From: Candidatus Eremiobacterota bacterium
GTDB taxonomy: Bacteria > Vulcanimicrobiota > CADAWZ01 > Ess09-12
Direction of reading: 5' to 3'
NCBI GenBank assembly: GCA_031082125.1
Contig: JAVHLM010000009.1
Span: 83,111 to 125,644 of the forward strand
Length of the DNA: 42,534 bases
Numbering within the stretch: the stretch's first letter is position 1; each line of letters starts with the position of its first letter. Below the pieces are notes generated by a model. It saw nothing but the letters and a program-made list of their open reading frames with translations, had not been told where the DNA came from and made no database searches. A program made the position numbers and the translations under genes. Of the stretch, positions 1 through 42,534 are shown one piece after another.

Positions 1-91
1 AGCAGGGACAGCAGGGAAACCAGGCGGGACAGAACCAGCAGGGACAGCAGAACCAGCAGGGACAGAACCAGCAGGGACAGCCGAACAACAG
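1..91 (+). repeat. Low-complexity Q/N/G-coding repeat
   Basis: Short units such as cagcagggacagaac recur with variations and encode runs like NQQGQ. They form a flexible linker inside the VWA gene. Where the tract begins upstream cannot be seen. Confidence 0.8.
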
Positions 92-962
92 CCAGGGAAG
101 CGGCAATGGAGGCTCGACAAGCACCATCGACCTTCCCACCCTTGAGGAGCTTCTCAAGAAAAAAATGGAGCTCGAGGCAAAGACAGAGTCTCTCAAAAGC
201 CCTTATGAGCGCCTCCTCTGGGACGTGGTGTCCTACTCCGAGGAGATGGCCGGAGAGCTGAAAAACATACTTCATGAGGATTCGAGGCCCCGCCTCATCG
301 GGAATTTCCGGTCAGGCAAGAAGCTGAGCGTCAGGAAGGCAATGCAGAGCGAAGCCCGCTACCAGCAGACGGGCATCTATGACGACGAGGTATGGCTCCG
401 CAGGACCAATCCCACATCGAGGGGTCACGAGTTCTTTTTCGTGCTCGACGAAAGCGGCAGCATGAGAGGCGGCGATAAATGGGAGAACGCCCTCAAGGCG
501 CTGGTGATGACCGGAGAAGCACTCGATCAGATCAACACCAATTTCGCCGTCATAGGGTTCAGTGACACCCCCCAGGTTCACAAGAATCTGGAAGATAAAT
601 ACGACACCACCTTCCGCGAGGAGATGCTCGCCAGGGTCGAGGGAAGCCAGTCGGGCGGCACCAATGATGCCGATGCCATACAGGTGGCCCTCAACATGAT
701 AAAAGAAAAGGGCAACCCCGACACCATGAAGACCATCATCGTCATTTCCGACGGCGAGGGCAAGGAAGCGGAAGTGAAAAAGCTCGTGGAAGAGGCCGAA
801 AAAGAAGGCATCAAGATCATCGGCGTGGGCATAGACCAGGGCATGGCCCACGTAGAAGAGGTTTACCCAGAACATGCCAGGGTTGATGACATCTCAATGC
901 TCCCTGTGGCCCTCAGCGAGATAGTAAGGAAGCAGATTGAAGAAGAAGGGGCGGAGGGCTAG
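1..962 (+). CDS. Midasin-like VWA (MIDAS) domain protein, 5' end outside window
   Basis: The reading frame is open to the left edge, so this is the C-terminal part of a longer protein; the ATG at 165 is internal. The visible part begins with a Q/N/G-rich linker, then a helical stretch, then a von Willebrand A domain. The metal-ion-dependent adhesion site looks complete: DESGS (Asp codon at 447), a Thr in SGGTND and the Asp of SDGEG. The segment before it, GNFRSGKKLSVRK followed by DEVWLRRTNPTSRG, closely resembles the segment before the MIDAS domain of eukaryotic midasin/Rea1 as I remember it. Bacterial VWA proteins of this kind (CobT, NorD, CbbO) work with a MoxR-type AAA+ ATPase, which would be expected just upstream but is not in the window. 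A small unknown gene follows after one base and is probably co-translated. The VWA call is secure; the midasin comparison is from memory. Confidence 0.85.
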   Translation, partial: QGQQGNQAGQNQQGQQNQQGQNQQGQPNNSQGSGNGGSTSTIDLPTLEELLKKKMELEAKTESLKSPYERLLWDVVSYSEEMAGELKNILHEDSRPRLIGNFRSGKKLSVRKAMQSEARYQQTGIYDDEVWLRRTNPTSRGHEFFFVLDESGSMRGGDKWENALKALVMTGEALDQINTNFAVIGFSDTPQVHKNLEDKYDTTFREEMLARVEGSQSGGTNDADAIQVALNMIKEKGNPDTMKTIIVISDGEGKEAEVKKLVEEAEKEGIKIIGVGIDQGMAHVEEVYPEHARVDDISMLPVALSEIVRKQIEEEGAEG

Positions 963-963
963 C

Positions 964-1410
964 ATGAGCACCAAGCGAGAAGAACAGCTTCGCCGCCTTC
1001 AGGACTTCCTCACCGCGCTGGGGAAAGTGAAAGAGAGCGGGATAATCTTTTCCTCGACGGTCCTCAAGAGAGATGTGGTGAGAACCGTCAGGGAGCACTT
1101 TGACGGGAAAAAGCTCATCACTCTCGAAGAGACGCTGGGCATCAAGGAAAAGATAGATGAGACATTCAAGGAAAGCCTCCGTGCGGGTAATCCTCTCTTT
1201 ATCACCGTTTCAGCAGGCACACCTGCGGTCGTTGCCCGCCGCCTGGAGCAGCTCCTGAAAGAGGGCTACCTTCAGGATGCCACTCCCCAGGGCATGAAGA
1301 AGCTCTCTCCCGCTGAGGGATGGTATGCCCTCGTGTGGGTTGATGCCTCCGCACTGCAGGACAGGGACTTCGCCCTGAAAGAGCTCTTCGGTTATAAGCT
1401 CGTGCTGTAA
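964..1410 (+). CDS. Small protein of unknown function downstream of the VWA gene
   Basis: The product has 148 residues, is soluble, has no signal peptide or membrane segment, and I do not recognise a family. It looks alpha/beta, with an amphipathic N-terminal helix (EEQLRRLQDFLTALGKVKES) and a C-terminal stretch around GWYALVWVDASAL. The ATG at 964 is chosen because GGAGGG at 953-958 lies five bases upstream; a TTG at 937 in the same frame is inside the previous gene and has no such site. Only one base separates it from the VWA stop codon, so translation is probably coupled and the product may act with the VWA protein. A bidirectional terminator follows. Confidence 0.75.
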   Translation: MSTKREEQLRRLQDFLTALGKVKESGIIFSSTVLKRDVVRTVREHFDGKKLITLEETLGIKEKIDETFKESLRAGNPLFITVSAGTPAVVARRLEQLLKEGYLQDATPQGMKKLSPAEGWYALVWVDASALQDRDFALKELFGYKLVL

Positions 1411-1416
1411 AGACAG

Positions 1417-1450
1417 AAAAAAAGCCGGCTGATGAGCCGGCCTTTTTATT
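1417..1450. terminator. Bidirectional intrinsic terminator between convergent genes
   Basis: A seven-base perfect stem (GCCGGCT at 1424-1430, AGCCGGC at 1435-1441) with a four-base loop is flanked by seven A on the left (1417-1423) and CTTTTTATTT on the right. It can end transcription from both the plus-strand VWA operon and the minus-strand lipoprotein gene. Confidence 0.9.
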
Positions 1451-1468
1451 TGTCATGAGAAACCCTTC

Positions 1469-2095
1469 CTAATCTTCATCGTCCTCATTTTTCTGACCTT
1501 TCTGTTCACGCTCCACCGAGATACCCTTCACCGAGCTGTACTGGGGGTAATTCTCCTTTACCGAAACGTTTTCATGATTTTTGCCAGAGCAGTATACCGT
1601 GTAGGTTTTCTTGTCCTTTGAGACCTCATAGCCGTCGGTATAGGTGTCCTTCGTCACCGAGGGGCACGTGGGAATGAATTCCAGGTAATTGGGATTGGGC
1701 GATATGATATTGAGTTTCTTGGGGACCAGCTTGTTGTTGTCGGCGGCATAAAGCCTTATGGCCATGGCAATCTTCTTGAGGTTTTCCTTGCAGATGTCAA
1801 AGGCCCCCTCTTCAGGAGTGGTGGCGACACCGGCATCGGTAAGCCTTCTCTTGAGAGCGCCTATCTCCTCGATGTTCTTCTTGATATCCTCGTTCATCTT
1901 GGCGTTGTCCTTCTCAAGCAGGTCAATTTTGGACTTCTGTTCGCCGTTCTCTTTCTGGAGCTTGGCTATCTCCGTCTGGGCCTGGTCGAGGGCCTTCTTG
2001 TCGCCGCAGCCCCCCGTGAAGACCACCAGTACAATGCTGAGGGCTACCAGGCAGCAAGCGGCGAACTTACGGTATTTATCCGGTGAAAATCCCAT
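1469..2095 (-). CDS. Lipoprotein with coiled coil and pseudopilin-like C-terminal domain
   Basis: The product has 208 residues. Residues 1-30 are a lipoprotein signal peptide ending in a lipobox (FTGGC), so the mature protein should be anchored through Cys30. Residues 35-90 form a heptad-rich coiled coil (KLQKENGEQKSKIDLLEKDN). The C-terminal part, starting near CKENLKKIAMAIRLYAADN and continuing with YLEFIPTCPS and TYTVYCSGKNH, resembles the globular head of type II secretion/type IV pseudopilins (GspG-like), which have the same order of asparagine-containing helix, PTCP and CSG motifs. The hydrophobic pilin helix and the prepilin cleavage site are absent. The start is supported by GAGGAGG (2103-2109) seven bases upstream. 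The lipoprotein call is strong; the pilin-like head is an inference from motif order. Confidence 0.8.
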   Translation of the reverse strand: MGFSPDKYRKFAACCLVALSIVLVVFTGGCGDKKALDQAQTEIAKLQKENGEQKSKIDLLEKDNAKMNEDIKKNIEEIGALKRRLTDAGVATTPEEGAFDICKENLKKIAMAIRLYAADNNKLVPKKLNIISPNPNYLEFIPTCPSVTKDTYTDGYEVSKDKKTYTVYCSGKNHENVSVKENYPQYSSVKGISVEREQKGQKNEDDED

Positions 2096-2140
2096 TTCCG
2101 TTCCTCCTCGAGAGTAGAAAGTGATATCTGCTTCACAGCA

Positions 2141-2188
2141 TTACTGACGACATCATTATACTCGAGTGTATGATGATGTCGTCAGTAA
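2141..2188. repeat. Long near-perfect palindrome (48 bases)
   Basis: Bases 2141-2156 and 2173-2188 are a perfect 16-base inverted repeat. The inner part also pairs around the CTCGAG core (TATAC against GTGTA with one wobble and a two-base bulge). It lies between the stop of the TPR gene and the start of the lipoprotein gene on the minus strand. There is no adjoining T run on either strand, so it is not a standard terminator. It may be an RNA-processing or transcript-stabilising hairpin, a REP-like element or a protein-binding site. Confidence 0.85.
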
Positions 2189-2235
2189 TATTTCTTTGTT
2201 TCCCGGCAAATTCCTCTCTTGTGAAGCCTCTCTCC

Positions 2236-3102
2236 CTATTCCCCGTATTTCTGGAGCATGGTTTTCACCTGGGGCACATATTCGCTCTGGGGATAGTCTT
2301 TCAGGAACTTCCTGCCTGCGTCCTTCACTTTTGCCACGACACCGCGCTTCTCCCAGCACTTCATGATCCTGAACTGGGCGTCATCGGCAAGGGTGGAGGC
2401 GGGGTATTTTGCGAGGAGTCCGGTATAGCCTTCCATGGCCTTGTCCAGCTTCTTCTGCTCCTCGAGGGCAAAGGACTGGGTATAGATCTTGAGAGGCCTG
2501 TAGCCGTTGTCGGAATTCTTTTCTATGAAGGCAATTCTCTGCTGGGCCCTCTCCTTGTAACCTGAATAGACATTGGTGTTCCCCCCCGCGATCTGGGTCA
2601 CCTTCTGATAATTCCGCTGTGCTCCCGAAAAATCACCCTGAGTGAACTCCTTGATCACCGCGTTGTTGAAGAGCGACTGCACTGCCACCTGGCTCTCGGG
2701 GAAGCGCTTCGCCACGTCGCCGTATGCCAGGACTGCCTTGTTGTAATCACAGAGGTATTTCTCATAGATCTCGCCCACTTTATACATGGCCTGTGCAACA
2801 TAGCTGTTATTGGGATTCTTTGAGATAAAGCCCTTGAATGTCTCTATGGCCTGGGAATAATCACCCTTTTCCATCTGGCAGTACCCCACCCAGAAGGGCG
2901 TATCGCCAAAGCGCGTTGAAGGATATTTCCTGATGAGTGTGCTGAAGCTCTCCAGGGCCTTGTCCCACTGCTGCTGCATGCAGTAACTGTTCCCCTGCAC
3001 GTAAAGGTCTTCCTCCTCGCCGGCATTTGCTCCTGAGGGCGCAATGCAGAAGAATACCAGGATAAGCATCACGAGCACCATTATTTTACTTGCGCTTTTC
3101 AT
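2236..3102 (-). CDS. Exported TPR (YbgF/BamD-like) protein
   Basis: The product has 288 residues with a signal peptide (KSASKIMVLVMLILVFFCIA) and a probable signal peptidase I site after ANA. The rest is a chain of tetratricopeptide repeats, for example WDKALESFSTLIRKYP, YSQAIETFKGFISKNP and YNKAVLAYGDVAKRFP, and further copies near the C terminus. Such periplasmic TPR proteins are scaffolds, as in Tol-Pal YbgF and BamD; no specific partner is visible. The start at 3102 is preferred because AAGGGGGTAG lies just upstream; an ATG at 3120 would overlap that site. It lies 106 bases behind the anti-sigma gene on the same strand and is probably the third gene of the sigma operon. Confidence 0.85.
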   Translation of the reverse strand: MKSASKIMVLVMLILVFFCIAPSGANAGEEEDLYVQGNSYCMQQQWDKALESFSTLIRKYPSTRFGDTPFWVGYCQMEKGDYSQAIETFKGFISKNPNNSYVAQAMYKVGEIYEKYLCDYNKAVLAYGDVAKRFPESQVAVQSLFNNAVIKEFTQGDFSGAQRNYQKVTQIAGGNTNVYSGYKERAQQRIAFIEKNSDNGYRPLKIYTQSFALEEQKKLDKAMEGYTGLLAKYPASTLADDAQFRIMKCWEKRGVVAKVKDAGRKFLKDYPQSEYVPQVKTMLQKYGE

Positions 3103-3208
3103 AAATCTACCCCCTTGCATTGTTTTGCCATCAGCCCTTACCCTTGTCTCCTTTCACATATCCACCTTCTCCGGGCTGCCCGGTCACCGGTCATTCCTTC
3201 CCAGTCCC

Positions 3209-3997
3209 CTATATCTTCATCGACTGGGTCTTTTCCAGGAGGCCGCTCCTCTGCACCTGGGTCTTGAGAAGCTTGAGATCCTCCTGGTAATTTTCATCGC
3301 TTCCATTGATTATCCTGATGGAGAGGATCTCCATGGCCTTGGCATGGCTGAGAAGCTCCGGATTTTCCTTGAAGAGGCTCATGGTGGACTCTATCTGCTC
3401 CTTGAGGCCGGAGCGCACCACTTCATCCTTGAGAAGGGAATAATTCTCTTTCTTTTCCGGCATTGCCACCAGCTTGATGAGCACAATCTCCGAGTTGCTG
3501 AGATAGTTCTTTATGCGGGCTTCCTGGTCAGGCACGGTGATGTAGACATTTGAATATTCAGAGAGGCTCCCCGTGTCAAGGGAGGCGGGAACGGCGGTGA
3601 CATGGGAGAGCTCCGGCACCTTGATCCCGGGAGTCTCTCCCCCCTTCTGAATCATCATCCTTGGAAGAAATCCTATGAAAAGCGCCACCACGATAATGGT
3701 AACGCCCATGGCGAGCTTGAAAGAGAAGCCTCCAAGCCATCCCCACGCATTACGCTTCTTTATCTCCTCGGAAAATATCCGCTCATGGATTCTGGGAACC
3801 AGGTTGATAAAGTACTGATCGGAAGGCTTTGAAAAATCATGATTCCTCACCAAGGTATCAACACCCTTCATCTCTTCTATATAGCTGCTACAGGCCCGGC
3901 AATGAAGCACGTGGTCCTCCAGGGCCTTTTTATCGGCCTGCAGGAGTTCCCCGTCAATATAGCGGCCTGACAACTCCTCTACTTTTCTGCACTTCAT
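3209..3997 (-). CDS. Membrane-bound anti-sigma factor with zinc-binding ZAS domain
   Basis: The product has 262 residues. The N terminus carries an anti-sigma zinc-finger signature: Cys3, then HVLHCRAC, which gives the H-x3-C-x2-C motif typical of ZAS/zf-HC2 domains. A single transmembrane segment follows (LAMGVTIIVVALFIGFLP, roughly residues 108-125), then a helical, presumably extracytoplasmic, domain of about 130 residues. Proteins of this form hold an ECF sigma factor at the membrane until a signal causes release. The gene starts 18 bases after the sigma gene stop, as expected for a cognate pair. ATG 3997 is chosen over an in-frame GTG at 4006 because GAGGTG is spaced six bases from the ATG. 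What the outer domain senses is unknown. Confidence 0.85.
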   Translation of the reverse strand: MKCRKVEELSGRYIDGELLQADKKALEDHVLHCRACSSYIEEMKGVDTLVRNHDFSKPSDQYFINLVPRIHERIFSEEIKKRNAWGWLGGFSFKLAMGVTIIVVALFIGFLPRMMIQKGGETPGIKVPELSHVTAVPASLDTGSLSEYSNVYITVPDQEARIKNYLSNSEIVLIKLVAMPEKKENYSLLKDEVVRSGLKEQIESTMSLFKENPELLSHAKAMEILSIRIINGSDENYQEDLKLLKTQVQRSGLLEKTQSMKI

Positions 3998-4015
3998 GGC
4001 CTGCACCTCGCCCTC

Positions 4016-4654
4016 TTATATCTTTGCCCTTTCAGGGCCCGCGCCTGAAGTATCGGCCAGGTAGCCCGAGAGAAGGATTTTCATCTTCTCCCTTGACCTG
4101 GAAAGGCGTGACATCACTGTCCCCAGTGAGATATTCAGTATCTGGGCAATCTCGTTATAAGTCCTCTCGTCGAAAATCCTCAGGGTGAATACAGCCCTCA
4201 TAGCAGGCGGGAGTTTCAGGAGCGCCCTGTTCACCTCATCGTAAAGCTCCCTGTTGCTCAGAGCCTGCTCCGGGCTGGAAAGATCGGTGGGCATCGCAGA
4301 GAGCTTCACATCGCTGTCCACCTGGAGCTCCTCGCCATCTATCGAGACCTTGGCCTCCCTCTTGTTCTTCCTGAGATGGTTTATGGTCAGGTTTACTGCT
4401 ATCCGGTAAAGCCAGGGATAAAAGGGAAACTGCTCCTTATAAGTATTTATCGAATAATAGAGCCTAATAAAGGTCTCCTGCAGTATATCGTCGGTGATCT
4501 TATGATCTCTTGCCATCCGGAAAATCACCCCATAAAGCCTGGATCCATACTTTTTCACTATGGCGTTGAATGCTTCAACATCGCCATTTTTGAAATTTCT
4601 GACCAGTACGCTGTCTTCTTGTTCAGTTTTCTCGAGAGTCATGACGGTGTTCAT
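4016..4654 (-). CDS. ECF (sigma-70 group 4) RNA polymerase sigma factor
   Basis: The product has 212 residues. Region 2 is visible around residues 22-95 (FNAIVKKYGSRLYGVIFRMA, DDILQETFIRLY, WLYRIAVNLTINHLRK) and region 4 around 137-192, with the helix-turn-helix YNEIAQILNISLGTVMSRLS. There is no region 1.1 or 3, as usual in the ECF class. It directs core RNA polymerase to stress-type promoters and is probably controlled by the anti-sigma factor encoded immediately downstream. A linker of about 35 residues joins the two domains (VDSDVKLSAMPTDLSSPEQA). The start at 4654 has only a weak purine-rich site (GAGAAGAAG) before it. The family assignment is firm; the signal and regulon are unknown. Confidence 0.93.
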   Translation of the reverse strand: MNTVMTLEKTEQEDSVLVRNFKNGDVEAFNAIVKKYGSRLYGVIFRMARDHKITDDILQETFIRLYYSINTYKEQFPFYPWLYRIAVNLTINHLRKNKREAKVSIDGEELQVDSDVKLSAMPTDLSSPEQALSNRELYDEVNRALLKLPPAMRAVFTLRIFDERTYNEIAQILNISLGTVMSRLSRSREKMKILLSGYLADTSGAGPERAKI

Positions 4655-4705
4655 CTTCTTCTCATCATATTATACCTGCCCGGAAAAAAATTATTCCATC
4701 CCGGC

Positions 4706-5191
4706 TTATAATTTCTTCACAATCTGGTAGCGCTCAATCGCGTAGCCCATGGCCTTGGCAGTGCCCACTGTCCTTGCATTGTCAACGGCGACACTTCCCG
4801 TGATATACCTGAATCCCCTCCGGCTTGTCTCCTCCTCGGCTCTCCTGATGAGCCTGTGGACCACGTACTTCCCCCAGTAGGACTTTTTCACCGCCAGGTC
4901 CTGAATAAAGGTCTGCTTCTCCCCCGTGGAGCTCTCAACCTCATCAAGAATAAGGGTTACATAGCCCACCCTGCAGTTCTTATCGGAATCTTCGGCAAGG
5001 AGGACCAGAATTTTCTCCTGTGTTTCATAGAGGTTTGCGAGATTTTTATAGGCCCGGCCCATGGTATCCCTCAGCTCCTGGCCCTTTACCTCCCGTATCG
5101 TCGGGATGCCGTATTCCACCGACTCTCTTGCAAGCTCCTCGATAAAGGCGAAATCATCTTTTGTGGCTGGCCTTACCATGATTTTCGTCAT
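4706..5191 (-). CDS. GNAT family N-acetyltransferase
   Basis: The product has 161 residues, the usual size for a single GNAT domain. The order fits: an N-terminal helix with RPATKDDFAFIEELA, the central strand VGYVTLILDEVE, the acetyl-CoA-binding region FIQDLAVKKSYWGKYVVHRL, then ITGSVAVDNARTVGTAKAMG, the conserved N-x3-x-A-x3-GF-like segment. The classical Q/RxxGxG/A loop is changed to KKSYWGKYV, so cofactor binding may be altered. The acceptor is unknown. AGAGGTG lies seven bases upstream and overlaps the end of the NTF2-like gene, 14 bases away, so the two are probably one transcript. Confidence 0.85.
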   Translation of the reverse strand: MTKIMVRPATKDDFAFIEELARESVEYGIPTIREVKGQELRDTMGRAYKNLANLYETQEKILVLLAEDSDKNCRVGYVTLILDEVESSTGEKQTFIQDLAVKKSYWGKYVVHRLIRRAEEETSRRGFRYITGSVAVDNARTVGTAKAMGYAIERYQIVKKL

Positions 5192-5205
5192 AATGGTTCA
5201 CCTCT

Positions 5206-5616
5206 TTATTGCCTCTGCTGACCAGGGCTCCCTTCTCCGGGGCCTTTGAGCTTTTCCGTATCCAGGTAATCACGGAGCTCCCATATTTTCTCCCCCTCAA
5301 ACTCCAGCACCGTCACGCCACGGTTTTCATAGGGCCCCCCTCTTCTTGTCTTTCCCCTGTTTATCCATTCAATGATGGCCACCTTCCCGGATTCTGCAAT
5401 GTGAAGGATGGTGAAAGCAAGGTCTGGCACGGCAATGTGCATCCTTCTGAAATATTTCCTCACCGCCTCTTTCCCCTTATAAGTCCCTGACAGAGGGGCG
5501 GTTCCGGGGAAGACAAGCGACCCCTTCTCATCAAAATGCTCCATCGCCCTGTCAAAGTCCCCTTTGCTTATGGCATCAAAAAGACTGACTGCCGCTTCTT
5601 CCTTGCTGCTCCTCAT
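5206..5616 (-). CDS. SnoaL/NTF2-like domain protein
   Basis: The product has 136 residues with the cone-shaped alpha+beta NTF2 pattern: an N-terminal helix (EEAAVSLFDAISKGDFDRAM), then FDEKGSLVFPGTAPLSGTYK, the helix KEAVRKYFRRMHIAVPDL and three or four C-terminal strands (VAIIEWINRG, GVTVLEFEGEKIWELRDYLD). These are hallmarks of the SnoaL-like polyketide cyclase/nuclear transport factor 2 superfamily, members of which range from isomerases to stress proteins, so no reaction is assigned. The start at 5616 is preferred to an upstream ATG at 5658 because AGGAGG (5622-5627) is five bases before it. It is followed closely by the GNAT gene. Confidence 0.82.
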   Translation of the reverse strand: MRSSKEEAAVSLFDAISKGDFDRAMEHFDEKGSLVFPGTAPLSGTYKGKEAVRKYFRRMHIAVPDLAFTILHIAESGKVAIIEWINRGKTRRGGPYENRGVTVLEFEGEKIWELRDYLDTEKLKGPGEGSPGQQRQ

Positions 5617-5907
5617 AGGTGCCTCCTTGTTTTCATCTCTCATATAATTATATACCACACGGCGTCACTCCTCTGCAGGAAAGGCGCCATGAGAAATCAG
5701 CCATGGATAAAAACTTTGGAGAAAAAAGGGAATACCGAGTCTTACCAAGAAAATCATGGTGAGAGAAATCCTAGAAATACAGAGATTTTCACATGCTTCA
5801 AGAGAAGATGTGTGAACTTCGTTTCTTTTGAAAAGAACCGAAAGATTTTCGAAAAGCTCATTTCCTTTTGACCGGCACGACATTAATCCGCAGAGGGGAA
5901 GATAGCC
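5617..5907. other. Divergent intergenic region with AT-rich core
   Basis: About 290 bases separate the NTF2-like gene (-) and the J-like gene (+). The stretch from about 5690 to 5870 is clearly richer in A and T than its surroundings. It contains a small perfect palindrome, TTCTTTTGAAAAGAA near 5821-5835, and a related TTTTCGAAAA. No convincing -35/-10 pair was found. It probably carries promoters and operators for both genes. I see no RNA gene and no believable ORF. Confidence 0.5.
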
Positions 5908-6528
5908 ATGAAGGATTACTACAAGACACTCGGCGTCGCTCCGACAGACTCCAGGGAAAAAGTCCAGGAAGTATACAGAAATATCTCCAAGAAGTACCGC
6001 GGGGCAATCAAGGCTGAGCTGAGAGACATGTCAGACAGGGATATGAAACTGGTCATTGAAGCCTACAATGTGATCAATGATGAGGGAAAAAGGAAGGACT
6101 ACGACGCCCAGCCCCAGTTCCAGGTGAGAAAATCGGCTCAGAAGCTCATTGCCGCCTCGGGGAAAAAAGACAAGGACTCCGACGAGAAAAAACCGTTCAA
6201 GTGGGGAATTCCCCTCATGGATATCATCATGATGTCCTTCAGGCAGGGCCAGGGGGAAAAGAGAAACGAGACACCTGAGGAAAAAGCCCAGATGCACTTC
6301 ACCCAGGGAGTGCTCATGGCGGATGACAAGAGCCTTTATGAGCAGGCCAGGAACGAGTTCACCTTCTCGCTGAAATTTGTCCCTGAATTCAGGGAGGCAA
6401 TTTACAATGTAGGGCTCATGAACTACAAAATGGGAAACTTCCAGGAGGCACTGAATCAATTCAGGAAATGCCTTGAGCTGGAAAGCAGGGATCTCCACGC
6501 GAAAAAGATGATCGAGCTCCTGGAATAA
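5908..6528 (+). CDS. J-like domain protein with C-terminal TPR, HPD motif missing
   Basis: The product has 206 residues. Residues 2-68 align with a DnaJ J domain (DYYKTLGVAPTDSREKVQEV, then EAYNVINDEGKRKDYD at the end), but the loop that should read HPD is KYRGAIKAE, so the tripeptide needed to stimulate DnaK ATPase is absent. A basic/acidic linker (KKDKDSDEKKPF) leads to two TPR-like helix pairs at about 125-205 (YEQARNEFTFSLKFVPEF, FQEALNQFRKCLELES). This fits a J-like scaffold (type IV) rather than a true co-chaperone. GAGGGGAAG lies six bases upstream of the ATG. The gene is divergent from the NTF2-like operon and precedes the GlyA-GcvT fusion by about 190 bases. Confidence 0.8.
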   Translation: MKDYYKTLGVAPTDSREKVQEVYRNISKKYRGAIKAELRDMSDRDMKLVIEAYNVINDEGKRKDYDAQPQFQVRKSAQKLIAASGKKDKDSDEKKPFKWGIPLMDIIMMSFRQGQGEKRNETPEEKAQMHFTQGVLMADDKSLYEQARNEFTFSLKFVPEFREAIYNVGLMNYKMGNFQEALNQFRKCLELESRDLHAKKMIELLE

Positions 6529-6756
6529 TGGCCCTCCTCCCTCCCGCAGCCCCGGGAGAGGGCTTCCATCTCATTGGACCTTATTCCCCGATTCAAGATT
6601 TGCTATGCGCAGAACATGCACGGAAAGCCGCGCATTCGCTTGATATGATGCCACTCACGCTGCTGGATAAACAGCATGGACTATCACAGGAAAACCTGAG
6701 AAAGGCGGGTCACCATGGAAACACGGCACGGCGATACTGAGACAGATGAGGGAAAA

Positions 6757-9700
6757 ATGATGGATTATCTCTTCTCTGAAGAGCTCCACGAGCTCGATGA
6801 CGATGTCTCGAAAGTCATCGCCCTTGAGGATGAGCGGCAGTTCAGGAAAATAATCCTCATTGCCTCCGAGAGCATGTGCCCCCTCCCTGTAAGGATGGCT
6901 CTGGCCACAAGCTTTGTGAACATCTATGCCGAGGGCTATCCCTCCAACAGGCTCATAAGAGAGACCACAGACAGGCTGCCAGACATGGCTCTTCAGCTCT
7001 CCTACCTGAGAAGATACTCCGACAGGCGTTATTACAAGGGCGTGGAGTACGTTGACTTCATCGAGGCTCTGGCGCAGAGGAGAGCGGCCCGCGTTTTCGC
7101 TACCGAAAAGACCAGGGCCGAGGATATCTTCGTCAACGTGCAGCCCCTTTCCGGCGCCGCTGCCAATAATGCAGTCTATGAAGCCTTTCTGAAGCCGGGC
7201 GACACTGTCATGGGCATGGACCTCACCCATGGCGGCCACCTCACCCACGGCAGCCATGCAAACCGCTCAGGCAAAAATTATACCATCATCCCCTACCATG
7301 CGAACTATGAAACGGGGGAGATCGATTATGGAGAGCTTTCATCGCAGGCCCTGAAGCACTGCCCCAAAATGATCATAGCAGGCTACAGCGCTTATCCCAG
7401 GGTTATTGACTGGGCAAGATTGAAGGAGATCGCGGGTTCTGTGGGAGCCATTCTTCTTGCCGATATTGCCCACCCTGCAGGGCTCGTCGTGGCAGGCTCC
7501 TTCCCCAGCCCTGTGGATTACGCCGATGTCATATCCTTCACCACCCACAAGACACTGTGCGGCCCCCGCGGCGCAGCCATTATCACCACCTGCGAGGAGT
7601 ACGCCCAGAAAGTTGACAACGCCGTATTCCCCGGAGAACAGGGAGGCCCTCACGTCAACAGCATTGCGGCAAAAGCGGTCCTTTTCAAGATCGCTGCCAC
7701 GGAAAAATTCAGGAGCCTCCAGAGGCAGGTCCTGGAGAACTCAAGGAAAATGGCCGGGACCTTCAAGGCCCTCGGGGCAAAGCTGGCTTATGGCGGCACA
7801 GACTCCCACATGTGCCTGCTGGACTTGAGAGACATAAAAGGCCCTTATGGCTTCAACCTGAGAGGCGAAGTCGCCTCCCGGATCCTTGACATGTGCGGCA
7901 TCACGTGCAACAAGAACACCATCCCCGGGGACACAAACGCAGTTCACCCGGGAGCGCTCCGCTTCGGCACCACGTGGATCACCCAGAGAGGATTCAAGGA
8001 AAATGACGTGGAGAGGCTCGCCACCCTTATCTATGAGGCGATCTCGGCGATGAAGCCCTTCAGGTACATTGAGACCCAGGGCGATGTGGCCAGGGCCAAG
8101 GTGCCCCTCAAGGTCATGGAAGAGACTGCCAGGGGGGTCCAGGACCTCATCAGGAGCGTCAACGGTGACTCTTCGCTCCCCCGCCGCCATTATCCCTATT
8201 ACTCTCCCCTTGATGGGAGGGCCTGGGAATGGGAAACGCCTCTTCTTGGCCTCCACAGGGCAGAGAAGGCCAGAATCGAGTCTTTCAACGGCTGCGCGCT
8301 GCCCCTCTATTACAAGGATCCCGGCGAGGCAGCAGGCTGGAACGACAGGACTTCCCTCATAGACGGCAGTGACTCTCTCCTCATTGAAATCCAGGGCGAG
8401 AGAAGCACTTTTTTCCTGGAAGAGCTCACTACAGGCACCATTGTCACCCTGGCGCCCTTCCAGTCCATCCAGACCCTGCTCCTGGAAAGTGAAGGCGCCG
8501 TCACAGACGATGTGACTGTCACAAGGCTTCCGGGAGAGGGTGAGGAGACACGGTACATTGTCAAAACCAACGCAGTGAACAGCAAAAAGGTCCTCACGCT
8601 CCTGCGGGCTCTCTCCGACGGCTATATCATCTATGACAGCAAGGAACTGTACGGCAAGATCCAGGGCCCCGTTGTCGTTGAGAGCCTCAGGGACTGCAAT
8701 GAAAGCTCAAAGCACCTCATGGTGCTGAGCCTGCTGGGCAGCGACGCACTGAAAGCGCTTGAGAGCTGCGGGCTTGCAGCGGTTTTCCCCGAGGGCAGGC
8801 ACTGCGTAGAGGTGCAGGCTGGATCATTCAAGGTGCTGGTAAATAAGATCCAGGCAGGCGGCACCCTTGCCGGATGCGACCTGCTGGTCCATCCCCGCCA
8901 TGCGGAGAGCCTCTGGAAGCTCATCATTGAAAAAGGAGGGAAGATTGGGCCCGCCGGCCTTGTCGTGAGGGAAAAGGCCAGGGCGGAGCATGGCCTTCCT
9001 GATTACCGCGCCGCCGTAAAGGCCCAGGATCTTTATCAGTCGGTGCTGAAAGAGAGCTTCACCATCACCAAGCCTTATTTCGTGGGCCAGAAGCACCTTG
9101 CAGCAGGCCTGGACCTCGCCTCCTCAAAAACACACTTTGAGTTCAGCGGCGGGGAGAGCGGCAGTCCCCTCCAGCGTACGAGCCTTTACGATGAGCATAA
9201 GAAGCTCACTAAAAAGATCGTCCCCTTTGCCGGCTACGAGATGCCCGTGTGGTACACCAGCATCAACGAGGAGCACAGGGCGGTGAGGGAAACGGCGGGC
9301 CTTTTTGATGTGGCCCACATGGGAGTCCTGGAGATAAGCGGCCCCAATGCCACGAGGTTCCTGGATCTCGTCACCACCAATTACGTCCCCAAGCTCCTCC
9401 CCGGCCAGTCCCATTACTCCTATGTCCTTGACTCCAGGGGAGACATCCTTGACGACGTCATGCTCTACCGGCGTGGACAGGACCTCTATATGCTCATTGT
9501 AAACGCCGTGAACGCGGCGAAGATTGATGCCTGGCTCACAGGCATCATAGAGGGGAAGTATATCCTTGACGACGAAATCCCCGTCAAGTCCCTCAACTTC
9601 GGGGTATCGCTCAGGAACCTCAAGGACCCCGGGCACGGCGATGCATGCCGCGTGGACATGGCTCTCCAGGGCCCCAATTCCCTCCTCACCATCCTCCAGC

Positions 9701-10428
9701 TTGTGAACGATGAGAGGGACAGGAAAAGGCTGAAAAGGCTCAAGAGAAACGAGTTCATAGAGACAGCCATCGATGGCATGCCAGTCATGATATCCAGAAC
9801 GGGCTACACCGGCGAGGAGCTGGGCTTTGAGTTCTACCTCCATCCAGATAACGCGCCGCGGCTCTGGAATATGATCCTCAAGGAGGGGAGGGACTACGGG
9901 GTAATGCCTGCAGGGCTCGGCGCCCGTGATTCCACCAGGACCGAGGCGGGACTTCCCCTTTACGGCCATGAGCTTGCCGGCTCCAACAACATCACTCCTC
10001 ACGAGGCCGGCTACGGCTCCTTCGTGAAGTTCCACAAGCCCTTCTTCGTGGGAAGGGCGGCGATAATTGAAAAAGAGGCAAAGAGAGAGAGGGAGATCAT
10101 CAGGTTCCGGATGCAGGGGAAGGGCCTGAAGATTGTGAAGCCTGGCGACCTCGTCGTCACGAAGAGAGGTGATGCCATCGGTGCCGTAACAAGCTGCGTC
10201 ATTATCGAGGGCGTCCAGATTGGCCTGGCATCGGTGAAGAAGCGCTATGCCCAGCCGAACACCAGGGTGGCCGTCTTTATCCTTCCCCGTGACAAGGCAG
10301 AGGAAAAGCAGAAGCATGAGATCCAGCCCGGCGACAAAGTGCTCCTCCATGAAGAAGCCCTTATCCTCACAAGATTCCCGGCCCAGGGGGAGCTCGATAG
10401 AGATGAGGCCCTCTCGGACAGGGAATAA
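6757..10428 (+). CDS. glyA-gcvT: Serine hydroxymethyltransferase fused to two GcvT modules
   Basis: The product has about 1223 residues. Residues 1-470 are a pyridoxal-phosphate serine hydroxymethyltransferase: LIASES near the N terminus, ADIAHPAGLV, and the cofactor lysine in TTHKTLCGPRG (Lys265). Residues about 480-785 resemble a degenerate GcvT copy (LLIEIQGERSTFFLEELTTG, then GLPDYRAAVKA and ITKPYFVGQKHL) that lacks the canonical N-terminal block. Residues about 807-1215 are a complete-looking aminomethyltransferase: LYDEHKKL, VPFAGYEMPVWY, GLFDVAHMG, GDILDDVMLY with the expected catalytic Asp, and AGLGARDSTRTEAGLPLYGH. Both enzymes use tetrahydrofolate, so the fusion could pass methylene-THF between glycine cleavage and serine synthesis. 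No gcvH or gcvP is in the window. GAGGG lies before the ATG pair at 6757/6760; an in-frame ATG at 6715 has a weaker site. Confidence 0.9.
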   Translation: MMDYLFSEELHELDDDVSKVIALEDERQFRKIILIASESMCPLPVRMALATSFVNIYAEGYPSNRLIRETTDRLPDMALQLSYLRRYSDRRYYKGVEYVDFIEALAQRRAARVFATEKTRAEDIFVNVQPLSGAAANNAVYEAFLKPGDTVMGMDLTHGGHLTHGSHANRSGKNYTIIPYHANYETGEIDYGELSSQALKHCPKMIIAGYSAYPRVIDWARLKEIAGSVGAILLADIAHPAGLVVAGSFPSPVDYADVISFTTHKTLCGPRGAAIITTCEEYAQKVDNAVFPGEQGGPHVNSIAAKAVLFKIAATEKFRSLQRQVLENSRKMAGTFKALGAKLAYGGTDSHMCLLDLRDIKGPYGFNLRGEVASRILDMCGITCNKNTIPGDTNAVHPGALRFGTTWITQRGFKENDVERLATLIYEAISAMKPFRYIETQGDVARAKVPLKVMEETARGVQDLIRSVNGDSSLPRRHYPYYSPLDGRAWEWETPLLGLHRAEKARIESFNGCALPLYYKDPGEAAGWNDRTSLIDGSDSLLIEIQGERSTFFLEELTTGTIVTLAPFQSIQTLLLESEGAVTDDVTVTRLPGEGEETRYIVKTNAVNSKKVLTLLRALSDGYIIYDSKELYGKIQGPVVVESLRDCNESSKHLMVLSLLGSDALKALESCGLAAVFPEGRHCVEVQAGSFKVLVNKIQAGGTLAGCDLLVHPRHAESLWKLIIEKGGKIGPAGLVVREKARAEHGLPDYRAAVKAQDLYQSVLKESFTITKPYFVGQKHLAAGLDLASSKTHFEFSGGESGSPLQRTSLYDEHKKLTKKIVPFAGYEMPVWYTSINEEHRAVRETAGLFDVAHMGVLEISGPNATRFLDLVTTNYVPKLLPGQSHYSYVLDSRGDILDDVMLYRRGQDLYMLIVNAVNAAKIDAWLTGIIEGKYILDDEIPVKSLNFGVSLRNLKDPGHGDACRVDMALQGPNSLLTILQLVNDERDRKRLKRLKRNEFIETAIDGMPVMISRTGYTGEELGFEFYLHPDNAPRLWNMILKEGRDYGVMPAGLGARDSTRTEAGLPLYGHELAGSNNITPHEAGYGSFVKFHKPFFVGRAAIIEKEAKREREIIRFRMQGKGLKIVKPGDLVVTKRGDAIGAVTSCVIIEGVQIGLASVKKRYAQPNTRVAVFILPRDKAEEKQKHEIQPGDKVLLHEEALILTRFPAQGELDRDEALSDRE

Positions 10429-10457
10429 AGGCAGAGCCTCAGGGCATGCGCCTTTTT
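10427..10457 (+). terminator. Possible weak terminator after the glyA-gcvT fusion
   Basis: AAAGGC (10427-10432) can pair with GCCTTT (10450-10455) and runs into TTTTT. The inner part pairs poorly, so this is a weak candidate. It sits between convergent genes. Confidence 0.35.
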
Positions 10458-10488
10458 CACTGCATTTCGCCTTGCCGTGAAGCCTTGC

Positions 10489-13020
10489 TTACTCCCAGGC
10501 GTAAAGGTTCATCGAGTGGGAGTTCACCAGGCTGGGGTTATAGGGAAGGATCCTCACCTTGAAGCCGAACTTTCCCGTCCTGGAACAGGGGATCTCGCCG
10601 ACAAAGAGGTGCTTCCCATTGCCGAGATCCTTTGCGTGGTTTGTCCTCACTATCTCTCTCTCCTTCATCTCTCCCGATGAATCCAGCTCACCGCAGTAGA
10701 GGTCAACCGTCACGTGCTTTTGAGAGATTCTTCCGAGGAACACGGTGATCTTCACCTTGAGGGCCGAGTGGGCCGGCACATCCTGGAGCTTCCCTGATTC
10801 CACCTCCAGAATCCTGAGATCATCCCAGGCCTGCTCCATCATCTCCTCCCATTCCACAAGCTCCCTGACAAGCTTTCCATCGTCCTTGACGAGCTTTTTA
10901 TAGTCTTTCCCGGCCTTCTCATAGAACCTGGAAGTGTATTCTATGAGCATCCTGTGGGTGTTGAAGAAGGGACAGAGAATTTTCATCGCCTTTTTCATCA
11001 TGGCAATCCACCGCGCAGGCATGTTGTCAGAGGCCCTGTCATAGAATATGGGGACTATCTGCTTCTCAAGGGTGTTGTAGATTGCATTGCCCTCCACCAT
11101 GTCCTGGTACGCCTCGTCCTCGTAATCCTCTCCCTCTCCGATGGCCCAGCCGACACCAGGCTGGTAGCCTTCAACCCACCAGCCGTCGATGGTGCTGAAG
11201 TTAAGGCCGCCGTTCGCAATGACTTTCATGCCGCTTGTGCCCGAGGCTTCCTGGGGCCTGCGGGGATTGTTGAGCCACAGGTCTACGCCCTGCACCAGGT
11301 ACCGGGCCATATTGATGTCATAGTCCTCAAGGAACACCACGTTACCCCTGAAGCGCTCATCGCGGATGGTCTGCACGATGTGCTGGATGACCTGCTTTCC
11401 CTGCTGGTCGTGGGGATGGGCTTTCCCTGCAAAGATCAGCTGCACGGGCCGCTTCGGGTTGCCAAGAATGCGGGCCAATCTCTCAAGGTCGCGGAAAATG
11501 AGGTTTCCCCTCTTGTACGTTGCGAAGCGCCTCGCAAAACCGATAGTAAGCGCATTAGGGTTAAGGACCGTTGCCGCCTTGTCAAGATCGGACTGCCACG
11601 CGCCGCGCCTTGTGAGCTGTTCATGGAGGCGCTTTCTGGCGAAAGCCACCAGGCGCTCCCTTCTTCTCTCATGGGTGCGCCAGAGCTCCCCGTCGGGGAT
11701 ATTCTCCACCCTTTCCCATACCTTTTCGTTATCGGGATCCTCTATCCACCGGGGGCCGAGATAACGATCAAAGAGAGATGCCATCTCGGCGGAGATCCAG
11801 GAGGGGATATGGATTCCATTGGTCACCGAGGTAATAGGGACATCGACGGGCTCAATGCCTTTCCACACGCCCGCCCAGAGCTTTCTTGAGACTACGCCGT
11901 TGAGGGCGCTTACGCCGTTGATATAGGCTGCCATCCTGATTGCCAGTACCGCCATGCAGAAATTGCTGTTCTGCATGCCAAGGCTCATCAGGTAGTCAAG
12001 CGATATGCCGATTTTCTTCACATAGTCGCCGAAATAGGCGGCCACGAGCTTTGTGTCAAAGCGGTCAATCCCCGCTGCAACAGTGGTATGGGTAGTAAAG
12101 ACACTGCTTGACCAGACGATCTGCTGGGCCTGGTCAAAGGAGAGGCCCCTGTCCTCCATGAGCATCCTGATCCTCTCAAGGCAGGCAAAGGCGGAATGGC
12201 CCTCGTTCATATGGAAGACCTCGGGGATTATATCGAGGGTTTTAAGGACCCTCACTCCCCCGATGCCGAGGACTATCTCCTGCCTGATCCTCATCTCGCT
12301 GTCGCCGGCATAAAGCTGGGAAGTAATCAGACGCGCATCATGGGAGTTGTTCAGCATGTTGGTATCAAGCAGATAGAGCGTGATACGGCCGACCTGCATT
12401 TTCCATACCCTTATCGTCACTCTCTCGCCCTTCAAGTCCACCGTCACAGTGACGGGCTTCGATTTCTCATCGCGGATCAGCCTCAGGGGCATATTGTTGA
12501 AATCATTCTCGGGATAATTCTCCCGCTGCCATCCCTGGCTGTCAAGATACTGGTGGAAATAGCCCTTCTGATAGGCAAGGCCTACTGCCACGATGGGGAT
12601 ATTGAGATCGCTCGCACTCTTGAGGTGATCCCCCGAGAGCACGCCCATGCCGCCTGAGTAAATGGACGCGCAGTCAGCAACGCCGTATTCCATGGAGAAG
12701 TAGGCAATTTTATAATCTTTCGGTGCCTCGGCGTTGCTTTTGTAATATTCCTTCTTGTTCATATAGCGGAAATAATCTATATAGACAGTGTCCATCTGGG
12801 TGATGAAGCCCTCGTCATGGGTGAGCTCGTTAAGGCGCTCCTGCGATACTCTCCCCAGGAGCAGCACAGGGTTGTGGCGCGATTCATCCCACAGATTCCT
12901 GTCAACTCTCTGGAAGAGCTTCACCGACTCGGGGTGCCAGGTAAAGCTGAGGTTATAAGCCATTTCTCCAAGCTGCTTCAATTCTTCAGGTAATGAAGGT
13001 ACCACGTTAAAAATCTGCAT
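10489..13020 (-). CDS. glgP: Glycogen/alpha-glucan phosphorylase
   Basis: The product has 843 residues and releases glucose 1-phosphate from alpha-1,4-glucan. It matches the long bacterial/archaeal alpha-glucan phosphorylase subtype of family GT35: an N-terminal block with LGEMAYNLSFTWHPES, the active-site stretch AYFSMEYGVADCASIYSGGM (only part of a longer match), HMNEGHSAF, and the pyridoxal-phosphate site EASGTSGMKVIANGGLN with Lys599. The C terminus carries an extra beta-rich domain (VKITVFLGRISQKHVTVDLY) seen in that subtype. The start at 13020 is chosen because MQIFNVVP begins the conserved protein and GAGGAAG lies about eight bases upstream; the frame stays open upstream to 13161 but that part looks unlike the family. 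The branching enzyme and Pgi genes are 9 and 15 kb away, so there is no glg operon here. Confidence 0.95.
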   Translation of the reverse strand: MQIFNVVPSLPEELKQLGEMAYNLSFTWHPESVKLFQRVDRNLWDESRHNPVLLLGRVSQERLNELTHDEGFITQMDTVYIDYFRYMNKKEYYKSNAEAPKDYKIAYFSMEYGVADCASIYSGGMGVLSGDHLKSASDLNIPIVAVGLAYQKGYFHQYLDSQGWQRENYPENDFNNMPLRLIRDEKSKPVTVTVDLKGERVTIRVWKMQVGRITLYLLDTNMLNNSHDARLITSQLYAGDSEMRIRQEIVLGIGGVRVLKTLDIIPEVFHMNEGHSAFACLERIRMLMEDRGLSFDQAQQIVWSSSVFTTHTTVAAGIDRFDTKLVAAYFGDYVKKIGISLDYLMSLGMQNSNFCMAVLAIRMAAYINGVSALNGVVSRKLWAGVWKGIEPVDVPITSVTNGIHIPSWISAEMASLFDRYLGPRWIEDPDNEKVWERVENIPDGELWRTHERRRERLVAFARKRLHEQLTRRGAWQSDLDKAATVLNPNALTIGFARRFATYKRGNLIFRDLERLARILGNPKRPVQLIFAGKAHPHDQQGKQVIQHIVQTIRDERFRGNVVFLEDYDINMARYLVQGVDLWLNNPRRPQEASGTSGMKVIANGGLNFSTIDGWWVEGYQPGVGWAIGEGEDYEDEAYQDMVEGNAIYNTLEKQIVPIFYDRASDNMPARWIAMMKKAMKILCPFFNTHRMLIEYTSRFYEKAGKDYKKLVKDDGKLVRELVEWEEMMEQAWDDLRILEVESGKLQDVPAHSALKVKITVFLGRISQKHVTVDLYCGELDSSGEMKEREIVRTNHAKDLGNGKHLFVGEIPCSRTGKFGFKVRILPYNPSLVNSHSMNLYAWE

Positions 13021-13111
13021 AAAATTTCTTCCTCGCTCTGTACTGTAATAGGGTGACGAAATAAGTATTTCCATTTCAACGAATCTTGGATTCTTCCTCC
13101 TGCCTTCCCTT

Positions 13112-13141
13112 TTGAAGGTATCACCTCCCTTCACGTAAAAT
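13112..13141 (+). promoter_or_regulatory. Candidate sigma-70 promoter for the paralog pair
   Basis: TTGAAG (13112-13117) and TAAAAT (13136-13141) are separated by 18 bases on the plus strand, about 48 bases before the first paralog ATG. The -35 box is imperfect. Prediction by eye only. Confidence 0.4.
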
Positions 13142-13188
13142 AAGATAGGGAGGAATGACACAGAGAAAAGTGCGAGGGAAGGGCACCG

Positions 13189-13737
13189 ATGAGACAGACC
13201 TCTTTTAAGAGCATAATTTTCGGCCTTGTGATCCTCATAGGAGTTCTTCAGGTATATTTTATCTTCATGTCAAAATATACCAGGCAGGCTCCCACCATGG
13301 GAGTCCGGCAGCGCAACAGGGGAGATGCCTTTAATTACAATGAATCGAGATGGCAGCCTTCAGAACAGATTCACGGCAGCAGTGAGCCCCTTGCTCTGCG
13401 GACAATGGTTGCAGGAGTAATTCTCCTTGAGGACGATCCCTACCATTCCCTCACGCCGGAGCAGGCACGGAAGCTTTATCCCCTTCTTGCCTCCATCAAG
13501 GACGACACTCTGGAGCTTGACAGGTCCCTGAGAAAAGTGAAGATGACTTTCACCGAGGAGCAGAAAAACTACCTGAAGATGACACGGGCCAGCCAGTCAC
13601 AGGCACTTACGGGGATGTACCTTGTGAAGGATACGGAGGAGTCCCTTCATAATGCGATAATGATGCTGAAAGGGAATCTCCCGCAAGGTCCATCCGGGCC
13701 TGAGCCAGAACCCGAGCCCATTGAAGAGCAGCAATGA
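13189..13737 (+). CDS. Membrane-anchored protein of unknown function (paralog 1)
   Basis: The product has 182 residues with one N-terminal hydrophobic segment (IIFGLVILIGVLQVYFIFM) after a short basic start, so it is probably anchored in the inner membrane with the rest outside. The body is helical and contains DDPYHSLTPEQARKLYPLL and MTFTEEQKNYLKM. The C terminus is Pro/Glu-rich (PEPEPEPIEEQQ). The LT-x-EQ pieces recall LTxxQ motifs of periplasmic CpxP/Spy-like proteins, but the resemblance is too short to assign. GAGGGAAGGG lies before the ATG. The next gene starts seven bases after its stop and encodes a visibly related protein. Confidence 0.75.
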   Translation: MRQTSFKSIIFGLVILIGVLQVYFIFMSKYTRQAPTMGVRQRNRGDAFNYNESRWQPSEQIHGSSEPLALRTMVAGVILLEDDPYHSLTPEQARKLYPLLASIKDDTLELDRSLRKVKMTFTEEQKNYLKMTRASQSQALTGMYLVKDTEESLHNAIMMLKGNLPQGPSGPEPEPEPIEEQQ

Positions 13738-13744
13738 GGTAAAG

Positions 13745-14296
13745 ATGAAAAAGCGCATGATCTTTAAAATCGCCGCTCCCCTTATACTCACGGTATTGGT
13801 CCTGGGGCTGCTGATAGGCAGAAGCCTTGGCCAGCAGCCCATGGGCGGTTCCGAGGGTCCCGGAATGCAGGGCGGGGGCATGATGGAGCCAGGCGGCCAG
13901 GGAGGCGGTGCGATAGGGCCCGACGACCAGGGAGTTCCCTTCCCCGCCGCTGATGAGTCATCTGTCACCGCGATAATGGACAGGGAGATCAAGATACTGA
14001 TCGGCGACATATTCACCCTTCAGAACAATCCCCGATTCCGCTTCACGGACCAGCAGAATGAGGCCGTCACAAGTGAGCTGGAAAGAATTACCCTTCTTCA
14101 CGGGAAAATCAGGCAGAAGAGCGGCGAGCTCGAAGGGATATTCGACACTTCCCAGAGTAATTACCTCAGGGGAATCTCTTCCTCTGACCTTGACAAGGTG
14201 GCCCGGTCTCTTGCAGCAACAGACGGATCAAGGGAAAAGGCTCTTTTTAATAAAGCCCTGGAAATTCTCAGGAAGAAAATTGAGGAGAAGCAATAG
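13745..14296 (+). CDS. Membrane-anchored or secreted protein of unknown function (paralog 2)
   Basis: The product has 183 residues: a signal or anchor (IFKIAAPLILTVLVLGLLIG), a Gly/Met/Pro-rich linker (residues about 33-60), then a helical domain. It shares the layout of the preceding protein: LQNNPRFRFTDQQNEAVTSE corresponds to LEDDPYHSLTPEQARKLYPL, and FDTSQSNYLRG to FTEEQKNYLKM. The start at 13745 is chosen because GAGGT (13736-13740) overlaps the stop of paralog 1 and is four bases upstream; an in-frame TTG at 13721 lies within paralog 1. The two are almost certainly co-translated. Function unknown. Confidence 0.75.
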   Translation: MKKRMIFKIAAPLILTVLVLGLLIGRSLGQQPMGGSEGPGMQGGGMMEPGGQGGGAIGPDDQGVPFPAADESSVTAIMDREIKILIGDIFTLQNNPRFRFTDQQNEAVTSELERITLLHGKIRQKSGELEGIFDTSQSNYLRGISSSDLDKVARSLAATDGSREKALFNKALEILRKKIEEKQ

Positions 14297-14300
14297 CCGG

Positions 14301-14783
14301 TCAGAGCGTGCCCTGCACGCCGTCCCTTTCCCTGTTGTCCCTGTTTATCTTCATCGCTTCGTTGATTTTGAGGTTCCCCTGATTTATCATCTCCATGCCG
14401 GCGGAAAAGTGCTCCGGGTTCATATCCTCCACATAGAGGTAAATCTCCTGGAGCCCCTGCTCATAGAGGGTCATCCCCTCGTAGCCGATCTCCACCTCAT
14501 CAGGGGAGATATCCCTATAGCCTGCGGAATCCACGATCTCCTGGATCTCTCCCGAGATTCGGGTGAGCTCTTCATAGGTGACTGTCACAAACTCCGAGAA
14601 CTCTTCCGGGGTTATCTCGGTCTTCTGTATCATTTCACAGTGGGTCTGTATTTTTTTCACACGGCCCGTCACTATGGTGGGCTCAAAAACCTGGAAAAGC
14701 TCAAGCCTAGGAAGAGGGGAGAAACACTGGTCGCAATAGTTTGAGCCTACAGCGTTTTCATAACCGCACTTGATACAGATCAA
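14301..14783 (-). CDS. Zinc-ribbon protein of unknown function
   Basis: The product has 160 residues. It begins with a zinc ribbon (CIKCGYENAVGSNYCDQC, C-x2-C-x10-C-x2-C) followed by an all-helical acidic domain, for example YEELTRISGEIQEIVDSAGY and SAGMEMINQGNLKINEAMKI. The same ribbon spacing opens the ankyrin protein at 25355. It has no membrane segment. It ends four bases from the convergent paralog gene. Upstream (14843-14848, minus strand) a TATAAT box is present without a clear -35. The NIF3-family gene lies on the same strand 105 bases upstream. Confidence 0.75.
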   Translation of the reverse strand: MICIKCGYENAVGSNYCDQCFSPLPRLELFQVFEPTIVTGRVKKIQTHCEMIQKTEITPEEFSEFVTVTYEELTRISGEIQEIVDSAGYRDISPDEVEIGYEGMTLYEQGLQEIYLYVEDMNPEHFSAGMEMINQGNLKINEAMKINRDNRERDGVQGTL

Positions 14784-14888
14784 TACCTATCACCCTTCTC
14801 TGGCCGCCCTCGTAATTCAGGAAGGCATGTACACCCTATATAATTATATGCCTTTCACAAACAACCTTTTTTGCCCGGAAAATTTTCC

Positions 14889-16007
14889 TCACGCCCCCCT
14901 TTTGAAACGCTTGAAACCAGCCACATCAAGGCATTCAAGCGTGACAGAAAAACGCCGCTCAATCTCGTCAAGCATCAGGTTCACTCCCAGGGAATCGCTT
15001 GCGTGATGGCCTGCCACGATGACCGTCATATGGTGCCTGTAAGCCTCTTCCAGGTTGAGCTCGGGAATATGCATATTGATGAGAGTGCCCACGCCATACT
15101 TTCCCAGGAACTCGTACATCACCTCGGGACCTGCCGTACCGCCTGCCATATCCACAAAATACTTGGTAACAGGGGGGTCGCAGCCGAGCCTGCTGTGGAC
15201 CTGGGGCTTGATCTTCCTGTTGTTGCGATAATATTCAAACTCGGGGAGAATCAGAAAAAGATCGACAATATCCCTCGCGGTCCTTATCTGCTCCTTCCTG
15301 AACATCTCTACCAGGTACCATTCGGTAAGATTGTCACAGGGTGTATGGATGCAGATAAGAGGCACTCCCTCAAGCCTTGCGTGGGAAAGGGTGTGCTCCA
15401 GGTTTTCCGTCGTGAGCTTTCTCGTGATAATATCCTTTCTCGCCGCAATGATGCTGAGCCCCATCTCCAGGGGGATGCCAAACTCTTTCTCCCATATATA
15501 GGGCTGCTTGTCCAGTATGAGGGGAAGGCGCTGCGCTGCATAGGACTGGGGATGGTGAGCGATAAGCAGGGCGCCTTCCTGCTTTGCCAGCGCCACATCG
15601 GCCGGCGTGATGTCGATGCCCACGAGCACCTTTTTTACCTCCGCCGACGGTTCACCGAAGAGAATCCTCGTATCATAATAAGGATGCTTCAGATCATCAA
15701 GGGTAAAGGAGATTATATCCAGAAGCTCCCCGCACTTTCTGGCCTTCTCGAGCCTGGTGAGGCGGCTGTCATCCTTGATGGCGCAGTAATGCTTATAGGC
15801 TTCATCATAGATCCTCTCAAACTCCTGCTGCGCTCCCTCAAGATCATCAGCCTCGCAGCGGAAGGCAAAGCCGGCCTTTTCACAGAGCTCCCTGAGGCTC
15901 TTTGCATGAGAGAGAAGGGTCTCCCTTATCACCTGCGCGCCGCGGTAATCCTTTTCCATACCGAATTGATAAGCGGTCCTGTATATATCCCCGATTGTGA
16001 GTGTCAT
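14889..16007 (-). CDS. NIF3 (DUF34) family protein with N-terminal extension
   Basis: The product has 372 residues. From about residue 115 onward it follows the NIF3/YbgI dinuclear-metal fold: VLVGIDITPADVALAKQEGA, LLIAHHPQS (the conserved HH ligands), LICIHTPCDNL in the place of the usual HTxxD motif, and VIVAGHHASDSLGVN in the place of the C-terminal GHxxTE motif, with Asp instead of Glu. The first ~110 residues are a helical extension not typical of the family. Family members have been annotated as GTP cyclohydrolase 1 type 2 homologs, but their role is unsettled. GGAGGAG lies six bases before ATG 16007. It is 43 bases behind the HyuA-type gene and probably co-transcribed with it. Confidence 0.85.
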   Translation of the reverse strand: MTLTIGDIYRTAYQFGMEKDYRGAQVIRETLLSHAKSLRELCEKAGFAFRCEADDLEGAQQEFERIYDEAYKHYCAIKDDSRLTRLEKARKCGELLDIISFTLDDLKHPYYDTRILFGEPSAEVKKVLVGIDITPADVALAKQEGALLIAHHPQSYAAQRLPLILDKQPYIWEKEFGIPLEMGLSIIAARKDIITRKLTTENLEHTLSHARLEGVPLICIHTPCDNLTEWYLVEMFRKEQIRTARDIVDLFLILPEFEYYRNNRKIKPQVHSRLGCDPPVTKYFVDMAGGTAGPEVMYEFLGKYGVGTLINMHIPELNLEEAYRHHMTVIVAGHHASDSLGVNLMLDEIERRFSVTLECLDVAGFKRFKRGA

Positions 16008-16050
16008 GGTGCTCTCCTCCTTGGTATCTGTTGAAATAATATCCACTCCC

Positions 16051-18207
16051 CTAGCTCCCCGCCCGGGCGATGATGAGCACTTTTTCCGCTTTTCCCGCTT
16101 TTTCAAGCTCTGTCCTTGCCAGGGCCATTATCTGCTCCTCCTCGACGACACTCGAGAGGTCAAGGAGACGCTGACCGTGGAGCATGAATATGGCAGGGGG
16201 CGTTGAGCCGGCATCACCGTATTCCCTGTTCTCCTCAATGACTTTCCTGAGGGCTTCCGGTGCGACTGCGCCCTCGCAGGAATAGAACTTCCCCCGGGGA
16301 ACCTGGAGCCTTATGGTCCCCTTGCCATCAAGGACCGCCATCACGGTCTTTACCGTCCTGAGCAGGTTGAAAAGGCGTTTTTCCTCCTTTTTCACCTCAT
16401 ATACCGAGAGGTATTCCGTGCTCCCCCTGAGCGCTATCATGTCAGTCCCTGTGGCAAATGTCTCGGCAATGACCTTTCTCCGCCCCTCGTCGCCGATGTC
16501 AGCCTGCATGAGATCCTGGCTCTTGAACTCTATGGAGCCTGTGGCGATTGCCCTTACAATGTTCTTCTGCCCGTCAACCTCCATGTGGACCTCCACCGAG
16601 TCAGGCGCGGCACCCATCGTGATGACGGACCGCTCCGCCTCACGCCTTATGGCTTCGATATCTTCGGGCTTAGGGTTGAATATGTTCCTCTCTATGGTAT
16701 CCCTCACCATTGCCAATGCCGCGCCGATTGCGGAGATCACCTCAGCGTTTCGGGCGATTTCATAGTCAACATTCATTTTTTTCGCCACGTAAGGCACGAT
16801 GGAATAGGATCCCCCCCCGCCTCCGATAAGCCTTATGGCCTTCTCCCTCAAATCATATTCCTTTACGAGGGTCTCCAGGGTAGGGATGACCTTCTGCGCC
16901 GCCTTTTCCATGATCTCCTCGGCGACGGCGCGGGGACTCTTCCCGAAATGCCCTGCAAGGGCCTCGAAGACCCCCTCGAGGGACCGGGTGTTCCCGAAGG
17001 CATATTCCCCCTCCCTGATGAATCCCAGGTAATTTGCCGCGCACGTGGTGGTGACTGCAAAAGACTTCCCTTCCCCGCTGGTCACGACAAGATAGGGCGG
17101 ATCGTCGGCAAGAGGTGTCACCGTTGAGACTGCGAGAGGAGGAGGCAGGTCCTCGACAGAGGTGAAGCTTACGTAAGGAAGGCCGGCTATATGGGCGCTC
17201 CTGGGGCCCACGTCGGCAATGGCGCCGTCTTTCACCTGCACCATGGAGCCCCCGGCAATGCCAAGGGTCCTGCTGTCGAGGGTCTTCATATAGGTGATAT
17301 GGCCGCCAATCTGCGCGGAACGGATCACTGCCTTGCCGTTCCTTATCACCGTGATATCGGTGCTGGTTCCCCCCGCTTCGAGGAAGATGGCATCGGTAGC
17401 CCTTATGTAGGTGAGAGCGGCGGCGATTCCTGCAGCCGGGCCTGAGAGCAGCGTGAGCAGGGGCCTGCGCTTCATCTCTTCAAGAGACATGACACCGCCG
17501 TCGCTCCTCATGATCATAAGAGGGGCTTCCACTGATGAGCGGGAGAGACTCTGGCCGGTAAGGGTGGCCGTCTCCATCATCTTGGGCAGGATGCTCGCGT
17601 TTATGACGGCCGTCCTGGTTCTCACGCGAAGGCCATATAGACCTGACATCTCGTGGGTGCCGCATGCGGGAAGGCCGATCCGCGACGCCGCCTCCTTGAT
17701 CGCGAGCTCCCGTGAGGGATCATCAACGCTGAAGGGCTCAGCAGCCACGATGCTTTTTGCACCTGCGCCCTTGAGAGCGCCGAGCGGGGCCGCCAGGCCG
17801 TCATCCCAGCCCTTTGCCGTGTCAAGGTAAGTGAAGAATGTCCTTATGAATTTCCCACTGGTGACCTCTATGTCAGGGACATTGGCATCCATTTTCGCCT
17901 TCATGCCCTCCATGCCCGAGCCGACAGCCAGGATGCCCACGGGTGCCACGTCGCCTTCCAGCAGCGCATTGGTAGCCTGCGTGGTGCTGTGAGCGACAAA
18001 GACAATATCCCCGCCCGTCACTCCCTTGTCCTTCACACGATCCAGGAGGTCATGAAATACCGTGATGACCCCCCTGGCAACGCCCTCTTCGGCACGGTGG
18101 GTCGTTGGTGTCACTGCAAATCCCAGGATATCGAGTCCTCTATTGTCTATCGCCACGGCATGGGTGAAAGTACCCCCCACATCGATGCCCACACGTATCT
18201 TGCTCAT
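16051..18207 (-). CDS. Hydantoinase/oxoprolinase family protein (HyuA-type), orphan
   Basis: The product has 718 residues. The N-terminal RVGIDVGGTFTHAVAIDN is the phosphate-binding start of the hydantoinase A/oxoprolinase fold. AHSTTQATNALLEG, LLTLLSGPAAGIAAAL and FLEAGGTSTDITVIRNG are the other family signatures. These proteins hydrolyse ATP to open or carboxylate cyclic or ketone substrates, usually with a HyuB partner, which is absent here. After about residue 530 there is a further ~190-residue region (VHMEVDGQKNIVRAIATGSI, RLQVPRGKFYSCEG) that I do not recognise. ATG 18207 is chosen because AGGGGAG precedes it and the conserved fold begins there. It is followed by the NIF3-type gene. 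The substrate cannot be told. Confidence 0.85.
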   Translation of the reverse strand: MSKIRVGIDVGGTFTHAVAIDNRGLDILGFAVTPTTHRAEEGVARGVITVFHDLLDRVKDKGVTGGDIVFVAHSTTQATNALLEGDVAPVGILAVGSGMEGMKAKMDANVPDIEVTSGKFIRTFFTYLDTAKGWDDGLAAPLGALKGAGAKSIVAAEPFSVDDPSRELAIKEAASRIGLPACGTHEMSGLYGLRVRTRTAVINASILPKMMETATLTGQSLSRSSVEAPLMIMRSDGGVMSLEEMKRRPLLTLLSGPAAGIAAALTYIRATDAIFLEAGGTSTDITVIRNGKAVIRSAQIGGHITYMKTLDSRTLGIAGGSMVQVKDGAIADVGPRSAHIAGLPYVSFTSVEDLPPPLAVSTVTPLADDPPYLVVTSGEGKSFAVTTTCAANYLGFIREGEYAFGNTRSLEGVFEALAGHFGKSPRAVAEEIMEKAAQKVIPTLETLVKEYDLREKAIRLIGGGGGSYSIVPYVAKKMNVDYEIARNAEVISAIGAALAMVRDTIERNIFNPKPEDIEAIRREAERSVITMGAAPDSVEVHMEVDGQKNIVRAIATGSIEFKSQDLMQADIGDEGRRKVIAETFATGTDMIALRGSTEYLSVYEVKKEEKRLFNLLRTVKTVMAVLDGKGTIRLQVPRGKFYSCEGAVAPEALRKVIEENREYGDAGSTPPAIFMLHGQRLLDLSSVVEEEQIMALARTELEKAGKAEKVLIIARAGS

Positions 18208-18241
18208 ACGACTCCCCTGTGAATACGATAGTGCCCCCCCA

Positions 18242-18253
18242 CTCCCCGGGGAG
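18242..18253. repeat. 12-base perfect palindrome in a divergent promoter region
   Basis: CTCCCCGGGGAG is a perfect palindrome 35 bases upstream of the HyuA-type start codon. It could be an operator; there is no further support. Confidence 0.4.
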
Positions 18254-18303
18254 GCCGCAAACCACTTTATATTCTTCAAGAACAACAAAACTCCTTGAGA
18301 GTA

Positions 18304-18323
18304 CTTTTTCCGGCAGGAAAAAG
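18304..18323. repeat. Inverted repeat upstream of the GGDEF-ATPase gene
   Basis: CTTTTTCC and GGAAAAAG form a perfect eight-base inverted repeat with a GGCA spacer, 76 bases before the plus-strand start codon. No T run follows, so an operator or leader hairpin is more likely than a terminator. Confidence 0.45.
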
Positions 18324-18398
18324 GAAAGAAGCGGGTAATACCTGTAGAGGCGACTGAGATAAACCGGAGAAAATCTACCCGGTCGCTCATCCTCCTCT

Positions 18399-21300
18399 AT
18401 GGCAAAAGAGCTATCAGACAAACCGGCACAGACGGAAGGCCAGCTCTTTGATCTGGTCTACCGTGACGATCTTACGGGCCTCCTCAACAGGAGATTCTTC
18501 AGGGAGCAGATTGATAAAGACAGCCAGGCTCTCAAGGAAAAGCCCGGTGATTATTCATTTCTCATGTTCGACATAGACCACTTCAAGAGCATCAACGACG
18601 GCTACAGCCATCAGGAGGGCGACGTGGTGCTCAAGGAGGTGGCAGAGCTCTTCAGGGACTCCATAGGCGAGAAAGGGCTTGCCATAAGGTATGCCGGCGA
18701 CGAGTTCGTGGCCCTTCTCCCGGGGCTCCCGAAACCGGAAGCGAAAGACCTCGCCCTGGAATTGAAAAACATTGTCTCTTCACATTCCATTCATCTCCCC
18801 TCGGTGAACGAATCCCTGAGAGTCACCCTCAGCATCGGTGTGGCCCACTGCCCCGATGACACGGCACACGCACAGGAGCTTGTACAGCTTGCCGACGAAG
18901 CGGCCTACATAAGCAAGAAGAAGGGCAGGAACTCTGTCTCGACAATAGACGAGAAGAGAACGGAGGATATCGAGGTCCGGTTCCTTCACCGCTACTTTCC
19001 CTGCAAGAAATTCGTGGGCCGCGAGGAACTGGTGCAGCGCCTCAAGAGGCTCGCCCTCCCCACATCGTCGGAAAGCAAGCCCATCGTGATGATAGAAGGC
19101 CCCCACGGCATAGGAAAATCAAGGCTGCTCTCCGAAATTGCCCAGGCTTTCGACCCCGTGAGGAATCTCCACCTCCGCTGCCATTGCCAGCACATCACGG
19201 CGGCCCAGCCCTTCTGGGAGGTCACCGACACCCTCAACAGGAAGCTTACCGAAGCCCAGGAGCTTGCGTCTACAGTGGCAAACCGCCTCAGCAGGCAGAA
19301 GCTCCGAGAGATAGTTCCCCTTATGCCGGTTTTTGCCCCTTACTATGTGCAGCCGGCGGAAGGACCGGAAATATCGGCACAGCAGCGCAAGGAGATTCTG
19401 CTGGAGGCCATTGAAGAGGTCTTTCTCACTATCAGCGAGAATAAACCCCTCGCCATAAGCATTGATGATTTCCAGTGGTCCAACCTGGGGACCCAGATGC
19501 TCATCGAGCGCCTCAAATCCAACCCGAAAGCCGACAGGATCCCCATCTTCATCTCCCTCAACAGTGATGAGCTTCTTGCGTCAAAAGACACTGATCTCCT
19601 TGAATACCTGAGGCGCCTCGAGGAGAAATCGGTCATGACGCGCTACAGGCTTGAAATGCTTGAAAAAGATGAAATCGAGAAGCTTGTGGCATCCATCATA
19701 CCAGGCCTTGAAGTGAACAAGGATGTGGTAAAAATAATAAGGGAGCGTTCAAAAGGCCTTCCGCTCCTCGTGGAAGACATCATCAAGCTCCTGATATACA
19801 GGAATATCATCCATACCCGCGAGGGTGTCCTTATCGTCGAGCCCTTTGAGGCAGATTCGATCCCCGTCAATATCGAGGAAGCCTTCAACCCAGGGATACA
19901 GCAGCTTGACGAGGAGGTGAAGGGGCTCCTCTGCAGGGCCTCCGTGATAGGGGAGCGCTTCAATATCGATCTTCTCAAGCAGGTGGACGGCAGGAGCGAG
20001 GCCTTTGTGCAGGACATCCTGGAGAAAGCCCAGAAGGCGGCCCTTATCACCAACGATCCCATCAATGAGCCGGACACTTTTATTTTTTCCAGCAATAAGA
20101 CCCATTCCAGCGTCTATGAAAGCATCACAGACGATGAGAAAAAGGTATACCACAAGCAGCTCGCCGAGATAGAGTGGCAGATCCACAAGGAAGAGATCGA
20201 GACAGTCCTCTCGAAAATCGCCTATCACTTCAAGCAGTCCGGCGACGAGGCGAAAGCCCAGCAGTATTTCAACCAGCTCCTTGGGAACTACGAGAACTTC
20301 CTGTCGCCGAAAGTCATCGAGCTCTATGTGGGAAGAGCCCCCGTGAAGAAGGAATGGGAGAGCGAGAAGGAGCTCACCGAGGAGGAAGAAGCCCTCGCTT
20401 TCCAGTTTCTCAAGCTCATCCAGATCACCCTCGGCAACCTGCAGAACTTCCCGATCGAGAGCGAGATTGTGAAAGGCTCCTTTGAGAGCACATACTGGGA
20501 GCTCAAAAAGCTTTTCGAAAAGATTGAAATCGTCACCTTTTCCGACGGCGACGGCGAGCTGCTCATCAACAGCAAGCGCCCTTCATCATCGGACAAAGAC
20601 AGGACGAGCGAGGAAAAGTTCCTGCAGGCAATCAGCAAGGCCGGCCTCAAGGGGATCACCATCAAAAAGGAGATCACCAAGGAGCAGTTCCTCAGGTTTC
20701 TGAGAATGGTCATCATTGAAAAACATGACGACATTGAGCAGAAGGGGGGCTGGACAGAAGTCCTTACCCGTGAGGGCATCACTTCTGTCATTACCAACGA
20801 GCGCATATTCATCTCCGTTGCCGAGCGCGATCTCTTCGACCCGAAGCGGCTCAAAGAAGAGGTTGTCGTTATCAAGAAGATAGAGACGGAAGACAATGCA
20901 CCGCCCTCTCCCCTCACCGAAGGAGAACGGCGGGAACAGGCTTCGACCATTGCAGGAAATATTTACGAGCAGCTTCAGCAAATCAAGGAAGGGGTCCTCA
21001 AGGATGAGAGCCTTGGTGAGGATGTTGAGAAAATAAGGGATCTTCTGGAAAGGATTTTCGAAAAGCACGTAGGCATAGAAAAGCTCATAGAGAGCATCAT
21101 GCCCCGTCTTGGGCAGGAGGAGGCCCCGGGCCTGTCAGCGCCTGGGAAAGTCCCTTACTCCCAGACCTATGAGCCGCATTCGGAGACCATGGGAGAGCTT
21201 TCAATACTTGTCAGGAAGCTTGACATTCTCACCTTTGCCAAGTTCCGCGTGGAGCCTGAATTCCTGGTCAAAGACCTCGAGTCAGGCGATGATGAGATCT

Positions 21301-22130
21301 CGTCCTCATCGGCCGTCGCGCTGGGCAAGAAGGGACAGGAATCCATCCCCGCCATTATAAGCTTCTTGAAGGCCACTGAGAGCCCCCTGGGAAGAAAGCG
21401 GGCCTTCCACCTTCTCAAGAGACTTGCACCCAGGGCCGAACAGCTCCTCATAGACGATCTCATGGGCGCCACCTCAGCCGAGGAAAAGAAGCATATAATA
21501 GAAGTGCTCCACGACTCGGCAGGCATCGATATTCTCGGGGCGCTCAGGTATTACCTGCGGAGCCCCCAGAATGAAGTGCGCCAGGCGGTGATAAACCTTC
21601 TCTGCTCCCGCCCCACGGACAAGACAGAGGACCTGCTCCTGGAAATACTCAATGACCCTGTCACCGAAGAGAACCTTCCCATTGTGCGCGATGTGATAGA
21701 AGCCATGGGAAGGATGAAGATGACAAGGGCCGTAGAGCCTCTCTCAAAGATGCTCAGGAAGAGGGATATTCTGCTCTATGACGTGTCCCATGAGGTCCAG
21801 GAAGCGGCCTGCCTGGCACTTGGAAAGATTGGAAGCCCCGAGTCACTTCCTCATCTGATAAGAGCTGTCAAGAAAAGCCCCTTCTATTTCCTCATGCGCC
21901 TTAAGGCTGCAAGGGTGAGAGCCGCCGCAGCGTTCGCCCTCAGCGCCTTTCCTTCCCAGGAAGTGAAAGCCCTCCTCAGGGAAACGGCAAAGGACCCCCT
22001 CCCTGACGTGCGCTCGGCGGCTAGCCTGGCCCTTCATAACATAGAGATGGAAGGGGCTCTGCCGAAGCTCGACAAGCCCATCCTTGCAGAGGAGCCACCT
22101 GATAAGCCTGACAAGGGAAAAAGAGGCTGA
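18399..22130 (+). CDS. GGDEF diguanylate cyclase - STAND-type ATPase - HEAT repeat protein
   Basis: The product has 1243 residues and no membrane segment. Residues about 16-185 are a GGDEF domain: DDLTGLLNRRFF, MFDIDHFKSINDGYSH and the signature RYAGDEF at 97-103. AGDEF is a variant known from active cyclases. No RxxD inhibitory site is seen before it. Residues about 205-520 are an AAA/STAND ATPase with FVGREELVQRL, Walker A GPHGIGKSR (234-242) and Walker B LAISIDDFQWS (Asp356/357), as in MalT/AfsR-type switches. A central helical region with FSDGDGELLINSKRP follows. Residues about 950-1230 are HEAT-like repeats (VREAAC-type units such as EVQEAACLALGKIGSPESLP). This suggests a soluble nucleotide-switch that makes cyclic di-GMP on a protein signal. 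No ribosome site is seen before the ATG. It ends two bases from convergent glgB. Confidence 0.88.
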   Translation: MAKELSDKPAQTEGQLFDLVYRDDLTGLLNRRFFREQIDKDSQALKEKPGDYSFLMFDIDHFKSINDGYSHQEGDVVLKEVAELFRDSIGEKGLAIRYAGDEFVALLPGLPKPEAKDLALELKNIVSSHSIHLPSVNESLRVTLSIGVAHCPDDTAHAQELVQLADEAAYISKKKGRNSVSTIDEKRTEDIEVRFLHRYFPCKKFVGREELVQRLKRLALPTSSESKPIVMIEGPHGIGKSRLLSEIAQAFDPVRNLHLRCHCQHITAAQPFWEVTDTLNRKLTEAQELASTVANRLSRQKLREIVPLMPVFAPYYVQPAEGPEISAQQRKEILLEAIEEVFLTISENKPLAISIDDFQWSNLGTQMLIERLKSNPKADRIPIFISLNSDELLASKDTDLLEYLRRLEEKSVMTRYRLEMLEKDEIEKLVASIIPGLEVNKDVVKIIRERSKGLPLLVEDIIKLLIYRNIIHTREGVLIVEPFEADSIPVNIEEAFNPGIQQLDEEVKGLLCRASVIGERFNIDLLKQVDGRSEAFVQDILEKAQKAALITNDPINEPDTFIFSSNKTHSSVYESITDDEKKVYHKQLAEIEWQIHKEEIETVLSKIAYHFKQSGDEAKAQQYFNQLLGNYENFLSPKVIELYVGRAPVKKEWESEKELTEEEEALAFQFLKLIQITLGNLQNFPIESEIVKGSFESTYWELKKLFEKIEIVTFSDGDGELLINSKRPSSSDKDRTSEEKFLQAISKAGLKGITIKKEITKEQFLRFLRMVIIEKHDDIEQKGGWTEVLTREGITSVITNERIFISVAERDLFDPKRLKEEVVVIKKIETEDNAPPSPLTEGERREQASTIAGNIYEQLQQIKEGVLKDESLGEDVEKIRDLLERIFEKHVGIEKLIESIMPRLGQEEAPGLSAPGKVPYSQTYEPHSETMGELSILVRKLDILTFAKFRVEPEFLVKDLESGDDEISSSSAVALGKKGQESIPAIISFLKATESPLGRKRAFHLLKRLAPRAEQLLIDDLMGATSAEEKKHIIEVLHDSAGIDILGALRYYLRSPQNEVRQAVINLLCSRPTDKTEDLLLEILNDPVTEENLPIVRDVIEAMGRMKMTRAVEPLSKMLRKRDILLYDVSHEVQEAACLALGKIGSPESLPHLIRAVKKSPFYFLMRLKAARVRAAAAFALSAFPSQEVKALLRETAKDPLPDVRSAASLALHNIEMEGALPKLDKPILAEEPPDKPDKGKRG

Positions 22131-22132
22131 CG

Positions 22133-24493
22133 CTACTTTTTGCCCTTCTTTGCTTTCTTCTCCAGTGACGCCCTGGATGGCTCGTCAATCCCCTCGCCTT
22201 CGGGAACAGATGCTTTCTCCCCGGCTTCCTTGGGCTCTGCTGTCTCTTCAGCAGCCTTTTCCGGCAGTTCCTCGGGCTCCGGCTCGGGGAGTTCTATCTT
22301 GAAGACAATCATACCCAGGGGCGGGATGCGGAGGTTGAGAGAAAACTCGCGGTGATGGACGGGCACTGGCTCTGCCCAAAGGCCGCCGGCATTCCCGATG
22401 TTGCTCCCCCAGTATCGGCCAGAGTCGCTGTTGAAAACCTCCTGCCAGAAGCCCGAGGAAGGAACGCCTATACGGTAGTTACGGTGCGGCACGGGAGTGA
22501 AGTTGAAGACAAAGAGGAGAAGCTTTCTCTGGGACTTGTCTTTCCTCACAAAGGACACGATGCTGTGTGCCGCATCGTTGAAGTCTATCCACTCAAATCC
22601 GGTATAATGGCAGTCAAGCTCATAGAGTGAGGGCTCGTTCCGGTAAAGGCGGAGCAGGTCCTGCATGAAAGTATGGAGGCCCTCATGGGGCTCATAGCTC
22701 AGCAGATGCCAGTCAAGGCTTGAGTCATGGTTCCATTCCCTTACCTGCCCGAAATCACTGCCCATGAAGAGGAGCTTTTTCCCGGGGTGGGCGAACATGT
22801 AGCCGTAAAGGAGCCGGAGGTTCGCGAACTTCTGCCATACATCGCCGGGCATCTTGCCTATGAGGGAGCCCTTCCCGTGCACCACCTCGTCATGGGAAAG
22901 GGGGAGCACGAAATTCTCGGAGAAGGCGTAGAGAATGCTGAAGGTGAGCATGTTCTGGTGGAACTTCCTGAAGATGGAATCCTTGGACATGTAGGAGAGC
23001 ATGTCATTCATCCATCCCATGTTCCACTTGAAGCCGAACCCGAGGCCGCCGAGATAGACCGGCGCCGAGACCTGGGGCCATGCCGTTGATTCCTCGGCGA
23101 TCATGGTGACTCCGGGATAATAGGAATATATCACCTCGTTGAGCTTCCTGATGAACTCGATGGCCTCGATGTTCTCCTTGCCCCCGTACTTGTTGGGAAT
23201 CCACTGGCCCGGCTGCCGGGAGTAGTCCAGGTAGAGCATTGAGGCCACGGCGTCGATGCGCAGGCCGTCCAGGTGGTACTTGTCAATCCAGAAGAGCGCG
23301 TTTGCGAGGAGGAAGTTCTTTACCTCGTTTCTCCCGTAATTGAAGATCAGCGTGCCCCAGTCCTGGTGCTCTCCCTTGCGGGGGTCCGCATGCTCATAAA
23401 GGCCCGTGCCGTCATACCAGGCAAGGGCATGGGCATCCTTGGGGAAATGGGCCGGCACCCAGTCCAGCAGGATGCCCACGTCATTCTGATGGCAGTAGTC
23501 AACAAAGTACATGAAATCCTCGGGGGTCCCGTATCGGCTTGTGGGCGAGAAATAGCCCGAGACCTGGTATCCCCAGGAGCCGCCGAAGGGATGCTCCGCG
23601 ATGGGAAGAAGCTCTATATGAGTATAGCCCATCTCCTTGACATACTCCACGAGCTTGTGGGCAAGCTCCCTGTAAGTGAGCACCCTGTTATCATCCTCAG
23701 GAATCCTCATCCATGAGCCGAGATGGACCTCGTAAATGGACATGGGCTCATTGTGGTAGTCCTTTTTCTTCCTTGCCTCTATCCATTTGCCGTCATGCCA
23801 TTTATGCTTTTCAATGTCATAGACGTAGGAGGCCGTGTTGGGAACCAGTTCCGTGCAGAAGGCGTAGGGGTCCATCTTCATGATTACCTGGCGGCGCGCC
23901 GAGAAAATCTCGTACTTGTAGAGGAGGCCCTCCTTGAGCCCGGGAATGAAGATCTCCCATATGCCGGAGCTTCCGCGCAGGCGCATCATGTGCCTTCTCC
24001 CGTCCCAGTTGTTGAAATTGCCCACGACACTCACCCTTCTCGCCGTCGGGGCCCACACGGCGAAAAGGACTCCCTCGACGCCACCGATGTTCATGGTGTG
24101 GGCGCCCAGCCTGTTGTAGGCATAATGAAGGTTCCCCTCGTTGTAGAGGTAAAGGTCTTCCTCGGAAATCACGGGCAGAAAGGAATAAGGGTCCCTGAAC
24201 ACAAGGGTCGCGCCCTCGCTGTCAATGGTCTTGATGCTGTATGAGAAAAGCTTATCCCTGTCCAGGAATATGCGCTCATAGAAGCCGTAGGGATGGACTT
24301 TCTCCATCTCGTACTCCTTGTTGCGGTCATTATCGACGATGAAAGCCGATTCAATGTCGGGCAGGTAAGTCCTCACCGACACGATTGTCTTGTTGTCGTG
24401 CTTTATCTCGTGGCCCCCCAGCACGGTGAATGGGTCGCGGAGATCGGCATAGATGACGCTGTAAATCTGATCGAGGTTTGCCGTTGTCGCCAT
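22133..24493 (-). CDS. glgB: 1,4-alpha-glucan branching enzyme
   Basis: The product has 786 residues and transfers alpha-1,4 chains to make alpha-1,6 branches in glycogen. It has the full GH13 layout: an N-terminal beta domain (LGGHEIKHDNKTIVSVRTYL), a CBM48 domain (GVLFAVWAPTARRVSVVGNF), the motif GSWGYQVSGYFSPTSRYG, the nucleophile in LRIDAVASMLYLDY (Asp414), the acid/base in MIAEESTAWP (Glu467) and LPLSHDEVVHGKGSL. Asp414 and Glu467 match Asp405 and Glu458 of the E. coli enzyme with a constant shift. An unusual ~55-residue tail follows the last beta domain: first acidic and Pro/Glu-rich, then Lys-rich (KKAKKGKK). ATG 24493 is preferred over an in-frame GTG at 24502 that lies too near AAGGAG. 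Confidence 0.96.
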   Translation of the reverse strand: MATTANLDQIYSVIYADLRDPFTVLGGHEIKHDNKTIVSVRTYLPDIESAFIVDNDRNKEYEMEKVHPYGFYERIFLDRDKLFSYSIKTIDSEGATLVFRDPYSFLPVISEEDLYLYNEGNLHYAYNRLGAHTMNIGGVEGVLFAVWAPTARRVSVVGNFNNWDGRRHMMRLRGSSGIWEIFIPGLKEGLLYKYEIFSARRQVIMKMDPYAFCTELVPNTASYVYDIEKHKWHDGKWIEARKKKDYHNEPMSIYEVHLGSWMRIPEDDNRVLTYRELAHKLVEYVKEMGYTHIELLPIAEHPFGGSWGYQVSGYFSPTSRYGTPEDFMYFVDYCHQNDVGILLDWVPAHFPKDAHALAWYDGTGLYEHADPRKGEHQDWGTLIFNYGRNEVKNFLLANALFWIDKYHLDGLRIDAVASMLYLDYSRQPGQWIPNKYGGKENIEAIEFIRKLNEVIYSYYPGVTMIAEESTAWPQVSAPVYLGGLGFGFKWNMGWMNDMLSYMSKDSIFRKFHQNMLTFSILYAFSENFVLPLSHDEVVHGKGSLIGKMPGDVWQKFANLRLLYGYMFAHPGKKLLFMGSDFGQVREWNHDSSLDWHLLSYEPHEGLHTFMQDLLRLYRNEPSLYELDCHYTGFEWIDFNDAAHSIVSFVRKDKSQRKLLLFVFNFTPVPHRNYRIGVPSSGFWQEVFNSDSGRYWGSNIGNAGGLWAEPVPVHHREFSLNLRIPPLGMIVFKIELPEPEPEELPEKAAEETAEPKEAGEKASVPEGEGIDEPSRASLEKKAKKGKK

Positions 24494-24608
24494 TTCCTTC
24501 ACTTCTCCTTACTTTCCGGCTGCTGGCCGGTGGTTCTGTCTGCTGCCGGCGGTGATCCCCGGGCGGGGCACGCCGGTCATGAAACACTTCCCCATGGGAA
24601 GGCTTTCC

Positions 24609-24626
24609 TCCTCTCTCAAGAGAGGA
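24609..24626. repeat. 18-base near-palindrome in a divergent region
   Basis: TCCTCTCT and AGAGAGGA flank CA, giving perfect eight-base arms. It lies between glgB (-) and the secreted protein gene (+), 31 bases before the latter. The two-base gap is too small for an RNA hairpin, so a protein-binding site is more likely, or chance. Confidence 0.4.
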
Positions 24627-24656
24627 ACAGGAATTTCCCGGGAGGAATTAAAAGGA

Positions 24657-25349
24657 ATGAAGGGAAGGGGAAATAAAATCACCAGGAGCATTTATGAGGT
24701 CATTGCCTTTCTCATTGCGCTCTCCCTCTTCATGGGGCCGCATGCCATGAAGAACGCCGCCGTTGCTGAAGAATCTTCCAGGCAGAGTGACTGGGCCTTT
24801 GTGGAAGATTTTGTGAACCGGCTCAGAAAGCACCGACCCCTGTGTACAAGCCAGGATGTCTATAAGGGCCTCTTTCAGTACGCCTGCGGTATCGAGCACC
24901 TCACACCATGCAGGGAAACAGCCATTGAAGCCCTCAGGAAGGAACTGGAAGCGGCCGCCCCCGCCGAATATCCGGGGGAGCCGATGATTGAGTTTCTCTC
25001 CGGGGACCTGCTGCTTTGCAGGCTCAATCTCAGGCCTTATAAGCACCACGGCGGCGACCCTGATCGCCTCTTTTCGGTGATGATGCGCTCCATGGAAAAT
25101 TTCCGGCCTTCGCCGGGCCGCTTTGAGAGCCTCTGGGGTACCTACATGGATCTCGTGAGAGAAGGGCTCCTCGATTTTCCGGTGGAAGAGGCACGCTCTG
25201 TTGACAGTGAGGCAAAGAAGCACGATTATAAGAGAACCTTCAGCCATTCCCGGGTTTACAGGGAGCATTACAGACCCTCTTACCGGGTGATCCTCACGGA
25301 GTACCTTGAAGAGCTCTGGCGAACTGCTGAGAACAAAAAAGGGAAGTGA
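24657..25349 (+). CDS. Exported protein of unknown function
   Basis: The product has 230 residues. It starts with a basic region and hydrophobic segment (ITRSIYEVIAFLIALSLFMG) that looks like a signal peptide cleaved near AVA/EES. The mature part is helical with features that look conserved: VYKGLFQYACGIEHLTPC with two cysteines, LLLCRLNLRPYKHHGGDPD and HSRVYREHYRPSYRVILTEY. I have the impression of a conserved hypothetical family but cannot name it. ATG 24657 is chosen because GGAGG (24641-24645) precedes it and the signal peptide then starts normally; an upstream in-frame ATG at 24552 gives a non-conserved-looking extension. The next gene begins five bases after its stop. Confidence 0.75.
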   Translation: MKGRGNKITRSIYEVIAFLIALSLFMGPHAMKNAAVAEESSRQSDWAFVEDFVNRLRKHRPLCTSQDVYKGLFQYACGIEHLTPCRETAIEALRKELEAAAPAEYPGEPMIEFLSGDLLLCRLNLRPYKHHGGDPDRLFSVMMRSMENFRPSPGRFESLWGTYMDLVREGLLDFPVEEARSVDSEAKKHDYKRTFSHSRVYREHYRPSYRVILTEYLEELWRTAENKKGK

Positions 25350-25354
25350 ATACC

Positions 25355-26125
25355 ATGGGAAAAACCTGCTCCCGTTGTGGCCGCGATAACAGGGATGACG
25401 CGAGGTACTGCGACATGTGCGCCGTAAGCCTCGTTGAAGGCGTTGGCGCCCCGGCGCCGGACATGCTCGACGAGGTGAAAAAAAACAGCATTGCCTGCGT
25501 AAAAGCCTGCATTGAGAGGGGATGCGATATAAACAGCAGCGATGATGAGGGCTACACAGCCCTTCATCACTCCGTCATCGACGCGCACCCGGAACTGGTC
25601 GAGGTGCTGCTGGCCAGCGGCGCCGACCCGGGGATTGCCAACAATGAAAAGCTCACGCCTCTCCATTCCGCAGTATTCAATAACCATCCGGGAATAGCCG
25701 GCATGCTTATCGCCGGAGGGGCCAGGGCTGACGCCCAGGACAAGGTGGGGTTCTCCCCTCTTCATATCGCCTCCATCACCGGTGAAGTGGGGATAATGGA
25801 AATGCTTGTCTTCGGCGGCGCCGACGTGAACATAAGGGACAGGCTGGGCTTCACTCCCCTCCATATTGCCGCCACCAGAGGGAATGTGGGGGCCGTGGAA
25901 TTCCTGCTGAAGCACAAGGCCGACGTGAACGCCTGCCAGCACAACGGCATGACGCCTCTCCATTCTGCGGCCTTCTATGGGCAGCAGAAGGTAGCGGAGC
26001 TTCTCATCACCGGCGGCGCCGAAGTGAACGCTCATGACGAGCGGGGCACGACGCCTCTCAAGCTTGCCATACAGAAAGGCCATGAAGCGACGGCAGGTTT
26101 TCTGAGGATATACGGGGCCCTGTGA
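25355..26125 (+). CDS. Zinc-ribbon ankyrin-repeat protein
   Basis: The product has 256 residues. Residues 5-22 are a zinc ribbon (CSRCGRDNRDDARYCDMC), followed by an Ala/Pro linker and about seven ankyrin repeats from residue 37 to the end. Full repeats have the TPLH signature, for example LTPLHSAVFNNHPGIAGMLI, FSPLHIASITGEVGIMEMLV and FTPLHIAATRGNVGAVEFLL; the first and last are capping repeats. It is a protein-binding scaffold, probably cytoplasmic, as no export signal is seen. ATG 25355 is used rather than the overlapping GTG at 25346, because the ribbon starts there and GGGAAG is about eight bases upstream. It follows the exported protein gene in one operon. Confidence 0.92.
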   Translation: MGKTCSRCGRDNRDDARYCDMCAVSLVEGVGAPAPDMLDEVKKNSIACVKACIERGCDINSSDDEGYTALHHSVIDAHPELVEVLLASGADPGIANNEKLTPLHSAVFNNHPGIAGMLIAGGARADAQDKVGFSPLHIASITGEVGIMEMLVFGGADVNIRDRLGFTPLHIAATRGNVGAVEFLLKHKADVNACQHNGMTPLHSAAFYGQQKVAELLITGGAEVNAHDERGTTPLKLAIQKGHEATAGFLRIYGAL

Positions 26126-26253
26126 GGCCGGGGAAATTCTCCCGGCAGATTAAGGTTTCAGCGGGGCTGCAGGTAAGCAGGCCCTGTGAAGATAATATGA
26201 TCAGGGAAGCTCAGAGGCGAGGGTAAATAACTGATGAATGAGAGGTACCGATA

Positions 26254-27642
26254 ATGGCAAAAATCACTTTTCTCGGCGCTGCACAGACCGTCACGGGATC
26301 GAAGCACCTGCTCAGCCTGACAGGCCACAGAGTGATGGTGGACTGCGGATTATACCAGGGCCTTAAGCCTCTCAGGATGAGGAACTGGGAGCCATTTCCC
26401 CTCCCCCCTGACTCTATTGACGCCATTGTGCTCACCCACGCGCACATCGATCACTGCGGCTTCCTGCCGCGCCTTGCATTGCAGGGATTCCGTGGCAAGG
26501 TCTTTGCCACGCCGGCAACATGCGACATCACCAAGATTATGCTCCCCGATTCGGGAAGGCTCCAGGAAGAAGAAGCACGCTACGCCAACAAGGAGGGCGT
26601 CACGAAGCACAGCCCCGCCCTCCCGCTCTATACAGAGGAAGATGCCAAGCGCTGCCTCGCCCTCCTCTCCCCCGTGCCCTATGACAGGCCCTTTCTCCCT
26701 TTTGCCGGCCTTGAGCTCGCCTTCAGGGAAGCGGGGCACATACTGGGAAGCGCAATGGTTGAAGCCCGCTTCACGGAAGAAGGCAAAGCGACCACCGTCG
26801 TTTTCTCAGGGGATCTGGGAAGGCTGAGCGCCCCGATTCTCAGGGACCCGGCCACCATAAAGGAGGCTGACTTCCTGGTGCTGGAATCGACTTACGGCGA
26901 CAGGCTTCACACCGATATTGACAGGAAACAAGCCCTGGCCGGGGCAATTGTGAATACCCTGAAAAGGAGGGGCGTGGTGCTTATCCCCTCCTTCGCGGTG
27001 GAGAGAACGCAGGAGCTCCTCTATATCCTTCACATCCTCAAGGCGCACAGGGATATTCCCAATGTCCCCGTGTATGTCGATTCTCCCATGGCGGTGAGCG
27101 TGACGAAAATATTCTCCCGCTACCGCGATCTTTATGACAGCGAGGCAAATGAGCTCATCAAGGCCGGCGAGGACATCATGGGCGCAACGACAATAAAATT
27201 CTGCCAGAGCGTCGAAGAGTCCAAGAAGCTGAACTCGCTCCAGGGCCCCATGATTATCCTCTCGGCGAGCGGAATGGCCACCGGGGGCAGGATCCTCCAC
27301 CACCTGAAGACCAGGCTGGGCGACGCCAGGAACACGGTGCTCCTCGTGGGGTACCAGGCCGTGGGGACAAGGGGCAGGAGGCTCCAGGAAGGTGAAAAGT
27401 CCATAAAGATCTTCGGGGAGAAAGTTGACGTCAAGGCAGAGGTTGCCTCAATCGACGGCTTCTCATCCCATGCCGACTACGGCGAGATCATGTCATGGCT
27501 CTCTGGCTTCACCAGGGCCCCGAAGAAGGTCTTCCTGGTCCATGGCGAGGAGGCGTCCCTGGAAGGCCTCAAAAAGACCATCACGGAAAAGCTGGGCTGG
27601 GAGGTCCATGTGCCCGCCTACCAGGAGGAAGTGGCGCTGTAA
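26254..27642 (+). CDS. MBL-fold/beta-CASP RNA metallo-hydrolase (CPSF-like nuclease)
   Basis: The product has 462 residues, typical for bacterial beta-CASP nucleases of the TTHA0252 type. The zinc-binding motif HAHIDH is at residues 62-67. Further signatures are EAGHILGSAMVEARF, FSGDLGRLSAPILRDP, the beta-CASP stretch VLIPSFAVERTQELLYILH, MIILSASGMATGGRILHHL and the C-terminal RMMBL piece SIDGFSSHADYGEIMSWL with FLVHGEEASLEGL. Relatives act as endo- and 5'-exoribonucleases in RNA processing. GAGAGG is about nine bases before the ATG. The 128 bases upstream contain a small hairpin (26127-26146) without a T run. Substrate unknown. Confidence 0.93.
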   Translation: MAKITFLGAAQTVTGSKHLLSLTGHRVMVDCGLYQGLKPLRMRNWEPFPLPPDSIDAIVLTHAHIDHCGFLPRLALQGFRGKVFATPATCDITKIMLPDSGRLQEEEARYANKEGVTKHSPALPLYTEEDAKRCLALLSPVPYDRPFLPFAGLELAFREAGHILGSAMVEARFTEEGKATTVVFSGDLGRLSAPILRDPATIKEADFLVLESTYGDRLHTDIDRKQALAGAIVNTLKRRGVVLIPSFAVERTQELLYILHILKAHRDIPNVPVYVDSPMAVSVTKIFSRYRDLYDSEANELIKAGEDIMGATTIKFCQSVEESKKLNSLQGPMIILSASGMATGGRILHHLKTRLGDARNTVLLVGYQAVGTRGRRLQEGEKSIKIFGEKVDVKAEVASIDGFSSHADYGEIMSWLSGFTRAPKKVFLVHGEEASLEGLKKTITEKLGWEVHVPAYQEEVAL

Positions 27643-27667
27643 AGAGAGGCAAAGCGCTACTCCTCCC

Positions 27668-29041
27668 TTACACCTCGTAGGACGCCTGGTGGGCCTTGGA
27701 CTTCTTCAGGGCCTCGTACTGGGCCTCGAAGCCGGGCTTCCCGAGAAGGGCGAACATGTTTTTCTTGTAGCTCTCCACGCCGGGCTGGTTAAAGGGGTTC
27801 ACTCCCAGCATATAGCCGCTCACGGCGCAGGCATACTCAAAGAGGTAGAAGAGCTGCCCCACGTAGTAGGGCGTGATGGCGGGGAGCTTTATGGTCATAT
27901 TGGGCACCCCGCCCTCCTGGTGCGCAGCAGCCACGCCCTCGACGGCCGTGCTGTTCACGAAGTGAAGGGATTTCCCTTCAAGGTAGTTGAGATTGTCAAG
28001 GTTCTGGTCGTCGTGGGGGATGATCACCGAAGCCCTCTCTTCTTCAGACCAGAGGAATGTCTCAAAAAGATTTCTCACGCCATCCTGGATATACTGGCCC
28101 ATCGAGTGAAGATCGGTGGTGAAGTCAAGGCTGTCAGGGTAGATCCCCTTGTTGTCCTTCCCCTCGCTTTCACCGAAGAGCTGCTTCCACCACTCGCCCA
28201 TGTAGTGCAGGCCCGGCTCAAAGCTCGCCAGGATCTCGATTCCCTTGCCCTTCGAGAGGAGGAGGTTTCTTATCGCGGCATACATGCAGGGCACATTCTT
28301 GTTGAAGTCCGTTTCAGCAGCGAGTTTTACGGCATCCCTGGCGCCTTCCATCATCTGCTTGATGTCTATTCCCCCTACCGCAATGGGGAGCAAGCCCACG
28401 GGCGTGAGCACCGAATAGCGGCCGCCCACATCGTCGGGGATGACGAAGGTCTTGTAGCCCTCCCTGTCAGCGAGGCGCTTGAGGGCCCCCTTGGACTTGT
28501 CGGTGGTGGCTATGACTCTCCTCTTGGCCTCCTCCTTACCGAACTTGTTGATGTAAATATCCTTCAGGAGCCTGAAAGCGAGGGCAGGCTCAGTGGTGGT
28601 CCCCGACTTGGAGACGACATTGATGGTGATGCGGCGGCCTTTCAGGACATCCAGCAGATCGGCGAAATAGGCCGGCGATACCTCGCACCCCACGAAGTAT
28701 ATCCGCGGGAGCTGCGCTGCCGAGCTCGTGGAAGACTCGTTGTGAAAGTTGGATAGGAGGGCCGAGAGGGCGGCCCTGGCGCCCAGGTAGGATCCCCCGA
28801 TGCCCAGCACCAGGAGGGCGTCGCTGTTTCCCCGTACTTCAAAGGCCGTCTTCTGGATGTCCTCAAGCTCAGCGGGATCCATCCTTGTGGGCAGATCGAG
28901 CCATCCCAGGTACTCCTTGCCGGGACCGCTCCTGGTGTCCACCGTCTCCTTGGCCTTCCGGACCTCAGGCGCGATCTTGTCAAAGTCCTGGGAGGAAAGA
29001 GTTTTCATGACCCTCGTATAGTCAAGCGTGATTTTTTTCAT
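27668..29041 (-). CDS. pgi: Glucose-6-phosphate isomerase
   Basis: The product has 457 residues, the size of the shorter bacterial (Bacillus/Thermotoga-like) form. It interconverts glucose 6-phosphate and fructose 6-phosphate. Recognised signatures are LLVLGIGGSYLGARAALSAL, the phosphate-binding NVVSKSGTTTEPALAFR, DVGGRYSVLTPVGLLPIA and the C-terminal GVNPFNQPGVESYKKNMF. The start at 29041 is chosen because it begins the conserved domain; a purine-rich AAGGGGCGGAAG lies directly upstream, and an in-frame start at 29086 adds a non-conserved 15 residues. A stable hairpin lies about 40-60 bases upstream in the predicted leader. With GlgP and GlgB it links glycogen to glycolysis, though it is not in an operon with them. 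Confidence 0.96.
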   Translation of the reverse strand: MKKITLDYTRVMKTLSSQDFDKIAPEVRKAKETVDTRSGPGKEYLGWLDLPTRMDPAELEDIQKTAFEVRGNSDALLVLGIGGSYLGARAALSALLSNFHNESSTSSAAQLPRIYFVGCEVSPAYFADLLDVLKGRRITINVVSKSGTTTEPALAFRLLKDIYINKFGKEEAKRRVIATTDKSKGALKRLADREGYKTFVIPDDVGGRYSVLTPVGLLPIAVGGIDIKQMMEGARDAVKLAAETDFNKNVPCMYAAIRNLLLSKGKGIEILASFEPGLHYMGEWWKQLFGESEGKDNKGIYPDSLDFTTDLHSMGQYIQDGVRNLFETFLWSEEERASVIIPHDDQNLDNLNYLEGKSLHFVNSTAVEGVAAAHQEGGVPNMTIKLPAITPYYVGQLFYLFEYACAVSGYMLGVNPFNQPGVESYKKNMFALLGKPGFEAQYEALKKSKAHQASYEV

Positions 29042-29350
29042 GGCTTCCGCCCCTTTCTTGTAGCTTTCCCGGGTAAATCCCGGCACCGGGAGAAAGGTGC
29101 CGGAGGGTACCAGTATTTCAAGAATCGTATCGATAATTCCTGTTATTCCCTATGGCAGCAGGCAGGCGGCCGGTCACAGAGGACCCGGCCCGCGGGAGAG
29201 GCGCCGTAGAGGGTATAATGCCCAAATGTTAACAATTCTTTTACATCACCTGCAGCGTCTCATGCTTTACTTGATGGCGTACTCATGTTACCATAGGGTT
29301 GAAGGGGTCTTACCCCCCGTATCCATGATTTTATGCCGGGAGCAAAAAGC
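29042..29350. other. Divergent intergenic region between pgi and the heptad-repeat gene
   Basis: About 310 bases without a gene. It holds the 29080-29103 hairpin, an isolated TATAAT on the plus strand (29214-29219) without a good -35, and a five-base GGGGT/ACCCC stem (29304-29316) just before the plus-strand gene. No ORF or RNA gene could be supported. Promoters for both giant genes and pgi should be here. Confidence 0.5.
29080..29103 (-). promoter_or_regulatory. Hairpin in the probable pgi leader
   Basis: CCGGCACC and GGTGCCGG form a perfect eight-base stem around an eight-base loop, 39-62 bases upstream of the pgi ATG. On the minus strand the 3' arm could also pair with a nearby CCCGGG (29067-29072), so two exclusive structures are possible, as in attenuators. 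Function inferred only. Confidence 0.45.
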
Positions 29351-31360
29351 ATGAACCCTGTCAGCGGGAGCTACCAAGATTACAGCGGTCTCCCCGTTAC
29401 CCCCCAGCCTCCCCAGAAAGCCCCTCCCGATGGCGCCCAGGGGCCTTCAGGCTCACTTCTTGATGAGACTGACGTGTACCAGGCTTCAGCTCTGCTGAAA
29501 GAGAAGGGCAAGGAAGAGGCAAAAAGAGGCCAGGACCTTGCCGCCGCGGGAGAAAAGAAGGTTGACGCCGGCATCGAAAATATCGGCAAGGCCGCCGAGC
29601 TCAGTGAAACCGGGGAGCAGGAGAAGGCAAAAGCAGAGAAGCTCCTTTCCAAGGCAGGCAAAAAAGAAGCCCACGGAACAAAGCTCGTCCAGGAAGGCCT
29701 GGCCCAGAAAGAGAAAGGAGCCGCCAAGGAATCCCGGGGCATTGCCCATATCCGCGAGGGAATCCTCATGGATGAGGAAGGCGACAAGGCAAAGCGCAAG
29801 GGAATAAGAGGCGTCGAGTGCGGCCTGAGGAGAGAGGACAAGGCGGAAGGGCTCCAGAAAGAGGGCGTTACCTTTATCACCCAGGGAATCTTTGAAGAGG
29901 AACAGGCCGAAGCGGTAAAACAGCAGAGCATTGGCACGATAGAAGACTCCATAGGCAAGGGTAAAGAGGCGGAGCTCAAGGAGAAGGAGGCCCTCAGTGG
30001 CCTCCAGGACGGAGCTGACAAGGAATCGAACGGGATATCGCTCAAGGACGAGGGCCTCTCCCTTTACAATGAGGGCCTGGAAAAGACCACGCAGGGCGAA
30101 GCCCTTCTCAGCCACGCAAAAGCCGATTTTCAGAAAGCCCAGGACCTTGAGGTTGACGCAAGAGACAAGGCCGTGCAAGCCTCATATCTCAAGGAGGGCG
30201 CCGCAGGCAAAGAAAAGAAGAGCGTCGAGGTGATGAACGAGGCGCAGAACCTCTGGAATGAGTCCGAGGTAGTAGCGGCAAAGGCCAGGGAAGCCCTTAA
30301 GGTGGCTGCAAAAGACCGTGCCATGAGGGAAAAGCTTTACCAGGAAGGCCAGTACTGGTACCAGAAGGGCTACTGGGACTACATGCAAAGCTCATATTTC
30401 TTCTGCTGCCCCTTCTTCTATTACGGGGGATGGGGAATGAACCAGCAGGCCATGTGTGAGATGCAGCATGGCATCCAGCTCCTGAACCAGGCCAACGCCT
30501 ATGGATCCCATGGAGCCCAGATGGAAGCCCAGGCCCAGGAGCTCATGCGCAGGGCTGAGGATATGAAAAGGCAGGCCCTCGACAAGGAAAAAAAGGCACT
30601 TTCCCTCAAGGCTGAAGCGAAACAAGACAGGCTTGAGGCACAGAAGCTCACCTCAGAGGCCCAGGAAGAGATGGATTCGTCCTACGCTTACAAGCTCCAG
30701 GCCAGGCATGAGCATGAAGAGGGCCAGGCCCTCACCGGCCAGGGATCGCAGCTCAAAGAAGAAGGCGAAGTCCTGATGGAAGAAGGAATCGATCTGGCCC
30801 AGGAAGGCAGAACCATACAGGAAAGCAATATTGCCGGTTTCCAGGAAGGGCTTGACGCGGAAAAAACCGCCGCGGAATCGGGGCAGGAAGCGCGGGGAGA
30901 TATCGGGGAAGCCTTCGCTCAAGAAACAAAGGCCCATGCCGCAGAGCGGCGGGGAGTAAGGAAATTCAGAAAGGGCCTCGCCCTCGAGCAGGAAGCAAGA
31001 ATCAAGGAGCAAGAGGGTCTCTCATCGATAAAGCTCGGCTTCAAAACATCAAAAAAAGCCCGGGAGCTTGAGCAGAAGGGAATAGGCGAGATACAGCGGG
31101 GAATACTCACGGAAAATCGGGGGAGGGTAAAAGAGAAAGAGGGACTGGCCCGCCTTGAGGAAGCCCGGAAGCTCAAAGTTTCCGGTGACAGCCTCGCGGC
31201 ACAGGGCGCCGCCCATACCTCCGAGGGACTGGAACTTGAACTGCAGGCCTATAAGGAGATTACCGAGGGCCTCCAGGCCCAGAAGGCCGGCAAGATCATC
31301 CAGGACAAGGGAATGGAGTACCTCCGCATGGCCGATGAAGCCGAAGAGAGCTCTCGGTAG
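29351..31360 (+). CDS. Giant small-residue heptad-repeat protein (predicted helical hairpin)
   Basis: The product has 669 residues and matches no family I know. Residues 1-45 are a Pro/Gly-rich head. Residues 46-346 are 43 uninterrupted heptads, such as GLAQKEK, GIAHIRE, GILMDEE and AELKEKE; the first position is Gly, Ala or Ser in all but one. Residues 347-373 are a turn rich in Tyr, Phe, Trp, Cys and Gly (SSYFFCCPFFYYGGWGM). Residues 374-667 are 42 more heptads, such as GEVLMEE, GIDLAQE, AQKLTSE and GILTENR, with one exception (Asn). Composition is Glu/Lys/Gln/Ala/Gly-rich. No signal peptide is seen. Arms of 301 and 294 residues around a turn suggest a long antiparallel helical rod. The start at 29351 is preferred because GGGAG lies eight bases upstream; an ATG at 29333 is in frame. 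The TPR/FlhA-like gene follows 17 bases later. Confidence 0.85.
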   Translation: MNPVSGSYQDYSGLPVTPQPPQKAPPDGAQGPSGSLLDETDVYQASALLKEKGKEEAKRGQDLAAAGEKKVDAGIENIGKAAELSETGEQEKAKAEKLLSKAGKKEAHGTKLVQEGLAQKEKGAAKESRGIAHIREGILMDEEGDKAKRKGIRGVECGLRREDKAEGLQKEGVTFITQGIFEEEQAEAVKQQSIGTIEDSIGKGKEAELKEKEALSGLQDGADKESNGISLKDEGLSLYNEGLEKTTQGEALLSHAKADFQKAQDLEVDARDKAVQASYLKEGAAGKEKKSVEVMNEAQNLWNESEVVAAKAREALKVAAKDRAMREKLYQEGQYWYQKGYWDYMQSSYFFCCPFFYYGGWGMNQQAMCEMQHGIQLLNQANAYGSHGAQMEAQAQELMRRAEDMKRQALDKEKKALSLKAEAKQDRLEAQKLTSEAQEEMDSSYAYKLQARHEHEEGQALTGQGSQLKEEGEVLMEEGIDLAQEGRTIQESNIAGFQEGLDAEKTAAESGQEARGDIGEAFAQETKAHAAERRGVRKFRKGLALEQEARIKEQEGLSSIKLGFKTSKKARELEQKGIGEIQRGILTENRGRVKEKEGLARLEEARKLKVSGDSLAAQGAAHTSEGLELELQAYKEITEGLQAQKAGKIIQDKGMEYLRMADEAEESSR

Positions 31361-31377
31361 AGGCCTCACCGGCCTCC

Positions 31378-34300
31378 ATGAAGCCCGCCCCTCCGGACAA
31401 CACTCACATGAATCCTCCATCCCACATTGAAGAGCGAAGACTACGGCAGATCATCCAGGAGAATCCCCGTGACAGCTCGGCTTTTTACAGGCTCGCCCTG
31501 CTCTTGGAAGACCACCACTCCTATGAAGATGCCCTTGCCACCCTGAAGAAGGCCCTTGCCATTGATCCCGCTTTTAACAAGGCCTTCACCCGCTCGGTGA
31601 TGCTCCTCCACACCACAAGCGGAAAACGGCGGGGGAAGTGGATTTTCACCACACCCTCGGGTGCCGAGCACCCGGGAAAAATGCCGGTTCTACCCGACGA
31701 ATGCCGCTTCAGGATGTATGAAAAAGGGAGCGAGGTGCTCCTTGTTCCTTTCATGCAGCGCTTTGGAAAGGCTGCGCAGTTCCTTGACGAGGGAAGAGAG
31801 GAGGAATGGAAAGCCCGCCATCTTCCTGAATCCTTCAGGGAAAAAGCGATCCTCACCTTCCGGAAGGCCCCCCCCCCTGGAATCTCTCTCGATGCCTCTT
31901 CCCTCACCGTGGAGCTGGGCACCGATTTCAGGGATCTCTTCAGGGATATCTCGCTGAGAGCCGTCCATCTCACGGAGCGCTTCAGGAAAGAGAAGGGCAT
32001 TGCCCTTGCCCCCCCTGCATTCAGAGTCACCAGGTCCCTTCCCGCCGACCGCTTCAGGGTGATTTCGGGGCCTTACCTTCTCGGCCAGGGGGGCATAAAA
32101 AAAGACCATCTTCTTGCCGCCAGGGAGCATCAATCGGCGCCGCCGTCACTTGTACCCGGTGTAGACACCTCCATCGATGCCCTGGGCCTCAAGGGAAGGT
32201 GGATCGGCAGGGAGGGGAAGAAGCAGGCTGAGAGCGAGGGTTTCCACGTATTTGAGGCCATTCCCCTTATACTGGAGACCGCATACCGCCTCATGGAGGA
32301 CCATCTTGATCTGCTGTGGAGCGAGAGCCACACGGGGCGCTTCATGGAGTTCCTCAGCAAAGAGAGGCCCCGGACTCCCTGGAAAACCCTTGAAACCACC
32401 CTTTCCCTGGCAGCCCTCACGGGCCTCATAAGGCATGCCCTGCGGGCAGGCGCCGCGCCGGCAGAGCTCCCTTACTGCCTGGAGCACCTCATCGAATCGG
32501 CTCATGACGATGAATATTCCATGGCATGCCTGCTCTGGAATCGCACTGTCGATCTCGAGGGAATACGCATGCTCGCCCAGAAAGGGGCTTTCCAGGCACT
32601 TTCAATCGCTCCGCAGCTTGAAGAAAACCTTCTCATATTCCTGGGCACTCATGGTGACGAATCAGTCGGTGATAAGCTCTTTCCCTTCTCCACGGTGCTT
32701 GATCAGCTCAGAGACCTGTCCTCAAAAATCCTGCAGCTCGGAAAAAGACCGATGCTGATCTGCGATTCATTCCTGCGGCCTTTCATTTCGGAGTGCATGA
32801 GGATCTTCCCAGAGCTCCTTATTCTCTCAAAAGAGGAAGCCTCAATAATTCCCCCGCAGCAGATTTTTTACGAAATCAACGAGCACCCCCTGGCCCTCAG
32901 GGCCGCAGCGCACCAGCATGTCGAGTCGGCCCTCTCATTCTACCCGGCACCTTCCGGGAATAACCCTTTTCAGGACAGGGACAGGATTTCCTTTGCCTCC
33001 TTCTTCAAGGAAGAGGAGAGGCTCCTGGTGGATATCGAAGCGGCAATGATAGAGCGGTGTGAGGCCATGAGCACCGTCCTCATATATTACCAGGAGATGG
33101 GATACCGCTACGAGGGCCTCCTGTCTGCCAGCGTCACCGGCAGCGAAGGAGGAGTCCACGAGCCCGCGGAGTTCGTCCAGTCCTCACCTTTCAGCGTGGA
33201 GCTCGGCCGGGCCTATGCCCCCCTCCTGGCAAACAAGGAGGAGCTGAAAAGGCATGTTGAAGGCATGCGCTCCCTTTTCTCTGAAAAGTACTCGGTGATA
33301 CTTCCTGAAATCCATTTCCACGTGGACCCTGCGATGGAAGAGAGCACTATCTCCCTGCTGTTCAGGGGAAAACCCCTTTTTTACTCCACCATGCAGGACA
33401 ATCCCGCCCTTACCCACATCCTCGGCGGTGAAAAGATCGTGGAAGACCCAATAGAGGCTTTCATGGCAAGCCTCGCCCTGGTGATGGAGAACCACCTCGC
33501 GGATTTTATTGATTATGAGATCACCGCTGATTTCCTGGAGAGCCTGAAAGGAGCCTGTGAAGGCGGTGCCGAAGCGCCTGTTGAGAGGGTAGCCCCGGTG
33601 CTCAGATCGCTTTTCGAGGAGAAAGTGCCCTGCAGGAAAAAGGACTTCATCGCGGCAGAAATCGAAAGCCTCTCCAGGAAGGGCGCCTCCTGCGGTGAAA
33701 TCGTGGAGAGCATCAGAGAAGGCCTGAAGGAAGAGCTGCTTGAGCCCTTTCTCTCAGAGGAAAAGAGGCTTCCCGCTGTTCCCCTTGGCGATGACATGGA
33801 GATTATCCTGAAATCGCCTCTTTTCGAGTATCTGTTTGATGGCCAGGACGCCTCCTGCATGAAAGAAAGAGACTACATCGCCGAGCTCATAGCGAAAGAA
33901 TACGAAGCGACGCCGGGCAGCAGAAGAAAGCTGCCCATCATGTGCACAAAATCTCTCAGGAAGCCTCTTTTCCATCTTCTGAAGCCCTGGCTTCCCGGTG
34001 TGGTCATTCTGTCACGAGATGAGGCTGCCGGGAGCGAGATTCAGCCTGCAGGCGTCATAGAAGCCTCAGAGGGTTTCAGGAAATTCATCTTTGACGAGAT
34101 CCTCAAGCAGGGCATTCTCTCTGACCACTCCCACCTTGAAAAGGAGCTGGCGCGGAAGCTCACGGAGCTTCTGGAGCACCAGGAAAAGGAGCACGGGGAG
34201 GAGGAGAAGGCAGAGAGAGAGAGAGACTTCATCACCATCACCATGAACCCGGTCTTTTTTGAGAGCCTTGGAGGCGAAAGGGATAAGACGGGGTTCTCCT

Positions 34301-37203
34301 CCACCATTCTCTTCCTCAGGGAATGGCTGGGGAAGGTGACGGGAAGAAAGGTCCCGCAGGTCCTCGTGGCACTTGATGACGAGGCCCTTCCTGAGCAGGC
34401 TGAGCTCTCGCCTGGCACCGGCAGGACCCTCCGCATCACCATACCCCGGGGATGCGCTCTCAGCTTCTCCAGGGGGATACAGGGCTTTGCAGGCTCATCG
34501 GTGCCGCCTGCACCGCCGTGCCTGCAGGGCTGCTGGCATGAGGAAAAAATCCCCCGGGAACAGAATGACCGCATTCAGGTCAGCGCCCTCGAATATATCC
34601 TTCTCGCCCTCTTCACCCTTCTAAAGAACAGGCTCTGCCAGGCACCCCTCGCGGCAGGGCAGAAGAAAAATCTGCAGCGCAGGGCTGCGGAGTGCGGCCT
34701 GATGGAAGACGATAGTGAAGCGGTCCTTCATATGGCAGCCACGGCCGCCGATATCCATCCCGCCCAGGTCTGCGGCGCCCTTTCGCCCGGCATGGCACTT
34801 GTCCTCGGCGACAGGGGTCTCAAGGAGAGAATTCTCGAGCTCCTGTCACCGGTACGGGAGGCCTCTCTCAATGCTGAAGGCGGGATCCTGCACGCGGTCG
34901 TCGCAGAAGACGATCTCGCCGCCTTTCTGCGCGGTTACATGCGCGAGGCCTCACCGCAGGAGATTGAGCGCTTCCGCCCCCCCTCGCTTAAAAAAGTGGC
35001 CGGGGCCTTCGCTGCTTCCCTGCTGCGTCTCCTGCGGACAGGACGCCGCGCGGTGGCCGTTGTTCCCTTCGAGCTTGAGCCGATGCTGCAGGGCCTCCTC
35101 GCCTCCATTGTTCCCCAGGCTATAGTGCTCCCCAGGGAGTTCATATCAGCTAAGACCTTGATTGAGCCCTTTGAGACAGTCCCTTACAAGATCCTTTTCG
35201 CTCCCCTGGAAGACGAGGAGGAGACCGGTCCAGAAACTTTCACCATCGCTCTTGACGAGTTCTACCTTTTCCTGGCCCTTCTTGCAGATGAGAAGGGTGA
35301 CACGGAAAAATCAGGGCATTTCTGCGAGGCTGTCACAGGCTTCTTCCCCTTGCACCCCCTTGCCCTCTGGCGGAATGCCTTTTCCCTCCAGAGGAGGGGA
35401 AACCGCGACGAGGCAGCAAAAACAAGGGAGATGGCTCTCCGCGCGCTTCCCGAGCTGCCCTTCATCGATCCGGCTTATTATATGCCTGAAAGCGCCAGGT
35501 GGGAGAGCGAGAAGGCCTTCCTGGAGGCGTCAATGAGGGAAGCCCCCCTGCCTGTCCATCAATACCGCCACCTCTATTGCACTTTCATGGAGGGCGCGGC
35601 CGGGGACAGCCTCAGTATTCCCCATGAGCTCTTCGACAGTCTTCCCTTTGATGACGAGCTCCTCGTCCTCGCGGGGAACATTGCGGGCGACAGGGAAGAC
35701 TACCGCGATGCCCTTGCATGGTACAGGAAAGCCCTTGCATTGAACGGGAGCAACAGGGAGGCACTGAGGGGATGCGCAGGAGCCCTCGCAGAGGACAGTG
35801 AATTTGAAAAATCCTGGAAAATCTACCGAACACTTGCAGGGGAGAGCCCCTTCGATGACAGGATGCTGTATGACAGCGCAATGGTCCACATGGACAGGGA
35901 GGATTACCACTCGGCGCTTGCCTGTGCAGAGACCATTCTCGCCATGGACAGTGAAAATGCCGATGCCTTCTTTTTGAGAGGCCGCTGCTGGGGAAGCCTG
36001 GGGAAGACATCCAGGGAAATAGCGGACCTTACAAGCGCCCTGGTCCTTGAGCCTGACAACATTCTCTTTAACCGCACCATGGGGGAGCTCCTCTGGCAGT
36101 CAGGCCTTTACCAGGAAGCGGAGCCATACCTGCTCAGCGCCTTCAGGGTATATCGGGAGAGCCCCTTTGCGGCGATCCACAGGATAAAGATACTTCTCAT
36201 GCTGGGCGACATCTCCTCTGCCATGAAACTGACAGACGAAGCCGCGGAACAGTCGGGCTCGCCGCCTTCAGCACTGCTCCACCTGCAGGGGGAAATCTCG
36301 GCATTGCTGGGCTTCCGGGAAAAAGCCGGTGAATGCTTCAAAAAAGCCCACGGCATCAACAGGACAAACCCTGTCTATGCGATGAGTGTCGCCGAGATGG
36401 CCTGCCTCGACGGAAGACTTGACGAGGCCGCGCAGATCTACCGGGAAGCCCTCCAGAGAAATCCTTACTGGGTCAAGGCCTCACATGCGCTGGCCCTCAT
36501 AGCCTCAAGAAAAGGTGACGTTGAAGGCGCCAGGAAGCAGCTCAGGAGCGCCATGAGCTATTCCCCGGGCACCCCTGAGCTTTATGCCTCATACTTCTCT
36601 CTCCCCCCCGCCGAAGGAGAGCATGGCATGTGGGCAGAGCTCCAGAGGGAGCTCATCTTTCTTGACCCCCTCAACTATGGCGCCTATTACTGCCTCTCCC
36701 TTCTCTACGCCCTGCAGGGGGATTTTGACAGGGCCCTCGGCGAGGCGGAGCGCGCCTTTCTCATCGCACCGGACCATCATGCCATCGTGGAACAGCTCTG
36801 CCGCATGCACATGGTGAAAAGAGACGGCAAGCGCGCCCTGGTCATCCTGAGGGTCGCCCTCAAGAAGATCACCCGCTCCGAGAGGCTCTGTTTTATCGAG
36901 GGTATGTGCTGGAAATCCATAGGAAGCCTTGAGCGGGCCCGTGAGAGCTTTCTTAGCGCTTCGCGCCATGGTCCCCTCACGCCTTTTGCTGCCGTATCGA
37001 GGGGATATGCGGCCCTCATCGGCGGAAAAGCCATTGAGGCAGCCGCTGAGGCAGAAGGGGCGCTCCTGGGGGACAGCCGCTTCTCTCCCGCAATGGTGCT
37101 TATGGCGGAAATCAAGCATTCCTCCGGGGAAGGCGACGAGGCGGAATCTCTGCTGGCGAAGGCACTTAAAAGTGATCCCGTGAGATCCTGGGGACTTTTC
37201 TGA
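31378..37203 (+). CDS. Giant TPR protein with three tandem FlhA cytoplasmic-domain-like modules
   Basis: The product has 1941 residues and no membrane segment. Residues about 15-75 are TPR (AFYRLALLLEDHHSYEDALA). Module A (about 165-505) follows the FlhA/FHIPEP C-terminal domain in order: LTVELGTDFRDLF, FRVTRSLPADRFRVISG, KKDHLLA, PGVDTSIDALGLKGRWIGRE, KQAESEGFHVFEA and, at 457 onward, RPMLICDSFLRPFISE then FPELLILSKEEA. Module B (about 600-895) has FSVELGRAYAPLLA and LPIMCTKSLRKPLFHLL then LPGVVILSRDEA. Module C (about 950-1275) has DFITITMNPVFFESL and VAVVPFELEPMLQGLL then VPQAIVLPREF. Residues 1290-1941 are roughly a dozen more TPRs (YRDALAWYRKALALNGSN, LDEAAQIYREALQRNP). In flagella and injectisomes this domain forms a nine-membered ring that receives chaperone-cargo complexes. 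No other export gene is in the window. No strong ribosome site precedes the ATG, so coupling to the upstream gene is likely. Confidence 0.85.
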   Translation: MKPAPPDNTHMNPPSHIEERRLRQIIQENPRDSSAFYRLALLLEDHHSYEDALATLKKALAIDPAFNKAFTRSVMLLHTTSGKRRGKWIFTTPSGAEHPGKMPVLPDECRFRMYEKGSEVLLVPFMQRFGKAAQFLDEGREEEWKARHLPESFREKAILTFRKAPPPGISLDASSLTVELGTDFRDLFRDISLRAVHLTERFRKEKGIALAPPAFRVTRSLPADRFRVISGPYLLGQGGIKKDHLLAAREHQSAPPSLVPGVDTSIDALGLKGRWIGREGKKQAESEGFHVFEAIPLILETAYRLMEDHLDLLWSESHTGRFMEFLSKERPRTPWKTLETTLSLAALTGLIRHALRAGAAPAELPYCLEHLIESAHDDEYSMACLLWNRTVDLEGIRMLAQKGAFQALSIAPQLEENLLIFLGTHGDESVGDKLFPFSTVLDQLRDLSSKILQLGKRPMLICDSFLRPFISECMRIFPELLILSKEEASIIPPQQIFYEINEHPLALRAAAHQHVESALSFYPAPSGNNPFQDRDRISFASFFKEEERLLVDIEAAMIERCEAMSTVLIYYQEMGYRYEGLLSASVTGSEGGVHEPAEFVQSSPFSVELGRAYAPLLANKEELKRHVEGMRSLFSEKYSVILPEIHFHVDPAMEESTISLLFRGKPLFYSTMQDNPALTHILGGEKIVEDPIEAFMASLALVMENHLADFIDYEITADFLESLKGACEGGAEAPVERVAPVLRSLFEEKVPCRKKDFIAAEIESLSRKGASCGEIVESIREGLKEELLEPFLSEEKRLPAVPLGDDMEIILKSPLFEYLFDGQDASCMKERDYIAELIAKEYEATPGSRRKLPIMCTKSLRKPLFHLLKPWLPGVVILSRDEAAGSEIQPAGVIEASEGFRKFIFDEILKQGILSDHSHLEKELARKLTELLEHQEKEHGEEEKAERERDFITITMNPVFFESLGGERDKTGFSSTILFLREWLGKVTGRKVPQVLVALDDEALPEQAELSPGTGRTLRITIPRGCALSFSRGIQGFAGSSVPPAPPCLQGCWHEEKIPREQNDRIQVSALEYILLALFTLLKNRLCQAPLAAGQKKNLQRRAAECGLMEDDSEAVLHMAATAADIHPAQVCGALSPGMALVLGDRGLKERILELLSPVREASLNAEGGILHAVVAEDDLAAFLRGYMREASPQEIERFRPPSLKKVAGAFAASLLRLLRTGRRAVAVVPFELEPMLQGLLASIVPQAIVLPREFISAKTLIEPFETVPYKILFAPLEDEEETGPETFTIALDEFYLFLALLADEKGDTEKSGHFCEAVTGFFPLHPLALWRNAFSLQRRGNRDEAAKTREMALRALPELPFIDPAYYMPESARWESEKAFLEASMREAPLPVHQYRHLYCTFMEGAAGDSLSIPHELFDSLPFDDELLVLAGNIAGDREDYRDALAWYRKALALNGSNREALRGCAGALAEDSEFEKSWKIYRTLAGESPFDDRMLYDSAMVHMDREDYHSALACAETILAMDSENADAFFLRGRCWGSLGKTSREIADLTSALVLEPDNILFNRTMGELLWQSGLYQEAEPYLLSAFRVYRESPFAAIHRIKILLMLGDISSAMKLTDEAAEQSGSPPSALLHLQGEISALLGFREKAGECFKKAHGINRTNPVYAMSVAEMACLDGRLDEAAQIYREALQRNPYWVKASHALALIASRKGDVEGARKQLRSAMSYSPGTPELYASYFSLPPAEGEHGMWAELQRELIFLDPLNYGAYYCLSLLYALQGDFDRALGEAERAFLIAPDHHAIVEQLCRMHMVKRDGKRALVILRVALKKITRSERLCFIEGMCWKSIGSLERARESFLSASRHGPLTPFAAVSRGYAALIGGKAIEAAAEAEGALLGDSRFSPAMVLMAEIKHSSGEGDEAESLLAKALKSDPVRSWGLF

Positions 37204-37209
37204 CGGCTC

Positions 37210-37296
37210 CTACACTGCTCCTGCGGCCCTGAGAATCTGCACCACCTCGGTTTTGCCTGCAAGCGCCGCCACGTCACCTCTTCCCCGCCGCTTCAT
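37210..37296 (-). pseudogene. Remnant of an ankyrin-repeat gene 3' end
   Basis: The 28-codon frame reads MKRRGRGDVAALAGKTEV followed by VQILRAAGAV and a stop. The DVAALAGKTEVVQILRAAGA part matches the second helix and tip of an ankyrin repeat. It lies in the same frame directly after the amidohydrolase stop codon, with only four codons between, and has no ribosome site. It is most simply a decayed gene end left between two convergent genes. A short real peptide cannot be excluded. Confidence 0.5.
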
Positions 37297-37308
37297 GAAT
37301 GGTGATGT

Positions 37309-38478
37309 TCACTGGGCCCGCCCCACGAAGGCCTCCTGGACCCTCTTCAACAGAGCTCCATCAGTAAGGAGGTCACAGGCAGTGAGGGCCATCGCCTTCA
37401 CGGAGAGAATAAGGCTCTCATGGGCAGGCTCCGTTGCGGAGAGGCGGGCAAACTCCTTTGTGTGGAGCGGCTTTCCCGGCGGCGCAGTGGCGGCGTACAT
37501 ATAGACCGAGGGCACCACGTGGCTCACGTTTCCGAAGTCCGTCGAGCCTGGCTCAAGGTCCTCCCTGGCGATGTCAGTGACTCCGAGCCTCCCAAGGTTC
37601 TCCTCGAGGAGCCCCATCACGACAGGATTGTTAAACATGTCGTCCATTGAGCGCTCAAAGCTCTTGATCTTCAGCCTGCAGCCCGTGGCTTTTGCGGCAC
37701 CGCGGGCGCAATTCTTCATCTTCTCAGTGACAATGCCGAGATCGCACCTTTTCATGGAGCGCACATAAAAGCGGGCTGCCGTGAAGTCGGGAATGATGTT
37801 GGGATAGGTCCCCCCATGGGTGATGATCCCGTGGATGCGTATGTCAGGCTTTACCTGCTGCCTGAGGGCATTGACGGCATTAAAAAAGGTGATCATCGCG
37901 TCAAGGGCATTGACACCCTCATGGGGAGCACAGGCGGCATGGGCCGCCCTGCCCCTGAACTGGATCTCCAGGGCATCCATGGCAAGGGTGATGGTGTTCA
38001 CCATCCAGAGGCATTCGGGGTGCATCTCCAGTGCCACGTCGATGGGAGCGAAGACTCCCTCGGCCAGCATGGGAATCTTCCCCCCGTCATACTCCTCGGC
38101 AGGAGTGCCGAAAAACCAGACGCTCCCGCCCGTTTCCTCGAGGAATGGCGCCATTGCTGCGGCGGCCCCGAATGCTGACGCCGCGATGAGGTTGTGGCCG
38201 CAGCCATGACCGATGCCGGGAAGGCAGTCATACTCAGCCATGAACCCGACAGCCGGCTTCCCTCGCCGCCCTGCGGGGGCAGCCCTCAGGGCCGTGGGAA
38301 TTGATTTCATGGGGTGCTCGACGGTGAAGCCCTGGGACTCCAGCTTCTCATGCAGATACTTTGAAGCTTTGAACTCCTTGTAACCCTCCTCGGGATTCCG
38401 GTGGATATAGCGGCTCACCGCCACGATCTCCCCGGAAAGTGAGTCCACCCTTTGAATGATCCTGTCCTTGATGTCCAT
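37309..38478 (-). CDS. M20 family amidohydrolase/metallopeptidase (PM20D2/AbgB-like)
   Basis: The product has 389 residues. Metal-binding signatures are AEYDCLPGIGHGCGHN (81-96) and FFGTPAEEYDGGK (about 118-130), followed by the dimerisation domain (LEIQFRGRAAHAACAPHEGV, ITHGGTYPNIIPDFTAARFY) and the late STDFGNVSHVVPSVYMY. The GHGCGHN form and GTPAEE group it with aminobenzoyl-glutamate hydrolase subunit B and the PM20D2/ACY1L2 dipeptidases, which cleave amide bonds of acylated or beta-alanyl amino acids. Its ATG overlaps the transporter stop (TGATG at 38480-38476), so it is translationally coupled; an in-frame start further upstream would lie inside the transporter gene. The likely role is hydrolysis of what the transporter brings in. 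Confidence 0.9.
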   Translation of the reverse strand: MDIKDRIIQRVDSLSGEIVAVSRYIHRNPEEGYKEFKASKYLHEKLESQGFTVEHPMKSIPTALRAAPAGRRGKPAVGFMAEYDCLPGIGHGCGHNLIAASAFGAAAAMAPFLEETGGSVWFFGTPAEEYDGGKIPMLAEGVFAPIDVALEMHPECLWMVNTITLAMDALEIQFRGRAAHAACAPHEGVNALDAMITFFNAVNALRQQVKPDIRIHGIITHGGTYPNIIPDFTAARFYVRSMKRCDLGIVTEKMKNCARGAAKATGCRLKIKSFERSMDDMFNNPVVMGLLEENLGRLGVTDIAREDLEPGSTDFGNVSHVVPSVYMYAATAPPGKPLHTKEFARLSATEPAHESLILSVKAMALTACDLLTDGALLKRVQEAFVGRAQ

Positions 38479-39926
38479 CAGAAAGGCCCCCAGTTCGCAA
38501 GAGTAGGCCAGACCAGCAGCAGCATGCAGATTATGACAAGCCAGGCCTGGAGCTTCCAGGCCCACCGAAACCAGGCCCACATGGGCACAAGCCCTATGTT
38601 CAGGACTGCGAGCGTAATGCCGTTCCAGGGGATGGCGAAATTGGTGAAGCCGTCTCCAAGCTGGAAGGCCAGCACGGCCGTCTGTCGCGTGATTCCCAGC
38701 AGGTCGGCAAGGGGCGCCATGATCGGCATGGAGACTGCCGCCTGGGCGCTTCCCGACTGGATGAAAAGGTTCATGAAGCACTGCACGAAGAACATTATCT
38801 GCACTGCGATAAGCTTTGGAAAATGGGAGATGAGAGAGCTCATGTAAAAGAGAAGGGTGTCCATCACCATGCCGTCCTCAAGGAGGATCTTTATTCCCCG
38901 GGCTATCCCTATGAGGAGTGCTGCCGTCACCATGTCACGGGCGCCCTCGATGAAAGACTCGGTGGTCTTGTTGAGGCCCAGCCCCCCCAGGAGGCCCGAG
39001 AGGATCCCCAGGGTGAAAAAGAGGCCCGTGAGCTCCTTTATGGCCCACTTGTACTTGATGACACCGACGGGAAGGAGGGCAAAGCCGATGAAAAGGAGCA
39101 CCAGGACGGCGTAGTGGCGCCTGGTAAGAGTGAATCCCTCGCCTGAAGCGCTCTGCAGTATGGTCTCTCTTATCTTTTTGTCACTCTCGAAAGTCTCGCT
39201 CATCTGGGGGTTCTTCTTCACTTTTGCCGCATATATCAGCACATAGACTATGGCAGCCGTCATCATAACGGACCAGACGACGAGGCGGTACTCCACACCG
39301 GAAAACAAGGGCAGCTTGGCGACGCCCTGGGCGATTCCCACGGTGAAAGGGTTGAAGAAGGCGCCGCAAAATCCCATGACGGTTGCAAGGTAGACCATGG
39401 CGACGCCCACTATGGAGTCGTATCCCATTGCCACTGCCATGGGCACCACGAGGCCCACGAAGGGAAGGACCTCCTCATACATGCCGAAAATGCCGCCGCC
39501 AAGGCCGAAGACAAGCATGATCGTGGGAATCATCACCGCTTCGCGGCCCTTGAGGAGCTGCGTGACCTTGTAAATGCCGGCGGAAAGGGCGCCGGTATCC
39601 TTGATAATGCAGAATGCCCCGCCTATGATGAAGAGGAGCATTATGATCTCGGAGGCCTGCATCATGCCGCTGAAGGGCACCAGGACAATCTCGATTATCC
39701 CCTGGGGCTTGTGGGGCACGAAAGAGAACGAGTCCTTGGACTCCACGACCATCCTGCCGTCCACCTCTATGCGGCGGTACTGGCCCCCCGGGATCACCCA
39801 TGTGGCCAGGGCCGCCATGATCACTATGGCAAAGATGATGATAAGGGGATGGGGCATCTCAATGCCCTTGAGCTTTTCAAGAAAAGCCGGTGATTTTTCT
39901 CGGGGAGCCTCTTTTTCCGCTGCCAT
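38478..39926 (-). CDS. YfcC/DcuC-family membrane transporter
   Basis: The product has 482 residues with about 11-13 hydrophobic segments. After a charged N terminus, MPHPLIIIFAIVIMAALATW and VIPGGQYRRIEVDGR open the family pattern. IIMLLFIIGGAFCIIKDTGA, LVFGLGGGIFGMYEEVLPF, GFCGAFFNPFTVGIAQGVA and FIQSGSAQAAVSMPIMAPLA are typical of the YfcC family of putative C4-dicarboxylate/amino-acid or peptide permeases. The exact substrate is not predictable, but coupling to an M20 hydrolase points to an amide-linked compound. The ATG at 39926 has no ribosome-binding site; a strong promoter ends about where translation starts, suggesting a leaderless message. An internal ATG (MPHPL) after AAGGGC is the alternative start. 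Confidence 0.9.
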   Translation of the reverse strand: MAAEKEAPREKSPAFLEKLKGIEMPHPLIIIFAIVIMAALATWVIPGGQYRRIEVDGRMVVESKDSFSFVPHKPQGIIEIVLVPFSGMMQASEIIMLLFIIGGAFCIIKDTGALSAGIYKVTQLLKGREAVMIPTIMLVFGLGGGIFGMYEEVLPFVGLVVPMAVAMGYDSIVGVAMVYLATVMGFCGAFFNPFTVGIAQGVAKLPLFSGVEYRLVVWSVMMTAAIVYVLIYAAKVKKNPQMSETFESDKKIRETILQSASGEGFTLTRRHYAVLVLLFIGFALLPVGVIKYKWAIKELTGLFFTLGILSGLLGGLGLNKTTESFIEGARDMVTAALLIGIARGIKILLEDGMVMDTLLFYMSSLISHFPKLIAVQIMFFVQCFMNLFIQSGSAQAAVSMPIMAPLADLLGITRQTAVLAFQLGDGFTNFAIPWNGITLAVLNIGLVPMWAWFRWAWKLQAWLVIICMLLLVWPTLANWGPF

Positions 39927-39932
39927 GGGGAG

Positions 39933-39962
39933 ATTATATCACTTTCCCCGAAGCTCCGTCAA
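39933..39962 (-). promoter_or_regulatory. Strong sigma-70 promoter for the transporter-hydrolase operon
   Basis: On the minus strand TTGACG (39962-39957) and TATAAT (39938-39933) are 18 bases apart, and TGA directly before the -10 box gives an extended -10. Counting seven bases on places the transcript start at the A of the transporter ATG. Confidence 0.7.
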
Positions 39963-39980
39963 TTTAGGACAATGGATCAG

Positions 39981-40592
39981 CTATGCAGGGGCACGGAGGC
40001 TCCCGATAGCCATCGCATAAAGGAGTACAAGAAGCACGATCCTTAAAAACCAGACCGCCACTTTCTTTTCAGCCTCAGAGGGCATGGTGGCACCCCTGAA
40101 TACCGCCCAGCCTCCCAGGAATTCTTCCATGAAGTCAAAATATGAGAGCCCGTAGAATACTATGAACACGGCCATGACAATGAGGTTGTTATAGGCAGGG
40201 ATGGCTTTGTAGAATCCTCCTTTTGACACCATCACGGTAGTCTTCCAGAGGCTGCCGTTTATCACAAGGGCAATGATATTGAGAAGAATACCCGGCACGG
40301 CAAGGAAAAGCGGCACCACCACATTGATTACATAGTTTTTCCGCTCACTCTGCCGGCGCTCATCGCGAAAACGAATTTTCAGCTCCAGGCGCTTTACTTC
40401 ATTCTCTATCACCATCACAAGGGGCGGCACACTGATGGCGCCTTCTGCCCTGAGCTTCGCGAGAAAGTCCCGGGCCTCCCCGAGGGCCGCATCGTATTCC
40501 CTCGCATCATCAAGCCTGGTAATCCGCTGGCGGCACTCGGCAGTCTCCCGCTCCAGGGCGTCGATTGCTTCACTGGAATCGCCTGACAGGAT
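39981..40592 (-). CDS. Coiled-coil membrane protein, probable non-AUG start
   Basis: The C-terminal 150 residues contain three hydrophobic segments (VINVVVPLFLAVPGILLNII, LIVMAVFIVFYGLSYF, FLRIVLLVLLYAMAIGS). I do not recognise the family. The first conventional start in frame is GTG 40430, but the frame stays open for 54 more codons that read like a real amphipathic helix (SSEAIDALERETAECRQRIT, then LDDAREYDAALGEARDFLAK). GAGGAGGG (40605-40598) lies five bases before an ATC at 40592 and eight before a CTG at 40589; no ATG, GTG or TTG exists there. Starting here gives 203 residues and a 23-base gap to the HD-GYP stop, consistent with an operon. If the start is wrong, the gene begins at 40430. 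Confidence 0.65.
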   Translation of the reverse strand: MLSGDSSEAIDALERETAECRQRITRLDDAREYDAALGEARDFLAKLRAEGAISVPPLVMVIENEVKRLELKIRFRDERRQSERKNYVINVVVPLFLAVPGILLNIIALVINGSLWKTTVMVSKGGFYKAIPAYNNLIVMAVFIVFYGLSYFDFMEEFLGGWAVFRGATMPSEAEKKVAVWFLRIVLLVLLYAMAIGSLRAPA

Positions 40593-40597
40593 TCTTG

Positions 40598-40605
40598 CCC
40601 TCCTC
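40598..40605 (-). promoter_or_regulatory. Strong ribosome-binding site before an ATC/CTG codon
   Basis: GAGGAGGG on the minus strand, directly after the HD-GYP stop codon and correctly spaced only for the near-cognate codons ATC 40592 or CTG 40589. It is the basis for the extended start of the membrane protein. Confidence 0.6.
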
Positions 40606-40615
40606 TTTCAGAACG

Positions 40616-42534
40616 TTACTTGCCGGCTTTTTCCCTTTCTATGATCCTGACGAAGGCTTCGACGAGCCGGGGATCAAAATGTGATCCAGCGCATCGCTTC
40701 AGCTCGGCAAGGGCATCCTCGACAGGCATACCTTTGCGGTAGGGCCTGTCTGATACCATGGCATCGTAGGCATCGGTAATGCCCACTATTCTTGCCGCCA
40801 GTGGAGTGTCCTCTCCCGTTTTTTTGTCGGGATATCCTTTCCCGTCGTAGCGCTCGTGATGGTGCCTCACCACGGGAAGGACGTGCTGCAGGGAGGGAAT
40901 GGGCTTCAGGATGGCCTCGCCTATGACGGGGTGCTGCTTGAGAATCTCGTATTCCTCGTCGGTGAGCTTGCCGGGCTTGTAGAGTATGCTGTCAGGGATC
41001 TTCACCTTGCCGATGTCATGGAGAAAGCTGCAGTTCTGAAGGTCAACGGCGCCCAGGTATTTCGAGAGCCTGTTCTTCGCCGAATCCGGCGCTTTCCTGA
41101 GGTCAAGCTCCACCTCGCCCACATCATGGAACATGGCGCCTTCCTCTATGGTGCGGAGTTCATCCCTGTCAGTGATGCCGAGCTCGCGGGCCAGGTCCAC
41201 CGACAGGTCAATCACCCGGGAGGAATGCTCAAAAGTGAAAGTGCTTGAAGCCTTCATGAGAAGGTAGATAAGCTTGGCTGCCATCTCGTCGCCCGTCCAG
41301 AGGTCATGCTGTGATTTTTTGATTACTGACTCTATTGATGTGGCCGCCTGCTTTGCCGCCTGCTCAACCTGCTTGTCCGGGATGAGCTTCTTTGTCTCGA
41401 CGGCAGTCTTTTCCATCTCTCTTGTCTCTTGGACCAGTTCCTCATGGTGAATCTCTTTCTGGATATCCACGAGGTCTCCGCGGCTCCCGCGGGGCGACTG
41501 CTCCTCAGGGGCCTTCGCCCCCGTCCCTGGCTTTCTTGAAGCGCTCCTCTCGAAGGTCTTTTCCTTTTCATGCCTCAGGAAATCCTGGAAGCTCTCCTCT
41601 TCCGTGAAGCGGCTGTCATTGCCTGAGAGCTCGTCGATGACACGCATGGAGCTGTCGATGCCTTTCCTGGATTCAGTCTTCTCATTGATCTTCACGGTAT
41701 TTCTCGAGGGATCAAGAATGAAAGGCGACGTGTGAAAGGCCGTGCCGAACATGGAGAAGAGGCGATCTGTCTCCTTGATGGCCCTCACGGCCTCAATCAT
41801 GGTATTTCCCCTCCTTGTGAACTGGGGAATATTCTCATCCTTCTCGGCAGCCTTTTTCTTCCGCTCCACAAAAGACTTCTCCATCAGAGGGGGCCTTGAT
41901 GGCGCTTTCTCTCTCTGCTGGCTTCCTGTGACTCCGCCTGCCTTTTCCTCCTGGAGTGCGCTCTTCTCACTTTTCGCATCGCTGCGCCTTGCAGCTTTCG
42001 CCCGGGTGACCGCGTCGCCTCTGTCCCTCCCCTGATCCTGAAATTCCACGTGGGAGCCGTCAAGGCGGATTCTCAATTCATCAGCAGCCGGACGGGACGG
42101 GGGAGTGATAAGGTTATCCCTCGCGGAGAGCCTGGGCTGCATTTCAAGTGAGGTGGAGAGAATAAATGAGCGCCCTGTTTCCAGCTCAGAGGCCCTGTTC
42201 GACATCTCCACCCTGCCGGAGCGGGGCACTCCCTTTGCGGCTGCCTTCTCAACAGGCAGTACGGGCTCCGATTTTTCGCTCTTCAGGGGCATATTCATCT
42301 CTGCCTGCAGCGGCGGAACTGTGCGGCGGATTTCCACCACCTCGCGGGGGCGATCCACGCGGGGTACCACAGGCTCGCCGGGAGCCTTCGGGGCACGGCT
42401 CTCTGCCACCTCGCGGGGGCGATCCACGCGGGGCATCACAGGCTCGCCGGGAGCCTTCGGGGCGCGGCTCTCTGGCACTTCGCGGGGGCGATCCACGCGG
42501 GGCATCACAGGCTCGCCGGGAGCCTTCGGGGCGC
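40616..42534 (-). CDS. HD-GYP domain phosphodiesterase-like protein, 5' end outside window
   Basis: The frame is open to the right edge, so the N terminus is missing and the ATG at 42508 is inside a repeat. Visible parts (numbered from that ATG): a Pro/Arg/Glu-rich 23-residue repeat, a long charged, disordered-looking region to about 400, and a C-terminal HD-GYP domain. HDIGK is at 497-501, followed by IPDSILYKPGKLTDEEYEIL, HHHERYDGKGYP and ITDAYDAMVSDRPYRKG. HD-GYP domains hydrolyse cyclic di-GMP. A second HD-like motif, FHDVGEVELDL, occurs 36 residues earlier (His461), which points to an insertion or partial duplication within the helix that normally carries one motif. The membrane protein gene follows 23 bases downstream and may be its partner. 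Confidence 0.9.
   Translation of the reverse strand, partial: APKAPGEPVMPRVDRPREVPESRAPKAPGEPVMPRVDRPREVAESRAPKAPGEPVVPRVDRPREVVEIRRTVPPLQAEMNMPLKSEKSEPVLPVEKAAAKGVPRSGRVEMSNRASELETGRSFILSTSLEMQPRLSARDNLITPPSRPAADELRIRLDGSHVEFQDQGRDRGDAVTRAKAARRSDAKSEKSALQEEKAGGVTGSQQREKAPSRPPLMEKSFVERKKKAAEKDENIPQFTRRGNTMIEAVRAIKETDRLFSMFGTAFHTSPFILDPSRNTVKINEKTESRKGIDSSMRVIDELSGNDSRFTEEESFQDFLRHEKEKTFERSASRKPGTGAKAPEEQSPRGSRGDLVDIQKEIHHEELVQETREMEKTAVETKKLIPDKQVEQAAKQAATSIESVIKKSQHDLWTGDEMAAKLIYLLMKASSTFTFEHSSRVIDLSVDLARELGITDRDELRTIEEGAMFHDVGEVELDLRKAPDSAKNRLSKYLGAVDLQNCSFLHDIGKVKIPDSILYKPGKLTDEEYEILKQHPVIGEAILKPIPSLQHVLPVVRHHHERYDGKGYPDKKTGEDTPLAARIVGITDAYDAMVSDRPYRKGMPVEDALAELKRCAGSHFDPRLVEAFVRIIEREKAGK
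42342..42534 (-). repeat. 69-base tandem repeat encoding a 23-residue Pro/Arg-rich unit
   Basis: Nearly identical 69-base units begin at 42342, 42411 and 42480, the last cut by the window edge. The unit encodes ESRAPKAPGEPVMPRVDRP plus REV and one variable residue. The bases differ at very few positions, so the array is recent and may vary in copy number. Confidence 0.9.

Follow-up and report, generated by a model that had tools for sequence, protein, structure and literature searches.

The gene at positions 29351–31360 of the window, meaning the whole analyzed stretch of 42,534 nucleotides from a Candidatus Eremiobacterota genome, encodes a representative of what is, judging by sequence comparisons, a new and previously unnamed protein family, a variant of the long helical hairpin structures. 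An antiparallel helical hairpin with an elbow at mid-length is well supported for this protein, and the best overall explanation, with a probability of about 0.5, is a soluble hairpin rod of fixed length acting as a strut, perhaps in a complex of two paralogues, A (the window gene) and B.

Gene and Protein Organization

The ATG at 29351 is favored as the probable start over an alternative upstream ATG at 29333 (ORF 29333–31360, a product of 675 aa) because of the sequence GGGAG at 29338–29342, 8 bases upstream of the former. In the following, heptads are counted on the 669-aa form, and the AF2 features, Pro360, the elbow and the mirror axis are numbered on the 675-aa form. The parts of the gene and its downstream neighbor are as follows:

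29351–31360, +, A-type hairpin gene, 669 aa from ATG 29351
29351–29473, +, N-terminal Pro/Ser/Gly-rich tail, predicted disordered (AF2 pLDDT 35–46 for residues 1–46 of 675)
29474–30403, +, arm 1, helix 48–357 (675 numbering), a small residue at every seventh position
29939–29965, +, mid-arm joint (elbow) on the arm 1 side, residues 203–211; pLDDT minimum and homologue register violations at heptads 18–26 from the tip
30389–30469, +, tip, a 27-residue Tyr/Phe/Trp/Cys turn with the near-invariant Pro360; mirror axis of the protein
30410–31354, +, arm 2, helices 360–510 and 518–674, from the heptad register and AF2
30857–30883, +, mid-arm joint (elbow) on the arm 2 side, residues 509–517; pLDDT minimum, helix break and register violations at heptads 19–28
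31378–37203, +, next gene, 1941-aa TPR protein with two FlhA-cytoplasmic-type (FHIPEP) stretches, 17 bp downstream

The elbow of arm 2 mirrors that of arm 1 about residue 359.5. The protein contains 14% E, 13% A, 10.5% K, 10% G and 8% Q. No transmembrane-like segment was found in it, the maximum 19-residue hydropathy being below 1.6, and a transmembrane tip, suggested by the aromatic residues, was ruled out on the same value; the hydropathy of the N-terminal tail revealed no signal-peptide-like segment. Codon adaptation relative to the ribosomal genes did not mark the hairpin gene as highly expressed, in a genome where the ribosomal genes themselves scored no higher than others.

Heptad Register of the Window Protein

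Starting from residue 46, 43 heptads begin with Gly, Ala or Ser (a single Arg excepted), followed by the 27-residue turn rich in aromatic residues and Cys (SSYFFCCPFFYYGGWGMNQQAMCEMQH) and, from residue 374, by 42 further heptads of the same kind (a single Asn excepted), which end two residues before the stop. This recount from the ORF reproduced the initial annotation exactly. Small residues occupied 97.7% of the register positions in each arm against 38 ± 3.6% in shuffled sequences (best register taken for each of 20,000 shuffles; maximum 58–60%; z of 16.4 and 16.8 for the two arms), while the anticipated period of seven was evident from Gly/Ala/Ser autocorrelation values of 0.40–0.47 at lags 7, 14, 21 and 28 and values around zero or negative at other lags. 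The best 35-heptad score reached 1.00 in the A protein versus a maximum of 0.57 among 160 other ORFs longer than 260 aa from the same loci. The underlying DNA had been described as non-repetitive, and indeed no tandem repetition was detected in it beyond weak 23–28 bp arrays. The further claim that nothing interrupts the register was correct for the small residues of the window protein itself, but not in the wider sense: the AF2 confidence dropped at residues 203–211 and 509–517, and the small-residue rule was lost there in the homologues.

Homologues and Paralogues

Full-length homologues of 612–692 aa (and one of 711 aa with an over-extended start) were present in 19 of 58 related genomes and occur in the Eremiobacterota lineage including UBP9, which has been placed within Ca. 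Eremiobacterota (PMC6664022). A profile built from 24 members matched 24 of the 149 genomes of the phylum, in 16 of its 70 genera, with the three weakest matches being short (E ~1e-6 to 1e-8) and possibly due to chance. Scanning of genome contigs with a single-protein query yielded nothing, and three near relatives were all that a three-sequence alignment recovered; the homologues are only about 20–30% identical to each other. None of the 24 members matched any Pfam family at E 0.01, no NCBIfam family matched the members, neither of the two members tested matched PHROGs or PADLOC, the PDB contained no natural relative (the best sequence matches being short designed coiled coils), and searches of phages, plasmids and viral contigs produced no relatives. 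The earlier impression that no described family resembles this protein therefore holds in every library searched (Pfam, NCBIfam, PHROG, PADLOC and PDB).

The homologues form two reciprocally monophyletic clades, A and B, with a support of 100/99; the duplication behind them is ancient. Most of the large-genome members possess one A and one B, which in several genomes (L034, L035, L044, L045, L048) are located near each other in convergent orientation, and in the genome of the window (G000) the B copy, of 626 aa, is on contig 6. Two genes from the latter copy, a 706-aa protein (L031:11064–13184, −) has coiled-coil regions and an end which by eye resembles a lytic transglycosylase domain. B was not detected in three order-level relatives with small genomes that carry A (G001–G003). 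The A proteins of these three (L036, L037 and L038) have a longer tip, richer in Met, Phe and Pro and with a hydropathy up to 1.5, whose role may differ in these relatives. In G032 a stretch of undetermined bases divides the A gene (L046:2344–4262), which suggests a gap in the assembly and not a truly split gene, and the public record JAAZKF010000147.1 (L053), encoding an 87% identical A protein, is titled Burkholderiales bacterium and appears to be mislabelled. The hairpin proteins are under purifying selection, with dN/dS of 0.11–0.27 overall and lower values at the small positions in each of the seven pairs compared in this respect.

Arm Length, Paired Deletions and Mirror Symmetry

When two registers and a split were fitted to each sequence, the phase jump between the arms was −1 residue (mod 7) in 26 of 26 homologues, a set which leaves out five deviating sequences, L039, L050 and the three A proteins from the small genomes. 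The two arms comprised 43–45 and 43–45 heptads in A and 41–42 and 41 in B, a single B member scoring short owing to the loss of the small-residue rule in its elbow zone, so that the arm length is constant to about one heptad. Register, arm symmetry and arm length were kept in both A and B, and homologues breaking register and arm symmetry, which the initial annotation had named as the finding that would speak against it, were not the outcome of this comparison. The alignment of B with A contained two 21-residue gaps, one in each arm, equivalent to three fewer heptads per arm in B. The gap positions chosen by MAFFT (136–156 and 514–534, not mirrored) were set aside, gap placement being ambiguous in a heptad protein. 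By ungapped arm-by-arm scoring, the missing 21 residues fitted best at 34–36 heptads from the tip in each arm independently, with a broad optimum in arm 1, where the score hardly varied between heptads 22 and 36. A closed antiparallel hairpin would demand just such an equal loss at an equal level of the two arms.

The rod consists of two zones with different cores, mirrored between the arms. In the tip third the facing position is Ala/Ser, with Leu at the fourth heptad position, and the base part is Gly-faced; the Ala/Ser facing extends over some 12 heptads next to the tip, with a sharp switch to Gly at heptad 14 in both arms of both A and B. When the arms were read outward, the Gly profiles of A showed a mirror correlation of 0.82 at zero shift, which no circular shift equaled, against −0.18 for the parallel arrangement; the value for B was 0.71 (one of 39 shifts being as high) and that for the window protein alone 0.49 (permutation p 0.0005). 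The hydrophobicity of heptad position 5 in the Gly zone had a three-heptad autocorrelation of 0.84 and 0.89 in the two arms and a mirror correlation of 0.89 at shift 0 (parallel, −0.30), and the 21-residue unit of the base part reads G-hyd-x-x-hyd-x-x-G-L-x-x-E-x-x-[GA]-x-x-x-[QEK]-x-x. Mirror-paired positions carried anticorrelated charges, and of 57 offsets tried the minimum lay 2 residues from the axis; as the sequences are related, a t value of −5.2 exaggerates the strength of this result. The register violations in homologues clustered at heptads 18–28 from the tip and were likewise mirrored (r 0.69).

Predicted Structure

AF2 modeling on the 24-member alignment returned the three helices listed above for A with a mean pLDDT of 82 and a turn at residues 358–359, on the mirror axis of 359.5; the prediction was helical and not disordered, save for the N-terminal 46 residues. 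The B model had helices 39–327 and 330–625 with a pLDDT of 81 and mirrored confidence dips. Residues 204–516 of the A model superposed on the chemoreceptor cytoplasmic hairpin 2ch7 from Thermotoga (307 residues, 4.7 Å, Z 13.8), which was the best superposition of this model, and residues 296–431 on the colicin E3 hairpin at 2.0 Å, so that the A model shows a closed hairpin in its tip half. The pTM of the A model was only 0.34 and its full-length structural matches had a very large rmsd; the B model superposed poorly on known hairpins, with rmsd of 27–50 Å for most chemoreceptor chains. The base half is probably closed as well, a deduction based on the mirror symmetry and the compensating deletions and not on AF2 with its pTM of 0.34. 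The mirrored AF2 confidence dips and the homologue register violations at the same level point to a joint at mid-length. The AF2 helix-turn-helix, the mirrored profiles, the paired deletions and the conserved arm length together support the helical hairpin anticipated by the initial annotation, and a structure of this kind is considered highly probable.

Genomic Neighborhood

The hairpin gene and the FHIPEP-TPR gene, 17 bp apart, may be co-transcribed in this genome. This neighbor invites an explanation by flagellar-type III export, in which the hairpin protein would form an extracellular filament, adhesin or tip structure, with its disordered N-terminus as the export signal and the FHIPEP-TPR protein as the targeting factor. 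The disorder of the N-terminal 40–46 residues, the adjacent gene for an FlhA-cytoplasmic-type domain, the presence of flagellar FlhA and FlhB in the genome and the multiplication of FHIPEP domains in the phylum are all in line with it, but no FHIPEP gene adjoined those homologues of other genomes that were inspected, and lone FHIPEP domains are so common in the phylum (15 matches in this genome, 19 and 17 in two others) that one such neighbor is weak evidence; moreover, no match to known secreted-protein families was obtained. Export is thus regarded as unlikely. No conserved context was found at about 20 loci, whose neighbors are unrelated (TPR, GGDEF-EAL, radical SAM, FAA hydrolase, alcohol dehydrogenase), and a functional link with the FHIPEP-TPR neighbor was not assumed, since the neighborhood is not conserved in other genomes; consequently, no partner or process is indicated by the genomic neighbors.

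Two observations concern the surroundings in their own right. FHIPEP proteins lacking the membrane part are strongly multiplied in the phylum, at many loci (for example, in G000, G018 and G038), and the window also contains, at 18399–22130 (+), a gene for a protein of 1243 aa in which an AAA_16/STAND-type ATPase comes after a GGDEF domain, an unusual domain order.

Comparison with Known Systems

The highly hydrophilic character of the protein (GRAVY −0.87) would suit a disordered desiccation protectant of the LEA/hydrophilin kind, helical only when dry or bound. The mirror symmetry about a conserved turn, the equal-arm deletions and the length kept to about one heptad across proteins with 20–30% identity are all unexpected for a disordered protein, however, and the periods are 7 and 21 instead of 11, with neither the 11-residue LEA repeat nor a Pfam LEA domain being found in the hairpin proteins, which makes such a protectant improbable.

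The same low probability is given to a headless SMC/Rad50-like arm tethering DNA or other complexes tip-to-tip through Cys or aromatic residues. With the arms of SMC, MukB and Rad50 the hairpin proteins share long antiparallel arms, an elbow (at mid-length) and an apex, most of the A proteins have a Cys-Pro tip, and the best Foldseek matches were coiled coils of MukB, condensin, Wadjet, cohesin elbow and Rad50. Yet any long helical hairpin typically gives matches of this kind, and the Foldseek lists against the PDB and viral models, dominated by generic coiled coils, were not taken as kinship. In contrast to the SMC-type proteins, the arms are joined by a short turn without a conserved hinge domain, the ABC-type ATPase heads are absent (no Pfam or NCBIfam match), the protein consisting of arm, tip and 40-residue tail, and the facing position is Gly/Ala/Ser rather than Leu-type residues. 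The Rad50 zinc hook CxxC at the apex was ruled out: the A tips have CPF, NPF or LPF, the B tips have no such motif and mostly no Cys, and Cys is not conserved.

A diverged chemoreceptor signaling hairpin has very little probability despite the 2ch7 superposition and the shared features of a very long antiparallel helical hairpin with a conserved tip, a flexible mid-bundle joint and lengths differing by paired heptads (PMC6628036), given that none of the 24 members matched the receptor signaling domain (PF00015, E 0.01) or any other model, that transmembrane and HAMP segments are missing, that the tip, of two paralogue types, is unlike the receptor tip, and that there is a single strict small-residue position and 43–44 paired heptads versus the 12–32 reported for receptors (PMC6628036).

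The initial designation as an Alacoil or glycine-zipper type is apt as a description of the sequence pattern: a small residue at each seventh position of both antiparallel helices, as in Alacoil, was found in the hairpin protein by sequence together with the mirror and AF2 pairing. The helices of an Alacoil lie about 7.5–8.5 Å apart. Small core residues and close helix packing are common to Alacoil and to the Ala-rich coiled coils of honeybee silk, whose paralogues co-assemble (PMC12284834), and the rule at the facing position resembles both. The hairpin proteins differ from these in a base zone dominated by Gly, in a single chain that provides both helices as its arms and in a super-period of 21 residues, and they have no sequence relation to them. 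The best PDB match of the family profile, the designed antiparallel coiled coil sc-apCC-4 (PDB 8a3k, E 0.0045), was to the Ala/Leu zone near the tip and represents a compositional likeness over about 60 residues to a designed protein, not a relative.

Proposed Mechanism and Function

In the strut model, the chain would first form an alpha-helix some 310 residues long, turn at the aromatic/Cys tip around Pro360 and return antiparallel, making a hairpin of about 43–44 paired heptads and about 45 nm in length (the rise per paired heptad is 10.5 Å; PMC6628036). The small residues at the facing position would allow unusually close packing of the helices across a Gly/Ala/Ser seam, and the hydrophobic flank positions of the Gly zone may be contact sites for a second hairpin, the B partner being the simplest candidate. 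The protein would then act as a soluble cytoplasmic strut or spacer setting a distance, with the tip and the disordered tail joining other components. What speaks most for a spacing role is the constraint on absolute length. The strut role in partnership of A with B is given a little less than an even chance, and the A proteins of G001–G003, where no B was detected, indicate that an obligatory A–B complex is not general.

As a tentative and rather doubtful extension, A and B might constitute a cytoplasmic scaffold peculiar to the lineage, either a new element of the cytoskeleton or a new spacer, in which Gly-faced hairpins interlock through the 21-residue mirror-symmetric repeat and selection keeps the absolute length to about one heptad in 44. 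Absolute length control is rarely visible from protein sequence, and the family offers a natural system for close-packed Gly/Ala helix pairs, molecular rulers and the co-evolution of antiparallel arms. The hairpin proteins suggest that this uncultured lineage of bacteria has a structure not yet described.

Follow-up and report, generated by a model that had tools for sequence, protein, structure and literature searches.

The cytoplasmic domain of FlhA (FlhA-C) is normally regarded as inseparable from the membrane export gate, and a multi-helix N-terminal FHIPEP membrane domain is the hallmark of both FlhA and SctV, the injectisome gate protein (InvA, CdsV, EscV). Soluble FlhB C-domain proteins of the FlhX/YlqH type provide a precedent for a membrane-free copy of a cytoplasmic domain of this gate. 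In known systems FlhA-C assembles as nonamers (PMC8213127), and flagellar chaperones bind the FlhA cleft between subdomains D1 and D2 via Asp456 and Phe459 (PMC5932034).

We analysed a window of 42,534 nt, by which we mean the whole stretch of DNA under study, from Candidatus Eremiobacterota bacterium (GCA_031082125.1, contig JAVHLM010000009.1, positions 83,111-125,644; genome of 7.43 Mb in 69 contigs, 97.6% complete). It encodes a giant soluble protein whose unusual architecture, three FlhA-C modules (A, B and C) between tetratricopeptide repeats (TPRs), is confirmed here and marks one extreme of a phylum-level expansion of soluble FlhA-C. Compared with FlhA (PDB 6ch1, 3a5i), module A spans D1-D4 and module B spans D1, D3 and D4, and FlhA is the top PDB sequence match of A as well as the top fold match of C. 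The giant differs from FlhA in having no membrane domain, three copies per chain and flanking TPRs, in the absence of D2 from B, and in an altered chaperone cleft. The same differences separate it from SctV, whose fold is also among the PDB matches of C; the whole protein scores higher on the NCBIfam FlhA equivalog (111 bits, below the cut-off of 772) than on the SctV model (40 bits). The FlhX/YlqH-type proteins are small and contain an FlhB domain in one copy. With TPR adaptor and assembly proteins of the MamA, PilW and PrsT type the giant shares TPR arrays at either end, but its matches fall far under the cut-offs of these families, which are not defined by FlhA-C.

Architecture of the giant protein

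The features of the giant, in window coordinates, are as follows.

31378-37203, + strand: giant soluble protein of 1941 aa, comprising TPR, FlhA-C modules A, B and C, and a TPR array (ORF scan, Pfam, FlhA-C HMM, hydropathy)
31477-31572, + strand: N-terminal TPR, aa 34-65; the TPR_20 match spans aa 20-76 (Pfam)
31882-32883, + strand: module A, complete FlhA-C, aa 169-502, cleft residues altered (D456 to I, F459 to L) (FHIPEP, HMM, PDB, hhalign)
32884-33153, + strand: A-B linker, aa 503-592 (comparison with the N-terminal domain of C31, see below)
33154-34065, + strand: module B, D2-less FlhA-C, aa 593-896 (FHIPEP, HMM, hhalign)
34210-35187, + strand: module C, very likely a strongly diverged FlhA-C, about aa 945-1270 (HMM, shuffles, hhalign, AlphaFold2)
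34846-35187, + strand: detectable part of module C, D4, aa 1157-1270 (custom HMM)
35665-37200, + strand: C-terminal TPR array, about aa 1430-1940 (Pfam, NCBIfam)

The reading frame starts with ATG and is uninterrupted over 1941 codons. GC by codon position over the whole frame is 0.62/0.43/0.69, and every module as well as the neighbouring genes has similar values. Pfam FHIPEP (PF00771) matches the protein with 122.1 bits (gathering cut-off 29.1), and this alignment begins near position 324-330 of the 657-position profile. Both this start and hydropathy indicate that the membrane domain is absent: 0 windows of 19 residues have a mean hydropathy of at least 1.6, compared with six in the true FlhA of the same genome. 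The original prediction, three FlhA-C modules in one frame with no membrane helices and with TPRs on either side, is thereby borne out, the modules by FHIPEP, a custom HMM and hhalign (C also via AlphaFold2), the missing helices by the hydropathy scan, and the repeats by Pfam, whose C-terminal TPR matches cover about aa 1430-1830.

Modules A and B are readily recognised. A reached 59.6 bits in the FHIPEP search of the genome, with E 4e-16, and the scores for B were 48.8 plus 19.5 bits. Our custom FlhA-C HMM, built from 29 relatives with the giant excluded, matched A over aa 169-502 at 91.7 bits and B over aa 593-672 at 12.6 and aa 685-896 at 52.2 bits. Against a reference of 32 FlhA-C sequences, hhalign returned E 1.1e-17 for A and E 1.5e-16 for B, in which D1, D3 and D4 were aligned and D2 was deleted, and a PDB sequence search with A placed FlhA on top (E 7e-11). 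Module A had been thought to track the FlhA C-terminal domain throughout, and HMM and hhalign indeed cover D1-D4. Judged from these alignments, the identity of A and B as FlhA-C appears certain; D4 and D3 are the best-kept subdomains of the fold in the giant.

Module C has diverged much further, with 11-18% identity to the FlhA-C family. The custom HMM detected only its D4 (aa 1157-1270, 11.7 bits); the segment alone scored 15.0 bits, where 5000 shuffles peaked at 4.8 and the reversed sequence gave -3.0. The hhalign match is likewise restricted to D4 (E 0.0023, probability 12%). An expected FHIPEP match was obtained for A and B, each above the cut-off in the genome search, but not for C, which Pfam did not detect. 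For C, AlphaFold2 gave a model (pLDDT 76, pTM 0.52) that is only partly independent, as its input alignment included FlhA-C rows. The 50 PDB matches listed for this model are all C-domains of FlhA or SctV, the best with E 5.6e-14, prob 1.00 and TM about 0.36, in agreement with the fold that had been predicted, but the low TM and high rmsd mean that the subdomain arrangement is not reproduced. From profile and model together, C is very likely a strongly diverged FlhA-C.

Soluble FlhA-C proteins in the genome and the phylum

In what follows, G000 is this genome, C with a number denotes its contigs or genes, and G and L with numbers denote genomes and loci. The FHIPEP search of G000 yielded 15 match rows, corresponding to 10 genes with FlhA-C, six of them soluble; there were 3 FlhB matches. 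The membrane-type genes are a full flagellar FlhA on C6 and three FlhA-like genes with a membrane part (C1:233200, C38:10127 and C1:155409), whose diverged products have no FlhB of their own. Besides the giant, the soluble genes are:

L012:8913-10286 (G000:C31): 458 aa, FlhA-C behind an N-terminal domain of about 85 aa
L016:9093-10376 (G000:C41): 428 aa, FlhB cytoplasmic domain fused to D2-less FlhA-C; also in L127, L128, L129 and L131
C56: 384 aa, FlhA-C
C6b: 954 aa, ankyrin plus FlhA-C
C2: 1323 aa, FlhA-C plus TPR array

Profile matches across Eremiobacterota, the phylum within which we searched, indicate that the giant is part of a phylum-wide set of membrane-free FlhA-C proteins. FHIPEP match rows in relatives number up to 16, versus 1-5 for FlhB, and the large genomes of one family (f12) have 10-16 versus 2-3. 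Soluble FlhA-C occurs there with TPRs (L061, L062), with C2H2 zinc fingers (weak matches in L063, L066 and L069), and joined to a FliG_N-like domain (L060, L064-L067, L070, L071 and L078), a fusion that unites two flagellar parts in a single soluble protein. D2 is missing not only from module B but also from other soluble members (C41, L070, L127-L131). Separate FlhA-C genes adjoin in L073 (1-bp gap), L060 and L071, so tandem copies do arise in the phylum, and such side-by-side genes are a likely intermediate toward fused tandem modules. Among the open-access papers searched, a coverage that leaves subscription journals mostly outside, no paper on soluble FlhA-C paralogues was found; within that literature the phylum-level expansion seems to be undescribed.

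Two of the soluble families are conserved. C31 is present as a single copy in each of 26 of the 56 genomes, across nine GTDB families, and forms a clade with SH-aLRT 99. The C31 neighbourhoods examined lie outside export operons, with RNase PH, SIS-domain and MutL genes among the relatives' neighbours, and its presence shows no association with that of flagellin in the 56 genomes (8/18/12/18, Fisher p 0.58). Query matches of C31 came from UBP9, Eremiobacterota or plain bacterial MAGs, and one labelled Burkholderiales is probably mislabelled. The N-terminal domain of C31 found no PDB match under E 0.16. The A-B linker of the giant bears a weak likeness to this domain (score equalled by 1 of 3000 shuffles; hhalign E 0.19), and sequence comparison gave no match for the region before A; a C31-like domain ahead of every module was rejected, as the hint is confined to the linker.

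The second family, the C41-type FlhB-C/FlhA-C fusion, occurs in several families (G000, G008, G018, G044 and G038; G050 is similar by sequence). NPTH is the autocleavage motif of FlhB; by eye, it is replaced in all of these fusions, for example by VNGDE, LSDWD or LAPGR. G000 also encodes a 109-aa soluble FlhB C-domain protein near rod genes on C10. Detached and multiplied FlhA-C combined with TPR, ankyrin, FliG_N, zinc-finger or FlhB-C domains would represent natural separation-of-function variants, which let one ask which gate parts form the ring, bind cargo or respond to FlhB, and the conserved fusion could serve as a direct tool for studies of FlhA-FlhB communication.

The giant itself has no orthologue in 149 genomes of the phylum or in GTDB contigs. 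Its modules sit on long branches (A 2.2, B 3.5 and C 5.4 changes per column). The tree joins A with the TPR paralogue C2 (support 92-93) and B with L076. Both groupings carry a long-branch warning, A shifts once C2 is removed, and the tree does not place any of the three modules.

Possible roles of the detached modules

Cleft positions were mapped through an alignment of the FlhA of G000 with the Salmonella chain. The Asp456/Phe459 positions are Ile/Leu in A and a gap in B, where D2 is gone, and C has no recognisable motif, a mapping no better than its 15%-identity alignment. Most other soluble paralogues retain the [DE]P.[YF] cleft motif, and the C31 clade has Arg at the Gly460 position. With the cleft residues lost, binding of export chaperones in the established way is not expected of the giant, and its sequence makes a classical chaperone receptor unlikely.

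G000 was found to encode a flagellum-type export apparatus when we looked for flagellar or injectisome genes: FlhA, FlhB, FliO, FliP, FliQ, FliM, FliG, three FliF/YscJ proteins and rod/hook proteins. A role of the giant outside secretion, as originally suggested, can therefore not be concluded. No flagellin matched in G000 at E 1e-3, although contigs may be missing, and flagellin is present in 20 of 56 relatives. The apparatus may be a flagellum-derived exporter that builds no classical filament; alternatively, divergence may have put its filament protein beyond detection.

Our tentative proposal, at a little under even confidence, is a soluble scaffold or adaptor role for the giant, which has retained the FlhA-C fold and is possibly tied to the flagellum-type export apparatus. 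Three detected modules, no membrane helix and lost cleft residues argue for this reading, as do soluble paralogues with interaction domains (TPR, ankyrin, FliG_N, FlhB-C), the excess of FlhA-C over FlhB matches, an export apparatus in the same genome, the adjacent FlhA-C genes, and the recurrent loss of D2. The cytoplasmic domain of FlhA would have been duplicated with loss of the membrane part, multiplied to three copies and fused with TPR arrays; its fold would have survived, most clearly in D3/D4, but not the cleft that binds chaperones. The modules could then act as assembly or docking surfaces and the TPRs could hold partner proteins, most likely at the cytoplasmic face of the export apparatus or in a regulator derived from it. 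Scaffold role, partners and export link are what we infer from these features. Against them stand the missing orthologues and the gene neighbourhood, which offers no link to export genes: these lie on C6, and the giant's neighbours are metabolic or without assigned function. Most soluble paralogues, moreover, keep the cleft motif, so the giant may be atypical.

The modules might instead serve the gate itself. As an accessory of the export gate, one or more of them would bind to the ring of membrane FlhA, or to its membrane-type paralogues, and adjust which substrates are chosen or when. The nonamers of FlhA-C described above would accommodate this, and it is in keeping with one typical and three diverged membrane-type FlhA proteins in G000 alongside one full FlhB, and with a soluble FlhB-C/FlhA-C fusion conserved in several families. 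Since the modules are very diverged (C at 11-18% identity to the family, B without D2), we consider such a role possible, yet rather doubtful. Slightly less probable still is a broader scenario, in which Eremiobacterota detached the cytoplasmic half of the gate (FlhA-C and FlhB-C, with FliG_N) and built from it their own soluble non-secretory or regulatory system, with the giant's modules contributing to a free-standing ring or scaffold. A ring of nine modules from three chains of the giant, as originally suggested, would be a speculative counterpart of the known nonamers; our results neither favour nor disfavour it.

The very long branches on which all three modules sit, the missing D2 of B and the lack of orthologues would also fit a fossil in decay, in which a TPR protein carries FlhA-C insertions that are inert and degenerating. 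We regard this as improbable, given 1941 unbroken codons, normal codon-position bias in every module, and a fold detectable in all three. At least as improbable is a soluble chaperone or cargo receptor acting through the FlhA-C cleft, the function originally suggested. TPR scaffolds are common among T3SS chaperones, aa 1451-1560 match TIGR02552 weakly (42.8 bits, far under the cut-off of 104.8), and most soluble relatives, though not the giant, keep [DE]P.[YF]; the FlhA mechanism is not borne out, however, by Ile/Leu in A, the deletion in B and the unrecognisable motif in C. Chance or convergence, for which the 12% hhalign probability of C by sequence alone could speak, can be practically dismissed, being refuted for A and B by E values of 1e-17 and 1e-16 and opposed for C by a score above all 5000 shuffles and by FlhA-C as its sole good fold match.

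Neighbouring genes

One gene lies directly ahead of the giant and likely shares its transcript:

29333-31360, + strand: helical repeat protein of 675 aa, ending 17 bp before the giant (ORF scan)

This protein consists of two long helical repeat arms about an aromatic, Cys-rich centre (YWYQKGYWDYMQSSYFFCCPFFYYGGW). It has relatives in 18 other genomes at 23-33% identity, mostly over the full length, and a paralogue on C6. As a clue to the giant's function this partner was rejected, as its relatives are not beside FlhA-C genes in 14 neighbourhoods from other genomes. Elsewhere in the window (18399-22130), a 1243-aa protein combines GGDEF, an AAA/STAND-like ATPase and HEAT repeats. At another locus, L009, Tubulin-like (Tubulin_2) and WD40 genes (1-1281 and 7045-8343) are situated close to flagellar export genes.
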